Source: Acidimicrobiia bacterium (GTDB lineage Bacteria > Actinomycetota > Acidimicrobiia > IMCC26256 > JAGPDB01). From it: DNA of 53,906 bases. Under the pieces are notes generated by a model. It worked only from the letters and a program-made list of their open reading frames with translations. It had not been told where the DNA came from and ran no database searches. This document shows, piece after piece, positions 1 through 53,906 of this stretch; within the stretch, counting starts at the first letter, position 1, and each line of letters starts with the position of its first letter. The DNA is taken from the NCBI GenBank assembly GCA_018057765.1, contig JAGPDB010000011.1, positions 1-53,906 of the forward strand. Direction: 5' to 3'. A program made the translations under genes and the position numbers.

Positions 1-825
1 TCATTATCTGCAACAGTAACAATTATTGATTCAGCATTTCCTGGTAACCAAGGATTTGGAGCTACCTCAGAATTTGCACAAAACATTTCAGTAGGTTCAT
101 CCGCTGACTTCGACTCAGATGGTGTATCAGATATAGTTGAAAATGCTGCACCTAATAACGGCGATGGTAATGGTGATGGGATCTTAGACTCATTACAATC
201 AATTGTTACATCATATAAAATTCCTGACAGTGCAGTATATGCAACATTTGTAACTAATGGTTGTTCAGAAAATGGTACAGTTTCTTCTCTTAGCGAATCA
301 AACTTTGTCGCAACGGATGGTAACTACGAATACCCATTTGGGCTAACAGACTTCTCGTTGAATTGTTCACGAGGTGCAACTGTAGATGTAACGAAAATTG
401 TACATGTACCAGATTCAGCTGATGGGCTATCTGTTCGTAAATACCGTCCAGAAACAGCAGAACACTTCTTAGCTGTTCCAGATTCTACAGTGACGAATCA
501 AACTGTAGGTGGTGAACCAGTATTAGTATTGAACTATCAACTAACTGATGGTGGAGCTCTTGATGATGATGGAATCGCTAACGGTATAATTGTCGACCCT
601 GTAGGTATTGCTAGAGTTGCTGTAGCTAGTCAACAAATCACTACTCCAACTAATGGAAATACTGGCTCAACTGCTGGGAATTCTCCTCAAAGATCAACAT
701 CCGCGAAAGGTGTTTTATCTTTAACTGGTACTAACTCAGTAGACAATTTAATTATTGCCTTTGAGTTAATGATCTTTGGATTCTCAGTATTTCTTGTTTC
801 AAAAAGGAGATACCAAAAAGGTTAA
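1..825 (+). CDS. Sortase-anchored surface protein, C-terminal part (5' end outside window)
   Basis: The frame is open from base 1, so the gene begins upstream of the window; 274 residues are visible. An aspartate-rich stretch near visible residues 37-62 (pattern DxDxDG and GDGNGDG) resembles calcium-binding thrombospondin type-3 repeats. It is followed by a region like the choice-of-anchor U domain, ending in the typical LTDGGALDDDGIANG and IIVDP signature. The C-terminus is a cell-wall sorting signal: LSLTG at bases 715-729, a hydrophobic segment, then the basic tail SKRRYQKG. It should be exported and joined to the envelope by the sortase encoded 60 bases downstream. The pentapeptide differs from classical LPXTG but recurs in the 1316-residue surface protein at 27101-31051. 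The family assignment is from memory of the signature, not from a search. Confidence 0.85.
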   Translation, partial: SLSATVTIIDSAFPGNQGFGATSEFAQNISVGSSADFDSDGVSDIVENAAPNNGDGNGDGILDSLQSIVTSYKIPDSAVYATFVTNGCSENGTVSSLSESNFVATDGNYEYPFGLTDFSLNCSRGATVDVTKIVHVPDSADGLSVRKYRPETAEHFLAVPDSTVTNQTVGGEPVLVLNYQLTDGGALDDDGIANGIIVDPVGIARVAVASQQITTPTNGNTGSTAGNSPQRSTSAKGVLSLTGTNSVDNLIIAFELMIFGFSVFLVSKRRYQKG

Positions 826-885
826 TATTAGGGAAATACGATTTTAAAAACTAGAATGGCTAGCAATTAAATTGTAAGGGATGAC

Positions 886-1524
886 ATGTTTAAATCAAAG
901 TTTAAATACGTATCAATAACTTTAATTGTCGTTGCTCTAAGTTTGTCGGCTTTTTTTATTATAAATAAGAACAAAGAAAATGCTAATGCCCAAGTTGATA
1001 ATCCAATAGGTCAAGTTACAAAACCAAAAGCTACGACTAGCACTACAACAACTATTTCAACATTGCCAGCATTGCCGCAACCTTTAGATTCTCCAGCAGA
1101 TCCAAATGCCAAAGTTCCTGTTGTTCAAATTGGTTCTATAGAAATTCCCAAATTAAGTATGATACAAAATTTGTATGAAGGTGTAGAACTTACAGTTTTA
1201 AATGTAGGCCCTGGACATTGGCCAGGGACAGCAGAGCCAGGCGGATATGGCAACACTGTAATTGCAGGTCATCGTGTAACTCATTCTAAACCATTTAGAA
1301 ATGTCGACCAATTAGTAGTTGGTGATGATATTTTTGTATCGCATAACAATAAAATATTTAATTATAAAGTTAGCGGTACTGAAATTGTCTACCCTAAAGA
1401 TATTTGGATAGTTGATCAAACTCCAGGCTTTCGATTGACATTGTTTGCTTGTCATCCTCCTGGTTCAGCTTCACAACGTATAGTCATTTACGCAGATCTT
1501 GTAGACCCACCATTTGATGTATAA
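886..1524 (+). CDS. Sortase, class E-like
   Basis: A 212-residue membrane-anchored transpeptidase that cleaves sorting signals and attaches surface proteins to the cell wall. Residues 8-27 form an N-terminal membrane segment, followed by a Thr/Pro linker (about 45-75) and the sortase beta-barrel. The catalytic residues are visible: His129 in AGHRVTH, Cys189 in LFACHPPG and Arg198 in SASQR. The Cys motif LFACHPPG in place of TLxTC fits the class E/actinobacterial group. The start is the ATG preceded by AAGGGA; an ATG five bases upstream is out of frame. It sits directly behind a substrate-like gene ending in LSLTG, and two more substrates lie at 22454-26857 (LANTG) and 27101-31051 (LSLTG). Known class E sortases prefer LAXTG, so the LSLTG motif is a variant worth testing. 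Confidence 0.9.
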   Translation: MFKSKFKYVSITLIVVALSLSAFFIINKNKENANAQVDNPIGQVTKPKATTSTTTTISTLPALPQPLDSPADPNAKVPVVQIGSIEIPKLSMIQNLYEGVELTVLNVGPGHWPGTAEPGGYGNTVIAGHRVTHSKPFRNVDQLVVGDDIFVSHNNKIFNYKVSGTEIVYPKDIWIVDQTPGFRLTLFACHPPGSASQRIVIYADLVDPPFDV

Positions 1525-1541
1525 CCTAGTAATATCTAATA

Positions 1542-2633
1542 GTGAAAACTTCAGACCAAAAAGTAGATTCTATTTATAAAGTAACAAAGTTACAGGTATT
1601 TTTCTCTGTTCTAGCAATATTATTGTTCGTATTTATACAAGTAGGCCAAAACTATCATCTAGATAAGGTAATTTTGTCTCCAGGAACTGCAGATTCTGTT
1701 TCAAAAACCATACATATACAAGGTGCAAAGTCATATAATCCTAACGGAACAATACGTTTCCTCACTGTTCTAGTTACAACAAATCGTCCAACACTTTTTG
1801 AGTTCTTAAAAGCAAAATATTACGATGATGATACAGAAATTATAAAGTGGGAAGAAATTCGTGGAGATATCAGTTCTAATGATGAGAATGCAATGAATCA
1901 AGCAGCAATGACTGCAAGTCAAAATTCTGCAAAAGTCGTTGCTTTAACAAAACTTGGTTGTGATGTGAAAAAATCAGGTGAAGGTGCATTAATTACTAAT
2001 GTTGAAAAAGATAGCGCTGCGAGTAAATTTAATATTAAAGCAACAAATATTATTACAGCCATTGACGGCACGAATGTTTCGACAGATCAAGATGCTGTAA
2101 GCATACTTTCTAAACATAAGCCTGGTGAAGAAATAGTTTTGTATATTAGAACTAATTCAATCTCAGATGCCAAAGAATATAAAGTTATTCTTGGTGAAAA
2201 TCCAAAGAAACCTGGTGTAGGTTTTTTAGGCGTAGGTCTTTCAACGAGTCTTTTAAAATTTGATTACCCAATAAACATAGAAATAGAACAAGGTGACGTC
2301 TCTGGACCCAGTGCTGGCTTAGCGTTCACTCTTTCTATCATCGATAAACTAACAGTAGGTGAACTTACTGGTGGTAAAGATTATGCCGTGACTGGTGAAA
2401 TTGGTATAGATGGAAAAGTATATCCTGTTGGAGGTGTAGCACAAAAGGCTGTTGCTGCAAAAAATTCTGGTGCTAAATTTATGATCGTACCTAAAGGTGA
2501 AGCAAAAGATGCAAAGCCCAAGGTAGGTAAGATGAAATTATTTGAAGTTGAAAATATAGACCAAGCACTCAAAGTTTTGAATAAAAATGGTGGCGATCCG
2601 CTACCACAGGTGCGCGCCTGTCCCAATTCATAG
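1542..2633 (+). CDS. PDZ-domain Lon-like secreted serine protease (YlbL family, S16)
   Basis: A 363-residue membrane-tethered protease. Residues 17-35 form one N-terminal membrane segment. A PDZ domain lies around 140-220 (GEGALITNVEKDSAASKF) and a Lon-type proteolytic domain at about 225-350. The Ser-Lys dyad is visible: Ser257 in GDVSGPSAGLAF and Lys302 in PVGGVAQKAVAA. There is no AAA+ ATPase, as is normal for this family, so it acts on the outer side of the membrane without ATP. The start is GTG at 1542 with no strong Shine-Dalgarno, 17 bases after the sortase stop. In Mycobacterium the homologue lies next to a UPF0182 gene; here the DivIVA-type gene separates the two. Its natural substrate cannot be told from the sequence. 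Confidence 0.9.
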   Translation: MKTSDQKVDSIYKVTKLQVFFSVLAILLFVFIQVGQNYHLDKVILSPGTADSVSKTIHIQGAKSYNPNGTIRFLTVLVTTNRPTLFEFLKAKYYDDDTEIIKWEEIRGDISSNDENAMNQAAMTASQNSAKVVALTKLGCDVKKSGEGALITNVEKDSAASKFNIKATNIITAIDGTNVSTDQDAVSILSKHKPGEEIVLYIRTNSISDAKEYKVILGENPKKPGVGFLGVGLSTSLLKFDYPINIEIEQGDVSGPSAGLAFTLSIIDKLTVGELTGGKDYAVTGEIGIDGKVYPVGGVAQKAVAAKNSGAKFMIVPKGEAKDAKPKVGKMKLFEVENIDQALKVLNKNGGDPLPQVRACPNS

Positions 2634-2693
2634 TACAATATTATGTATAAATTATCCTATTTATACCGAAGTAACTGAACGGGGGAGATCAAA

Positions 2694-4649
2694 GTGTCAG
2701 AAACTAATTTCACGCTTTCATCACAGGCTCAAATAACACCAGAAGAAATCGAAAAACGTAGCTTTTCAAACAAAGTTAGAGGTATTTCAGAAAGCGAAGT
2801 ACGATCATTTTTGCGTCGTATTTCTGACGAAATAACACGATTAAATGACAATGAAACCAAACTTATAGAAAAAGTTAAAAAACTAGAAGAAAATAATTCT
2901 TTAAAACATGTTGCATCCAAAGCTGAACTATTAGAGAGCTTGGGTGAGCAGACAGCTCGAATATTAGTAGGTGCTGAAGAAGCAGCAGAACAGATGATTG
3001 TCGATGCAAAGGAATTAGCAGCAAATTTAACTGAAAAAGCTAATAATAATTATGACGAAATGTGCATTAAGACTGATGATGAAAAAGAATTGCGTGAAAA
3101 AGAAATAAGATTAAATTTTGAAAATTCTAAAAAGCAAGCAAATAAAAATGCAGAAATGATAGTTGAGAATGCAAGAGTGCATGGCCGCGAAATTTTTCAA
3201 GAAGCAACAGTATTACGTGAAAAAATACTTAAAGATTTATTACGTCGTAGGGAACTTTTAAGTGAGCAAATAGATGAACTTCGAAAGGGTCGAGAAGAAT
3301 TACTTGATTCTTATAAAGTTGTAAAAGGTTCATTTCAAAAAGCTACTGATGCATTAGTAGGCGTTGAAGAAAAAGCATCAAGTGAACTAATGGCGAATCC
3401 TATAGATGTTGATGAACTACTTGCAGCTCATATTGAGTTACCAGCAATGTTAAATTCATCAAACCCCATAGAATCATTTGTAGATACAGAAGAAAAATTA
3501 ACAAACGATGATGAAATAAAAGATGATAAAACAGAAGTTCCTACAAAGGAAACTTCTTCTGTAAATATCATAAGTAAAGATTCAATTCAAAGTATTAACG
3601 AGCCGGCAATTGAAAAACAAAAAGAAATTTATGATCAAGAATCTACATCGACGGAACATTCTAAAAAAACAAAGTCTTTAAAAACTTATATGAAAGACGC
3701 TTTAGGCGTCGAAAAGAATGATGATATTGACATTGATTTAGTTGATGAAACAATTGATATAGAAGAAACTAACAGTGAAGAAATAGTTGAGGATAAAAAA
3801 GATGTTAGCGAACTTTTCAAAAATCTAAAAACACCCAAAGATAAGCAACTAAAAGATTCAGTTTTGAGAAAAACTGAATCAGACCCAAATGAAATTGAGC
3901 AGACTAATTCTTCTGAAACCTATAGCGACTCGCCAACAATAGAGAGTGAGTCCATAGATGTCAAGAGCGAAGCTGAAGGAACTAAGCCTAAGAAAAAAGC
4001 TCAAGCGAAAATAAAAACTACATCACCAATAAAAATGCGTGACAATGCAGTAGCAGAATCAAGCGCGTCAGCTTTGCGTAAAGCAAAAAAACAGCTACAA
4101 AACGAACAGAATGAGCTATTAGATAGTCTACGAACAACTAAATCAAAAAAGCGCCTAAATTCAATGGATGTTTTACCATCAATAGATTCACATCTAAAAA
4201 TTTGGGTAGAAAATTTGCGTGAAGAAATAGAATCCGTATTTGATGCTGGTGTTAAATCAATAAGTAAAGAAAAAATTGTTGTTAGCGAAGGGTCTTTAAG
4301 TGAAATAGTTAATTGGATTATTTCTCCACTCAGCGAATCCCTAGCAAGTTCAATTGATGAAGGTGATATAGCAGATGTCACCACTCGTGTTGGTGCAAAA
4401 TATAGAGAATGGCGTAGTAGTGATCTAAAAATTGCTTTAACTGATGCTTTATGTGCAACATATTCACATGGTGTGATAGCAGCTTCGCCAAAAGGTGCAG
4501 TACTTAAATGGATAGTTGAGAAACCAGGACAATGTGTTGATTGTGACGACAATGCTTTGGAACCAACCAAAGTCAATGAAGAATTCCCAACAGGACAAAC
4601 TTGTGCACCAGCGCATTCTGGTTGTCGGTGTGTGATTGCACTTAGCTAA
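2694..4649 (+). CDS. DivIVA-domain protein with MuF-like cysteine-rich C-terminus
   Basis: A 651-residue cytoplasmic protein. Residues about 12-70 match a DivIVA N-terminal domain (FSNKVRGISESEVRSFLRRI), followed by a long coiled coil to about 235. A highly charged, acidic, probably disordered stretch runs from about 255 to 470. A folded C-terminal domain (about 490-651) ends in Cys614-x2-Cys617, then His641-x2-Cys644-Arg-Cys646. That last pattern resembles the C-terminal motif of phage MuF/SPP1 gp7-type head morphogenesis domains, probably metal-binding. DivIVA proteins mark cell poles and septa, so a role in growth or division scaffolding is likely; the function of the C-terminal domain is unknown. 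The GTG start is preceded by a strong GGGGGAG site. The gene sits between the PDZ protease and UPF0182 with short gaps, consistent with one operon. Confidence 0.8.
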   Translation: MSETNFTLSSQAQITPEEIEKRSFSNKVRGISESEVRSFLRRISDEITRLNDNETKLIEKVKKLEENNSLKHVASKAELLESLGEQTARILVGAEEAAEQMIVDAKELAANLTEKANNNYDEMCIKTDDEKELREKEIRLNFENSKKQANKNAEMIVENARVHGREIFQEATVLREKILKDLLRRRELLSEQIDELRKGREELLDSYKVVKGSFQKATDALVGVEEKASSELMANPIDVDELLAAHIELPAMLNSSNPIESFVDTEEKLTNDDEIKDDKTEVPTKETSSVNIISKDSIQSINEPAIEKQKEIYDQESTSTEHSKKTKSLKTYMKDALGVEKNDDIDIDLVDETIDIEETNSEEIVEDKKDVSELFKNLKTPKDKQLKDSVLRKTESDPNEIEQTNSSETYSDSPTIESESIDVKSEAEGTKPKKKAQAKIKTTSPIKMRDNAVAESSASALRKAKKQLQNEQNELLDSLRTTKSKKRLNSMDVLPSIDSHLKIWVENLREEIESVFDAGVKSISKEKIVVSEGSLSEIVNWIISPLSESLASSIDEGDIADVTTRVGAKYREWRSSDLKIALTDALCATYSHGVIAASPKGAVLKWIVEKPGQCVDCDDNALEPTKVNEEFPTGQTCAPAHSGCRCVIALS

Positions 4650-4665
4650 CGTCTAACATATTCGC

Positions 4666-7623
4666 ATGGCTAATAATGTGCGAACACAAACTAATTTTAA
4701 ACCACCTTCCAAAAAGACCATTGTTATTTTTGCAATTGTTGCTTTTATCTTCCTTTTTGGTTCAAGTTTTAAATCCATTGCAACTTTTTTTGTAGAGAAA
4801 ATGTTATTCTCTTCGCTTGGACAAGGTGATACGTTCAACAAATTGCTAAGTGCAAAATATTTTATTCCTACACTTTCATTTGTGATTATGACCTTTGTAT
4901 GTGTATTTATTATATTCCTTACTAATAGGAATGCAAAACACCACTCGACACAGAACAAAACAGATGTGTTCATGACTGTACCTGCTTCAATATTTAAGAC
5001 AAAACCTGTTTTGATTAGAAACATAATTTCTATAATCGTAGGTGCATTTTTTGCTTCAACGACTTATGGTTATTACAAAGAATGGATACTTTTTAGAAAT
5101 GGCTCAAATACTGGGATTAAAGATGCAACTTTTAAGAAAGACATAGGTTTTTACTTATTTAAATTACCATTTATTCAAGTGTCACTAACTTGGTTGTTCA
5201 CTGCTTTAATAGTGTTGATCTTAATTAGTGTTCTATCGCTACTGCTAACAGGTGGATTGCGACTTGAAGCGAATAAACGCCATATTTCTACATATGGAAG
5301 AATTCTATTATCGGTTTTGTTATTTCTCACTACATTGGTTAAAGCAGCAGAATATTATTTTGAGAAATTTTCTCTTGTACACTCAACAAGAGGTGCAATA
5401 GATGGTGCTACGTACACTGATATCAATGCCCAAATTCCAGCACTACGTCTGATGGTATTCGTTGCAATTATTGCATCAATATTATTTTTGGTAAATGTTT
5501 TTCGTAAGGGTATCGTGTTACCCCTTGTTGCACTTGGGCTTTGGCTAGCTGTTGGTCTCGTCGTAGGTACTGTATATCCAGCAGTTATACAAAGATTTGT
5601 AGTTACACCTTCTAGGAATACAAAAGAAAAGCCATATGCTAAACAAAATATCGAAGCTACAAAGGCTGCATATGATCTCGATACTATTGAGTCATCAAAT
5701 GTAAATTATGAGCAGACAATATCTCCAGAGACAGCACAAAGTGTAAAGGCCGCATTAGCAAATGTCACACTATTTGATGAATCTAGCGTTGCTCCCTATA
5801 TACAGCAAAAAAGAGGAACACAATATTATGAATTTGGCGTAGGTGATCGCGATAGATATACCGTTGATGGCAAAGTGTTACCATCAATAATTTCTTCACG
5901 CGAACTTGTTGCAGCTAGTAATCTACCTGATAAATCATGGCAAAGTATCCACTCGGTTTATACTCACGGATTCGGAGCAGTTGCCCTTAATTCATCAGAA
6001 GTATTACCCGATTCCGCTCCAGACTATTTAGTTGCAGATCTTCCAAATGTTACAGAGAAGAAAACTGGCAATAAATCTAAAGATACTAGTAGTGTTGTGA
6101 AACCAGCAACTAATAGCCTCTCGTTAGATACTTCGAAAGCAAGGGTGTATTTTGGTGAAGGTCTAAATGATTTTGTATTTGTTGGTTCTAAAAAAGAACA
6201 AACACCTACAACTGACAAATTTGATCTAGCGGAATCTACGGGAGTTAAATTAGACTCATTTTTGAAAAAAGCTGTTTTTGCACTCAACTATGCAGATTAT
6301 AATATTATGATTTCTGATGTTGTAAATAAAGATACAAAGATCATTTATGATCGTAATCCTGCCCAGCGTGTTAAAACCATTGCACCTTTTTTAGATATTG
6401 ACTCTGATCCATACCCTGTAATTACAAATAATGAAATAGTTTGGGTTGTGGATGCTTATACAACTTCTAACCAGTATCCAAATTCTCAATATTTAGATCA
6501 GGATAATTTAGATTTCAGTAGCTCTTTAAATAAAAGAATAAATTATGTCCGCAATAGTGTTAAGGCAACAGTTAATGCACGAACTGGTGAAGTAAATCTA
6601 TATGTTATAGATCAAAAAGATCCAATAATTAAAGCATATGAGAAGGCTTTTCCTAAGTTATTTAAGAAGGAAAGTGAAGTTCCAAAGGATATAGTTGATC
6701 ATTATAGATATCCTAACGATATTTTCGATGTTCAAAGCCAAGTTTTAGCTGACTACCATGTGAGTGATGCAACAACATTGTTAAAGAGTTCTAATAAATG
6801 GCAAGCAGCTCCTGATTTAGCTGGTACTGGTACTACAACACAGATTACAACAGTTGCAGAAAAAGGTGGTCGTGCAGATAAATTAAAATCAGTTGGTACC
6901 CCAATCCCTGGTTTATACCAATATATTTCTCATACGGCAATGGAAAAACCAGAGTTTGTATTAACTCGCTCATTTACACCTATCGGTGAAACTTTTAAAA
7001 TGGAATCTTATCTATCCGTAAGTTCTGATCCCGGTAGTTACGGGAAGATGAGATTGGTTAACTTTAAATCGACTGCAGATGCTAGCGCGTTGACTCCAAC
7101 ACAGATTGTTGGACAAATAAATGGTGATGAAGCTTTTTCTAGAAACAAAACTTTATTAGGTCAGCAAGGATCTTCTATTGTTCCGGGTGCATTACAGATA
7201 ATTCCAGTCGGAAATACTGTTGTGTATGTTCAGCCACAATTTGTTCAAGGTGATTCTGCGGATTCTAGACCTGTGCTTAAATATGTGACTGTATCTGTCA
7301 GCGGCTTAACTGTTTGTGCTGCTTCTATCGATGAAGCAGTAGATATGCTTATTAGCGGAAAACAGGAATGTTCTGAATTCGCTGCAGTCTCGTTGCCCTT
7401 GCCAGGAAGTACACCAAAAACAGATACTGTAACAACAGATACTACTGTAAGCACTCCTTCAAGTGATATCTCTAAATTGTCAGATAAAGACCTTGTTAAC
7501 GCTTTGGCGCAAGCTCGTGCAGATTACGATAAAGCACAAAATCCTGTAGATTTAGGTGCATTACAAAAAGCTGCAGATAAAATGGCTAAATTTATAGATG
7601 AACTTGAGAGACGTAATAAATAA
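4666..7623 (+). CDS. UPF0182 family membrane protein
   Basis: A 985-residue protein of full family length. Around seven hydrophobic segments lie in the first 310 residues. They are followed by a large domain, predicted extracytoplasmic, containing the family-type stretches NVNYEQTI, RVYFGEG and YPVITNNEIVWVVDAYTTS. A Thr/Ser linker (about 925-945) and a charged helix close the protein. UPF0182 proteins occur mainly in actinobacteria and cyanobacteria and have no established biochemical function; a link with envelope processes is inferred from neighbours such as the PDZ protease. The ATG start lies 16 bases after the previous stop, without an obvious Shine-Dalgarno, which suggests translational coupling. 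Confidence 0.93.
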   Translation: MANNVRTQTNFKPPSKKTIVIFAIVAFIFLFGSSFKSIATFFVEKMLFSSLGQGDTFNKLLSAKYFIPTLSFVIMTFVCVFIIFLTNRNAKHHSTQNKTDVFMTVPASIFKTKPVLIRNIISIIVGAFFASTTYGYYKEWILFRNGSNTGIKDATFKKDIGFYLFKLPFIQVSLTWLFTALIVLILISVLSLLLTGGLRLEANKRHISTYGRILLSVLLFLTTLVKAAEYYFEKFSLVHSTRGAIDGATYTDINAQIPALRLMVFVAIIASILFLVNVFRKGIVLPLVALGLWLAVGLVVGTVYPAVIQRFVVTPSRNTKEKPYAKQNIEATKAAYDLDTIESSNVNYEQTISPETAQSVKAALANVTLFDESSVAPYIQQKRGTQYYEFGVGDRDRYTVDGKVLPSIISSRELVAASNLPDKSWQSIHSVYTHGFGAVALNSSEVLPDSAPDYLVADLPNVTEKKTGNKSKDTSSVVKPATNSLSLDTSKARVYFGEGLNDFVFVGSKKEQTPTTDKFDLAESTGVKLDSFLKKAVFALNYADYNIMISDVVNKDTKIIYDRNPAQRVKTIAPFLDIDSDPYPVITNNEIVWVVDAYTTSNQYPNSQYLDQDNLDFSSSLNKRINYVRNSVKATVNARTGEVNLYVIDQKDPIIKAYEKAFPKLFKKESEVPKDIVDHYRYPNDIFDVQSQVLADYHVSDATTLLKSSNKWQAAPDLAGTGTTTQITTVAEKGGRADKLKSVGTPIPGLYQYISHTAMEKPEFVLTRSFTPIGETFKMESYLSVSSDPGSYGKMRLVNFKSTADASALTPTQIVGQINGDEAFSRNKTLLGQQGSSIVPGALQIIPVGNTVVYVQPQFVQGDSADSRPVLKYVTVSVSGLTVCAASIDEAVDMLISGKQECSEFAAVSLPLPGSTPKTDTVTTDTTVSTPSSDISKLSDKDLVNALAQARADYDKAQNPVDLGALQKAADKMAKFIDELERRNK

Positions 7624-7632
7624 AAGATAATA

Positions 7633-7956
7633 ATGTTAATAGAACTTTGTGATATTTCAGTACTAGACGTCGGTTCTATGAAACGCATCATAAAAAATGT
7701 TGATGATAAAGAGATGCGTTTTTGTATTATCAATCTGGGTACAGATATTTATGTTTTAGATGATCTTTGTACTCATGCTGATTTTTCCTTATCGGAAGGT
7801 TTCCTAAGCGCTAAGACTCATGAGCTTGAGTGTCCTAAACATAGTGCAGTTTTCGATATCGATTCGGGCAAAGCTAAATGCTTACCTGCAACTGAACCTG
7901 TGCAAACCTATAAAGTCATTCTAAAAAATAACATTATCTATATTGAATTAGAATAA
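7633..7956 (+). CDS. Rieske-type [2Fe-2S] ferredoxin-like protein
   Basis: A 107-residue soluble protein with both cluster-binding boxes intact: Cys46-x-His48 (DLCTHADFSLSEG) and Cys67-x2-His70 (ECPKHSAVFD). The length fits a stand-alone Rieske ferredoxin of the dioxygenase type with no membrane anchor. In many actinobacteria such a protein is encoded in the suf operon. Here sufU (9409-9912) and sufS (21124-22368) are nearby but on the other strand, so the suf functions appear dispersed. It follows UPF0182 by nine bases and probably shares its transcript. The redox partner is unknown. Confidence 0.88.
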   Translation: MLIELCDISVLDVGSMKRIIKNVDDKEMRFCIINLGTDIYVLDDLCTHADFSLSEGFLSAKTHELECPKHSAVFDIDSGKAKCLPATEPVQTYKVILKNNIIYIELE

Positions 7957-7966
7957 TTAATTATGG

Positions 7967-8953
7967 TCAAACTGGTGGAACAACAGGTACCGGTGGTTCC
8001 GGTGGAGGTGGTGGAGGAGTTGTTGTAGTAGTTGTCGTAGTCGTTTTTGGCGAAGTATCTACAACTTCACCAACTTTATTCCATGAATACTCAACAGGCT
8101 TAGCGGCTACTACGTAAACTGGCTCTCCTATAGTCACTAAGCTTGGGAAGTATTCAGAAATATACATCGGTATTCGTGTGCAACCATGACTTGCTGGTGT
8201 AGTCGGTACTGAAGAATAACCGTGAACTGCAACTCCACCTTTGAAATATACTGGGTTATATAGGTCACCGAGGTCACCTTTTTCGGTACCCTTGTATTTG
8301 CGATAAAACTCGAATCGTCCTGTTGGTGTATTAGCTGCCGCGCATGTTCTTCGTGATGTTTTTTTAGATATGTAGCAATAATTTTTTTGATTCCCAGTAG
8401 ATGTTGTTGTAATTAATTTTACAAAATTGTTTTCATATAAAACACCTATTTGTTTATCTAAACTTATTTCATAACGGTTAGCCTCAGCTGGGTAGACAAA
8501 TGGTTCTTCGTATTGGAAAGTATTTAACAAATTAATTTCTAAATCAGTAATGCGATTAGTAATAGGAATACCCTTATATTTTTGTAATGATTGGACAGCG
8601 AATTGTGTTTTATAATCAAATTTTGTGTCAACAGTACCTGGATCAAATTTTAAGTCAACGAGTCTTTGTTCTACCAAAGTTACAATGTCATAATTAGAAC
8701 CCATTCCCAATGATTGTCCATTTAACAAAGGTATATTAGCGGGTGGTGGTTGAGGTGTTTTTGGCGGGAGAGTGGTAGTTGTCGTGGTTGAAGTCGTTGT
8801 AGAGCTTGTTGAAGATGTTGTAGTTGTAGTAGTAACAGCTACTTCAGCTGATGAAGAATTCCGGAAATATAGCCCACCTATAACGAGTGCACTGAGAATA
8901 ATTGCACATGATATACATATCAAAAAAATACGTGATTTAATTAATTTTAACAA
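7967..8953 (-). CDS. L,D-transpeptidase (YkuD) with peptidoglycan-binding domain
   Basis: A 328-residue cell-wall enzyme that makes 3-3 cross-links or attaches proteins to peptidoglycan. Residues 9-28 form a signal anchor. A Thr/Ser-rich linker (41-61) and a Pro-rich stretch precede a PG_binding_1-like domain (about 84-143), then the YkuD domain (about 160-285). The catalytic motif is complete: His244 in VAVHGYSS and Ser255-His256-Gly257-Cys258-Thr-Arg260. The C-terminal tail is a run of nine Thr followed by Pro-rich sequence, probably a wall-spanning spacer or a low-complexity extension. It converges with the Rieske gene, separated by ten bases. No lipobox is seen. Confidence 0.92.
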   Translation of the reverse strand: MLKLIKSRIFLICISCAIILSALVIGGLYFRNSSSAEVAVTTTTTTSSTSSTTTSTTTTTTLPPKTPQPPPANIPLLNGQSLGMGSNYDIVTLVEQRLVDLKFDPGTVDTKFDYKTQFAVQSLQKYKGIPITNRITDLEINLLNTFQYEEPFVYPAEANRYEISLDKQIGVLYENNFVKLITTTSTGNQKNYCYISKKTSRRTCAAANTPTGRFEFYRKYKGTEKGDLGDLYNPVYFKGGVAVHGYSSVPTTPASHGCTRIPMYISEYFPSLVTIGEPVYVVAAKPVEYSWNKVGEVVDTSPKTTTTTTTTTPPPPPPEPPVPVVPPV

Positions 8954-9019
8954 TGGACTAGACCTTAATTAGAGAGATTTCCAAATATAATAGTCGAAAT
9001 ATTTATTTTAGTCTAAAAA

Positions 9020-9223
9020 TTAATTAGTTATAAGTTCTTTGTCGATTTGTGTGTGAACGTTGCTAACAGCAGCATTTCTTAAGTCGAGTAAAAAATCAAC
9101 GACCTCAGCGCCTTCAACCAAAGTTCGACCTTTGTACTCATCCAATTTAGAATCTATTAGTAATATAAGTGTCGCGTTTTCCATGTCATAGTCCTTCGGG
9201 GTGTCAAGGGTCTTATTGTACAT
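9020..9223 (-). CDS. Small protein of unknown function (67 aa)
   Basis: I do not recognise a family. The protein is acidic and soluble, with a likely helix-strand-helix pattern (ATLILLIDSKLDEYKGRTLV, then EVVDFLLDLRNAAV) and no membrane segment. A GGAAGAC purine stretch stands five bases before the ATG, which supports translation. It lies between sufU and the L,D-transpeptidase on the same strand. It could be a genuine small gene or a spurious ORF; its amino-acid make-up looks protein-like. Confidence 0.5.
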   Translation of the reverse strand: MYNKTLDTPKDYDMENATLILLIDSKLDEYKGRTLVEGAEVVDFLLDLRNAAVSNVHTQIDKELITN

Positions 9224-9294
9224 TGTCTTCCATTTGGGTTGATTTGTCTATAGGTTTATTGGGTATTGCCTAGTTGTATATATAACATAACTAT

Positions 9295-9399
9295 ATGACA
9301 TGCTATTCCATAAAGTGTTACAATAACGAAAACATTACATCTACCTGGTCTTTCTCTTCTTATCATCATCATTATCATGTTCATTATCACGATAGATAA
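9295..9399 (+). other. Possible His-rich leader-like ORF (34 aa)
   Basis: ATG at 9295 opens a 34-codon frame with six His codons among codons 24-32 (pattern HHHYHVHYH). TTGGGT (9259-9264), a 16-base gap and TATAAC (9281-9286) stand eight bases before the ATG, the same arrangement as the histidine leader at 12263. No plus-strand gene follows closely: the region beyond is antisense to sufU and MMPL begins at 9936. I see no clear attenuator hairpin. The run comes from a TCA-triplet low-complexity tract that gives poly-Ile in another frame, so it may be chance. Confidence 0.25.
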
Positions 9400-9408
9400 G
9401 GGGAAGAA

Positions 9409-9912
9409 CTACTCAGTTGTAGCAAATTCTCCTGATTTACTTTCTTTATCGTCAGCTATTGCTCGAGCCAAAGTGTTAAACGACAGTGTTGCACACTTAA
9501 TACGCACAGGAAATTTCACTACACCAGTTAATGCTTCTAACTCTCCGAGGAGTTCAGTCTTTTCTTCGTCAGCAGTTGAACCATCTTCATTTCCTTCAAG
9601 TTGAGATTCATGTACATCCATAAGTGCTTTAAATTCGTCTATGAGTTTTAATGCATGACTAATTGTTTTACCTTTTATAGCTTTAGTCATCATTGACGCA
9701 CTTGCTTGTGATATTGAACAACCACTACCGGACATTTTTACATCTACAATAATTTCATCCTCAATTAATATATATAGAGTTAATTCATCACCACAAAGAG
9801 GATTCTTGCCTTCGGATACAATGGCCGGTGGGCTTTCAAGTTCTCCTCGATTACGTGGCGCACGATAATGGTCAAGTATAACTTCTCTATATAATTCTTC
9901 TAAGTTTGACAT
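9409..9912 (-). CDS. sufU: SufU-type iron-sulfur cluster assembly protein
   Basis: A 167-residue protein of the SufU family, the partner that accepts sulfur from SufS in Fe-S cluster assembly. The conserved Zn/sulfur ligands are all present: Cys40 and Asp42 in NPLCGDE, Cys65 in GSGCSIS and Cys140 in IKCATLSF. The insertion between the second and third Cys (about residues 98-130) is typical of SufU and separates it from IscU. The N-terminus LEELYREVILDHYRAPRNRG is characteristic. It is divergent from the MMPL gene and about 11 kb from sufS on the same strand, unlike the usual adjacent sufS-sufU order. Confidence 0.93.
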   Translation of the reverse strand: MSNLEELYREVILDHYRAPRNRGELESPPAIVSEGKNPLCGDELTLYILIEDEIIVDVKMSGSGCSISQASASMMTKAIKGKTISHALKLIDEFKALMDVHESQLEGNEDGSTADEEKTELLGELEALTGVVKFPVRIKCATLSFNTLARAIADDKESKSGEFATTE

Positions 9913-9935
9913 GCAATAAGTGTAGACTTTTTCTT

Positions 9936-12134
9936 ATGCTACTTTCCATTACAAAATTCTGTTTTAAAAAATATCGTATTGTGATTTCAATATGGCTAAT
10001 AGCTTTAGTTGCTTTTGTCGCATTAGCATCGAGCTATTCAGGAGAATGGTTAGACCAAGGAGCGTTGCCTAATACAGAATCGTCCAAAGCTATAGAGGTA
10101 TTAAAGAAAATAAATCCTGATTTGGCAGACAATGCAGCACAATATGGTGCACGTATAGTATTTGAATCAAAAGATGGAATTATTAATCACGAGAAGGAAA
10201 TAGATGCTTATCTAAATACATTAGTTGCGAAGAAAGATAAAACTAATATAGCAACTTTCCAATCACCATTTGACAAGAAAACTAATGGTATACAAATTTC
10301 AGATGATGGAAATATTTCTTACGCAGAAATTACTTTTGAGTCGGGTATAAAACTTCAAAAGGCTGGAGTTCCATCTATAGATTTAGCAAAAGATTTACGC
10401 AAAAGCATTACTGTTGAATTTAGTGGCCAGGGTTATCAAAACTTTGAGATACCAAGTAGCGAAGCAATAGGCATATTTGCTGCGTTGCTCATATTGCTTT
10501 TCGCATTTGGCTCACTAATAGCAGCAGGTGTTCCAATATTTACAGCAATCGTAGGGATCGTTATTTCATCTAGTGTTGTTGCACTTATTGCAAATCTTGT
10601 AGGTATTCCTGAATTCACAACACAAGTAGCAGCAATGATCGGTATTGGTGTTGGTATCGATTATGCATTATTCATTGTTACTCGATATCGTGAATCTTTA
10701 GCTAGGGGAAACGATCGTGAATCAGCAACTATAGAAGCTATGACTACGTCTGGAGCAGCGGTACTTTTCGCTGGTATGACAGTTGTAATTTCTCTATTAG
10801 GCATGTTATTCATAGGCCTAGAATTCATTAACGGTTTAGCAATCGGTACATCAATAACAGTTTTTATAATGGTTCTAGGTGCGCTAACTTTCGTGCCAGC
10901 ATTATTAGGTTCAGTAATCGGAAAAAATTTACATCGTCTGTCTGTTCCTCAGCGTAAAGTTGACCCAAATAAAAAGAAATTCTGGGTAAGATGGTCAGAA
11001 TTCATACAGCGCCGTGCTTTGATATCGTTATTATTAGGTGTGGTAATACTTGGTACTTTAGCTATTCCATTATTTTCATTACGTGTTGGTGCTAGTGATG
11101 ATTCAAATGTTGGAAAGAAAGAAACAGTACGTAAATCGTATGAGCTTTTAGCTAAAGGTTTTGGGCCTGGTTTTAATGGGCCATTACTTATTGTTTTAGA
11201 TTCTGGTCAAGCAGGTAAACCGGAAGTATTAGCAAAAGTTGTTGGTGAGCTCGAAGCAATAAAAAATATTGAGAGCGTATTTCCTTCATCGCAAGTTATT
11301 AAAGCAGCAAGTCAAAATGCTAATGCGATGCCAAAACCTGGCGAATCTCAAATTTCTGTAATAAATGTGAAGCCAAAAACTGGTCCACAAGATGAAGCAA
11401 CAACAAATTTGATAAATCAATTGAGAAATGATATTTTGCCGAAAGCATTAAAAGATTCTGATGCGAACACAAATGCAAAAACATATGTGAGCGGCTTCAC
11501 GGCTTTTAATGCAGATTTTGCAACTGTTATGGGCGAAAGAATCCCAATATTTATTACTGCGGTTTTAATTTTAAGTTTCTTATTGTTAATGGCAGTATTT
11601 AGATCCGTATTAGTTGCATTAAAAGCAGTGCTTATGAATCTACTTTCTATCGGTGCAGCCTACGGTGTAGTTGTTGCTATATTTCAATGGGGTTGGTTGT
11701 CAAAACTCATTGGTATCGAAGGGGCAGGACCAATCGAAGCTTGGGCGCCAATGATGCTCTTTGCCATAGTATTTGGACTTTCTATGGATTATGAAGTTTT
11801 CTTGCTTTCAAAAATCAAAGAAGAATATGATGATACAAAAGATAATGCAGCAGCTGTGACACACGGACTTGCTGCAACTGCAAGAGTAATAACAGCAGCT
11901 GCTCTAATAATGGTATTTGTCTTTGGTGCATTCATACTTGGTGACAACCGACAAATAAAACTAATGGGGGTTGGTCTCTCGATGGCTGTATTGTTGGATG
12001 CAACTATTGTTCGTATGCTTTTAGTACCTGCAGCAATGGAGTTATTGGGCGACAAAAACTGGTGGATTCCTAAATGGTTAGACAAAGTAATACCTAAGAT
12101 CCATGTAGAGGGCGTCAAAGCTGAAAAGCATTAG
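9936..12134 (+). CDS. MMPL/RND-family transporter
   Basis: A protein of 732 residues from the ATG at 9936. The frame stays open to a TTG at 9906, but that start would overlap the divergent sufU start, and MLLSITKFCFKKYR gives the usual short cytoplasmic lead into the first helix. The architecture is a duplicated half: one helix, an extracytoplasmic loop and a five-helix bundle, then the same again. Family-type sequences include IGIGVGIDYALFIVTRYRE in the first half and FGLSMDYEVFLLSKIKEEY in the second. MMPL proteins export lipids or small hydrophobic compounds using the proton gradient; the substrate here is unknown. A weak hairpin follows near 12155-12185. Confidence 0.93.
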   Translation: MLLSITKFCFKKYRIVISIWLIALVAFVALASSYSGEWLDQGALPNTESSKAIEVLKKINPDLADNAAQYGARIVFESKDGIINHEKEIDAYLNTLVAKKDKTNIATFQSPFDKKTNGIQISDDGNISYAEITFESGIKLQKAGVPSIDLAKDLRKSITVEFSGQGYQNFEIPSSEAIGIFAALLILLFAFGSLIAAGVPIFTAIVGIVISSSVVALIANLVGIPEFTTQVAAMIGIGVGIDYALFIVTRYRESLARGNDRESATIEAMTTSGAAVLFAGMTVVISLLGMLFIGLEFINGLAIGTSITVFIMVLGALTFVPALLGSVIGKNLHRLSVPQRKVDPNKKKFWVRWSEFIQRRALISLLLGVVILGTLAIPLFSLRVGASDDSNVGKKETVRKSYELLAKGFGPGFNGPLLIVLDSGQAGKPEVLAKVVGELEAIKNIESVFPSSQVIKAASQNANAMPKPGESQISVINVKPKTGPQDEATTNLINQLRNDILPKALKDSDANTNAKTYVSGFTAFNADFATVMGERIPIFITAVLILSFLLLMAVFRSVLVALKAVLMNLLSIGAAYGVVVAIFQWGWLSKLIGIEGAGPIEAWAPMMLFAIVFGLSMDYEVFLLSKIKEEYDDTKDNAAAVTHGLAATARVITAAALIMVFVFGAFILGDNRQIKLMGVGLSMAVLLDATIVRMLLVPAAMELLGDKNWWIPKWLDKVIPKIHVEGVKAEKH

Positions 12135-12226
12135 ATTTATAGAACTTCATATATCTCTCCAGCGCTTCGCGATAGTTCCGAGATACATAAAGCCTTAAAC
12201 ATATTTTTATATATAATTTTCAGTAT

Positions 12227-12255
12227 TTGACGTATATATGTCGTTTGGCTATAAT
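12227..12255 (+). promoter_or_regulatory. his operon promoter
   Basis: TTGACG at 12227-12232, a 17-base spacer, and TATAAT at 12250-12255: a near-perfect vegetative sigma-factor promoter. The expected transcription start (about 12262-12263) falls on the ATG of the His-rich leader peptide. Confidence 0.85.
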
Positions 12256-12262
12256 TAATGTC

Positions 12263-12346
12263 ATGTTAAAGCGAAATATATTTTCTAACCAGTCATTTGC
12301 TTCATCTTTTCATGCACATCATCACCATATTATGGCGGTGAGCTGA
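12263..12346 (+). CDS. hisL: Histidine operon leader peptide (27 aa, leaderless)
   Basis: ATG at 12263 to TGA at 12344-12346. The peptide carries His-Ala-His-His-His-His at codons 17-22 (bases 12311-12328), the hallmark of a histidine attenuator as in enteric hisL. Its ATG lies seven bases after the TATAAT box, so the mRNA has essentially no 5' UTR and the peptide must be translated leaderlessly. After the His codons, GGCGG (12334-12338) can pair with CCGCC (12376-12380) of the terminator's left arm to form an antiterminator. TCACC (12322-12326) can pair with GGTGA (12337-12341) to form the competing protector hairpin. A ribosome stalled at the His codons would therefore favour readthrough into hisG. 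Confidence 0.85.
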   Translation: MLKRNIFSNQSFASSFHAHHHHIMAVS

Positions 12347-12374
12347 TTTAGTTTTTATATACTAATTTCTTTGA

Positions 12375-12399
12375 CCCGCCACATTAGGCGGGTTTTTTT
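12375..12399 (+). terminator. his attenuator (rho-independent terminator)
   Basis: CCCGCC (12375-12380), loop ACATTA, GGCGGG (12387-12392), then seven T residues (12393-12399). A compact GC-rich stem followed by a U-run, placed between the leader peptide and hisG. Confidence 0.88.
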
Positions 12400-12500
12400 A
12401 TTGCTCGTCTATTTGCAAACTTTGTCATTCGTACCTAAGTAGAGTCCTTTAGAACAATGTCAAAAGATCTAAAATCAATTCACAGACCAAAAAGGAAATC

Positions 12501-13397
12501 ATGAATCAACAAGAAAATTCTTCTACACTAAAAGTTGCTATGCCACGTAAAGGTCGAATTGCAAGTTCATTAAGCTCACTATTTATTAACGCAGGTTATG
12601 AGTGGCCAATAAATGATAAAGAAGGAATGCTATTTGCGAGATTATCTAAAGATATTGAAGCAATGTATATTAGAACAACAGATATTCCAGAAATCGTTGC
12701 AGATAATATCGTTAATTTAGGGATAACTGGAACGGATTTGGTTGAAGAGTCGGGCTGTAATGTGAAAGTTATTCAAGAACTTAATATTTTCAAATGTCGG
12801 CTAGTTCTCGCTGCAAGCCCGCAATGGGCTGAAAAATATAATAAGAAAAAACAAAACACTATAAGAATTGCAACATCTTTTCCTAAAATAACTAGGAAAT
12901 GGGCGCAAGAGAATGGTCTCGACATTATGATTGTTCCACTTTCTGGTTCTGTAGAAATTGCTCCGCGTTTGGGTATTGCAGATGTCGTGGTTGATCTGAC
13001 TCAAACTGGAGTTACACTTCGCAACAATGGTTTGATTGAAGTTGAAACTATACGCGATGTCAAGGCATGTATTGTTGCTCCTGGTGATTTTGATATTGAA
13101 TCAACGAATACAGAATCATTACAAACAAAAATATTTGTCGATACATTAATGTCTGTATTAAATGCACGTGGCAAAAGGTATTTGATGATGAATGCGCCAA
13201 AGTCGGCTATTGATGAAGTTCGCAAGATTATACCTGGGTTAACTTCTCCAACTGTATTAGATCTTTTCCAAAATAGTGATGTAGTAGCTATACATGTAGT
13301 TGTTGATTTTACTGATATAAATGTTATTGTCCCAAAGCTTCGTGCCTTAGGCGTTAAGGGAATTTTAGTTTCACCTATAGAAAAGCTAATACCATGA
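12501..13397 (+). CDS. hisG: ATP phosphoribosyltransferase (long form)
   Basis: Catalyses the first step of histidine synthesis, ATP plus PRPP to phosphoribosyl-ATP. At 298 residues this is the long, self-sufficient form, with two periplasmic-binding-like lobes and a C-terminal ACT-like regulatory domain (about 220-298, including VAIHVVVDFTDINVIVPKL). It should therefore be feedback-inhibited by histidine and need no HisZ. The family stretch DVVVDLTQTGVTLRNNGL is present. The ATG is preceded by AAGGAAATC. It is the first structural gene after the attenuator and overlaps hisC by four bases (ATGA). Confidence 0.95.
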   Translation: MNQQENSSTLKVAMPRKGRIASSLSSLFINAGYEWPINDKEGMLFARLSKDIEAMYIRTTDIPEIVADNIVNLGITGTDLVEESGCNVKVIQELNIFKCRLVLAASPQWAEKYNKKKQNTIRIATSFPKITRKWAQENGLDIMIVPLSGSVEIAPRLGIADVVVDLTQTGVTLRNNGLIEVETIRDVKACIVAPGDFDIESTNTESLQTKIFVDTLMSVLNARGKRYLMMNAPKSAIDEVRKIIPGLTSPTVLDLFQNSDVVAIHVVVDFTDINVIVPKLRALGVKGILVSPIEKLIP

Positions 13398-14434
13398 GTA
13401 GTTCTTTAATGCGACCTGAATATGAAGGCATGGATACTTATAACGGTATTGAAAATCGAGCTCTGATTGATCTCGGTCAAAATACAAATCGATGGGGTAT
13501 GAATCCGGCAGCGAAAAGAGCATTGCTTAATATTGATGATGATATTATTTTTAAATACCCAACTCCTTATGGAGATGATCTAAAAGACGAAATAGCTAAG
13601 TATGTTGGTGTTAATTTTGATCAAGTTTCAATTGGGTCTGGTTCATATGACCACTTAGACACAATTATTCGAGCTTGTTCAAAACCCGGTCAAGTATTTG
13701 CAATATCGAACCCGAGTCTACCTGTAGCAGAACTTGTAGCAAAAATGAATTGTCTTAATATTTCTTTAGTGGATTTTAAAGAAAACTATTCAATTGATAC
13801 AGATGCATTAGTTGACACTGGCGCTCAGGTCATATTCCTATGTTCACCAAATAATCCTACAGGTACTATTATCTCAGCTGAAGAAATTATTGCTGTCATA
13901 GAAAGAGCAAAAGGTCTTGTGATTCTTGACGAAGCATACAGCGAATTTAGTAATACTAATTATGATGAGCTCATTAATAAATATGACAACTTAGTTATAT
14001 TGAGAACTTTTTCAAAAGCATTCGGTCTAGCTGGTATGAGAATAGGCTATGCATTAGCTTCAAATGAACTTACTAAAGCTATTGAAATATCTCGAGGTAT
14101 TTTTAAAACGAGCGCATTATCAGAATACATTGCTAGTCAATGTTTGCAAAATGGTGTTGATGAGATGAAAAATATTGTCAACGAAACAATTGATTCACGT
14201 GAAAAATTTATTGCAGATTTAAAAGAACTTTCGCTAAATCCAATAGAAAGTGAAGCAAATTTTGTGCTAGTTCCTTTTAATGATGCTCAAATTTTTGGTG
14301 AAAAACTTTTTAGTAATAATATTAGTGTGCGAGTTTGTATAGGACTCGCTGGTATTGGTGATGCACTCCGAATCACTATTGGCCCAAAAACAGAAATGGC
14401 TCTAGTGATTGAAGCATTAAGAAAGATATTGTGA
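13394..14434 (+). CDS. hisC: Histidinol-phosphate aminotransferase
   Basis: A 346-residue fold-type I PLP enzyme converting imidazole-acetol phosphate to histidinol phosphate. The PLP lysine is Lys208 in RTFSKAFGLAGMRIGYA. Asn154 lies in the SPNNPTG loop and Asp179 in ILDEAYSEF. The ATG overlaps the hisG stop (ATGA), indicating translational coupling. The N-terminus (EYEGMDTYNG) differs from the enteric version but leads into the usual LGQNTNRWGMNPAAK substrate-arm region. Standing between hisG and hisH, the assignment to HisC rather than another class I aminotransferase is secure. Confidence 0.94.
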   Translation: MSSSLMRPEYEGMDTYNGIENRALIDLGQNTNRWGMNPAAKRALLNIDDDIIFKYPTPYGDDLKDEIAKYVGVNFDQVSIGSGSYDHLDTIIRACSKPGQVFAISNPSLPVAELVAKMNCLNISLVDFKENYSIDTDALVDTGAQVIFLCSPNNPTGTIISAEEIIAVIERAKGLVILDEAYSEFSNTNYDELINKYDNLVILRTFSKAFGLAGMRIGYALASNELTKAIEISRGIFKTSALSEYIASQCLQNGVDEMKNIVNETIDSREKFIADLKELSLNPIESEANFVLVPFNDAQIFGEKLFSNNISVRVCIGLAGIGDALRITIGPKTEMALVIEALRKIL

Positions 14435-15024
14435 TGAAAGTAACTATTTTTGATTACACAGTAGGAAATGTGCACTCATTAGCTAAAGCATTTTCTATTG
14501 TCGGTGCAGATGTAACTATTGAAACAAAATTAAAAAGCTTTAAGGGAGTGGATTTGTTAGTACTCCCAGGTGTTGGTGCTTTCGATCCTGCAGCAGAAAC
14601 ATTGAATACTTATAAAAATGATATTCTTGAAAACCTTAATGATGGACTTGCATGTTTTGGTGTATGTTTGGGAATGCAAATCTTTTTCGAAAAATCAGAA
14701 GAAGGTGAACTTCCTGGCTTAGGTATCATTAAAGGTGAAGTTAGGAAAATTGAATCTAAGCGTACTCCGCATATGGGTTGGAATGATATTTATGGCAATG
14801 ATAAAATATTAAAACAATCTGGTATGACAAATGGATACTATGCAAATAGTTTTGTGTGTCAGCCAGAAGATGACAAAGTTGTGGTTGCTTTATCTAAACA
14901 AGATAATGACGAATTTCCTGCAATAGTAAAACAAGACAATATCACTGGTGTGCAATTTCATCCAGAAAAATCTTCTGTTGGAGGAATAAATTTTTTGAGA
15001 GAATACGTAAGGAGTCTCAGCTAA
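14434..15024 (+). CDS. hisH: Imidazole glycerol phosphate synthase, glutaminase subunit
   Basis: A 196-residue class I glutamine amidotransferase that supplies ammonia to HisF. The catalytic triad is visible: Cys78 in FGVCLGMQ, His176 and Glu178 in VQFHPEKS. I chose the ATG at 14434, which overlaps the hisC stop by one base (TGATG), over the GTG one codon upstream. It is followed by hisA with a one-base TAATG overlap. Confidence 0.95.
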   Translation: MKVTIFDYTVGNVHSLAKAFSIVGADVTIETKLKSFKGVDLLVLPGVGAFDPAAETLNTYKNDILENLNDGLACFGVCLGMQIFFEKSEEGELPGLGIIKGEVRKIESKRTPHMGWNDIYGNDKILKQSGMTNGYYANSFVCQPEDDKVVVALSKQDNDEFPAIVKQDNITGVQFHPEKSSVGGINFLREYVRSLS

Positions 15025-15725
15025 TGAAAATAATCCCAGCAATTGATTTAAGGGAAGGTAAATGTGTCCAACTTCGTGGAGGATCATATGATGATGAGTT
15101 AGTACGACTTGATGATCCGGTAAGTGTTGCTAAAAGTTGGAAAAATAAAGGATATAAAATGCTTCATGTTGTTGATTTAGACGCAGCAACAAACAGAGGG
15201 AGTAATCGTGAGATTATCGAAGAATTAATTGATGTATTCCCAGAGAATATACAAATTGGCGGAGGAATCCGTGAAGTTGATGATATTTCTTGGCTAATAG
15301 ATAAGGGTGCGTCTGCTGCCATGGTTGGAACAAAAGCAGTTTTAGATCCAAAATGGCGAAATTTAATTGCCAATAAGTTTCCTGGAAAAATAATTTATTG
15401 TGCTGATGTGATTGCAGATGAACGTATTGTTGTATCAGGGTGGAAACAAGACTCTGGTATAACACTTGTTAAGGCACTTGATGATATTTCTAGTCTTGAT
15501 TTATTTGGTGTTTTAATAACATCTATTGTTCAAGAGGGAACAATGGGTGGTGTTGATAGTGCACTTTTTGAAAAGGCAACATCTTATTCATCATTGCCAA
15601 TTATTGCCGCAGGCGGTATTGCTTCGTATAAAGATATTGAAATATTAAAAAATGCAGGAGTCTCGAGTGCTGTTGTTGGAACAGCAATGTATTTAAACGA
15701 TTTTTCTATTAAGGATGATAACTAA
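15024..15725 (+). CDS. hisA: ProFAR isomerase (HisA, TIM barrel)
   Basis: A 233-residue TIM barrel that isomerises ProFAR to PRFAR. The N-terminal MKIIPAIDLREGKCVQL carries the catalytic Asp8, and IQIGGGIREVDDI is the first phosphate-binding loop. The second half contains IIAAGGIASYKDI. Many actinobacteria have PriA, which also serves tryptophan synthesis; I cannot decide HisA versus PriA from sequence alone. The start overlaps the hisH stop (TAATG), and the stop overlaps hisF in the same way. Confidence 0.93.
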   Translation: MKIIPAIDLREGKCVQLRGGSYDDELVRLDDPVSVAKSWKNKGYKMLHVVDLDAATNRGSNREIIEELIDVFPENIQIGGGIREVDDISWLIDKGASAAMVGTKAVLDPKWRNLIANKFPGKIIYCADVIADERIVVSGWKQDSGITLVKALDDISSLDLFGVLITSIVQEGTMGGVDSALFEKATSYSSLPIIAAGGIASYKDIEILKNAGVSSAVVGTAMYLNDFSIKDDN

Positions 15726-16492
15726 TGGTCTATCAAAGAATAATCGCTTGTCTTGATGTCGCTAATGGTCGTGTTGTTAAAGGTACTAAATTTGTTGACC
15801 TAACCGATAAAGGTGATCCTGTTGAACTAGCTAAGCGATATGAAGCTCAGGGGGCTGATGAACTCGTGATGTTGGATATTTCTGCAACGATTGAAGAACG
15901 TGTAACATTTCTAAAAACTGTCGAGCAAATCGCAGAATCTATTTTCATACCATTGGTTATTGGAGGTGGCATAAAAAATCTTGATGATATTACTAATGCA
16001 TTACGTTCTGGCGCGGATAAAGTTGCTATTAATTCAGCTGCAATTGCCGATCCAACAATTATTAGTCGTGCAGCTGCACAATTTGGATCACAATGTATTG
16101 TTGCATCAATAGATGTCCGACAAAAAGGTGATGCGTGGGAAGTGGTATCGAGAAGTGGCACTACAGATGTAGGATTAGATGCAATTATTTGGGCTCAACA
16201 ATGTGTTCAAAATGGTGCTGGTGAGATTTTGATGACAAGTATTGATCGTGATGGCACACGTATTGGCTATGACACTGAGCTCTTAAGTACAGTGCGAGAA
16301 TTAGTAGATGTACCTCTAATCGCATCCGGAGGAGCCGGTACTATTGAAGATATAGCCTATGTCTTTACACAATCTAATGTTGATGGGGCACTACTTGCAG
16401 GAATATTGCACGATGGGAAAATAACAGTTGAAGATATAAAAGATGAATTAATAAAAAATCCAAAATTATCGATTAGAAAAGTTGTTTTATGA
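15725..16492 (+). CDS. hisF: Imidazole glycerol phosphate synthase, cyclase subunit
   Basis: A 255-residue TIM barrel forming imidazole glycerol phosphate and AICAR from PRFAR and ammonia. Hallmarks are RIIACLDVANGRVVKG with the catalytic Asp, PLVIGGGIKNLDDI, IVASIDVRQKG with the second catalytic Asp, and LIASGGAGTIEDI. Full family length. It overlaps hisA by one base and hisI by four bases (ATGA), and pairs with the HisH encoded two genes upstream. Confidence 0.96.
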   Translation: MVYQRIIACLDVANGRVVKGTKFVDLTDKGDPVELAKRYEAQGADELVMLDISATIEERVTFLKTVEQIAESIFIPLVIGGGIKNLDDITNALRSGADKVAINSAAIADPTIISRAAAQFGSQCIVASIDVRQKGDAWEVVSRSGTTDVGLDAIIWAQQCVQNGAGEILMTSIDRDGTRIGYDTELLSTVRELVDVPLIASGGAGTIEDIAYVFTQSNVDGALLAGILHDGKITVEDIKDELIKNPKLSIRKVVL

Positions 16493-18072
16493 AAAGCAAT
16501 ATTGAAAAATTCGATATCGAACTTATTGATTTTGAGAAAGGTAACGGCACTATTGCCGTTGTTACAATTGATGACAACAATGGTGAAGTACTGATGTTGG
16601 CTTATGCCGATCGTCAAGCTATAGAGTTGTCTCTTTCAACGGGCCAAATGCATTATCTTTCAAGAACGAGAGGTTTATGGCATAAAGGGGCAACTAGTGG
16701 AAATTTTCAAAAACTCATCAGATTAAGTCTAGATTGTGATAATGATTCTATTATCGCACATGTAATATCTAATGGGCCTGCTTGTCATCTTAACACTCGT
16801 TCATGTTTTCGTGAAGTAGATATAACTAATCAAGTTAATAATTCTGATATTCCTATATTAGAACAAATTCAAAAGATTCAACATAGCGATCTTTCTCTCG
16901 CGCAAGATATGACAAAAGCATGGTTTAAGAACGCACTTGATATAGAAGCGACTGATGTTATTCTCACTCCGCAGCCAACATCTTTAAACTCGTTTAATGG
17001 CATAGCAATAATTAACGCTGAATCCGTCTTCTTTAAATCTCACACTGAACCAGATAGTGTAATTACTGAATATTATAATTGCCAGATTTTAGATGATGCT
17101 AAATATTCTATCGTGAAACCTTTACGCACTGAAAGGAGCCTTGATCAGCAAATAGTTTTTTATCCTGTAATTAATTATTCAACATTATTCGATTTATCGC
17201 GATCTATTGAACGTGAAGAAAATGACAAAATATCTAGTGAAACAATTATTAAAGCAGAAAAAGATGATTGTCTGAAACTACAGAAGATATATAGTGATAC
17301 TTTAGAATTAATTGATGAAAAAGAAAATGCACTAGCTCCAATACATCAACTTTTCTTTCACCGAATTACTGGCGAGCGTTTTATAGATTACTATGATGGG
17401 AAATCTATAGACACTCTTGATGATAGTCGAATATCAATCCAAGATTTATTTCATAAATCTTGGACCATCAATGGTGTGAAACAAGGATCAACCCTAGGAG
17501 AATTAATTGATAGAGCAAGTATTGTTTTAGATCCATCCCAAAAAACCTATTCATGCATCGGTCATGGCGATGCACATTTTGGAAATATATTTCTTGACGA
17601 TGATAACAATTATCTTTATTTCGATCCTGCCTTTGCTGGAAGACATTCACCAATTTTAGATATGGTCAAACCATTTTTTCATAATATTTTTGCTCAGTGG
17701 ATGTATTTTTCACAAGAGAAAGCAAAAGAAATAGATATTAAAGTTTCAATTGATGACGATAATATAAAACTCGAATATTCTGGGGCATTTACTTCTCTGA
17801 GAAAAGAACTTTACGAAGTTAAACAAGAATATCTTGTTAATCCTATTATGGAAATGTTAATTGAAAAAGGTGAGTCGCAAGAATCGCTAATGGAATTATT
17901 CTCACTGGCGCTAATGTGTTGTCCATTGTTGACACGTAATTTATCTGACACAGATATTTACTCGCCATCAATTTCTTGGCTTGGTTTTGCGATTGCAGTC
18001 CAGTTGGGTAATGGTTTTGAACTGCAAGATTTTAGATTTCTAAATTCTACAAAAGGAAAAAATGATAAATAA
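16489..18072 (+). CDS. hisI: Phosphoribosyl-AMP cyclohydrolase fused to an APH-like kinase domain
   Basis: A 527-residue protein with two parts. Residues about 1-115 are a complete HisI, which opens the ring of phosphoribosyl-AMP. The metal site is visible as Asp82/Asp84/Asp86 in LDCDNDS, with Cys83, Cys99 and Cys106 (ACHLNTRSCF). Residues about 135-527 look like an aminoglycoside/choline-kinase-type phosphotransferase: a possible N-lobe (FFKSH near 181-185), the catalytic loop His359-Gly-Asp361-x-His-x2-Asn366, and Asp379 in YFDPAFAGRH. HisI is normally alone or fused to HisE; here hisE is separate (20095-20391). I know of no described HisI-kinase fusion. The reading frame is continuous, and the gene overlaps hisF by four bases and hisD by eleven. 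The kinase substrate is unknown. Confidence 0.85.
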   Translation: MKSNIEKFDIELIDFEKGNGTIAVVTIDDNNGEVLMLAYADRQAIELSLSTGQMHYLSRTRGLWHKGATSGNFQKLIRLSLDCDNDSIIAHVISNGPACHLNTRSCFREVDITNQVNNSDIPILEQIQKIQHSDLSLAQDMTKAWFKNALDIEATDVILTPQPTSLNSFNGIAIINAESVFFKSHTEPDSVITEYYNCQILDDAKYSIVKPLRTERSLDQQIVFYPVINYSTLFDLSRSIEREENDKISSETIIKAEKDDCLKLQKIYSDTLELIDEKENALAPIHQLFFHRITGERFIDYYDGKSIDTLDDSRISIQDLFHKSWTINGVKQGSTLGELIDRASIVLDPSQKTYSCIGHGDAHFGNIFLDDDNNYLYFDPAFAGRHSPILDMVKPFFHNIFAQWMYFSQEKAKEIDIKVSIDDDNIKLEYSGAFTSLRKELYEVKQEYLVNPIMEMLIEKGESQESLMELFSLALMCCPLLTRNLSDTDIYSPSISWLGFAIAVQLGNGFELQDFRFLNSTKGKNDK

Positions 18073-19387
18073 ATTCATATTAAATGAAATGTCCGATTCA
18101 GATAAGAATAGAATTATGCAAAGGGCACAAGCTGACTATTCTCGCGTTGAGCCAATTGTTCGTATTATTATCGATGAAGTTAGGCAAGGTGGTGACAGCG
18201 CTATTGTTGATATAACAAAGCGCATCGACAAAATAGATTTAGAAGTTGACGCTCTTAAAGTTTCTAAAGAAGAATTCGAAATTGCTGAGAAAGAAATATC
18301 TCCTGAACTAAAAAAATATCTTGAAGATGCATTTAAGAATATTAATTTGCACCACAAAGAACAGTTACCTCAGAAGTCTTGGCAACAAGAAAATGTTCCT
18401 GGTGTCATAGTCGGCGAGAAAACTACTCCTATTATGTCTGTGGGTCTCTATGTTCCACGTGGTAAAGGTTCTTTCCCTTCAGTAATGTTGATGCTTTGTA
18501 CTCCAGCTGTTATTGCTGGTGTGCCAGATATTTATGTTTGTACTCCTCCGGGTCCTGATGGATCCATTGATGCTGCTTCACTTGTTGCTGCAAGAATTTG
18601 TGGTGTAGAAAATGTATATAAAGTTGGTGGCGCTCAGGCAATGGCAGCATTGGCTTATGGTACGCAAACGATACCAAAAGTTGACAAGATAGTCGGTCCA
18701 GGAAATCAGTATGTTTCTTGCGCTAAACGATTAGTCTATGGAATAGTTGATCCTGGTTTGCCAGCGGGTCCGAGTGAATCTATTGTACTCTGCGATGAAA
18801 CTGCGGACCCAGAAATTGTAGCGCGCGAATGGTTAAATGAGGCAGAACATGGACCTGATTCAGCTGCACTTTTAGTTACTAATTCGATTGAACTGATAGG
18901 GAAAGTTGAGAAAATTGTTCCAGGTTTAATTGCTCAACTCACCCAGGAAAGAAGAAATTTTATAGAAACTGGTTTGAGTACTTACGGTGGAATAATTATT
19001 TGCTCAGATTTTGAAGCGGGTATAGATTTTGTCAATGAATATGCACCTGAACATTTGCGAATAATTTCTAAGAATGAAACTGAAGATATGGACAAGATCA
19101 TAAATGCAGGCGAAATTCTTGTAGGAAGTTATTCTTCTATCTCTTATGGGAACTTTGCTATAGGTCTTAATGCCATTTTGCCAACTGGGGGTACAGCGCG
19201 AAGAGATTCTTGTGTCGGTGTTGAAACATTTCTAAAACGTTCATCATTTTCTATTGTAAGTGCACAAGGTGCTGTAATCATTAGTCCTATTGCTGAAGCA
19301 CTAGCACAATGGGAGGGTTTCCCAGGCCATAAAGAATCGGCAAGATTTGCTCGTATAAAAGCAGAAAAGGAATTGATAGATGAATAA
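18062..19387 (+). CDS. hisD: Histidinol dehydrogenase
   Basis: A 441-residue Zn- and NAD-dependent enzyme performing the last two oxidations from histidinol to histidine. Family sequences are GLYVPRGKGSFPSVMLM, VYKVGGAQAMAALAYGT and DKIVGPGNQYVSCAKR. The catalytic Glu-His region is YAPEHLRI, and the C-terminal half has LNAILPTGGTARR. The ATG overlaps the hisI-kinase stop by eleven bases with AAAAGGAAAA upstream as ribosome site. The stop overlaps the HAD gene by eight bases. Confidence 0.95.
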   Translation: MINKFILNEMSDSDKNRIMQRAQADYSRVEPIVRIIIDEVRQGGDSAIVDITKRIDKIDLEVDALKVSKEEFEIAEKEISPELKKYLEDAFKNINLHHKEQLPQKSWQQENVPGVIVGEKTTPIMSVGLYVPRGKGSFPSVMLMLCTPAVIAGVPDIYVCTPPGPDGSIDAASLVAARICGVENVYKVGGAQAMAALAYGTQTIPKVDKIVGPGNQYVSCAKRLVYGIVDPGLPAGPSESIVLCDETADPEIVAREWLNEAEHGPDSAALLVTNSIELIGKVEKIVPGLIAQLTQERRNFIETGLSTYGGIIICSDFEAGIDFVNEYAPEHLRIISKNETEDMDKIINAGEILVGSYSSISYGNFAIGLNAILPTGGTARRDSCVGVETFLKRSSFSIVSAQGAVIISPIAEALAQWEGFPGHKESARFARIKAEKELIDE

Positions 19388-20102
19388 TATTTCTAAAGAT
19401 ATTGTTGTTTTAGCTGGTCGATTGAGTATTCCATCTCAAAGCAAAGCCTTATTGTTTGATATGGATGGGGTATTACTAGATACCCTCTCATTTGATTATA
19501 AATACGTAAATATTTTATTAAGAAAATATATTAATGAATCAATATCTGTATCACAAGAAATAATCCAAAGAAACTTTGCACTAGCCGTACCAGATTTTTT
19601 TGGTGTTATTTTAAAAGAATACGATATTGTCGTAAATGAAAAAATATTCAGTTTGATAACTGAAGAATTTGATCTGCTAAGGTCACAAAGTAATCCGAGT
19701 ATTCACGAAGGTATATTAGAAATATTGCAAGATGCAAAGGAACGAAATCTATTATTATGTGTTGTCTCTAATAACGCGAAAAATGACGTAACTTCTATCT
19801 TATCGAATACTGGTTTACTTTCGTATTTCGAAAAAGTTGTTGGAAATGATAAACCAGGAATACTAAAGAAACCTGCACCTGACATGTATTTAGAAGGTGC
19901 TCGATTATTAAACGTTGATCCATCTAGTTGTGTTGTAATTGAAGACTCCGTTTTAGGAGCACAAGCTGGTTCAACTGCACAATGTTTTGTAGTGGGAGTT
20001 GGCACTGGTGCGAATAGTTTCATTGAACTTGAAGAAAATGAATATGTTAATGTTGCATATCCTAATTTTTCTATAAATCCAGACCGGAGTAACCATGAAT
20101 AA
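19380..20102 (+). CDS. HAD-family hydrolase in his operon, candidate histidinol phosphatase
   Basis: A 240-residue haloacid-dehalogenase-type phosphatase of the beta-phosphoglucomutase-like subfamily. Motif I is LLFDMDGVLLDT (Asp27, Asp29), motif II VVSNNAKN, motif III the Lys in GILKKPAPDMY, and motif IV VIEDSVLGAQAG. A helical cap lies between motifs I and II. It is embedded between hisD and hisE with eight-base overlaps on both sides, so it is co-translated with the pathway. No HisN or HisB phosphatase is present in the operon, so it is a good candidate for histidinol-phosphate phosphatase. That is an inference from context; a house-cleaning phosphatase is also possible. Confidence 0.82.
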   Translation: MNNISKDIVVLAGRLSIPSQSKALLFDMDGVLLDTLSFDYKYVNILLRKYINESISVSQEIIQRNFALAVPDFFGVILKEYDIVVNEKIFSLITEEFDLLRSQSNPSIHEGILEILQDAKERNLLLCVVSNNAKNDVTSILSNTGLLSYFEKVVGNDKPGILKKPAPDMYLEGARLLNVDPSSCVVIEDSVLGAQAGSTAQCFVVGVGTGANSFIELEENEYVNVAYPNFSINPDRSNHE

Positions 20103-20391
20103 TGTAAATGAAAGTTCACCACTTGCGAAATTGGATGCAATCATTGAACAGAGACTAATCGAACCAAAATCAGGTTATACTGATGAATTGTTGGCTGATA
20201 GTAACAAACGCATGAAAAAGATTGGTGAAGAATCAGCTGAACTTATAGTTGCATGTGTGCAAGGTGATAAAGAGTCTGTAGCAGGTGAAGCTGCTGATCT
20301 CTTTTATCATATACTCGTAGCAATTCGTGGTGTCGGTGTAACTTTCAATGATGTCGAAAATATTTTAAAGCAAAGAAATAAATCTAAGTAG
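20095..20391 (+). CDS. hisE: Phosphoribosyl-ATP pyrophosphatase
   Basis: A 98-residue all-alpha NTP pyrophosphohydrolase (MazG-like fold) that converts phosphoribosyl-ATP to phosphoribosyl-AMP, the step before HisI. The signature KRMKKIGEESAELIVAC and GEAADLFYHILVAIRGVGV carries the metal-binding Glu and Asp residues. Last gene of the his operon, overlapping the HAD gene by eight bases. A weak AT-rich hairpin (20414-20421 with 20436-20443) follows and overlaps the stop of the convergent lipoprotein gene. Confidence 0.93.
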   Translation: MNNVNESSPLAKLDAIIEQRLIEPKSGYTDELLADSNKRMKKIGEESAELIVACVQGDKESVAGEAADLFYHILVAIRGVGVTFNDVENILKQRNKSK

Positions 20392-20435
20392 TAAAAACCT
20401 ATCTAATTACGTATGAAATAAAGAATATCAATAAC

Positions 20436-21059
20436 TTATTTCAAAGTTGCAGCTTGTGCAATCTTTGTGAGTGCATCTTTAGCTGAAAGTACATCAAATG
20501 TCGTTGGACCATCTGGTATTGCAATAACGAATAAATACACGTTAGTACCTTTGATTGCAGTTATTGTAAATTCTTGCCCTCCAGTGATAGGCTGACTCGC
20601 AAGGAATTTTGCTTTATCTCCTACATTTTCAATATCTTGTCCTGAAGTGGCTGTAAAATCTTTTATATCATCAAAAGATCCTTTTGAATACTGAGCTAGA
20701 TCTAAATAGAATGAATGCGAGATTGTTCCATCTTTTTCAAATGGAAATATACAAGATGTACCTTTATCTCCATCGCCTAGACTTTGAACGCCGGTAGATT
20801 CCGGACCCTCAAGAACTGGGGCAGCTGTGCCTAATGCAGATTTTATTGTATCTTTGCTCACAATATCACATAAACCAAGTTCATCCTCAGCGCCAGATGA
20901 ACTAGAGTCCTCACTGTTATCAGTAGGGGCAGCCGAAGTTTTAGTGCTTGATGATTCTGGCTTTTTATCTTCGTTGTCACCACAAGCTGTAAACATTGTT
21001 GCAACTAATAAAAGTGAAAGGGCTAATACTATAAGTTTAAAATGTTTCAAATTTGACAT
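20436..21059 (-). CDS. Putative lipoprotein of unknown function
   Basis: A 207-residue exported protein. A signal peptide ends in the lipobox MFTAC (Cys26), followed by a Ser/Thr/Asp-rich linker to about residue 58. The folded domain starts at LGLCDIVSKDTIKSALG and contains CIFPFEKDGTIS; the two Cys could form a disulfide. The start of the domain resembles DUF3558-type actinobacterial lipoproteins, where a short 'C-x-L(V)-x-A' helix follows the linker, but the match is loose. A strong AAGGAGAATA site precedes the ATG. It lies between hisE (convergent) and sufS. Confidence 0.75.
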   Translation of the reverse strand: MSNLKHFKLIVLALSLLLVATMFTACGDNEDKKPESSSTKTSAAPTDNSEDSSSSGAEDELGLCDIVSKDTIKSALGTAAPVLEGPESTGVQSLGDGDKGTSCIFPFEKDGTISHSFYLDLAQYSKGSFDDIKDFTATSGQDIENVGDKAKFLASQPITGGQEFTITAIKGTNVYLFVIAIPDGPTTFDVLSAKDALTKIAQAATLK

Positions 21060-21123
21060 TATTCTCCTTAGATTTTGTTATTCTTATCTTAGGAGATTAT
21101 TAGTCTTGAGTATTGGCTTATAA

Positions 21124-22368
21124 TTAAATGGCAAAGAATTTTATTGCCTTCTCTATTGCATCACCAAGTCGATCAAAATCATCTGTTGTGTTATATAAAT
21201 ATGCACTTGCGCGCGATGTTGCACCAATACCTACTCTATCGCCCTCAGATAAAACACGCATAAGTGGTTTTGCACAGTGATGTCCCGCTCTAACACATAC
21301 TCCGCTTTCATCTAATACTTGTGAAACATCGTGCGGGTGTACTTCTTTTATTGTGAAACTAAAAACTGCTAAACGATCATCGGATATTTTTGGCCCGTGA
21401 AGTGTTACTTTGCCGTCGAAACGATTCTTGAACATATCTAATGCATAATCAGTCAGCATTTTTTCATGATCGAGTAGATTTTTAAAACCTATTGATTCTA
21501 AATAATCAATAGCGCTACCAGTACCAATAGCTTCTACAATTGCTGGAGTCCCTGCTTCAAATTTTTCTGGTAGGGGAGCAGACGTGAAACCCTCAAGAGT
21601 CACTTCTTCAATCATTGATCCTCCACCTAAAAATGGATCCATTGCATTTAATAGTTCTTCTTTGCCCCATAAGATTCCAAGCCCAGTAGGACCGAGCATT
21701 TTGTGTGCAGAAAATGCAATAAAATCCGCATCCCAGTCTTTAATATTTAGTTTTAGATGGGGGACGTATTGACAGGCATCAACAACGCTTATTGCCCCTG
21801 CAGCTTTCGCTAGTTCAACAAGTTCTTTTACTTGTGTAACGGTACCTGTAACATTACTTGCTGCGCTAAAAGCAAAAACTTTTGCATTTTTTAAAATCTC
21901 AGTCGCATTATTTAAATCCAGACGAGTTTCATCTGTTAATGGTATCCATTTAATAATGGCACCTGTACGTGAAGCGAGTTGTTGCCAGGGAACAATATTG
22001 CTATGGTGTTCTAGATGGGTTAAAACAATGACATCGCCAGTTTTAATATTTTTGTCGCCCCATGCACGTGCTACAAGATTTATAGATTCTGTAGCATTAC
22101 GTGTAAATATAACTTCTTTGTCGGTACTAGCACCAATAAATTTAGCTATTTTTTTACGTGATAATTCAAACTCGTTACTTATCTCTTGTGCTGTTGTATA
22201 AACGCCACGATGTACATTTGCATAATGGTCATTATATACATGATCCATTACATCGAGTACTTGTGTTGGTGTTTGACTCGATGCACCAGAATCCAAGAAG
22301 GTTATCTGATGCCCGTTGACAATTCGTTCTAATCCAGGAAAGTCTTTTTTAATTCTTTGTACGTCCAT
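21124..22368 (-). CDS. sufS: Cysteine desulfurase
   Basis: A 414-residue class V aminotransferase-fold PLP enzyme that takes sulfur from cysteine for Fe-S cluster assembly, working with SufU (9409-9912). The PLP lysine is in IAFSAHKMLGPTGLGILWG. The catalytic Cys is in ESGVCVRAGHHCAKP, with the RAGHHCA signature that defines SufS/CsdA rather than IscS. The N-terminal FLDSGASSQTP and the THLEHHSNIVPWQ stretch are typical. It is expressed toward the lipoprotein gene. The rest of the suf genes (BCD) are not in the window. Confidence 0.95.
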   Translation of the reverse strand: MDVQRIKKDFPGLERIVNGHQITFLDSGASSQTPTQVLDVMDHVYNDHYANVHRGVYTTAQEISNEFELSRKKIAKFIGASTDKEVIFTRNATESINLVARAWGDKNIKTGDVIVLTHLEHHSNIVPWQQLASRTGAIIKWIPLTDETRLDLNNATEILKNAKVFAFSAASNVTGTVTQVKELVELAKAAGAISVVDACQYVPHLKLNIKDWDADFIAFSAHKMLGPTGLGILWGKEELLNAMDPFLGGGSMIEEVTLEGFTSAPLPEKFEAGTPAIVEAIGTGSAIDYLESIGFKNLLDHEKMLTDYALDMFKNRFDGKVTLHGPKISDDRLAVFSFTIKEVHPHDVSQVLDESGVCVRAGHHCAKPLMRVLSEGDRVGIGATSRASAYLYNTTDDFDRLGDAIEKAIKFFAI

Positions 22369-22453
22369 ATAAACATTCTAATTCGACATAAGTTAAAAGG
22401 CCATAGCGAGCAATTTCAAATAAATTTTAGTAAATATTATTTAAAGGGAATAT

Positions 22454-25400
22454 TTAAATCATTTTTGTTCTACGTTTAAAAATCTTTGATATTACTAGAC
22501 CGCCAATAATAAACATTAATGCGGTAAGACTACCTAAACCACTATACCCGGTATTTGCAAGGCTACCATTTGCCTTAGCATCATTGCCAGAGACATCACT
22601 TGGTCTTAATCGTGTAAAGGCAAAGTCATGTGTAAGATCTGATGTTAACAAAGCGCTAAGAACAGGATAAGAAACAGCATCAAATTTTGAATCAGGGTCG
22701 TAAGATTGTTGACGTATATTACTAGGTAAAGTTGAAGTATCAACTGAAACTTTATATGAGCCAATAGGTAGGCCAGTAAATAGATAAACTCCTTCAGAAT
22801 TTGTTGAAGTAGTTAGAACCATGTCATCGCCACCACCAAAGATATTGTCAATACCAAACCAAGTAAGTGTGACACTTATATTTGCTAAACCAATATCTTC
22901 AACTTCTTGAATTCCATTACCGTTTACGTCGTAATAAATTGTGTCACCTATTGTTGAGTATCCAACTAGTCCAAAGTCATAATTTAAATTAGTAGCATCT
23001 ACTAACACTGATTCAACTACACCATTTATATCTGAATCTATTGTGTCATCTGAACCAATATTACTTTTTGCGGCTTCGTATCCGGCAGGTAAAGTATATG
23101 ACACAGCGTATGTACCAGCTGGCCCTACAATTTGCCACTGCCCTGAAGAATCTGTTGTAACATTAAATGTCTCATCGTCGCCTCCACCTAAAGTGTCATC
23201 ATCTCCATAATATAAAGCAGTGATTGTGATTCCACCAATACCTGGTTCACCTAAAGATTGTAGACCATCGTTATTGAGGTCTAACCAGACGAAGTTTCCA
23301 ATCGATGCTGGTAGCTCAAGAGCGAAGTCTATTGTTAAGTTCGATGATGAATCCCACAAACCTGAATCGCCGGCTTCTCCAACTGGCTCTCCAAGATTTG
23401 TTAAATTGAAATTTGATGAACGAATATTTGTTGATGAATACATGCGTGCATTATGATCTTGTGTTTCATCATTATCATTACGAATATTTGATGAACCAAA
23501 TTTCTGTGCTCGATATCCAGTTAATGCTCCGTTGTTTTGTAATTCACTTGGTGCTATTCGAATATAATAATTTCCTTCAACATCGGTATTTAAAATATAG
23601 TATCCGTTGGTATCTGTTGTGGTCGTATTAACAATGCTGTCATCAGAAACTAAACGTAACTGCATTTCAACATTTACTACTGGTGTATCGCCGCTATCAA
23701 AATATCCATTATTATTAATGTCTACAAATACTCGATTTCCGACTTGTAAATGTTTAGTTTTGAAATATACATCCTCTGAGTGAATCTCGCCTGTTAGTCC
23801 AGACGCTCGTCCCATTGCATTATTTGTATATATGTCACGACCTGTATTGTTTTGAGTATCTATTGTTATACGTACCGTTTCACGCGCTGTAGCAGCTAGA
23901 GGTAGGGTTGTGAAACGAATACCAGTAACTTGTGCACTTGTTGGACAGCCTACAGTATCAACTTGTGCAAGGGTACAAGACCAAATACCTGTTCCGACAG
24001 CAACATTCGAAGCTGGGTCAGGATTTATAGTCGATGAAGTTTGAGAAGTTACATATGTTTGAGAGATGTTAGGCGCACGAGAAAGATCAATATCATCTAG
24101 AGAAATTGTTCCAGTGAAATTTGATGGAGGAACTCTATTATCACCATTGTATGGTAATACGTCAATGAAGTCGAAAGTTCGTGCAACAGTGGATGCATTT
24201 GTATATGTGATATCGTAACGACCTTGACCGTCAATTGGAATAAAAAAGTCTGGTGTCCACTTTGAAATAATGAATTGCGCAGTCTGAGTAAAACTTATCC
24301 AGTCATCGTCGAAGCGCCCATTGGAGGCATTATCGTAATAGCCACCCCATGTACCTTCAACTGTCGGCCATGTTACAGACTGTGTTGCTAAGCCACTATC
24401 AGCAACTAACCAAGCTCTTGTTTGTCGTTTTATACCGTTAGTAAATGCAAGGTCGGTGTGGGCAGTAACCTTCCAGTAGCCAAAAAATCCTTCAGCAACA
24501 TATGCCACGCCTGGATCATTACCACTTGGAAATTGAAATTGATAGTCACCTAATTCCCATATTGCGCTTGAATATCCTAGGTTTGTTCGACTACCAGGAT
24601 TAGTAATACATGATGGGTTTATTGACGCATCGCAGTCACCTATTATATCTGAAGGTGAAAGTGTTGAAGATTTAAATGTTATACCTTCTGGAAATACAAC
24701 GTAAGCTTTTGCATTTTCTATATCAATATTGCCGTTATATGACATTGAAGCGCGGAGATCGAAGGTCCAATCGGTTCCTGCTTGAACACTTTTTGTTGAT
24801 TCTGAAGCTCTATGTTGGGTTCCGTTTACTGAAGTGTCAACATTGTCAGTTAATTCTAGGTGGCCATTTGGTGGTACTACATATGCTCTGTCGCAATTTG
24901 ATGGGAAGTTATTTATAACACCCCAATTGTAGACTTCGCAGGCTGACGTTAAGTTTGTCCACACATTTGAAGTTTGAGTATTGGTTGTAGTTCCTGATCG
25001 AGATCGCATCACATTTTGTACAATGTCACCTACTTGTTTATTAGGTAATACTTGCATTGATACAGATACTTCAATTCTTCTTCCCGGTATTAAGTCTTTT
25101 CCATCTGTTAGTCGTACGCGTATAACGTTTGCTTTTGTTATTCCGCCTGTTACATCATTAGGATCTAAATGCCAATCTCCTGAACCAACTGTGTCACAAT
25201 CAAAAGTTCTAAGTTCACTTGAAGTTGTCATTGGTGCAACAGAACTATATTCGACAATTATGTCGGATTCACTTGGTACAGTTCCGGCTGGGAAACCGGT
25301 AACGTTTGTAATAGCATTTAACTTTGCAGAATGATAGTTATGTTGCGTATAGCCATATGATACAAAAGAGTTATAGCCAGATAGATCGCCATAAAAGTCA

Positions 25401-26857
25401 TTTGCGACTATTTGTAAATTTGAGTTATCAATAGTGTCGCACATTTGCGGAGATGATATTGCCGTTATAGAAGTCGAATTATTACTATAAAGTAATTGCG
25501 AGAAAAGTTTCTCGCCTGGTAATACTACGTTGTCATTGTTTGGAGACACACTACCAAATGATGCAGGTTGAGAATTTATATATTCATTTACACTATTGTC
25601 GTTTGCCCCACCCAAAGAAAATCTCTTAGTAGATGATTCGCCTGTACCTATTCCTACGTCAGTACAAGCTGAATTATCTGTTATTTGATCAACAAAACTT
25701 GGATCTGAACCAACAACATTTAAATCACTAACTGTGTTACAAACACGAACGGTATTTAGTTGGGGAATGGGGTCATTTCCTGATGTATCAAAAGCAAGAA
25801 TATCATTCCAAGGAATTGTTGTTGTAACATAACCAGCAGAAACTACAGCATGATTATTTGTACCAATTGGTGAATCCCACACTTCATTTGGAATACCTGG
25901 TGTATTCATTCCATAATATGCTGCAGGGGTTGCATTGACATATCCAAACGGAAACCATGTTGAGTTATAGTCAATACCTGTATTTGATATATTGATATTT
26001 GTTCCAGCACCGCCAGCTTGGGTACAATTAAATGTTCCTGCATTTTTTACAGCGCTTCTATTTCCATTTGGCCTTGGAGTACTACTCACACCTATTGGTA
26101 TTGGCATATTGTCACCCGCAACACCAATCCCACAAGAGTCTAAGGTTGCATTTTGCCAAAGCGTTCCCATAGATGAAAGATCATCATTTAGAGTTATATC
26201 ACCTAACGAATTACTGTTGGCACCCTTGACTGTGTTTGCAAGCGGGTTCATTAAACCAAAAGTGACACCCCATGAAAATGTTACACTTTCTGGTTCACCC
26301 GTTCCATTGTTTCTATTGATATTATATGCACCAGGCCACTTGCGAGTTTCTATACCTGAACTCGCTGAAACCGCAGTAATGCTTTCTGTACTAGAAGTCA
26401 CATCATCAGGATTGATAGGTGTTGGGTAAAAAGAATCTGGAGTCATAACACCTGATACAGTAAAACTCACATCAACATTTGTATTGTTCGGAGTTATTGC
26501 TGAAGGTGACCAAGTTGCAGAAATCTTATTTACAGAACCTATAACAAATGGTCCATTGATTTTACAACTTATAGTTAGTCTGTCTACACTAACTTTTCTT
26601 GCACCAGGATATTGACCAATACAAGAATTCGGTAAACTAGTTTCATCCCACAATGCGCTACCTGCAGCAGGGTTTAGTGTCGCTGTTAATATAACGTAGT
26701 CGAGGTTGTGGCTATTTCCATCATTAGTATTTACAGTGAAATCGAAGTCTTGTCCAACGCTATCATTGTTTGCAACAATGTGGTTTGTTGTTGAATTATC
26801 TAATGAGGTTGGAAGTGGAGCAGCGCCATCAAATGTAGTTGTAAGTGTTGGAGCCAA
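22454..26857 (-). CDS. Giant surface protein with SdrD-type B repeats and LANTG sorting signal (start disrupted)
   Basis: 1467 residues from the first TTG after an in-frame stop. The upstream signal peptide is in the same frame (26867-26974), so the real gene probably began at 26974. The N-terminal two thirds is a long series of beta-rich adhesin-like domains with few recognisable motifs. Residues about 1085-1420 carry three SdrD B-like/prealbumin-fold repeats, each beginning with a Ca-binding pattern such as VFVDINNNGYFDSGD, VWLDLNNDGLQSLGE or IYYDVNGNGIQEVED. The end is LANTG (22547-22561), a hydrophobic helix and KIFKRRTKMI, a class E-type sorting signal. It is likely wall-anchored. Without the signal peptide the remaining ORF could not be exported, so either the stop is read through, is a sequence error, or the gene is newly inactivated. 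Confidence 0.85.
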   Translation of the reverse strand: MAPTLTTTFDGAAPLPTSLDNSTTNHIVANNDSVGQDFDFTVNTNDGNSHNLDYVILTATLNPAAGSALWDETSLPNSCIGQYPGARKVSVDRLTISCKINGPFVIGSVNKISATWSPSAITPNNTNVDVSFTVSGVMTPDSFYPTPINPDDVTSSTESITAVSASSGIETRKWPGAYNINRNNGTGEPESVTFSWGVTFGLMNPLANTVKGANSNSLGDITLNDDLSSMGTLWQNATLDSCGIGVAGDNMPIPIGVSSTPRPNGNRSAVKNAGTFNCTQAGGAGTNINISNTGIDYNSTWFPFGYVNATPAAYYGMNTPGIPNEVWDSPIGTNNHAVVSAGYVTTTIPWNDILAFDTSGNDPIPQLNTVRVCNTVSDLNVVGSDPSFVDQITDNSACTDVGIGTGESSTKRFSLGGANDNSVNEYINSQPASFGSVSPNNDNVVLPGEKLFSQLLYSNNSTSITAISSPQMCDTIDNSNLQIVANDFYGDLSGYNSFVSYGYTQHNYHSAKLNAITNVTGFPAGTVPSESDIIVEYSSVAPMTTSSELRTFDCDTVGSGDWHLDPNDVTGGITKANVIRVRLTDGKDLIPGRRIEVSVSMQVLPNKQVGDIVQNVMRSRSGTTTNTQTSNVWTNLTSACEVYNWGVINNFPSNCDRAYVVPPNGHLELTDNVDTSVNGTQHRASESTKSVQAGTDWTFDLRASMSYNGNIDIENAKAYVVFPEGITFKSSTLSPSDIIGDCDASINPSCITNPGSRTNLGYSSAIWELGDYQFQFPSGNDPGVAYVAEGFFGYWKVTAHTDLAFTNGIKRQTRAWLVADSGLATQSVTWPTVEGTWGGYYDNASNGRFDDDWISFTQTAQFIISKWTPDFFIPIDGQGRYDITYTNASTVARTFDFIDVLPYNGDNRVPPSNFTGTISLDDIDLSRAPNISQTYVTSQTSSTINPDPASNVAVGTGIWSCTLAQVDTVGCPTSAQVTGIRFTTLPLAATARETVRITIDTQNNTGRDIYTNNAMGRASGLTGEIHSEDVYFKTKHLQVGNRVFVDINNNGYFDSGDTPVVNVEMQLRLVSDDSIVNTTTTDTNGYYILNTDVEGNYYIRIAPSELQNNGALTGYRAQKFGSSNIRNDNDETQDHNARMYSSTNIRSSNFNLTNLGEPVGEAGDSGLWDSSSNLTIDFALELPASIGNFVWLDLNNDGLQSLGEPGIGGITITALYYGDDDTLGGGDDETFNVTTDSSGQWQIVGPAGTYAVSYTLPAGYEAAKSNIGSDDTIDSDINGVVESVLVDATNLNYDFGLVGYSTIGDTIYYDVNGNGIQEVEDIGLANISVTLTWFGIDNIFGGGDDMVLTTSTNSEGVYLFTGLPIGSYKVSVDTSTLPSNIRQQSYDPDSKFDAVSYPVLSALLTSDLTHDFAFTRLRPSDVSGNDAKANGSLANTGYSGLGSLTALMFIIGGLVISKIFKRRTKMI

Positions 26858-26866
26858 ATATATAGG

Positions 26867-26974
26867 TTATCCAGGATCTGCATATGCTGAAACCTGAGGT
26901 AGTGATGTGATAATAAAAAGCATTATAAAAATAAACGCATTTAATTTCGGAAAAAGAGAGAATTTAGATTTCAT
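26867..26974 (-). other. Orphan signal peptide of the B-repeat surface protein, ending in an in-frame TAA
   Basis: ATG at 26974 encodes 35 codons with a basic start (MKSKFSLFPK), a hydrophobic core (AFIFIMLFIITSL) and a cleavage site after PQVSA, followed by YADPG and TAA (26869-26867). Three codons later the same frame continues as the 1467-residue ORF at 26857. The distance from ATG to that TTG is 117 bases, exactly 39 codons, so a single nonsense codon, not a frameshift, separates them. Confidence 0.8.
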
Positions 26975-27100
26975 AGGTCAAAGTTTATCGTCATAAATGA
27001 TGAAATGTTTAGCAATAAAATACTTTAAAGTTCAGTTTATAAATTTTTGTTATTAAAGAATACACTAAAGAATACCTCTTATTTGTCCGATTAATACAAT

Positions 27101-30100
27101 ATGTTTAAAATGGTAGTCATGCGCGTTATTACGCTGGTTTGCTTACTATCATTCCCAGCGTCATCTTTCGGTAGTGGTCCTATGCCAGAGACTAGTACGG
27201 GAATTTCAACTCCAATAAATGGAAATTACTCAATCTTACGTGGAACAGCCACGGGTGAATCAATAAGCGAATACGGATTTGAGTATGGTGAAACAACGCA
27301 ATATGGTTCAACTACCTCGTCTTCACGACAGCTCCTTGATGTTGCGACACTAATTGAAAATGGGAGCATAAGTTTTGGAAGTTCTGGCGATCCCAATGAT
27401 GAGTTGGGCTATGTTGAAGGAATTTCACGAGATAGTGAAGGCAATATTTTTGTTGTTGACGCAAATAATGATGCTATCCGTAAGTATTCCTCTACTGGCA
27501 AATTCTTACTCAAATTTGGAACAACCGGTACAGATCCAGGACAATTTAATAGAGTTGGTCCAATAGCTATTGATTCAGATGACAATGTTTATCTAGGTGA
27601 TATGTATAATAACCGTGTACAAAAATTTGATACACAAGGTAATTTTATCAACTTAATTAATTCTGATGTTTCTGGCGAGAATTTCCATAATCCAATGGCA
27701 ATCGCGCTCGATGCCGACGACAATCTCTATATTGCGGATTCTTGGATTTCGAAATATGATTCCAATGGCAACCACATTGCTGAAATAGCATCTGATGGAT
27801 ATGGATCCGAGCACTCATCATTTGGTGGAATAGATATTGACAATTCTGGAAATATATTTACATCAGAAATGAACAGTTCAACTGTTCGCAAATATGGTTC
27901 CGATGGGATACTTATAAATTCATTCGATACAACATACAATAATCATCAAAATATTAATTATACAGGAAGCATCAATCTCGATAGTTCAGGTAATATTTTT
28001 GTTACTGACGAATATGATAGGCGTATACAAGTATATAGCCCAACGGGAACATATATTGGAGAAACTAATCCATCCGAATCATGGAGCTCAATTTATATTG
28101 CAGATGATGACACTATCTATTACAGTGGATATTCTGGTATTGGTATATACGCTTTAGCTCTGGAACCGGGCACTTTTTCGGCGCAAACAGATTTATTGCA
28201 ATGTAATACTCAATATCACTATCGTTCTTATGCAACAAATGAAAATGGAACATCTTATGGGCAAGATTCAACAATTGATACTGGTGATTGTCCTGACGGT
28301 CCTGAAAATGTTCTTGCTTCACCAACTGGTCGTACAGTTACACTTTCGTGGAGTAGCGATACAGACCCAGATGTCTTGTCACATTATCTAATTGAATATA
28401 AAAAGTCTTCAGATTCCAATTGGACTGAACAACATACTTTAATGGATCAAGATGCACCTAATACTGGAACAATTGCAGGTCTTGAACCGCAAACACAATA
28501 TGATTTTCGTATTGCACTAGTTTCAGGAAACCAAAATAGTGGAATGTCAAATTCGAACTGGTCAGATACAACTATTGCTAGCACTGCATCTGTTTCAACA
28601 TATCAAATTTCTACTTGCGAACAATTCGAATCAATTGGTGTCAATCCAGATACATATGTAACAGGTGATCAAGAGGGTATATATCTTTTAGCAAATGACA
28701 TTGATTGTTCTCAGTCACATAATTGGACATGGAAAAATGTAGAAATTGATGATGCGTCTATAGAAGTTGAGGGTTTCCTTCCTATCATGAAACCAGATGC
28801 TATCGGAGGTGCTTTACATGGTTTCCGTGGTGAACTAAACGGAAATGATCACAGTATTTCAAATATTTCACAGAGCTCGTATGTATATAGTGGAGTTTTC
28901 TATTCTTTGCAAGGAGCTTATATCCACGATATTGCATTTGATAATCTATCCATTCAGATAAACTTACCACGAGGATATATTGGTGGTTTAGCGGCTACTA
29001 GTGAGGGAAATGTAAAGATCGAAGATGTTAGTATTAACGGAGATTTGACTAGTGTTGTTGACACAAGGCCACATTTGGCAAATATACACATTTCAGGTGG
29101 TATAGCAGTTGCCCCTAACGGTCATATTTTTATTGGCGATTTTGAGAATGTAATAGAAACCGACGATCAAGGTATTGAGATAAATAGATTTTCAGGAGAT
29201 TTTCATGAAGTAACAGATTTGGATATTGATGGTAGCGGAAATATTTTTGTGACCGATCGTTCATCACAAAATGTATATAAATATGACTCAGAAGGTACAC
29301 TTCTAGGAACGGTAAATCCAGATACTTCAGGCTCTAATCCTGGTTCATTTCCTATGTCTTCAGCCATTGCTCCAAATGGAGATATTTATATTGCGGGCTG
29401 GTCTGAATCGCATCCGCTCCAAAAGTTTGATTCAAGTTTCAATCTTTTAAATAATAGCACTCAGTATGGACAAGATCCTGGACAATTGAGTCAAGCTTAT
29501 GGTGTTGCAATTAATCTTGAAGGTCATATTTTTGTTACTGATAATTCACGAAAAATTTCTGAATTTGATTCAAATTTAAATTATGTTTCTGGTTTTTCAT
29601 CACCTGTTCCAAGTTATGATTTTGGGTATAACATTGCTTTCGATCAGCAAGGAAACTTTTATGTAGGAACTAGTGTTGCTGGTGTAGTGCTAAAGCTTAA
29701 TGCTGAACGAGAATTTCTAAACCAGATTGGCCCAACAGGTGTAAGAGCTAATTATGGTTTTATGGGGTTGGGTGTTGACTCTCAAGGTAATGTTTATAAA
29801 TCAAATCCACTAAATTATCATGTTGAACTCTATGATACTGACGGAAATTTCTCGCGCAGGATCGGAACAAGTAACAACCTTGAGTCGGAACTTACTGTTG
29901 GTGGGCTAATTGGTTATTCTGGCTTCCCTAATCAAACAACTCCAATAGCTATATCAAAATCTTCTGTTGACATGTCAATTAATCTTGAAAATGGTCAGCC
30001 TTTACAACCTACAGTTACTATAGGGGGGGTTATTGGTTCCGGAATTGGAAATATTAATCAAACTGTATCAAGCGGCGACATTACTACCACTGGAGGGATA

Positions 30101-31051
30101 TTGTATTTTGTTGGTGGTATTGCAGGTTATTTTGCTGGTAGCATTATTGATTCGCATACAAATAATATTGTTAACATTAGTGGTAGCGAAATTAATACGA
30201 TAGTAAATGGTGGATTAGCAGCTTCGGCAAGAATTGAAGAACTCACAGATGACAATTTTATTATTCATGAATCGAATATCGAAAATTCATATTCTGCAGG
30301 TACGCTGACTCTTGCCGGTGGAAATGATGCTGAAGTAGTAGTTGGTGGGATAGCAGGTATGTATCAAGGTAGTACATTCAAAAATGTGTTTAGTGCACGA
30401 ACCAATAATATTAATATGGATCGTTCAACAAATGGAATGAATGTACCTGTGAGCGGTCTAGTTGGCATGATAATGGTAGATGCAGACGCAGTCATAAATA
30501 ACGCTTTTGATGTAACTTTGGCGGGTACAGATATTTGTTTCGGGATGTTGTATAGCTTTTTAACAGGCCCTGGGGATGCTTCTGGGCTTGATTGTAATTT
30601 AGCTAATGTTGATGGTAATGATCCTGATCATTTTAAAAACAATAATCAGGTAGAACCATTGGTCGACTGGAATTTTGATCAAATTTGGTTAGCGGAAGCT
30701 GGTGTCTATCCTCAATTGAAAGTTAAGGGCATATCAGTTAATCATGGACCTGATGAAAATCCTGGTGCTAATGAAAGTCCCGTTGATACTCCTAACGATA
30801 ATCCGAATGAAGTAGTTGATACTGCTAATGGTAGTAATCAAGATAGTTCTGCAAATGCAGATAACCCATCGAGAGGTAAAGCTCTAAACTCTGGAAGCTC
30901 TAAACCTATACTTGGTCAGTTATCTCTAACTGGTTCTAATAGTTTTGATGCAGCAATACTTTCCTTAAATCTAATAGTTCTGGGTTTTGTTTTAGTCTTG
31001 TTGGTTCGTGGACGTTCTATCGCAAAAAACTTACGGTCCAACTATAAATAG
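27101..31051 (+). CDS. Giant surface protein: NHL propeller, Fn3, GLUG domain with nested NHL propeller, LSLTG anchor
   Basis: 1316 residues. A short signal peptide (VITLVCLLSFPASSFG) is followed by a first NHL-type beta-propeller (about 90-350; repeats such as GISRDSEGNIFVVDANN). A fibronectin type III domain follows (about 399-490). A GLUG-type beta-helical domain starts at about 570 (FRGELNGNDHSISNIS). It is interrupted at about 655-925 by a second NHL block (GIAVAPNGHIFIGDF onward) and resumes at about 930-1150 (LTVGGLIGYSG). An acidic Pro/Asn/Ser linker leads to LSLTG (30920-30934), a membrane helix and a basic tail. It is probably wall-anchored by the sortase at 886-1524. TACAAT at 27095-27100 suggests transcription begins inside the first codons, so translation may start at ATG 27110 or 27119 instead of 27101. 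Divergent from the B-repeat gene. Confidence 0.88.
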   Translation: MFKMVVMRVITLVCLLSFPASSFGSGPMPETSTGISTPINGNYSILRGTATGESISEYGFEYGETTQYGSTTSSSRQLLDVATLIENGSISFGSSGDPNDELGYVEGISRDSEGNIFVVDANNDAIRKYSSTGKFLLKFGTTGTDPGQFNRVGPIAIDSDDNVYLGDMYNNRVQKFDTQGNFINLINSDVSGENFHNPMAIALDADDNLYIADSWISKYDSNGNHIAEIASDGYGSEHSSFGGIDIDNSGNIFTSEMNSSTVRKYGSDGILINSFDTTYNNHQNINYTGSINLDSSGNIFVTDEYDRRIQVYSPTGTYIGETNPSESWSSIYIADDDTIYYSGYSGIGIYALALEPGTFSAQTDLLQCNTQYHYRSYATNENGTSYGQDSTIDTGDCPDGPENVLASPTGRTVTLSWSSDTDPDVLSHYLIEYKKSSDSNWTEQHTLMDQDAPNTGTIAGLEPQTQYDFRIALVSGNQNSGMSNSNWSDTTIASTASVSTYQISTCEQFESIGVNPDTYVTGDQEGIYLLANDIDCSQSHNWTWKNVEIDDASIEVEGFLPIMKPDAIGGALHGFRGELNGNDHSISNISQSSYVYSGVFYSLQGAYIHDIAFDNLSIQINLPRGYIGGLAATSEGNVKIEDVSINGDLTSVVDTRPHLANIHISGGIAVAPNGHIFIGDFENVIETDDQGIEINRFSGDFHEVTDLDIDGSGNIFVTDRSSQNVYKYDSEGTLLGTVNPDTSGSNPGSFPMSSAIAPNGDIYIAGWSESHPLQKFDSSFNLLNNSTQYGQDPGQLSQAYGVAINLEGHIFVTDNSRKISEFDSNLNYVSGFSSPVPSYDFGYNIAFDQQGNFYVGTSVAGVVLKLNAEREFLNQIGPTGVRANYGFMGLGVDSQGNVYKSNPLNYHVELYDTDGNFSRRIGTSNNLESELTVGGLIGYSGFPNQTTPIAISKSSVDMSINLENGQPLQPTVTIGGVIGSGIGNINQTVSSGDITTTGGILYFVGGIAGYFAGSIIDSHTNNIVNISGSEINTIVNGGLAASARIEELTDDNFIIHESNIENSYSAGTLTLAGGNDAEVVVGGIAGMYQGSTFKNVFSARTNNINMDRSTNGMNVPVSGLVGMIMVDADAVINNAFDVTLAGTDICFGMLYSFLTGPGDASGLDCNLANVDGNDPDHFKNNNQVEPLVDWNFDQIWLAEAGVYPQLKVKGISVNHGPDENPGANESPVDTPNDNPNEVVDTANGSNQDSSANADNPSRGKALNSGSSKPILGQLSLTGSNSFDAAILSLNLIVLGFVLVLLVRGRSIAKNLRSNYK

Positions 31052-31065
31052 GCAATAAAGACCAT

Positions 31066-31094
31066 TTGCACTATATAGACGTATAGCCTAAACT
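31066..31094 (+). promoter_or_regulatory. Promoter of a leaderless gene
   Basis: TTGCAC (31066-31071), 17-base spacer, TAAACT (31089-31094), then six bases to the ATG at 31101. The expected start of transcription coincides with the start codon. Confidence 0.55.
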
Positions 31095-31100
31095 TTATAT

Positions 31101-31562
31101 ATGAAAATTAAAATAGCGGATATTTCTGATATAGCACGTATTTGTGAACTAGACCTTTTCAACGAAATCCTACTCAGGCTGTACTCTTTAAAAGAAGAAG
31201 ACATACAGTTGCATGAACAACTTGTAGAAGAAATTAAATATAACCCTATGTCTGATCCTGCAAATACTTTGTTGGTTCAAATGCTTTATCAGGTACTTCA
31301 TGATTTAGACAAAAAGGACGAACTTCCGCCAGAATTAAAATACAAATATCATCTAACAGATTTTTTGATTATTGAGTCAGGTATTTTAGCTTCAATAGAT
31401 CAAAATTCTGTTAGAGAATTTATGGCTAAAAATGGTTTTAATTCGGAAAGAGTTGAAGAAATAATTGATCTAAATAGCAAATTTCAAGCAAGCATAGAAG
31501 CTGTTACTCAAAAACTACAAAGCGACCCAGAATCACCAGCACAACCCTACATTGGTCTTTAG
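31101..31562 (+). CDS. Unknown helical protein (153 aa)
   Basis: I do not recognise a family. The protein is acidic, soluble and predicted almost fully alpha-helical, with amphipathic heptad-like segments (IARICELDLFNEILLRLYSLKEED and KFQASIEAVTQKLQ) and no membrane segment or cysteine motif. It has its own leaderless-type promoter (31066-31094). A perfect 16-base palindrome follows its stop at 31575. Neighbours give no functional hint: a surface protein upstream and DUF488 downstream. Confidence 0.72.
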   Translation: MKIKIADISDIARICELDLFNEILLRLYSLKEEDIQLHEQLVEEIKYNPMSDPANTLLVQMLYQVLHDLDKKDELPPELKYKYHLTDFLIIESGILASIDQNSVREFMAKNGFNSERVEEIIDLNSKFQASIEAVTQKLQSDPESPAQPYIGL

Positions 31563-31574
31563 TCCGATTATACA

Positions 31575-31590
31575 TTTGCTCGCGAGCAAA
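31575..31590. repeat. Perfect 16-bp palindrome
   Basis: TTTGCTCGCGAGCAAA, followed after CAA by TTTT. It could be a short terminator (six-base stem, CGCG loop) for the 153-residue gene or an operator for the DUF488 gene, whose ATG is 57 bases further on. Confidence 0.5.
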
Positions 31591-31646
31591 CAATTTTAAA
31601 ATCCTAAACTTTAATATGACTATGTATTAGTAGTAATCTAACGATT

Positions 31647-32183
31647 ATGCTAGATACAATTTTTACTATAGGACATTCCACACGTACTATAGAAGAATTC
31701 ATTTCTCTATTAAATACTTACGATATTTCTCTTGTAGTTGATGTGAGAACCATCCCTAAATCACGTCACAATCCTCAATTTGGTGAGGATGAAATATCAA
31801 AAAGTCTCAAGGCTGCAAAAATTAAATATAAACAACTTCCACTATTGGGTGGATTGAGACCTACGACTAAAGATTCTATAAATATGGCATGGCGGAACAC
31901 CTCATTTCGTGGCTTTGCTGATTATATGCAAACGAAAGATTTCGAGAAAGGTATCGGACAGCTTTTAAAACTGGCTAAAAAAGATATAACTACAATTATG
32001 TGTGCAGAAGCAGTACCTTGGCGTTGTCATCGTTCATTAATCGGAGATGCACTATTAGTTCGCGATATAAAAGTATGCGATATTATGACAGAGAAATCTT
32101 TAAAACCTCATAAGCTCACTGGATGGGCGCAAGTACAAGGAACAACTGTCACTTATCCCGGTGAGCAGATTCAACTATTTTAA
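31647..32183 (+). CDS. DUF488 family protein
   Basis: A 178-residue protein matching DUF488: N-terminal TIGHSTRTIEEF, then VVDVRTIPKSRHNPQF, LGGLRP, and the C-terminal box CAEAVPWRCHRSLIGD with two conserved Cys. The biochemical role of the family is not established; the conserved Arg, His and Cys residues suggest a metal or nucleic-acid related activity. TAATCT (31634-31639) lies seven bases before the ATG, suggesting a leaderless mRNA. It converges on the DsbA-family gene with a four-base overlap of the ends. Confidence 0.85.
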   Translation: MLDTIFTIGHSTRTIEEFISLLNTYDISLVVDVRTIPKSRHNPQFGEDEISKSLKAAKIKYKQLPLLGGLRPTTKDSINMAWRNTSFRGFADYMQTKDFEKGIGQLLKLAKKDITTIMCAEAVPWRCHRSLIGDALLVRDIKVCDIMTEKSLKPHKLTGWAQVQGTTVTYPGEQIQLF

Positions 32184-32830
32184 CAACTAGTAGCTTTGGT
32201 ATTTTCCCAAGCTTGATTTAGACCTTCAAGTATTACATTGGTACCTTGCGCTCCTGAAATTCCATATTCCATATTGAACACAAACATAGGAACGCCGCTA
32301 ATTCCGAGTTCAGCTGCATGATACTTATCGGCTTCTACATCATTTGCAAAATCAGAGCTATCTAACATTTCTGAAACCTCAGTTTTGTCAAGTCCAATTT
32401 CATGTGCAAGTTTTATAAGAACGTCTTGATGACCAATATTTAACCCATCAGTAAAATATGCTTTTAGTAACTGCTCTTTAACTTCGGATTGTTTATTTTT
32501 TGTAACAGCATATTGTAAAAGCCTGTGTGCATCAAAAGTATTTGTAAGTTTCATATCGTCAAAATTTAGTTCAATATCATATTGTTTTACATCACTAAAA
32601 GTTCGGCTATTAGATTCACGCATTTCCTCTTGTGTCTTGCCAAATTTTTCTGAGAGCATCTCGTAGGCACTTATTTCATTATCGATTTGTGCATCTGGGT
32701 CTAGTTGAAACGAATGATACCTAACATTTACTTGATCTCTATGTTCGAATTGATGGAGAGCTAAATCAAATTGTTTTTTGCCAACATAACAAAAAGGACA
32801 GGCAATATCGGACCAAATATCTACATTCAT
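32180..32830 (-). CDS. DsbA-family (FrnE-like) oxidoreductase
   Basis: A 216-residue thioredoxin-fold protein from the ATG at 32830, chosen because GGGGGAAT precedes it; the frame is open further upstream to 32857 without such a site. The active-site CPFC is in WSDIACPFCYVGKKQF, and the cis-Pro region is GISGVPMFVFN. The helical insertion (SEKFGKTQEEM through KLAHEIGLD) is typical of the FrnE/2-hydroxychromene isomerase-like branch. There is no signal peptide, so it is cytoplasmic and probably acts in thiol redox or stress defence. Confidence 0.9.
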   Translation of the reverse strand: MNVDIWSDIACPFCYVGKKQFDLALHQFEHRDQVNVRYHSFQLDPDAQIDNEISAYEMLSEKFGKTQEEMRESNSRTFSDVKQYDIELNFDDMKLTNTFDAHRLLQYAVTKNKQSEVKEQLLKAYFTDGLNIGHQDVLIKLAHEIGLDKTEVSEMLDSSDFANDVEADKYHAAELGISGVPMFVFNMEYGISGAQGTNVILEGLNQAWENTKATSC

Positions 32831-32998
32831 AATTCCCCCAAAGAATCTTAAGAGCATTATGCTAGTGCGGTCTTGTGGAAATCACCAGTTACCACTGTGT
32901 CACAAGTCTACCCAAATAGTTTTTTGGAGAATTTTCCTTAAAAAACATTGAGAAGTCGTTTGCTAGATATGTATTAAAAAATCTGATAATTATAAAAA

Positions 32999-33787
32999 TT
33001 AATTAAGTGATGTTTGCTTGATAGATGGCGGAGCAGTGCGACCTGATACAAGTAATGATCCATTAATCCCAGCTAATTCTCTTAACAATTCATCTAGGTG
33101 GCTGCTAAGTTCATCTTTTGAAATATTACTTTTTGCTGTTACACCTAAAATGTGTGCTAGTTCTCCATTATATGTACAACTAGCTACATCAAATCTTACA
33201 CACCAATCTTTCTTGCTCATTAGAGCCTCAATAGCTGCATACTCAAAACGATTCAATCTGCTTTTGTCTACATTAGTTATTTGGTTAGTGTTGATTGTTT
33301 TAAAAGCCTGTGGCATCGATGCTTGAAAATAGGAATTAACATGGTCGAGATCTACAATAATAGGAGTATTTTCTTTTATAGCGACTATACCAATTCGATC
33401 AAGAACAGCTGAAGCTATAACATTTCTTAAGAGAGTAGGGATGACTCTAATTTCTGTGTCTTCAGTAAAATATGCATGTGCTCGTTCTTCTGTTGGGAAT
33501 ATACTAACAACAGCGTTAGTTGGAGAAACAAGATTATTGATCGCAATTGTATTCGAGGTTATGTCTTCTGGATCTGCAAGCATCATTTGAAGATGCTCAA
33601 GTGTTTCAATCACTACTGTTCCTTCCCCAAGTGCGGTATTACAGAATCCTACATAAACCTCTAAATCAAGTAATTCCTGGGGGATTACGAAACTTGCTGG
33701 CAAGGTACTCTTTCTAGCAAATATCTCTATTAGAGCATCGAAATTTGATTTTGGCTCTTTAGGTTTTGGTCTGTTTCTATGTGTCAT
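32999..33787 (-). CDS. SseB-like protein of unknown function (paralogue of 52592-53392)
   Basis: A 262-residue soluble protein with no signal peptide. It aligns over its length with the gene at 52592-53392: LLDLEVYVGFCNT against KFKDLTIYIAYST, RIGIVAIKENTPIIVDLDHVN against KLGIVVIGDLKVAAVVSPERVN, and KKDWCVRFDVAS against QTKLWCLNYRLN. The N-terminal half resembles SseB N-terminal-type domains, in which a test on a stored numeric value is followed by DPED-like and SVFPTEE-like strands. This is a loose resemblance. AAGGAAG precedes the ATG. Function unknown; no operon partner on this strand nearby. Confidence 0.72.
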   Translation of the reverse strand: MTHRNRPKPKEPKSNFDALIEIFARKSTLPASFVIPQELLDLEVYVGFCNTALGEGTVVIETLEHLQMMLADPEDITSNTIAINNLVSPTNAVVSIFPTEERAHAYFTEDTEIRVIPTLLRNVIASAVLDRIGIVAIKENTPIIVDLDHVNSYFQASMPQAFKTINTNQITNVDKSRLNRFEYAAIEALMSKKDWCVRFDVASCTYNGELAHILGVTAKSNISKDELSSHLDELLRELAGINGSLLVSGRTAPPSIKQTSLN

Positions 33788-33866
33788 CTTTACTTCCTTG
33801 TTGATGCTCGATATAGTTTATTAGATTAATATATTTATGTCTAAAATTTAGGCTAGAATTTTATTC

Positions 33867-34814
33867 GTGATTAAATCTAATATTAAAGTTCCAGCACCAT
33901 CGAAGAAATTTGTCTATAAAATATCAGCATTAGTATTAATTGTTTTGTTGGTAATAATTGCTTTGGCTGGTGCTCCCTTAAAGAAAGTTCCTGCAGACAA
34001 AATTGCGCTTTCTTATGGAGGAGGTCTTTTTGAAGGCGCGCAATATCAAGATACTATTGAGCCAGGTTCAAGTCTAAAATTTAATGGCTTTTATGACAAG
34101 TGGTATGAATATCCAACTACACAACGCAACTTTATTCTTACTGATTCTGGCGAAGGCGAGGAACAATCGGGGGGTATTGATGCTCCCGATAAAAATGGTG
34201 TGAGTGAAAGAGTTGAGCTAACTGTTACTTTTAAACTTAATACAAGCAAAATTCGAAAGTTCCATGAGTCTATTGGCCTGAAATATAAAGCGTGGACAGA
34301 ATATGGATGGAACCGTATGCTTTCAGAGAATTTCCGTGGTCCGTTATATTCTGCTGTTCAACAAAAGTTACGTGAATATACAACTGATGAGATACGTGTT
34401 TCGCCAGATGTAATTGTTTCTGTGCAAGATGATGTTGAAGCGAATCTACGTAAAGATATTGTAAAACTTTTGGGTGATGAATATTTTTGTGGTCCTGATT
34501 ATAAGTTAGATTCAAAAGAATGTCCTGATTTAAAAGTGAGTATCAAATCCATTACACCTCCACGAGAAGTTATTGCATCATATAATGATCAGAAAACTTC
34601 ACAAAATAAAATCATTGTCGCTACAAATAATGCCTTGGCTCAAATAGAAAAAGCCAAGGGTGAACAAGCCTCTAAAGATGCTGTTGCTCAAGCTTTGACT
34701 AGTGAATATTTAGCATATTTAAAAGTGCAAGCATTACAAGCCTGTGCAGCTAATTCAAATTGCACTCTTGTGGTAGGCGGTAATGACATAAATGTGAATA
34801 CTGGGAGCAAGTAG
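33867..34814 (+). CDS. SPFH/band 7-like membrane protein
   Basis: A 315-residue protein with an N-terminal membrane anchor (residues 20-38) and an SPFH-type domain (about 40-240; KVPADKIALSYGGG and RVELTVTFKLN), followed by a helical coiled stretch (about 240-295, KTSQNKIIVATNNALAQIEKAKGEQ). SPFH proteins form membrane-associated oligomers that scaffold or regulate proteases and lipids. Two Cys near the C-terminus (QACAANSNCT) could form a disulfide if that part is outside. The GTG start lies seven bases after TAGAAT (33854-33859), again a leaderless pattern. Confidence 0.82.
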   Translation: MIKSNIKVPAPSKKFVYKISALVLIVLLVIIALAGAPLKKVPADKIALSYGGGLFEGAQYQDTIEPGSSLKFNGFYDKWYEYPTTQRNFILTDSGEGEEQSGGIDAPDKNGVSERVELTVTFKLNTSKIRKFHESIGLKYKAWTEYGWNRMLSENFRGPLYSAVQQKLREYTTDEIRVSPDVIVSVQDDVEANLRKDIVKLLGDEYFCGPDYKLDSKECPDLKVSIKSITPPREVIASYNDQKTSQNKIIVATNNALAQIEKAKGEQASKDAVAQALTSEYLAYLKVQALQACAANSNCTLVVGGNDINVNTGSK

Positions 34815-34837
34815 AGCAGTTGCTTCAAATAATTAAT

Positions 34838-34874
34838 TTAGTTCAGATCCTGTCTATTCAGGTGGCAGAACTAA
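34838..34874 (+). terminator. Possible interrupted hairpin after the SPFH gene
   Basis: TTAGTTC (34838-34844) pairs with GAACTAA (34868-34874), and inside it CCTG (34849-34852) pairs with CAGG (34859-34862). There is no U-run, so termination is uncertain. Confidence 0.3.
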
Positions 34875-34955
34875 TTTAACTCATAATTAATCAACTCACG
34901 ATGGTTTAAACTAAATGGGCATTATGGTGTAAATGAAATCTCTAAGTCAATAATC

Positions 34956-35219
34956 TCAATTCGTTTGCTTTATTGTCAGGTCTATGGATATATTTCCTTT
35001 AATTTTTTTACTGATATTTTCTACAATTACAAAACTTAATTTTGGGTCGTCTTCTTTCCAGGCTGGTATTACTTCGTCAGTAATCCAAGTTCGAACATCT
35101 TCTAAATTTGAAGGCTTACCATAATTTAGATATTTGATGATCACTTCTTCTAGGCACTCTAAATGTGCTTGTACATCTTCAATTGTTAATGTTCGTAAGG
35201 TAATGCGTGAGCATGTCAA
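34956..35219 (-). pseudogene. Remnant of a GNAT acetyltransferase (N-terminal half only)
   Basis: The 87-residue frame begins RITLRTLTIEDVQAHLECLEEV and continues to LSFVIVENISKKIKGNISI, the pattern of the first half of a RimJ/RimL-type GNAT enzyme. It stops where the acetyl-CoA binding motif (RGKGxG-like) should follow. I find no such motif in any frame of the 140 bases downstream, which are rich in stops. The only start available is TTG with no clear ribosome site. I read it as a decayed gene; a short functional derivative is less likely. Confidence 0.55.
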
Positions 35220-35314
35220 AATAGGTGATTACGTAAATAGAGTTTATAGTATTTTTATATTGACAATTACTGCTACTAAATAATTAGATAAAGAAATAGT
35301 TGTCGATATTGGGC

Positions 35315-35878
35315 TTATTTCTTAGAGATATATTTGTTGTCTTTTATATAAAAACGCCATAATGTATCTTGTCCTTTTGACAAGCCTATTCTTTTCGTCG
35401 TGACTATATTATCTGGACTAACTTCTGGCATAAGTAGAAGTTTTAATGGCTCTCTAGATAAATAGTGTCCATTTAAATCTTTGCTTATATCTAATGCTTT
35501 ACAAAGTTTTGATGGTCCATTACTAATTGTCACACCGTCATGACCGTTTCGTAATAATTTCATTTCGTCGTGGCCGTATATAGGTTCGACGGCTCTAATA
35601 AGTGCAGCTTCACCAAAACCTTGTGGGCCTGTCACTACATTGCAACAATAATGCATTCCATATATAAAATAAACGTATAGGAAGCCAGCTTTTTCAAACA
35701 TGATTTCGTTACGTTTAGTCTTACCACAAAAAGTGTGACTACCCGGATCGTTTTGGTCGTATGCCTCAGTTTCAACTATACGCGCGCGTATTATTTTTTC
35801 ATTTATAGTTCGTTCAAGCACACAGCCTAATAGTCTCTTTGCAGCTTGATCAGTTGGACAGATGAGATCATTAAACAT
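35315..35878 (-). CDS. DNA-3-methyladenine glycosylase (AAG/MPG family)
   Basis: A 187-residue base-excision repair enzyme that removes alkylated purines. Family motifs: catalytic-glutamate region RIVETEAYDQNDPGSHTFCGKT, then FLYVYFIYGMHYCCNVVT, GEAALIRAVEP, and the binding-loop ISNGPSKLCKALDI. Full length for the bacterial MPG-type family (InterPro: methylpurine-DNA glycosylase). Unrelated to AlkA or Tag. Encoded just downstream of the hemerythrin gene, seven bases apart, probably in one transcript. Confidence 0.93.
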   Translation of the reverse strand: MFNDLICPTDQAAKRLLGCVLERTINEKIIRARIVETEAYDQNDPGSHTFCGKTKRNEIMFEKAGFLYVYFIYGMHYCCNVVTGPQGFGEAALIRAVEPIYGHDEMKLLRNGHDGVTISNGPSKLCKALDISKDLNGHYLSREPLKLLLMPEVSPDNIVTTKRIGLSKGQDTLWRFYIKDNKYISKK

Positions 35879-35885
35879 ATTTATT

Positions 35886-36341
35886 TTAACTATTAGATAA
35901 CTTCTTTTTCATTCTGTCGTAATCTTTAATATATTCTTTATTTAATTTTGTCTTTTGTGTTTCGGATAATATTCGTCCAGAAAGTTGGAAGAAACCTTTT
36001 TCTTCATCCTTAAAATGATGATGTATTTTCTCTGAAAGTTCTTTTGCGTGTTTAATAAATGCTTTACCTTTTGGATCAAGACTACGAATTTTCTCGATCA
36101 TTTCTTCATGTTCATGATGTTCAGATAATGCATGTCGCGATTCAGATAATCCTGCATCATGCATAAGACAAGGCGCATATAAAAAGCGTTCTTCAGCAGC
36201 TGCGTGAGCCTGAAGCTCAATAGCAAGCGCTAAAAACGACTCTTTCCTTTTAGAAGGCGACGATCTAGTAGAAGTCATTGTTCTTGTGTATTTTCTAGCT
36301 AAATCGTGGCTTTTTCTTAGTTCATCAAAAATTGTCGACAT
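35886..36341 (-). CDS. Hemerythrin HHE-domain protein
   Basis: A 151-residue four-helix protein. The iron-ligand pattern is visible: His12 in LRKSHDL, His51 and Glu55 in ELQAHAAAEERFLY, and further His and Glu in ESRHALSEHHEHEEM and KIHHHFKDEEKGFF. Hemerythrin-like proteins bind a di-iron centre and sense or store oxygen or react with NO. It is a close paralogue of the gene at 50871-51323 (shared AHAAAEERFLYAP / AHSGAEERFLYAP and SLDPKGKAF / KLDPKGEAF). AAGGAT precedes the ATG; the DNA glycosylase gene follows. Confidence 0.92.
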   Translation of the reverse strand: MSTIFDELRKSHDLARKYTRTMTSTRSSPSKRKESFLALAIELQAHAAAEERFLYAPCLMHDAGLSESRHALSEHHEHEEMIEKIRSLDPKGKAFIKHAKELSEKIHHHFKDEEKGFFQLSGRILSETQKTKLNKEYIKDYDRMKKKLSNS

Positions 36342-36506
36342 GTTGGATCCTTATGGTCTTAAGATAGGTTGCATGTCAAAAAGTTTATCATGATGCCCTT
36401 TTATACTGGTGTGTTTAATTTACGCAAGGATTTTGGTGTTAGCTATATGAAAATTGCGCTAGATTAAGCAGAAACCCAATCCATAAAACTTGTCCACATG
36501 TCGTAT

Positions 36507-36536
36507 TTGCCCTAGTTGCGTATTAATGATTAAAAT
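36507..36536 (+). promoter_or_regulatory. Leaderless promoter of unknown family member A
   Basis: TTGCCC (36507-36512), 18-base spacer, TAAAAT (36531-36536), six bases to the ATG at 36543. The TTTGCCCTA around the -35 matches TTTGCGCCTA in front of the two paralogous genes at 47265 and 48405. Confidence 0.55.
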
Positions 36537-36542
36537 GGCCAG

Positions 36543-37808
36543 ATGAGTTCAGGAATAAATACACCTACGCGAGTAAATCCTCAAAAAAATCCGATAGTTG
36601 TTGAAGATGTAATTCAAGCAATTACAGATCTAGATGCCAAAAAATTCCGTGATTATTTTTATAGAGCAAGAAGTTTATTTATCCTAAATGGTAATAATAA
36701 AGAGAGTGCCACAAAGATTCGTGAACAAATTCTGCAAACAATTTCTGAAGGTAAAGCCACTGAAGAAATAGCAAAGGCTTTTCGTTCATATTTTGCATTA
36801 ACAGGAGTTGAACTAAAAGAAATCCCTTTGATAACTCAGCCAGACCAATATCCTGAAGGTATTCATTTCGTCAATGCTTCCACAGAAATAATTGGTCGTC
36901 CTCAACCTAGCAATATAGAAGATACCATTAATGCAACCATTACTCTTGGAAATGAAATGGCACAGCTATTATTTAGAAACTATATAAAAAGAGCCATGAA
37001 TCTACATGGTGAAGAAAAAATAGCGACATTTGATATGTTAAGAAAGCATTTACATTCTTTTATACAAAATGCGGATAATGAAACGCTCAATTATGCGCTT
37101 GATTGTTTTCCTAACTCTAAGAGAACAACATTTATGAGAGATAACCCCCTAGAAATCAACGAAATTGAAGCACTAATAGCTAGACAGAACGGAATTATTT
37201 TTCACGACTCAGACAAAGACTTATTCAAAAGATTAATGAACCACGTTCGCCCTATAACTTTGAACGCATTAGTAGTTCTCTGCGAAGAAGCAACAGAAAA
37301 ACTTGAAGGTTTAGTAAGGGGCTATGTGACGTCAGCACTTATTAGAAAAACACGATTGGTTGATGACGATTTACATAAAGATAAAGTAAATGAATTATTG
37401 GTCAATCTTATAGAGTCAGGCAACGATGAGGCGCTTGCAACTTATTATCACTCTTTTGGCTTTGAAGTTAATATAAATACAATAGACTTGCTTTTGGCAA
37501 AAGGTTTCGCACATACACTATTAGAAGTTCAAGAAGACAATAAACTGACAAAAGGCCAATTCGATATCTTATTTGGTTTAGCTACAGGTACTAACGAAAC
37601 ACCATGTTTAAATATTGACCAATGGAAAGCAGTCCTTGATGCTCATGTTAAGGAAGGTTTAGGTTTTGAATTAAGCGACAAACAATATGAGTTAATAAGA
37701 GATCTCAGACCTTCGTTAATTACATATATTGATGAGGCCGCGCACGCACCAGCTCGAACTCCACCAGCTCTAGGTTCCAGTGGCAATGCAGGGTTGCTCT
37801 TGCCATAA
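36543..37808 (+). CDS. Unknown helical protein, family member A (421 aa)
   Basis: I recognise no known family. It is soluble, acidic and predicted almost all alpha-helical. It shares clear similarity with 47303-48355 (B) and 48442-49629 (C). The N-terminal part matches C: VIQAITDLDAKKFRDYF, ILQTISEGK and KAFRSYFALTGVELKEIP. The core motif is FKRLMNHVRPITL, against GGLMSHVRPISF in B and GGLLMGHIRPVSY in C. The C-terminal third matches B: FGLATGTNETP.LNIDQWKAVLDAH against IGLASGESEIDNVLQIDWQHALEAY. No catalytic motif, membrane segment or signal peptide is seen. The start follows a -10 box by six bases, so the mRNA is probably leaderless. Confidence 0.75.
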   Translation: MSSGINTPTRVNPQKNPIVVEDVIQAITDLDAKKFRDYFYRARSLFILNGNNKESATKIREQILQTISEGKATEEIAKAFRSYFALTGVELKEIPLITQPDQYPEGIHFVNASTEIIGRPQPSNIEDTINATITLGNEMAQLLFRNYIKRAMNLHGEEKIATFDMLRKHLHSFIQNADNETLNYALDCFPNSKRTTFMRDNPLEINEIEALIARQNGIIFHDSDKDLFKRLMNHVRPITLNALVVLCEEATEKLEGLVRGYVTSALIRKTRLVDDDLHKDKVNELLVNLIESGNDEALATYYHSFGFEVNINTIDLLLAKGFAHTLLEVQEDNKLTKGQFDILFGLATGTNETPCLNIDQWKAVLDAHVKEGLGFELSDKQYELIRDLRPSLITYIDEAAHAPARTPPALGSSGNAGLLLP

Positions 37809-37847
37809 TCGTAAAATAGACCGACAGTGAATTGCTTAGTCGATATG

Positions 37848-38030
37848 TCATATTCTCAGCACTTCTTTAGTTTTGACTATATAATTAACTATGGCAATAC
37901 CAACAGTCATTGTAATCACTGAACTATCTTGCGTTTTTACAATACCGTTATAAGTAATCGCCAAAACAGTAAGAATTATAGTAACTTTTTCAATCATTTG
38001 AGCTTTCTGTATTGCCTGATATATATTCAT
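37848..38030 (-). CDS. Small predicted membrane protein (60 aa)
   Basis: MNIYQAIQKAQMIEKV then two hydrophobic stretches (VTIILTVLAITYNGI and VITMTVGIAIVNYIV) with a short polar turn, and a basic end. The pattern resembles a small two-helix membrane protein. A weak purine stretch (GATGAAAT) precedes the ATG. No family recognised; it could also be chance in AT-rich sequence. Confidence 0.42.
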   Translation of the reverse strand: MNIYQAIQKAQMIEKVTIILTVLAITYNGIVKTQDSSVITMTVGIAIVNYIVKTKEVLRI

Positions 38031-38067
38031 ATTTCATCATATGCCACTACTTTCATATGTTTATTTC

Positions 38068-38131
38068 TGTGATTAATCACAAATAAGGCTCTATAAATAC
38101 CTTAAAACCAAATAGGTCAAGTTTCACTTGA
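38068..38131. promoter_or_regulatory. Two perfect dyads upstream of the 494-aa gene (possible operators)
   Basis: TGTGATTAATCACA (38068-38081) is a perfect 14-base palindrome resembling CRP/FNR-type half sites with a shorter spacer. TCAAGT-TTC-ACTTGA (38117-38131) is a second inverted repeat. Both lie in the 154-base gap before the ATG at 38185. Confidence 0.4.
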
Positions 38132-38184
38132 ATTTACACATATCTGATATATGATAATTATCTAGGATATTTAAAGGAATTAAC

Positions 38185-39669
38185 ATGGATGATGGTTCTA
38201 CACAATCAAAAAGGAGATTGGCTGCTCAAGATTTCGGTAAAAATGCTGAAATAGTTGAACTTTGTGAGCGGATTAGAAATGTGGTCAACGAAGATGACTA
38301 CAAGCGCATACACGATTTTTTGCAAAGTTATGTAAATGTTGCCATAGATCCAGAAACAGTTTCTGCAATAAAGCAGAAGACTGAATCTGTAAGAAGAGAA
38401 CAATTAGAGCAACTCGAAAGTGATTTCCATAAAGGGTACCTAATGCTTGATCAAAGAAGCGGCATGGAATTGGGGGAACTTAAGAATATAACTAAAAACG
38501 TAGACGATACTCAAAAGTATTCGTTTGCAGATTTATATATCATCAGTCTGATTCAACATAAACTACGCATTGCTGGCGAGCCTGGCAATGAACCGACAGC
38601 ACAAGAGATTTCTATAGCATTTGCGGCGACAAAAGAAAAAATAATGAGAGAACTAGAACGTTCACGATTAGTGATCTGTGAACTAATAGAAGAATTTGAT
38701 CGTGATAATCAGCTTATTATCGACGAAGGTATGCAAAAACGTTACGATCAGTCGGTTCGATTTATCGATAAAATTGCTGAACTTGGTGATAGGCCAAAAG
38801 CCTCACTAACTAGTAGGTTTGGTCTAAATAAAGGTAGAAGTTCTGGCGATCAAGATGAAATGGTGAAGAGTTATTTCGACAGAGCTAAATGGCCGTCATT
38901 CGAAGTTAGTGCATATGATCACATCAATACCGCAACACAATATTATTTGCGTACCATATTTGGTGATAGGCCTTTAAGTGGTTTAACTATTGAAGAAGGT
39001 AAAAATCATTCCGTAGATAAATGGCAAGTATTCCATGAGATGACACCTACTGTTCCGCTTAGTGCAAAAGAATGGATTCGAAAATGTATTGACCAATGGT
39101 CAGTTGAACAGCTTGGGGTTCAAGGCTTGTGGGCACAACGGATGGAAGTAAAAGAAGCACAAGTCGCTAAAGACAAAGCTGCTTTTGTTTATTTAAGCCC
39201 AAGTGATATAGAAGCACCCACGCTAGATTGGTCAGAGGCTGGAGGGTTTAGCGAACGAGCGCCTATAAAAGCACGAAATGTGCCAGTAACAAGATATGAA
39301 GCTACAAAAGGCTTTATTAAACTCTCAGCTGATAGCCAAAGAATTTTAGATTTCATTACAGATCAGGCCAATGATATGAGATTAGAAATTGGAAGCAAAC
39401 CCTTTATCTTGCCGATAGTGTTAGATGTTGTTCAGGGAGCAATGGAACCTTTAGGTGACAGTTTCTATTCGAAATATAAGAATGTAGATTATCTAGATGT
39501 ACAGGGTGCGGGTGAAGCTGTAATGAAACTAGCTTTAAGGCGAGTGCACCCTGATGTAAAGAGGTCTCTCACTGGTGATCTGGGATTAACAGAAAGCCAA
39601 ATCGCTGATGTGGAAGCAATTACATCTGCTTTATTTCAGTCACTTAAGTCGAATTCGATCACTTTATAA
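38185..39669 (+). CDS. Unknown soluble protein (494 aa)
   Basis: No family recognised. The first 230 residues are strongly helical and charged, with coiled-coil character (SVRREQLEQLESDFHKGY, KEKIMRELERSRLVICELIEEF). A basic Gly/Ser stretch (RFGLNKGRSSGDQDE) follows. The second half mixes helices and short strands and contains aromatic segments such as QLGVQGLWAQRMEVKEAQ. The C-terminus is helical. There is no signal peptide or membrane segment. AAAGGAATT precedes the ATG, so this is a normally initiated gene, unlike its leaderless neighbours. It shows no obvious similarity to the A/B/C family. Confidence 0.72.
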   Translation: MDDGSTQSKRRLAAQDFGKNAEIVELCERIRNVVNEDDYKRIHDFLQSYVNVAIDPETVSAIKQKTESVRREQLEQLESDFHKGYLMLDQRSGMELGELKNITKNVDDTQKYSFADLYIISLIQHKLRIAGEPGNEPTAQEISIAFAATKEKIMRELERSRLVICELIEEFDRDNQLIIDEGMQKRYDQSVRFIDKIAELGDRPKASLTSRFGLNKGRSSGDQDEMVKSYFDRAKWPSFEVSAYDHINTATQYYLRTIFGDRPLSGLTIEEGKNHSVDKWQVFHEMTPTVPLSAKEWIRKCIDQWSVEQLGVQGLWAQRMEVKEAQVAKDKAAFVYLSPSDIEAPTLDWSEAGGFSERAPIKARNVPVTRYEATKGFIKLSADSQRILDFITDQANDMRLEIGSKPFILPIVLDVVQGAMEPLGDSFYSKYKNVDYLDVQGAGEAVMKLALRRVHPDVKRSLTGDLGLTESQIADVEAITSALFQSLKSNSITL

Positions 39670-39747
39670 ATAACTACTTTTTGATTTTTGAAGATGATAT
39701 AAAAGTCACCAAAGACTCAGAACAAGCTTCAAAATGAAAGAGGTTTG

Positions 39748-40797
39748 CTAAACAAGCCTTAGGGATCGACCGCTATGAGTATCTGAAAAACCTGTACGAA
39801 CAACAAACACAACTTCCGAAGAGGTATTAACGCATAGAATCTTTTCTAGTTCACTTTTAACCTTAACAACATCAAGAAGTTGACTCATAGGATGAACCGA
39901 ATAATCACTACGACACAACAGAGACCAAGAACAAAACAAATATCTACCAGTATCAATAATATCTCTAGGATTTCCATATTTTTTCAATGTGAAAGCAACA
40001 AGTATTGTATCGTTAGTCAGAGTATTTAGCCGAGATTTTACCAAGATTTTAGCCAAACCCAAATATTTCAAAACAGAATGAATAGGACGAGAAAACAATA
40101 TTTTTAAAAAACGAGCCTCAAAAAATTTAAGATCCAAAACGATAGAACTTAAGCCATCACGGGCAAGAAGTTTACGTTCAGCCCTTAACCAATAATTCAA
40201 TTCAACACTACTATCGGTATCAGACATTTGAATTAAATCTGCTTTGTCTAAAAGATCAGCAATATCCTTGGAACACCTAATAATTTTGTGTTCGACATTG
40301 GATTCTACTTTCTGGTCATCAACATATGTCAAAATATCTGTGATGTCTTTAATGCTTTTTGTTATATTAGTAACAGCAAAAACTTTGCGATTAGTAGAAC
40401 GATTAGACAAATCAGAACTAGTCAATGTCTTTGGGTATAATTTTGATGAAATTGAAATAGTACATGACGAAAATTTGCCAGCATTTGAATCAGTCTTTGA
40501 AATATTGTTTAAATCAGACTCTATATCTATATCTGTATCTGTATCAAAATATAGATCTATATCAAAACCTGATTCTCCACCAACCACAACAGCAATAGAT
40601 TCAATGAACATTCCTAAGCATAAGTATAGATCTCTAAAAATCGGGTCAGTAACATGTAGAACACGACTAGAATCATAAGTAATAGTCAACTTATCGCCAC
40701 CGAGTTTAACGAGCCAGGGTTGGGTATTATGTGGAGAAGGCGCACGGTGAATTAGCTCGCGATGCTTATCGTAAATTTCAGATATATTCAAAGTCAT
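39748..40797 (-). CDS. Nitroreductase-like flavoprotein (Acg-type)
   Basis: A 349-residue protein. The N-terminus RELIHRAPSPHNTQPWLVKLG, followed by ITYDSSRVLHVTDPIFRDLYLCLG, is the signature of Acg-like nitroreductase-fold proteins. Near 280-315 are GNPRDIIDTGRYLFCSWSLL and MSQLL, matching the second half. The middle is poorly conserved and Asp/Ser-rich, so FMN binding is not certain. It is the last gene of a four-gene cluster and overlaps the GNAT-like gene by four bases (ATGA), so the two are translationally coupled. A weak hairpin (39741-39759) spans its stop. In some biosynthetic clusters such enzymes oxidise or reduce a tethered intermediate; that role here is inference. Confidence 0.75.
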   Translation of the reverse strand: MTLNISEIYDKHRELIHRAPSPHNTQPWLVKLGGDKLTITYDSSRVLHVTDPIFRDLYLCLGMFIESIAVVVGGESGFDIDLYFDTDTDIDIESDLNNISKTDSNAGKFSSCTISISSKLYPKTLTSSDLSNRSTNRKVFAVTNITKSIKDITDILTYVDDQKVESNVEHKIIRCSKDIADLLDKADLIQMSDTDSSVELNYWLRAERKLLARDGLSSIVLDLKFFEARFLKILFSRPIHSVLKYLGLAKILVKSRLNTLTNDTILVAFTLKKYGNPRDIIDTGRYLFCSWSLLCRSDYSVHPMSQLLDVVKVKSELEKILCVNTSSEVVFVVRTGFSDTHSGRSLRLV

Positions 40798-41999
40798 TTT
40801 GAGACAACCGCTTCATTATTAGTGGTCTCAATAGTATCAGCGATCTCTTTCGTGTTAGCAATCTTTTTAGTTTCAAGCTCTTTTGAGAAAAAAGCAAAAT
40901 CCTGTAAAGGCCTACCACCCGCACGCAAATATGAAGCCGAAGAGCCAGGATTAGTAAGTTCGACAAAAGTGGAAAACAGTGTTTCATATCCTCCGGCTTT
41001 AAGATTTTTGAAAAGTTCACGATGAAGCAAAGTTTGAAAGCCAGAACCAGCAAAATCTGGGTCCGTCCCTTTTATGATCAAAATTGCACTTTTACGATAT
41101 TTCTTTCTAGAAAAATAAAGTTTTAACTGGTTAAACATATTTAAATTTCCAGAGCACTTAATTATAAAATCTGAAATATCAGGAACAACCAAAACAAAAG
41201 CAACAGGTACTCCATCTTTTTCTAAAAATAATAGAAGTGACTCATCTATAAGATATTCGAGACCATCAGTTTGAAAAGCAAATTCTTGTTCATCAATATT
41301 TGTAAAATAGGGGAGGGTAGAAAAACTCTTATTTATGAGTGGTAACAAAACTTTACGTTGTTCATCAAATTCTTTTTTATCACCATAACGAATCGCCAGA
41401 TTTTCGCTTACAAAGTTAGTATCATCAAAATTAAACAAACTCTCAGGGTCAAACCCATCATCTTGAATACCATCACATATCCAGGTTTGAGAATCATTCT
41501 CATGTAGGAAACCCCAATCATCTAAGGCTTTTACAAAAAATTCTGGTGTATAAGCACTATCAACGAAACCAGGAATATCAAAATTCGAGACGCTAGCTCC
41601 ACCTTGCTGATTAGGTAGCAAAGATGCTGGACCAAAAATTTTAGAAGCTCCAGAAACTAAGGCTTGTTCTTCAATTAAATTAAAAAAAGCTTTAAAAACT
41701 TCGATGTCATCATTAAGAATAGTGCAACCAAAAAGAATAACTTTAGAACCTAACTTTTTGTTAAAAAGAATATTACTGTGCAAAGTGGTACGCCCAACAA
41801 CCTTATTATCTTTCAAAAAAAGCCAAGCATTAATTTCACCATATTTACAACTCGGATGTTTGCCATTTAACATTGCTTTAATGACACTATCCAGAATAGG
41901 GACATCATAAGAATCATAGGGTGTCTCCCAGGAAAAATCGAGAAACTTTTTTATATCACTTTTAGTCTCAACACTTTTTGCGCTTACATTAATTTCCAT
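40794..41999 (-). CDS. GNAT-like acyltransferase (401 aa)
   Basis: The sequence follows the long GNAT-related family with a duplicated acetyltransferase fold: N-terminal SDIKKFLDFSWETPYDSYDVPIL, INAWLFLKDNKVVGRTTLHSN, GCTILNDDIEVFKAFFNLIEEQALVSGASKIFGPASLLPNQQGG, and in the second half LLFLEKDGVPVAFVLVVPD and FAGSGFQTLLHRELFKNLKAGGYETLFSTFVE. These proteins are annotated as N-acetyltransferase-like with unknown substrates. Situated between the alpha/beta protein and the nitroreductase, it could transfer an acyl group from the PaaK-like activation product. The C-terminus has a long Thr/Asn/Glu extension. Confidence is moderate for the fold and low for substrate. Confidence 0.75.
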   Translation of the reverse strand: MEINVSAKSVETKSDIKKFLDFSWETPYDSYDVPILDSVIKAMLNGKHPSCKYGEINAWLFLKDNKVVGRTTLHSNILFNKKLGSKVILFGCTILNDDIEVFKAFFNLIEEQALVSGASKIFGPASLLPNQQGGASVSNFDIPGFVDSAYTPEFFVKALDDWGFLHENDSQTWICDGIQDDGFDPESLFNFDDTNFVSENLAIRYGDKKEFDEQRKVLLPLINKSFSTLPYFTNIDEQEFAFQTDGLEYLIDESLLLFLEKDGVPVAFVLVVPDISDFIIKCSGNLNMFNQLKLYFSRKKYRKSAILIIKGTDPDFAGSGFQTLLHRELFKNLKAGGYETLFSTFVELTNPGSSASYLRAGGRPLQDFAFFSKELETKKIANTKEIADTIETTNNEAVVSK

Positions 42000-42013
42000 A
42001 ATCGATAACTCTT

Positions 42014-42454
42014 TTAAACTTTTGGTCCGTCAGACTCATCAACAAGTGGTGTGAAATTTTCTATATGTGAGAACTTTCGATCTTCAGCACGCCAAACGCC
42101 GTTTGAATAGCCTTTTTCGTCTGCATTATATATGCGAATAAAACCGCCATCAGCGAGTGATCCGCTTGCCATTAGCCATTTGATCAAGTTGTGGTGCGAT
42201 TTACTTCGCGCAAATTTCAACAAAGAGTCTTTATCTTTAAAAGCCGCAATAGTACCAAGGGTAAAAGGAGGGAAATAAAAAGTTCTATGCCAACAGTAAC
42301 CTTCTTCAACACGTAGATCTTTGATCATCAACTTATAGCGACGAGCCAGTCTTATCCACGACAATGGTGATTTATATTTCGTTGCTCCAACAAACATAGA
42401 CTCACCATGAGCATATTTTGGGGCTATAGAAAAATCGCTAGTACGCATTTTCAT
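42014..42454 (-). CDS. Small alpha/beta protein, possibly dimeric ABM-like (146 aa)
   Basis: Sequence features: YCWHRTFYFPPFTLGTIAAFKDKDSLLKFARSKSHHNLIKWLM, then SGSLADGGFIRIYNADEKGY and VWRAEDRKF. The order strand, helix with HH, strand with aromatic residues recalls antibiotic-biosynthesis-monooxygenase/DUF3291-type dimeric alpha-beta barrels, but I am not sure. It lies 14 bases from the GNAT-like gene and 36 bases from the PaaK-like gene, so it belongs to the cluster. A plausible role is a small oxygenase or isomerase acting on an activated substrate; this is speculative. Confidence 0.6.
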   Translation of the reverse strand: MKMRTSDFSIAPKYAHGESMFVGATKYKSPLSWIRLARRYKLMIKDLRVEEGYCWHRTFYFPPFTLGTIAAFKDKDSLLKFARSKSHHNLIKWLMASGSLADGGFIRIYNADEKGYSNGVWRAEDRKFSHIENFTPLVDESDGPKV

Positions 42455-42490
42455 CCTTCATATTTTTTCCTAAATAATTTAATCTAAATT

Positions 42491-44032
42491 TTAATCCACA
42501 AGGTATTTGTTTTTAAGTCCAGCTTTCATTTTTGAGAATACTCCCGTTTCAAAACGATGTACTCTAACTATAATTTCAAAACCGTTCGCATCTTCCTCAA
42601 TGGCTTCAGCGATGTCGCGATTGATACTTGCCAAATAAGTCAACAGAGCTTGCGAGATTTGTTCTTCGAGTCCCTTTAGTATCTCGGGAGAAGATTCTGA
42701 ACCTTTATTTAGCTCAATATGCAAAATCGGTTCCGATTCGAGTTTCTCATTTTCTTTTAACTCTAAACAAAAACGAGAAACATGTTTAGCTATCTCTGGG
42801 TCATTATATATACCATATTCAACATCTTGCGGATAAATATTCGCACCCATATAACTAATCGTGCTATCTGCACGTCCAAAGAAAAACATTAGTGGAATAC
42901 GCAAAGGTTCTTTTTTGATGATGCGTGTCGCTTCTTTATATAGAGCCTTATCGTATTTCAAAATTTTTGTGATATCACGTAATGTAAAAAGTGTAACTTC
43001 ATCGCCTAAGTTATAGCGCAATTTTGGCGCCAAAACATGCGAAGAATTAATTGTGCAAATCAATTCGTTTCTGTGATTTACTTCCAAAAAATTCTCTAGA
43101 GGATTATATTGAAAAATCATAGGTGTACGTGACTCATCACTCCCAAGAATCAATTTTCGCAATTCACTATTCTCTAACAAAATATTTCTTAACCATATAG
43201 TAAAAGAAGATTCCCCTGCAATACCTAAGGTTAAATCAGTAGCACCATATACAGAACGTACGCGTGAAATATTTTGTTCACAATATTGGCGTAAAGCTTC
43301 AGTTATACCTTCTCCACCGACCAAAGCATCGATATTGTATTTTGAAAAGTCAAAACCTCGAATATTAAATTCGTCAATCATCTGTTTTAAAAATGGGGGA
43401 TAGCCCGTAATCAAATAATTAAAATCGGGACCAAAATGCTCTATCGTGTCATATATCTTGTCGATATCAGGACCGGTATTTTTTACCATACCAATACGAG
43501 CGGCAGCTTCACCAGTAATAGTCCCAGTCGCCCAAGCACCCATAGAAAAACCATTTATTGTAAAACGATTTTTAGCAGGTAATACTAAAGAAATATATCC
43601 AGCCATATTTTTGTGTATCTGTTCGAGTTCTTTATCTGAGCGCATCCAATTGTATGGGGTACCCGATGAGCCAGCAGATTCATCAATATGGGTTCCTTTA
43701 TGCGAAAGTCTGCCAAATCTACAACGTTGAAGTGGAGTATATTTTTTGATATAAGTTTCTTTACTAGTTTCAGGAAAAGAACTTAGAGAAAAGATTTTCC
43801 AATCATAATTATTTTGTTTCAAATAATCTTTATATGCTGGTACTGTATATGAACTCCAGGCACATGCCAAATAAGCGTGAACTTTACCTACCGAACCCAT
43901 CCATTCACTGTAGTGGCGGGCTGAAAATCTCCAAAGTGGGCTACTTAAACGTATTAGCTTATATATACCTGTCAAAGCCCAATTTGCTAGACCTAAATAT
44001 AAGAATCGTATTGCGCGACTAAATAATCTCAT
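42491..44032 (-). CDS. PaaK-like adenylate-forming enzyme
   Basis: A 513-residue protein of the phenylacetate-CoA ligase / coenzyme F390 synthetase-like branch of the ANL superfamily. It begins with an unusual N-terminal helix pair (about 1-60) and has FPETSKETYIKKYTP. The ATP-binding loop is SAGSSGTPYNWMRS (residues 119-132). SVYGATDLTLG corresponds to the next core motif and KLRYNLGDEVTLF to the conserved Gly-Asp hinge. The C-terminal lid contains MFFGRADSTISYMG. It should activate a carboxylic acid as acyl-AMP. First gene of a four-gene cluster with short gaps; the ATG at 44032 is 33 bases downstream of a hairpin in the 5' leader. Substrate unknown. Confidence 0.82.
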   Translation of the reverse strand: MRLFSRAIRFLYLGLANWALTGIYKLIRLSSPLWRFSARHYSEWMGSVGKVHAYLACAWSSYTVPAYKDYLKQNNYDWKIFSLSSFPETSKETYIKKYTPLQRCRFGRLSHKGTHIDESAGSSGTPYNWMRSDKELEQIHKNMAGYISLVLPAKNRFTINGFSMGAWATGTITGEAAARIGMVKNTGPDIDKIYDTIEHFGPDFNYLITGYPPFLKQMIDEFNIRGFDFSKYNIDALVGGEGITEALRQYCEQNISRVRSVYGATDLTLGIAGESSFTIWLRNILLENSELRKLILGSDESRTPMIFQYNPLENFLEVNHRNELICTINSSHVLAPKLRYNLGDEVTLFTLRDITKILKYDKALYKEATRIIKKEPLRIPLMFFFGRADSTISYMGANIYPQDVEYGIYNDPEIAKHVSRFCLELKENEKLESEPILHIELNKGSESSPEILKGLEEQISQALLTYLASINRDIAEAIEEDANGFEIIVRVHRFETGVFSKMKAGLKNKYLVD

Positions 44033-44064
44033 CGTACTAGTCTCGTCTAAATAAAGAAAAAATT

Positions 44065-44085
44065 AACGTCATTATTGACGTTTTT
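44065..44085. terminator. Hairpin with flanking T-runs between divergent genes
   Basis: AACGTCA (44065-44071), loop TTAT, TGACGTT (44076-44082), then TTT. On the minus strand the same stem is followed by AATTTTTT, so it could act as an attenuator in the 5' leader of the PaaK-like gene, 33 bases before its start. A palindrome ATCATTAATGAT (44144-44155) lies further upstream. Confidence 0.45.
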
Positions 44086-44231
44086 ATGAAGATTGATGGT
44101 TTTATCTATACTCAAATCAATATTAATGTATTAATAAAAATCCATCATTAATGATAATAGTTAAAAATCAATATGATTATAGCTATTTAGCTGATATAAT
44201 GGCATTTCGTACGATATAGGAATATAGATAA

Positions 44232-45629
44232 ATGCCTAAAGATAAGAGAAATATCATAATTGTTGGTGCTGGTGTTGCTGGATTAACTCAAGCTGTTGCT
44301 TTAATGAGGGAAAAACCAGATCTTAAAGTCACAGTTATATCACCAAAAGATGATGACAAAAACTTTAAGCATAGAGCTTCAACTGCGCTTATTGTCCCAC
44401 AAGTATTCGAACAACTACAAGAACTACTCGACGATGACATATATCAAACTCTAATAGAAAATGATATTGAGCAATGTCAAAATTTATTTCTCGATTTTTT
44501 TGGCGTTGAAGCCTTACTCGATTTCAAGGATAAGAATAAATTTGTCGCATGTGATCCACAATTTAGAATAAATGATGCTCTCGAAGAACAAGCAATTAAA
44601 TTAGGCATCGAATTTGTTGATGCTAGCGTTGATACAATAAGAACAGATGGAGAATATCGATCTGTAGGGTATACCCCAAACCAAACTGATGAAAGCAAAG
44701 GAGCTAATGGGAAAGTCTTTTCGCTAGATGCAGACTTAGTATTAATTGCTAATGGTATTAATTCGCAATTGTCAAACGACTTAGGAATGACTCCGACAAA
44801 AATAGATACACCTTTTGAATATAAGTGGATAACTTTTGATATGCCAGAGCAGCTATCAGAAGATTTAACCGTCCCATTTGTTGCGAGGGTAGGGAAATCG
44901 AAAGACGAACCTAGCGTTCAGATTGGCTGTTACCCAGGAGCTGACAAAAAACTTGTTGTGTATATTGCTGTCGATAAAGGCCGTAATATAAGTATTGATG
45001 ATGCAATCCATGATCCACGGATACCTTCAAATATGAGAGATTTTTTACAAGAAAACGTTCCAGATACTCGACCCGAAATAAATAAAAATTGTGATGTCTC
45101 ATTGAGATTAGAAAACTGGCCTGAAGGAGTTTTCCCTATTGGTGACACTATGGTGAGTTTAAATCCAAGAACTGGTGATGGGATCAGGCTTGCTATGTTA
45201 AATGCCTGTGGTATAGCTAAAGTAATTATGCTGGAAGGTGGCGTAGCAACGATTCCTGAGCAAAGTATAAATAGGATAAAGTTTCTTGCAGCAAATATGG
45301 CTTTGACTAGTACTAATTCCCCTTTTGCCGTTGCTTGGCCAAGTCAAGATGAACTAGGTTTCGCAGCGTCCTTGGGAGATAATCCGCAAGCTAGGGGAGT
45401 TCTCTTATCTGCTTTTATGACAACTGGTGTTGATGTAGATGGTATTAATGACAATTATGATAGTGGTGAACTGCAAGCAACTCTACAACCACTTATTGAT
45501 ACAGCGAGCCATGCATCGGGTGATCCAGAGGCTAGTGCAAAACTAAATGTGTTACTAGCCAGAGTATTTAAGGATTTTAATTTTGGGTTAACTACAGATC
45601 CTATTAAAGCGCAGTTAGGAATTTATTAG
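44232..45629 (+). CDS. FAD-dependent monooxygenase-like oxidoreductase
   Basis: A 465-residue flavoprotein. The Rossmann GxGxxG is VGAGVAGL (residues 11-18), and the second FAD motif is FPIGDTMVSLNPRTGDGIRLA (near 304-323). The pattern is that of a PHBH/geranylgeranyl-reductase-like monooxygenase. The N-terminal MPKDKRNIIIVGAG starts directly on the first strand; the ribosome site is AGGAATAT. TATAAT (44195-44200) lies 32 bases before the ATG, giving a normal short leader. It is divergent from the PaaK-like cluster and may belong functionally to it. Its last 26 bases overlap the convergent HEAT-like gene. Substrate unknown. Confidence 0.82.
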   Translation: MPKDKRNIIIVGAGVAGLTQAVALMREKPDLKVTVISPKDDDKNFKHRASTALIVPQVFEQLQELLDDDIYQTLIENDIEQCQNLFLDFFGVEALLDFKDKNKFVACDPQFRINDALEEQAIKLGIEFVDASVDTIRTDGEYRSVGYTPNQTDESKGANGKVFSLDADLVLIANGINSQLSNDLGMTPTKIDTPFEYKWITFDMPEQLSEDLTVPFVARVGKSKDEPSVQIGCYPGADKKLVVYIAVDKGRNISIDDAIHDPRIPSNMRDFLQENVPDTRPEINKNCDVSLRLENWPEGVFPIGDTMVSLNPRTGDGIRLAMLNACGIAKVIMLEGGVATIPEQSINRIKFLAANMALTSTNSPFAVAWPSQDELGFAASLGDNPQARGVLLSAFMTTGVDVDGINDNYDSGELQATLQPLIDTASHASGDPEASAKLNVLLARVFKDFNFGLTTDPIKAQLGIY

Positions 45630-46125
45630 CACGCTTAATAACAGCATTAGATTTATGGCTCTGTTGGATTTTTAATAAAACTCTCATTTCATCATTAGAA
45701 AAACTTCCATCTTGTGTAAATTGAAACAAGGTTATCATAGTATTTGCAGAAACAATCCAATCAACATCTTTGGTAGAGATCAAAGCTTTAAGCCATGTTA
45801 TTGCTTCGAGTTTTTGTTTTTTTGTGAGTTTAACTTGGCGAAAAATCTGTGCCATGTGCCATTGTATTGATGCCTGGGTGCAGACAGTTAGTTCACCTAA
45901 AAATCTTTTTATATACGGTTGAAACCAGTCGGGATTAATGCGGCAAATCTTTTCAAGTGCATCTGCTGCGCGCATTCTCAACCAAGGATCTTTTTCGAAT
46001 AGGCAATTATAAAGCTCATCTAATCTTGCTTTATTAGCCAATACAATTTCTATAACGTCATTAACTCGACCAAGCGAATTTGACTTACCCCCAACAATTA
46101 ATATTTCTTTGAAGTTCTCATTCAT
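45604..46125 (-). CDS. HEAT-like helical repeat protein
   Basis: A 173-residue all-helical protein with repeating 30-40 residue helix pairs: WLRMRAADALEKICRINPDWFQPYIKRFL, IQWHMAQIFRQVKLTKKQKLEAITWLKALIS and DWIVSANTMITLFQF. This suits a HEAT/ARM-type scaffold that binds proteins or nucleic acid. No membrane segment or catalytic motif. It is translated toward, and overlaps by 26 bases, the end of the FAD enzyme gene. Specific function unknown. Confidence 0.75.
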   Translation of the reverse strand: MNENFKEILIVGGKSNSLGRVNDVIEIVLANKARLDELYNCLFEKDPWLRMRAADALEKICRINPDWFQPYIKRFLGELTVCTQASIQWHMAQIFRQVKLTKKQKLEAITWLKALISTKDVDWIVSANTMITLFQFTQDGSFSNDEMRVLLKIQQSHKSNAVIKRANKFLTAL

Positions 46126-46246
46126 ATATAGATACTACTAAATAGGCGTAAATGTTGTTATCTTACTTACAAACGTAATGCTTATATCGAATACAAAACT
46201 TATAAATATAAACTTTGTTTTAGTAAGTCAAGATTAATGACGAAAT

Positions 46247-46570
46247 ATGCTTATGAAGTCTAGATTCATAATTTTATTAGTACCAATATTATTAGCTATT
46301 GGTGCCTATGTAAGAGTTGACATTGCATCAGGGCTTCTTGTCGCAGTCGAAGCGCCTGTTTTTATTGGTGCTTTTGCCATTACTCTTCTATCTGTTTTAG
46401 GTCTGATTATATTAAGAAAAACTTTACCAACTTCAATATTGTTTGTATATTCGACAATCTTCGTATTCCTATGCTTTATAGCATCAGACTCTAGAGGTAA
46501 TAAGGAAGTAAATTTTTTCTATACTGATCATAGTACTAAAGATGGTCAAACATATTTGCTTGGTCGTTGA
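46247..46570 (+). CDS. Small membrane protein (107 aa)
   Basis: Three hydrophobic segments (about 7-27, 31-53 and 62-79) followed by a hydrophilic tail (SDSRGNKEVNFFYTDHSTKDGQTYLLGR). Two ATG codons lie close together at 46247 and 46253; the second is equally possible. No family recognised. A further membrane-type frame begins on the TTG overlapping its stop (46567), so the gene could be one half of a broken or coupled pair. Confidence 0.55.
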   Translation: MLMKSRFIILLVPILLAIGAYVRVDIASGLLVAVEAPVFIGAFAITLLSVLGLIILRKTLPTSILFVYSTIFVFLCFIASDSRGNKEVNFFYTDHSTKDGQTYLLGR

Positions 46571-46677
46571 GTCTAATAACATTTTTTCTTAGAGTTGCAT
46601 TTGTGGTGACAATAGCAGCTTATTGTATTGTTATATTATTTCGGAAAGAAAAAAATCAGGAAACACTGGCAGACTAG
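46567..46677 (+). CDS. Possible small membrane ORF (36 aa) overlapping the previous stop
   Basis: The TTG at 46567 shares TTGA with the preceding stop. The peptide has one strong hydrophobic helix (FFLRVAFVVTIAAYCIVILF) followed by RKEKNQETLAD, a typical single-pass membrane profile. It may be a translationally coupled small gene or the frameshifted end of 46247-46570. The remaining gap to 46833 shows nothing else. Confidence 0.3.
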   Translation: MSLITFFLRVAFVVTIAAYCIVILFRKEKNQETLAD

Positions 46678-46832
46678 GTATTAGTTCCAAAATACAATTA
46701 TCAAACGATCTTAAAAACTAAATCATAATAATCTCATGTATTGTGATCTCGTTTGGATTATTAAAATACAAGCGTTATGACTATTTTGTTAAATATGAAG
46801 AATTTATGTAACTCAATATCTCAAATAAAAGT

Positions 46833-47219
46833 TTAAACACTGTTCGACCTCATCGCCCTTAGATGAGTCAAGTTTTCATCGCCAGCTAACTTTTTATATT
46901 CTTTTGATTCAACGGGATAGATTGCAATCTTTCCTTCGCTATCACTATGAACACCCCAGCCATAACGCTTTGTCAGTGGTGAGGCCCTAAAACATGCTTG
47001 ACCTTTACTAAAAAAGTCTTTTCTACTTATACCCTTTCTTTTTCCACCGACATTATAGAGAACATCATCAGAAGTATATTTATAATCATTGTCTATGAGC
47101 ATTTCGTATGTGATTTGTGCCACCGTCTTTGGGTCTTTCACAGGTGGCTCTTGACCAATTTCAGCAGGACAATCTTGTGCTACTTCTATAAAAGTATCAA
47201 AATAGTTAGTGCTATGCAT
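46833..47219 (-). CDS. DUF6157 family protein
   Basis: A 128-residue protein matching the family signature: MHSTNYFDTFIEVAQDCPAE, then YEMLIDNDYKYTSDDVLYNV, RKDFFSKGQACFRASPLTKRYGWGVH, and YPVESKEYKKL. Function of the family is unknown. Length is as expected. No operon partner; it is divergent from family member B, whose ATG lies 84 bases away. Confidence 0.85.
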   Translation of the reverse strand: MHSTNYFDTFIEVAQDCPAEIGQEPPVKDPKTVAQITYEMLIDNDYKYTSDDVLYNVGGKRKGISRKDFFSKGQACFRASPLTKRYGWGVHSDSEGKIAIYPVESKEYKKLAGDENLTHLRAMRSNSV

Positions 47220-47264
47220 TTTGCTATTATAACAAACTGGACTTTAACAAATGCTTTATCATGT

Positions 47265-47294
47265 TTGCGCCTATATGGCATACTCAATTAGAAT
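47265..47294 (+). promoter_or_regulatory. Leaderless promoter of family member B
   Basis: TTGCGC (47265-47270), 18-base spacer, TAGAAT (47289-47294), eight bases to ATG 47303. The TTTGCGCCTAT here recurs exactly at 48405-48415 before member C and as TTTGCCCTA before member A. Confidence 0.6.
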
Positions 47295-47302
47295 CAATCT
47301 TC

Positions 47303-48355
47303 ATGAAAACAATATCACCAGTAGGTAAACAAGTTGTAAAAGCAGCGATTGCAGCCATTATACATAATGGATTTATTCTTGGTAGCCAAGTAGCTAAAAA
47401 TTCATTAAGCAAGATTATTAATGATACGTTAATGCAAGCAGATGAAGAAAACCCGGCTATATATACCGATGAGGAACGCAAAGCAATATTAGCAGAGATA
47501 AGAAGTCATTTTCTTGAAATCGTTAAAAGCGGAGAATACGAACTAGTGCAATCCGTATACTACGCAATTAAAGTCGGTATGGGTGAAGACTTTATGAAAG
47601 ATCATCCTCTAACTCAACCAGAGATCGTAGTAATAATTGAAAAAGGGTTTGTAGATACTATAGGAAATGCAGTTCTATATGGTGCAATTTCTAATAATCT
47701 CACTCCTGAAATCATAGATCTATGTATAAGCGCTATTGAGAATCGAAAAGATAAATATCCTAACCCACAAGCTGATGCAAATATAATTTTTGGTGGTCTC
47801 ATGAGCCATGTGAGACCTATCTCTTTTGAACAACTCGTCGGTTATTACAAAAAGGCTGTAAAAAAAATCACTGGACCAGAAATAAGAAATATTCCAGGTA
47901 TAATAATTGACGATATTACATTGCTTGATGAATATGATCGTGATCCAAAACTTGAAGCTGAGCTTTTGGGCAATCTTTTTTGGAAATCAGATGATATTGC
48001 ACTTAGTAAATATGTTAAACGTTTTAACACGAAACTTGCTAGCGATACCTTAGATACTTTATTATTATTTGGTTTTCCAAAGACGCTCACAGCATTCGCA
48101 GGGAAGGAAGCTAAGTTAGATAATGATCAGCTAAATGCGCTAATCGGTTTAGCTTCTGGTGAATCCGAAATTGATAATGTACTCCAAATTGACTGGCAAC
48201 ATGCTCTTGAAGCATACATAGAAAGTGGTCTGGGATTCAATTTAGACGAGCAACAAAAAGCTCGAATTAATGCGATTGATAGCAATTTGATACCGCAGTA
48301 TTACTCAAATACATCAACTCCAAAGCAATCGATAACGTCAGCACCAACGCTGTAA
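47303..48355 (+). CDS. Unknown helical protein, family member B (350 aa)
   Basis: Related to 36543-37808 and 48442-49629; no known family. I place the start at ATG 47303, eight bases after TAGAAT, since the upstream ATG 47261 lies before that promoter. The N-terminus (VGKQVVKAAIAAIIHNG) differs from A and C, while the core GGLMSHVRPISFEQLVGYYKKA and the C-terminal third (LLLFGFPKTL, LIGLASGESEIDNVLQIDWQHALEAYIESGLGF) are shared with A. It is soluble and mostly helical, with no signal peptide. It ends 86 bases before member C, so B and C are tandem copies. Confidence 0.74.
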   Translation: MKTISPVGKQVVKAAIAAIIHNGFILGSQVAKNSLSKIINDTLMQADEENPAIYTDEERKAILAEIRSHFLEIVKSGEYELVQSVYYAIKVGMGEDFMKDHPLTQPEIVVIIEKGFVDTIGNAVLYGAISNNLTPEIIDLCISAIENRKDKYPNPQADANIIFGGLMSHVRPISFEQLVGYYKKAVKKITGPEIRNIPGIIIDDITLLDEYDRDPKLEAELLGNLFWKSDDIALSKYVKRFNTKLASDTLDTLLLFGFPKTLTAFAGKEAKLDNDQLNALIGLASGESEIDNVLQIDWQHALEAYIESGLGFNLDEQQKARINAIDSNLIPQYYSNTSTPKQSITSAPTL

Positions 48356-48441
48356 CTATTAGCTTGATAAATATAATCTGATATAATTCTCGTCCATAAG
48401 AGCATTTGCGCCTATTGTTCGGACTTGACCATATTGTATAT

Positions 48442-49629
48442 ATGGCTACAACATGCCCAAACACTCCAAGCCGACTAGAAAGAGTTAGTGCTGAAATAGT
48501 AATTAAAGCAATAAATGCTAATGATATAGAAAATCTAAAACGATATTTTGAAGTAGTTAGGGAATTATTTTCTCTTAATGGATTACACAAAGCACAAGCC
48601 AAAAGAATACGTGTACAAGTGTTGAACACAATTTCAAATGGCGATGTTTCAGAAGACATGACCAAGTTTCTTCGTGGATACTTTGAATTTACTGGTGTTC
48701 AACTTTGTGAAATCCCTGCTGTGGTTAAATTAGAAAAATATGGAGATCAATTTTCTCTCATCACAGCAAAAACATCATTGGCTGGAGATCTTGAGCCAAG
48801 CGAGATAAAAGATATTATTAAAGCAACTCTAAATGATGATAACAAAGGATCACAATCATTATTTCGAAATTTTATATGCGAATCTCTTCGTTTATCATTT
48901 TCTGGGCGGCAAAAAATGATAAACGATATCAGGAAACACCTAGCAAGCATTGTGCGTAAGGCAGATGCCCAAACTATATCACTAGTATTTTCAGAAATTA
49001 AAAACACTATGGGTGAAAAATACTTTCAAGATAATCCTTTAAAGCTTACTGAAATCGAAGCTCTCCTGAAAAGTAAGTCAATAGGTATATTGCGTGAAGC
49101 TATTGCTAACAATACAATTTCCGATGATCTTAATCCTCGAGTTATAGCTGTATGTATAGAAGCTGTAGATCAATTAGATTGTAATGGCCGCAAATCTTAT
49201 TCAGCTTCAAATGCCTTATTCGGTGGTCTCTTAATGGGCCATATTAGACCGGTTTCATATGAAGAATTACTAGCTTACTATGAGCTAGCAGGTACGATTT
49301 CATACCAGCGTATAGCTAATAAAGTGAAAATTAATATTCTTGAAACTTTAACATTAAATAGCGATAGAATGTCTATAACGAAAGGTAAAAATATGAAAAC
49401 AATGACTTGTGAACAACTTGGCGGAGCTTGTGACTTAAAATTTAGCGCAGAAACATTCAAGGATATTTCTGATCAAAGTAGAGCTCACGGTATGGAAATG
49501 TTTCAAAAACAAGACGAAGATCATAAAGGTGCAATGGGCAAGATGACTGAACTTATGCAAACTCCTGGTGCTATGCAAACTTGGATGGCAGATAAAGAAA
49601 AAGAATTCGATGCAGTCCCACAAGACTAA
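48442..49629 (+). CDS. Family member C fused to a DUF1059-like protein (395 aa)
   Basis: Residues 1 to about 310 are a member of the A/B family. The start (IVIKAINANDIENLKRYFEVVRELFSLNG, VLNTISNGD) aligns with member A, and the core GGLLMGHIRPVSYEELLAYYELA with B. The last third of the family domain is missing. The frame then runs into MKTMTCEQLGGACDLKF and a short helical tail, a complete DUF1059-like small protein. AAAGGTAAAA stands two bases before that internal ATG (49393), so it keeps its own translation start. I use ATG 48442 as the main start; the frame is open to 48406 but those codons overlap the promoter-like TTTGCGCCTAT. Confidence 0.72.
   Translation: MATTCPNTPSRLERVSAEIVIKAINANDIENLKRYFEVVRELFSLNGLHKAQAKRIRVQVLNTISNGDVSEDMTKFLRGYFEFTGVQLCEIPAVVKLEKYGDQFSLITAKTSLAGDLEPSEIKDIIKATLNDDNKGSQSLFRNFICESLRLSFSGRQKMINDIRKHLASIVRKADAQTISLVFSEIKNTMGEKYFQDNPLKLTEIEALLKSKSIGILREAIANNTISDDLNPRVIAVCIEAVDQLDCNGRKSYSASNALFGGLLMGHIRPVSYEELLAYYELAGTISYQRIANKVKINILETLTLNSDRMSITKGKNMKTMTCEQLGGACDLKFSAETFKDISDQSRAHGMEMFQKQDEDHKGAMGKMTELMQTPGAMQTWMADKEKEFDAVPQD
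49393..49629 (+). CDS. DUF1059-like small protein (internal start, 78 aa)
   Basis: An in-frame ATG at 49393 with AAAGGTAAAA as ribosome site begins a full small protein: MKTMTCEQLGGACDLKF, AETFKDISDQSRAHGMEMFQ, and a C-terminal EKEFDAVPQD. This resembles DUF1059-type proteins, whose two N-terminal Cys may bind metal. It is nested at the end of the longer member C frame, so it may be made both alone and as a fusion. Confidence 0.5.
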   Translation: MKTMTCEQLGGACDLKFSAETFKDISDQSRAHGMEMFQKQDEDHKGAMGKMTELMQTPGAMQTWMADKEKEFDAVPQD

Positions 49630-49768
49630 TGTTGTTTAACTTACTAGTGCGCTTAAATTGATATTGATTCTGAAAACCTACATCTATAAAAGTTTTTACT
49701 TATATAGCCGTCACGAATTATAAAAATAATAGCGCATAAGAATATTTTTTGTAAAAAAATTTAAATAA

Positions 49769-50410
49769 TTATTTCAAACGTCTCAAAAAGATAACGTTAT
49801 CTTCGAGCATCACACGGTGTCCGTTTGGACTCATAGCTTCACGTTTACATTTTTCTAATTTGATTGTTTTCCATTTATCTTGATCTAATTTAAGTGAATC
49901 ATACGTTTCTTTCACACTAGGGAAAGGGCTATGGTGATGTTGAGACCATGGCGGAGGTCCTGCATGATCAACAATTAATAAATGGCCATCTATTCCTACA
50001 GCTAATAAAGCCTTTTTAAGTACAGCAGTTTTATCGAACTCGATAGGAGAGTGCAGATAGTGCACCGAAACAAGTCCGAAAGTGCCATTTGGAAAACTTT
50101 GAGATAAGTCATGTTGTGCAAAAGAGATTTTGTTATAGACAGGGCTGTTATTCGCCGCTTTTATTGCTCGATTAATTGCTATTTTTGAAATATCAGTAGC
50201 AGTTACTTGCCAACCTATTTTAGCTAGCCAGATAGCATCGCCACCTTCACCACAACCAAGTTCAAGAGCATTGGTAGGTTCTAATTCGTGTACATAACGC
50301 CTTAAAGTAATATTTGCATTGCCACTCCACATCTGCTTGCTAGAAGAATATTGATCATCCCAGAACTTTCTCTGTGTTATGTCGTCTTCAGGGGATTGTT
50401 TATTGCGCAT
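49769..50410 (-). CDS. Class I SAM-dependent methyltransferase
   Basis: A 213-residue methyltransferase. Motif I is NALELGCGEGGDAIWLA, motif II includes QVTATDISKIAI (acidic residue binding the ribose), then ISFAQHDLSQSFPNGTFGLVSVHYLHSP and LLIVDHAGPPPW. The N-terminus RKFWDDQYSSSKQMWSGNAN recalls the tellurite/thiopurine-type branch. No membrane segment. Substrate unknown. A perfect 15-base inverted repeat (50521-50558) separates it from the gene upstream on its strand. Confidence 0.88.
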   Translation of the reverse strand: MRNKQSPEDDITQRKFWDDQYSSSKQMWSGNANITLRRYVHELEPTNALELGCGEGGDAIWLAKIGWQVTATDISKIAINRAIKAANNSPVYNKISFAQHDLSQSFPNGTFGLVSVHYLHSPIEFDKTAVLKKALLAVGIDGHLLIVDHAGPPPWSQHHHSPFPSVKETYDSLKLDQDKWKTIKLEKCKREAMSPNGHRVMLEDNVIFLRRLK

Positions 50411-50520
50411 AGTTACCTATATTATTGCATATCTTTAACAGAAAATGAAACTTAATTATTTATTATCACTATAGATATTTGTAGTAAGTAGATAATTGAG
50501 TAAGAAACTTAAAGGACAGC

Positions 50521-50558
50521 ATTTAGGGTAGGTCATTATTGTGTGACCTACCCTAAAT
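50521..50558. terminator. Perfect 15-bp inverted repeat
   Basis: ATTTAGGGTAGGTCA (50521-50535), eight-base loop, TGACCTACCCTAAAT (50544-50558). It lies 32 bases beyond the stop of the GlsB-like gene on the minus strand, so it probably terminates the hemerythrin-GlsB transcript. Neither side has a long T-run. Confidence 0.6.
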
Positions 50559-50589
50559 TAATGCATATATAAGTAAATTAATTAATTTA

Positions 50590-50847
50590 TTATACTTTCC
50601 TTCCTGATACCAACTTAACTAGGAACAAAAGCACAATTGCGCCAAGTACCGCTACTGCGAAACTAGAAAGATTAAATTCAAATGTTTTTTCTCCCCCAAG
50701 TACGTGCATTAGAAAGCCACCTATTGCGGCTCCTATAATTCCTACAATAATGTTAAGGAAAATTCCTTGTTCCTTGTTCGTATCCATAACCATAGAGGCT
50801 ACCCATCCTGCGAGTCCTCCAAATACTAGCCATGCAATAATTCCCAT
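50590..50847 (-). CDS. GlsB/YeaQ/YmgE-type stress membrane protein
   Basis: An 85-residue protein with three hydrophobic helices. The family pattern is GIIAWLVFGGLAGWVASMVM, IFLNIIVGIIGAAIGGFLMHVLG and a last helix AVAVLGAIVLLFLVKLV followed by SGRKV. Members are induced by stress in several bacteria; the molecular role is not established. AAAGGAGAAAAA precedes the ATG, and it lies 23 bases after the hemerythrin gene, so the two are probably co-transcribed. Confidence 0.92.
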   Translation of the reverse strand: MGIIAWLVFGGLAGWVASMVMDTNKEQGIFLNIIVGIIGAAIGGFLMHVLGGEKTFEFNLSSFAVAVLGAIVLLFLVKLVSGRKV

Positions 50848-50870
50848 TTTTTCTCCTTTGTTTTGTTTTA

Positions 50871-51323
50871 TTATTTAGATTTTTTTTCTAAAAGACGATT
50901 GAAATCAATCAAATATTCGTCGTTTAGTTTTTTTGCTTCTGCATCGCTCAGTACCTTTTTGGATATTTTGAAAAATTCTTTTTCTTCTTCATTCATATGA
51001 TGATGAACTTCTTTAGACAACTCCTTAACGTTTTCTAAAAATGCCTCACCTTTAGGATCAAGTTTTTTGATTTTCTCGATTAATTCTTCTGCATCACTAT
51101 GCTCTCCTGCGCCATGGCGAGCTTTGCTTAGAGCCTCATCGTGCATATATGCTGGTGCATATAAAAAACGTTCTTCCGCTCCAGAGTGTGCTGCTAATTC
51201 ATCTGCAAAATCTTTGAAAGCTTTATTGCGAACATCAGGGTCCAGCTTTATAGATGTCATCTCTCGCATAAGGGATCGTAGTTCATTGTGATGTTCAAGT
51301 ATTGAATCATATATTACTGGCAT
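50871..51323 (-). CDS. Hemerythrin HHE-domain protein (second copy)
   Basis: A 150-residue four-helix di-iron protein with ligands in ILEHHNELRSL, ELAAHSGAEERFLYAP, KARHGAGEHSDAEELI and EVHHHMNEEEKEFF. It is a paralogue of 35886-36341 (about half the residues identical by eye), with the same KLDPKGEAF insertion. AAGGAGAAAC precedes the ATG. It overlaps a small membrane ORF upstream (51307-51450) and is followed by the GlsB-type gene, so this reads as a stress module. Confidence 0.93.
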   Translation of the reverse strand: MPVIYDSILEHHNELRSLMREMTSIKLDPDVRNKAFKDFADELAAHSGAEERFLYAPAYMHDEALSKARHGAGEHSDAEELIEKIKKLDPKGEAFLENVKELSKEVHHHMNEEEKEFFKISKKVLSDAEAKKLNDEYLIDFNRLLEKKSK

Positions 51324-51450
51324 TGTTTCTCCTTAATTTATTGTCTTGATTTTTGGTATATCTAAAAAAGAAAAATCTAGCTATAAAAGCAAATATAATA
51401 AAGTAAGGTCCAAATCCATATTTTTTTAATAATCTATAAAAAATAATCAT
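51307..51450 (-). CDS. Small membrane ORF (47 aa) overlapping the hemerythrin start
   Basis: ATG at 51450 preceded by AGGGGAAAA, a good ribosome site. The peptide runs MIIFYRLLKKYGFGPYFIIF, then AFIARFFFFRYTKNQ and a basic tail, which suits a single-pass membrane protein. Its stop (51307-51309) lies inside the hemerythrin coding sequence in another frame, so the two would be translationally coupled. Not long enough to judge by homology. Confidence 0.45.
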   Translation of the reverse strand: MIIFYRLLKKYGFGPYFIIFAFIARFFFFRYTKNQDNKLRRNNASNI

Positions 51451-51622
51451 TTTTCCCCTTATCTATAAATGGTTTTTTGAGCGGTTCCCTTGATTCTTTT
51501 ATTATCGTACAATTAATATTCATGATTTTCTGTAAAAAAAGTTACAATACTATGGAAAATCTAAATTTAAAAAGGGATATACGTGAATAATGGGAAAATA
51601 ATCTGCTAAAAAAGCTGTTCAT

Positions 51623-52315
51623 TTAGCTGATCACGTAAACAACAATATCCGCAGTTGAAGTTGGTAGACCCTCTGGCGTTTCTCCAACTTGACCCTTGAG
51701 TGTTGTAGCAATTTCGCTTGCTAATTCTTTGCTGGTTTCATTATTAACAACAATAATTGTTTTGCTAATTGCTACATCAGATGAGATTTGCTTGGTAGTT
51801 ACTTTGCCAGAATAATCAGTATTTAATCGTGCTGTTGTTTTGTCTGAGTTATTGTTGCGCGCAATTATGTCGACGCTAACGCCATTTGATAGGGGAGGAA
51901 CAGCACTTGTAGGTGTAGTTGTAGATGAAGTGTCAGATGTTTTAGTTTCTTTATTACTAATACTAATAGGCCCAACATTTACTAACTTATTAGTACTAGG
52001 GCGATAAATTATTGCTTGTTGCGCTGAAGTGTAAATAAGAATTTTATCTCCTATTTCTGCATCAGAAAAAAACTCTTGACCGGCGAACTCTTTCGTGCTT
52101 TCAACTGTAATTAATGTCGCTTTTCCTTTTGGAAGATCGTATATTCTAGAGGCTTGCTCAGTTACTTCTTTTAGTTCTTTATTAGGGTTGATATTGCTAT
52201 CTTTTACGCTTTTATATTGTAGAAAGAAAAATACGGAAATACCTATTAGTATTAAAAGTATAATTATATATATAAATTTATTTTTATTCATTCGAGGCAT
52301 AATATTCTCTGTCAT
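51623..52315 (-). CDS. Membrane-anchored protein with LytR_C-like domain
   Basis: A 230-residue protein. One membrane helix (about 14-31) is followed by a domain with ATLITVESTKEFAGQEFFSDAEIGDKILIY, whose Gly-Asp-Lys hairpin suits a small beta barrel. A Ser/Thr linker (about 120-140) follows, then VSVDIIARNNNSDKTTARLN through TIIVVNNETSKELASEIATTL and ADIVVYVIS, resembling the end of LytR_C domains. The function is unknown; a role at the cell envelope is inferred. The ATG overlaps the stop of a small upstream ORF by one base (TAATG). Confidence 0.7.
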   Translation of the reverse strand: MTENIMPRMNKNKFIYIIILLILIGISVFFFLQYKSVKDSNINPNKELKEVTEQASRIYDLPKGKATLITVESTKEFAGQEFFSDAEIGDKILIYTSAQQAIIYRPSTNKLVNVGPISISNKETKTSDTSSTTTPTSAVPPLSNGVSVDIIARNNNSDKTTARLNTDYSGKVTTKQISSDVAISKTIIVVNNETSKELASEIATTLKGQVGETPEGLPTSTADIVVYVIS

Positions 52316-52425
52316 TAGAAATTCAATACAAATGGTGCTGCTACACCAACAACCATGGCTACGAGCATAAGAACAACAAACACTAGTATTATTTTATCTC
52401 TTTTTTTCTGTTGTGAACTGCTCAT
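52315..52425 (-). CDS. Small single-pass membrane protein (36 aa)
   Basis: ATG at 52425, with the basic N-terminus MSSSQQKKRDK and one strong hydrophobic helix (IILVFVVLMLVAMVVGVAAP). The TAA stop overlaps the ATG of the LytR_C-like gene (TAATG), as in the his operon, which argues for a genuine coupled gene. The ribosome site is weak. No family recognised. Confidence 0.55.
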   Translation of the reverse strand: MSSSQQKKRDKIILVFVVLMLVAMVVGVAAPFVLNF

Positions 52426-52591
52426 AGTTTTTCGATAGCCTTATTGTCTAAATCGTTATTATATTCATTAATTTGGTTTTATTAATATGTAGATTATAGT
52501 ATTTGTCACAATATATTTCTAATTTCTCAATTGGGTAATAGGTGTTATGGCTTAAATTTTTGTAGGTTCAAACCTGCACAGATTTTGAATA

Positions 52592-53392
52592 TTAGTTTGC
52601 CAGACTTAAGTCAAATCTTGATTCGACGCCACTAATCACATCCAACTTAATCGGCTGTCCTAGTTCTACTAATTCGCTAGATAGTTCACCACATACTTTT
52701 TCCAATTCATCTAGCGGCAGACTAGATACAGCCTCAATTTCCAAAATAGTAACACTGCGTCCATTAGAGATTTCGCTATTAAGCCTATAATTCAGACACC
52801 ATAATTTTGTTTGCATTATACGCCCTACGCGATCTTGTAATTCAGATATACTTAATTGGTTTGCGACAACATTATTATCTTCAGAATAAAACTCACCTAG
52901 AATCGGTTGGCCACTTGTTAGCACATGCTCATTTACTCTTTCTGGGCTGACAACCGCTGCAACTTTGAGATCACCAATAACAACAATGCCTAATTTTAGT
53001 AAATCGCATGTTAATAATACCGGCCACAATGCTTCAGCTTTGACGGTACTAAGTGTTTTATCCGGATAAAGCTCAAGCGCACGTTCCATATTGCCGAAAA
53101 TACATATGGCATGTTCGTCTCCTATACCTCTAGAACTTGTTTGATCTGAGCAATAAGCTCTGATTCCAATTTTAGTAAGATCGAGTTCGAGCGCAAGGAT
53201 TTCTTGTGAATTTACAGTGGGACCTTTGTCTTGTTCAGTTGAATAAGCTATATATATTGTTAAATCCTTGAACTTCTCTGGTATTTTTAATCCTCCAGGT
53301 GTATTGGCTCGTTTTATTAAATATCTCAAAAAATCTTGATACTTGGCATTTGGGTAGTTTGGAATGTATGGAGGAGGGGGAATATCTGGCAT
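52592..53392 (-). CDS. SseB-like protein of unknown function (paralogue of 32999-33787)
   Basis: A 266-residue soluble protein with a Pro-rich N-terminus (MPDIPPPPYIPNYPN), then ALELDLTKIGIRAYCSDQTS and GDEHAICIFGNMERALELYPD, comparable to VVSIFPTEERAHAYF in the paralogue. The second half (KLWCLNYRLNSEISNG, LPLDELEKVCGELSSELVELG) aligns with SKKDWCVRFDVASCTYNG and ISKDELSSHLDELLRELAG of 32999-33787. Neither copy has a catalytic motif I recognise. It lies 74 bases from the unknown gene 53467-53904 on the same strand and may be cotranscribed with it. Confidence 0.72.
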   Translation of the reverse strand: MPDIPPPPYIPNYPNAKYQDFLRYLIKRANTPGGLKIPEKFKDLTIYIAYSTEQDKGPTVNSQEILALELDLTKIGIRAYCSDQTSSRGIGDEHAICIFGNMERALELYPDKTLSTVKAEALWPVLLTCDLLKLGIVVIGDLKVAAVVSPERVNEHVLTSGQPILGEFYSEDNNVVANQLSISELQDRVGRIMQTKLWCLNYRLNSEISNGRSVTILEIEAVSSLPLDELEKVCGELSSELVELGQPIKLDVISGVESRFDLSLAN

Positions 53393-53466
53393 TTTTATGT
53401 CCTAAATTATGAAATCTATGTAAAAGATTTAGCTGATCAGTGTAATCTTTTTCATCGGTCTTAAAA

Positions 53467-53904
53467 TTAATATATAGCAACTGGAGCAATTAAAGGTTTT
53501 TCTGTAGTGGGTTTGATACTCTGTGAGAGAACAGCTTCCTTTGGGAAACCTAAGTCTTGTAGTTGTTGAATTAGTTTTCCATCTTCCCCAATTAATTCTG
53601 CTACAGTAGCTTTTAGAGTATCTGAAAGTACCCCACCAGGAACTGAGGCTCTTGGTTCAATACTAGTTTTACCATTATCTACCAAGATAACAAGCTCTTC
53701 GCCTAGCTTGTTTAATACTAGGAATACTCGGGTGCAATCCAACGCTCTTACTATTTGTAAATCGTCAATTCTATTTATATTCGAATCAGGGTTTTCTTGA
53801 GCAGAAAGTAGTTCATCTTGGATCATTTTTACATGATCATCTGTTTCACCATCAATAAAAATAATATATTCAGGACCATCAGAAATAGGATTTCTCAATT
53901 TCAT
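53467..53904 (-). CDS. Unknown protein (145 aa), start close to window end
   Basis: The ATG at 53904 is two bases from the window end, so a longer N-terminus cannot be excluded. The sequence contains EYIIFIDGETDDHVKMIQDEL, RVFLVLNKLGEELVILVDNG and SDTLKATVAELIGEDGKLIQQL, a strand-helix mix without membrane segments. No family recognised. It precedes the SseB-like gene on the same strand. Confidence 0.62.
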   Translation of the reverse strand: MKLRNPISDGPEYIIFIDGETDDHVKMIQDELLSAQENPDSNINRIDDLQIVRALDCTRVFLVLNKLGEELVILVDNGKTSIEPRASVPGGVLSDTLKATVAELIGEDGKLIQQLQDLGFPKEAVLSQSIKPTTEKPLIAPVAIY

Positions 53905-53906
53905 TT

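Follow-up and report, generated by a model that had tools for sequence, protein, structure and literature searches.

Does the short stretch in front of the histidine operon of this Acidimicrobiia genome encode an attenuator of the hisL type, and is its leader peptide read from a transcript that begins at the initiation codon? Both had been claimed in an earlier note made from the letters of the window, by which we mean the whole 53.9-kb stretch of DNA that was analysed. The promoter, the ATG, the ORF with its HAHHHH run and the terminator with seven T were all found at the positions that the note had given. On the forward strand, a -35 hexamer TTGACG (12227-12232, from the sequence and a consensus scan) is separated by a spacer of 17 nt from a -10 hexamer TATAAT (12250-12255, from the consensus scan and the genome-wide leaderless spacing profile), and the 7 nt TAATGTC lie between TATAAT and an ATG at 12263. 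This ATG opens the predicted leaderless leader-peptide ORF MLKRNIFSNQSFASSFHAHHHHIMAVS (12263-12346, forward strand), which has 27 codons followed by a stop and whose translation contains the regulatory His codons CAT GCA CAT CAT CAC CAT (HAHHHH, 12311-12328). An intrinsic terminator (12373-12399), identified by folding and by its conservation in two related genomes, sits between the leader ORF and hisG (12501), the cognate first gene; its stem (12373-12394) has six G-C pairs and runs into the seven T at 12393-12399. The pairing claimed between the end of the peptide and the terminator was likewise borne out, as GGCGG (12334-12338) is complementary to CCGCC (12376-12380). The first structural gene, hisG (12501-13397, TIGR00070/TIGR03455), has an AAGGA-type Shine-Dalgarno sequence just 5' of it and is followed on the same strand by hisC, hisH, hisA, hisF, a hisI fusion, hisD, a gene for a HAD-family phosphatase and hisE (13394-20391), giving the order hisG-C-H-A-F-I-D-(HAD)-E with the leader element directly upstream.

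Promoter, ORF, His codons, terminator, operon and conservation in three species can all be read directly from the sequence. From these features and the folding models, we consider it highly probable that a ribosome-mediated, His-tRNA-sensing attenuator controls the his operon, with the leader peptide made from a leaderless transcript that has a 5' UTR of 0-1 nt.

Several screens addressed whether the element exceeds chance. The genome scans covered 1.47 Mb of the 1.76-Mb genome G000 (84%), made up of the window, L118-L137 and L144-L197. Counting both strands, the window has no sigma-70 consensus match of at least 11/12 other than the promoter at 12227, and the whole 1.47 Mb has 36 such sites including it. 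A screen for ORFs of 7-45 codons that have four or more His within nine residues and a TANNNT box 5-8 nt ahead of the start returned 19 ORFs from the same 1.47 Mb, and only the window leader ORF had a strong terminator. In three genomes simulated by a second-order Markov model the number of such His ORFs was 1-4, and none had a terminator. In an independent screen for intergenic codon-run ORFs preceding terminators, the window locus was the sole His-rich match. The fold of the leader RNA was also more stable than those of dinucleotide shuffles (z about -3.7 to -4).

A his leader was present at the head of the his operon in both same-genus genomes of the set, G001 and G002. The G001 leader reads TTGACT-18-TATACT-GGTGGTT-ATG with the peptide MTTRFASAHVHHHILVGA, and the G002 leader reads TATAAT-GGAAGG-ATG with the peptide MQRTHIHGHHHHHILVGA. 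Both have GG-rich bases just before the ATG, which we do not regard as a Shine-Dalgarno sequence because they are too near to the ATG and precede the predicted start. In both genomes the terminator is again CCCGCC/GGCGGG followed by seven T, and the His run is HVHHH and HIHGHHHHH in these relatives. All three species share TCACCATATT without a difference, and the peptide sequence is unconserved except in the His run and at the C-terminus. In G001 and G002 the element precedes hisD-hisG-hisC and the upstream gene also differs from that in the window; since both the upstream and the first structural genes differ, the element has kept its place at the start of the operon despite rearrangement. 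The attenuation logic of the earlier note, against which a lack of conserved His codons and hairpin in relatives would have counted, was thereby upheld: both were looked for, and the His codons, the pairing and the terminator are kept in both genomes, with the his operon directly downstream. Covariation statistics would need more than these three species, among which the His antiterminator showed one-sided changes only. Pair counts from the MAFFT alignment, in which the terminator arm of G001 is displaced by one base, were not used for that genome. As a separate observation, the -10 box of the G001 his leader lies within an inverted repeat, CCACC-TATACT-GGTGG (L082, about 2067-2087), which is a possible operator or may be due to chance.

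A covariance model matched 3 of the 58 genomes of the order with E values of 1e-15 to 1e-19, these being the three from which the model was built, and in 396 genomes of the phylum nothing credible was detected outside the genus. Of the phylum-wide matches that we rejected, L141 looks by eye like a cobalamin riboswitch with its terminator, and L142-L143 were spurious. A search of the 396 genomes for a TATAAT-ATG-His pattern, which could not match the window itself because the His run there is further from the ATG, gave matches that were out of frame or unrelated. When about 98 regions ahead of hisD were searched in other Actinobacteria, none had a His-rich ORF with a terminator; the script recovered all three known cases, and its coverage of his operons starting with another gene was partial. 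Among viral contigs no hisG relatives were found.

The RNA folds contained three alternative pairings. Hairpin 1:2 (12310-12346) joins the His codons with the end of the ORF (core pairs 12319-12323/12337-12341 and 12325-12328/12332-12335) and is a rival to the antiterminator 2:3 (12333-12381), obtained in constrained folds, in which UGGCGG (12333-12338) pairs with CCGCCA (12376-12381); the terminator constitutes 3:4. Without constraints the window RNA folded into hairpin 1:2 and terminator 3:4. When the ribosome was held at His17, His19 or His20 and the RNA extended up to the terminator loop, 2:3 formed with -13.8 kcal/mol in the window, and the same stalled, loop-length folds gave -23.6 kcal/mol in G001 and -28.1 kcal/mol in G002. 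With the ribosome constrained at the stop codon, the terminator formed and the antiterminator could not. The species-matched 2:3 duplexes had energies of -11.5 kcal/mol in the window and -18.8 and -18.4 kcal/mol in the two sisters. With ribosome constraints, a mutually exclusive antiterminator built from the ORF end and the 5' arm of the terminator was predicted in all three species. In full-length folds with the ribosome at the first His codons the antiterminator won in the sister species, whereas in the window the terminator was still lower in energy and the antiterminator was weak (6 bp). Readthrough in the window must therefore rest on kinetics, and the weak antiterminator is, as modelled, a weakness of that copy.

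The proposed mechanism would work as follows. With charged His-tRNA plentiful, the ribosome would reach the stop codon and cover segment 2, the last bases of the ORF, which would let the CCCGCC arm pair with GGCGGG and end transcription before hisG. If His-tRNA ran short, the ribosome would stall at the first His codons, hairpin 1:2 would be broken and the freed segment 2 would pair with CCGCC (2:3), leaving the terminator too late to form and the operon to be transcribed. Without any translation, 1:2 and 3:4 would both form and transcription would end.

The question of leaderless initiation was approached through the spacing of -10 boxes at intergenic ATG starts in the 1.47 Mb. A TANNNT box was found at -12 in 119 of 632 starts, against a background of 24 ± 4.5 further upstream, and the flanking positions were near background, with -13 not enriched (30 vs about 24). 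We take this excess to mark leaderless transcription of about 95 genes, which is about 15% of the intergenic ATG starts. Shine-Dalgarno-like motifs preceded 2 of the 119 starts with a -12 box compared with 31% of all intergenic starts, a count to be read with the fact that the -10 box itself leaves little space for such a motif. G000 has four WhiB genes (PF02467), which identify the host as an actinobacterium; of 14 control genomes, Corynebacterium was the only one with this family. Leaderless translation in G000 thus appears ordinary, as expected for an actinobacterium, and the published actinobacterial share of leaderless genes is about 20% on average (PMC3896937). The view of the earlier note that a leaderless arrangement is uncommon in this lineage has to be given up, as about 15% of intergenic ATG starts look leaderless and leaderless attenuators have been published for Streptomyces.

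At the his leader, counted from the A of the ATG, the -10 box begins at -13 in the window and in G001, and exactly at -12 in G002; the distance from box to ATG is 7 nt in the first two and 6 nt in the last, and the genome-wide peak is at 6 nt. From the position at -13 the RNA 5' end is placed at A12263 or C12262. The spacing therefore fits the claim that transcription starts on or within a base of the ATG, with the refinement that the box is at -13 and not at the usual -12. No Shine-Dalgarno sequence at a usable distance precedes the leader ATG in the window, in G001 or in G002, which agrees with its reported absence in the earlier note. We infer that transcription is initiated at the ATG or right beside it and that the ribosome loads directly on the 5' end of the RNA.

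The same attenuator could also be transcribed mainly from a start further upstream, the peptide then having a 5' UTR. For this speak the -10 box at -13, off the modal -12, and an AT-rich stretch with TATAAT at 12212-12217, which could give a longer leader devoid of a Shine-Dalgarno sequence. We regard it as unlikely, because that TATAAT has no good -35 hexamer as far as can be read from the sequence, the 12227 promoter is without a second match of its quality in the window, and all three species combine the lack of a usable Shine-Dalgarno sequence with a -10 box 6-7 nt before the ATG. Much less credible still is that the hairpin merely terminates the upstream MmpL-type gene, with the His-rich ORF arising by chance. 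This gene is on the same strand and ends at 12134, after which nothing else stands out before the hairpin; however, a promoter separates the two, the simulations never gave the combination of ORF and terminator, and G001 and G002 have such a His-rich ORF and terminator ahead of the his operon despite the different upstream gene. At the level of sequence comparison, this conservation largely refutes the idea. An action in trans besides the cis attenuation, by the terminated leaderless RNA of about 135 nt or by its peptide, would be analogous to the rnTrpL/peTrpL system of Sinorhizobium meliloti, which also starts at the leader ATG (PMC7298713); given that the peptide is unconserved outside the His run and the C-terminus and that no evidence of a target was found, we hold it to be quite improbable. 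The preferred reading remains a cis-acting His attenuator with a leaderless leader peptide.

When this attenuator was compared with known systems, no Rfam family reached its cut-off in the window. The proteobacterial His_leader (RF00514) gave no match at the gathering score in the window and none in a permissive scan of 12200-12500, and no match was detected in the window to the T-box riboswitch, a class known from his genes of Gram-positives. Sub-threshold matches, such as one to Trp_leader (27.9 bits, cut-off 41), were dismissed as generic terminator resemblance. With enterobacterial hisL (RF00514) the element shares a run of His codons in a short ORF, alternative antiterminator and terminator structures and a his operon beginning with hisG, but it differs in having no covariance match, no Shine-Dalgarno sequence and three segments. 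Enterobacterial hisL has a larger set of multiple hairpins; its peptide has seven His in a row, whereas the window ORF has five His in 27 codons.

Leaderless leader peptides with attenuators have been published for Streptomyces lividans trpL (trpL1), leuL (leuL2) and ilvL (PMC8079986). These resemble the window element in a start codon at or next to the predicted transcription start, a run of product codons, a terminator and an actinobacterial host; the amino acids listed there are Leu, Trp, Ala, Ile, Met and Thr and do not include His, which is the one sensed in the window. In S. meliloti, too, the attenuated trpL RNA, rnTrpL, begins with the leader ATG, but that system responds to Trp, belongs to an alphaproteobacterium and has known functions in trans (PMC7298713). 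A 2022 study of Gram-positive bacteria describes T-boxes and HisR for Actinobacteria and His attenuators in three lineages of Firmicutes, namely the Bacillus cereus group, Peptostreptococcaceae and Erysipelotrichales (PMC9413887), and another reports hisS/hisZ in bacilli (PMC2965389). By these descriptions, the Firmicutes leaders share with ours a His leader and terminator before his genes outside Proteobacteria, but they belong to a different phylum and are not described there as leaderless. When Actinobacteria were surveyed in 2005, their his operons were found to lack a conserved RNA regulatory structure in the upstream region (PMC1262725), and Corynebacterium glutamicum is without a His-rich leader ORF (PMC3896937). 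What looks new is thus the His-specific attenuator in Actinobacteria and not its leaderlessness, as none is contained in the published surveys consulted here, a larger one from 2010 aside; this survey by Lopatovskaya et al. is represented here by its citation in PMC4833913, and priority for an actinobacterial His attenuator is accordingly not certain.

Attenuation would thereby join T-box-like elements and HisR repressors in the control of histidine synthesis in Actinobacteria, which suggests a further phylum in which His attenuators have arisen. Since attenuation needs the ribosome to keep pace with RNA polymerase over about 110 nt, this leader, compact and predicted to be leaderless, would offer a clean test of the speed of ribosome loading on nascent RNA that lacks a 5' UTR.

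The codon-run screen revealed a second switch of the same layout in G000, a Met-rich leader MNNSMTTSMMMHMMNMLRPELVS on the minus strand (L196, G000:C24:1-19000, 7132 to about 7010, ATG at 7132) with TTGACG-17-TATAAT-7-ATG and a strong terminator. It is present in both sisters (L217 1352-1470; L218, reverse complement from 1338), where G002 has MNTLMTTSMMSMAMLCPRLVS and G001 has MSTCSSSVFMMPMSMLCPRLVS; both copies lack a Shine-Dalgarno sequence, and their near-consensus promoters lie a few bases before the ATG. The -10 box of the G002 copy is 12 nt from the ATG, which makes a short 5' UTR of a few bases probable for that copy. The antiterminator of 13 bp is kept in all three species with one pair changed on both sides (A-U in G000, G-C in G002), as is one pair of the terminator. 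In G000 the leader precedes a flavoprotein-like gene and a gene for a GAF-type protein, whose best solved relatives are 3ksg/3ksf and yeast YKL069W (1f5m) with E values of 3e-5 to 7e-4; these relatives are free methionine-(R)-sulfoxide reductases. Judged from these sequences, the Met-rich leader supports the use of leaderless or near-leaderless attenuators by this lineage more than once, and it may be more interesting than the his leader. Such switches might even read the capacity for leaderless (70S-type) initiation besides one charged tRNA, because each ribosome must load on a bare nascent 5' end; the lineage would then use the layout for at least two amino acids, His and Met, and the Met version would sense Met both at initiation and at the regulatory codons. 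We put this forward as a speculation that is more doubtful than likely.

The hisG loci of Ignavibacteria/Melioribacter were also seen to contain short His-rich ORFs, often ending in GAG(I/L) or SAG(I/L) and followed by AACCCCG-type terminators (L035 5855-5926, L041 850-921, L045 5835-5927, L048 5855-5926, L057 5842-5919, L060 3837-3890, L071 5807-5926, L072 5859-5927 and L075 5692-5766). By sequence they apparently form a separate, unrelated group of His attenuators.

The his operon of the window itself has some unusual properties. No match to hisB (IGPD, PF00475) was detected in the operon (12501-20391) or in the whole 97%-complete genome, and hisB is present in G001 and in nearly all relatives of the order that were searched. 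The missing dehydratase step may be due to an assembly gap, loss or replacement. HisI (PRA-CH, 16489-18072) is fused to about 400 extra residues with no Pfam match, and by eye the C-terminal part contains an aminoglycoside-phosphotransferase-like GHGDAHFGN motif. HisD of the window (18062-19387) is 35% identical to that of G002, compared with 63% between G001 and G002 (L083/L088, L089), and its gene lies late in the operon and not first as in the congeners. Sequence identity and gene order point to a probable replacement of hisD together with a rearrangement of the operon.
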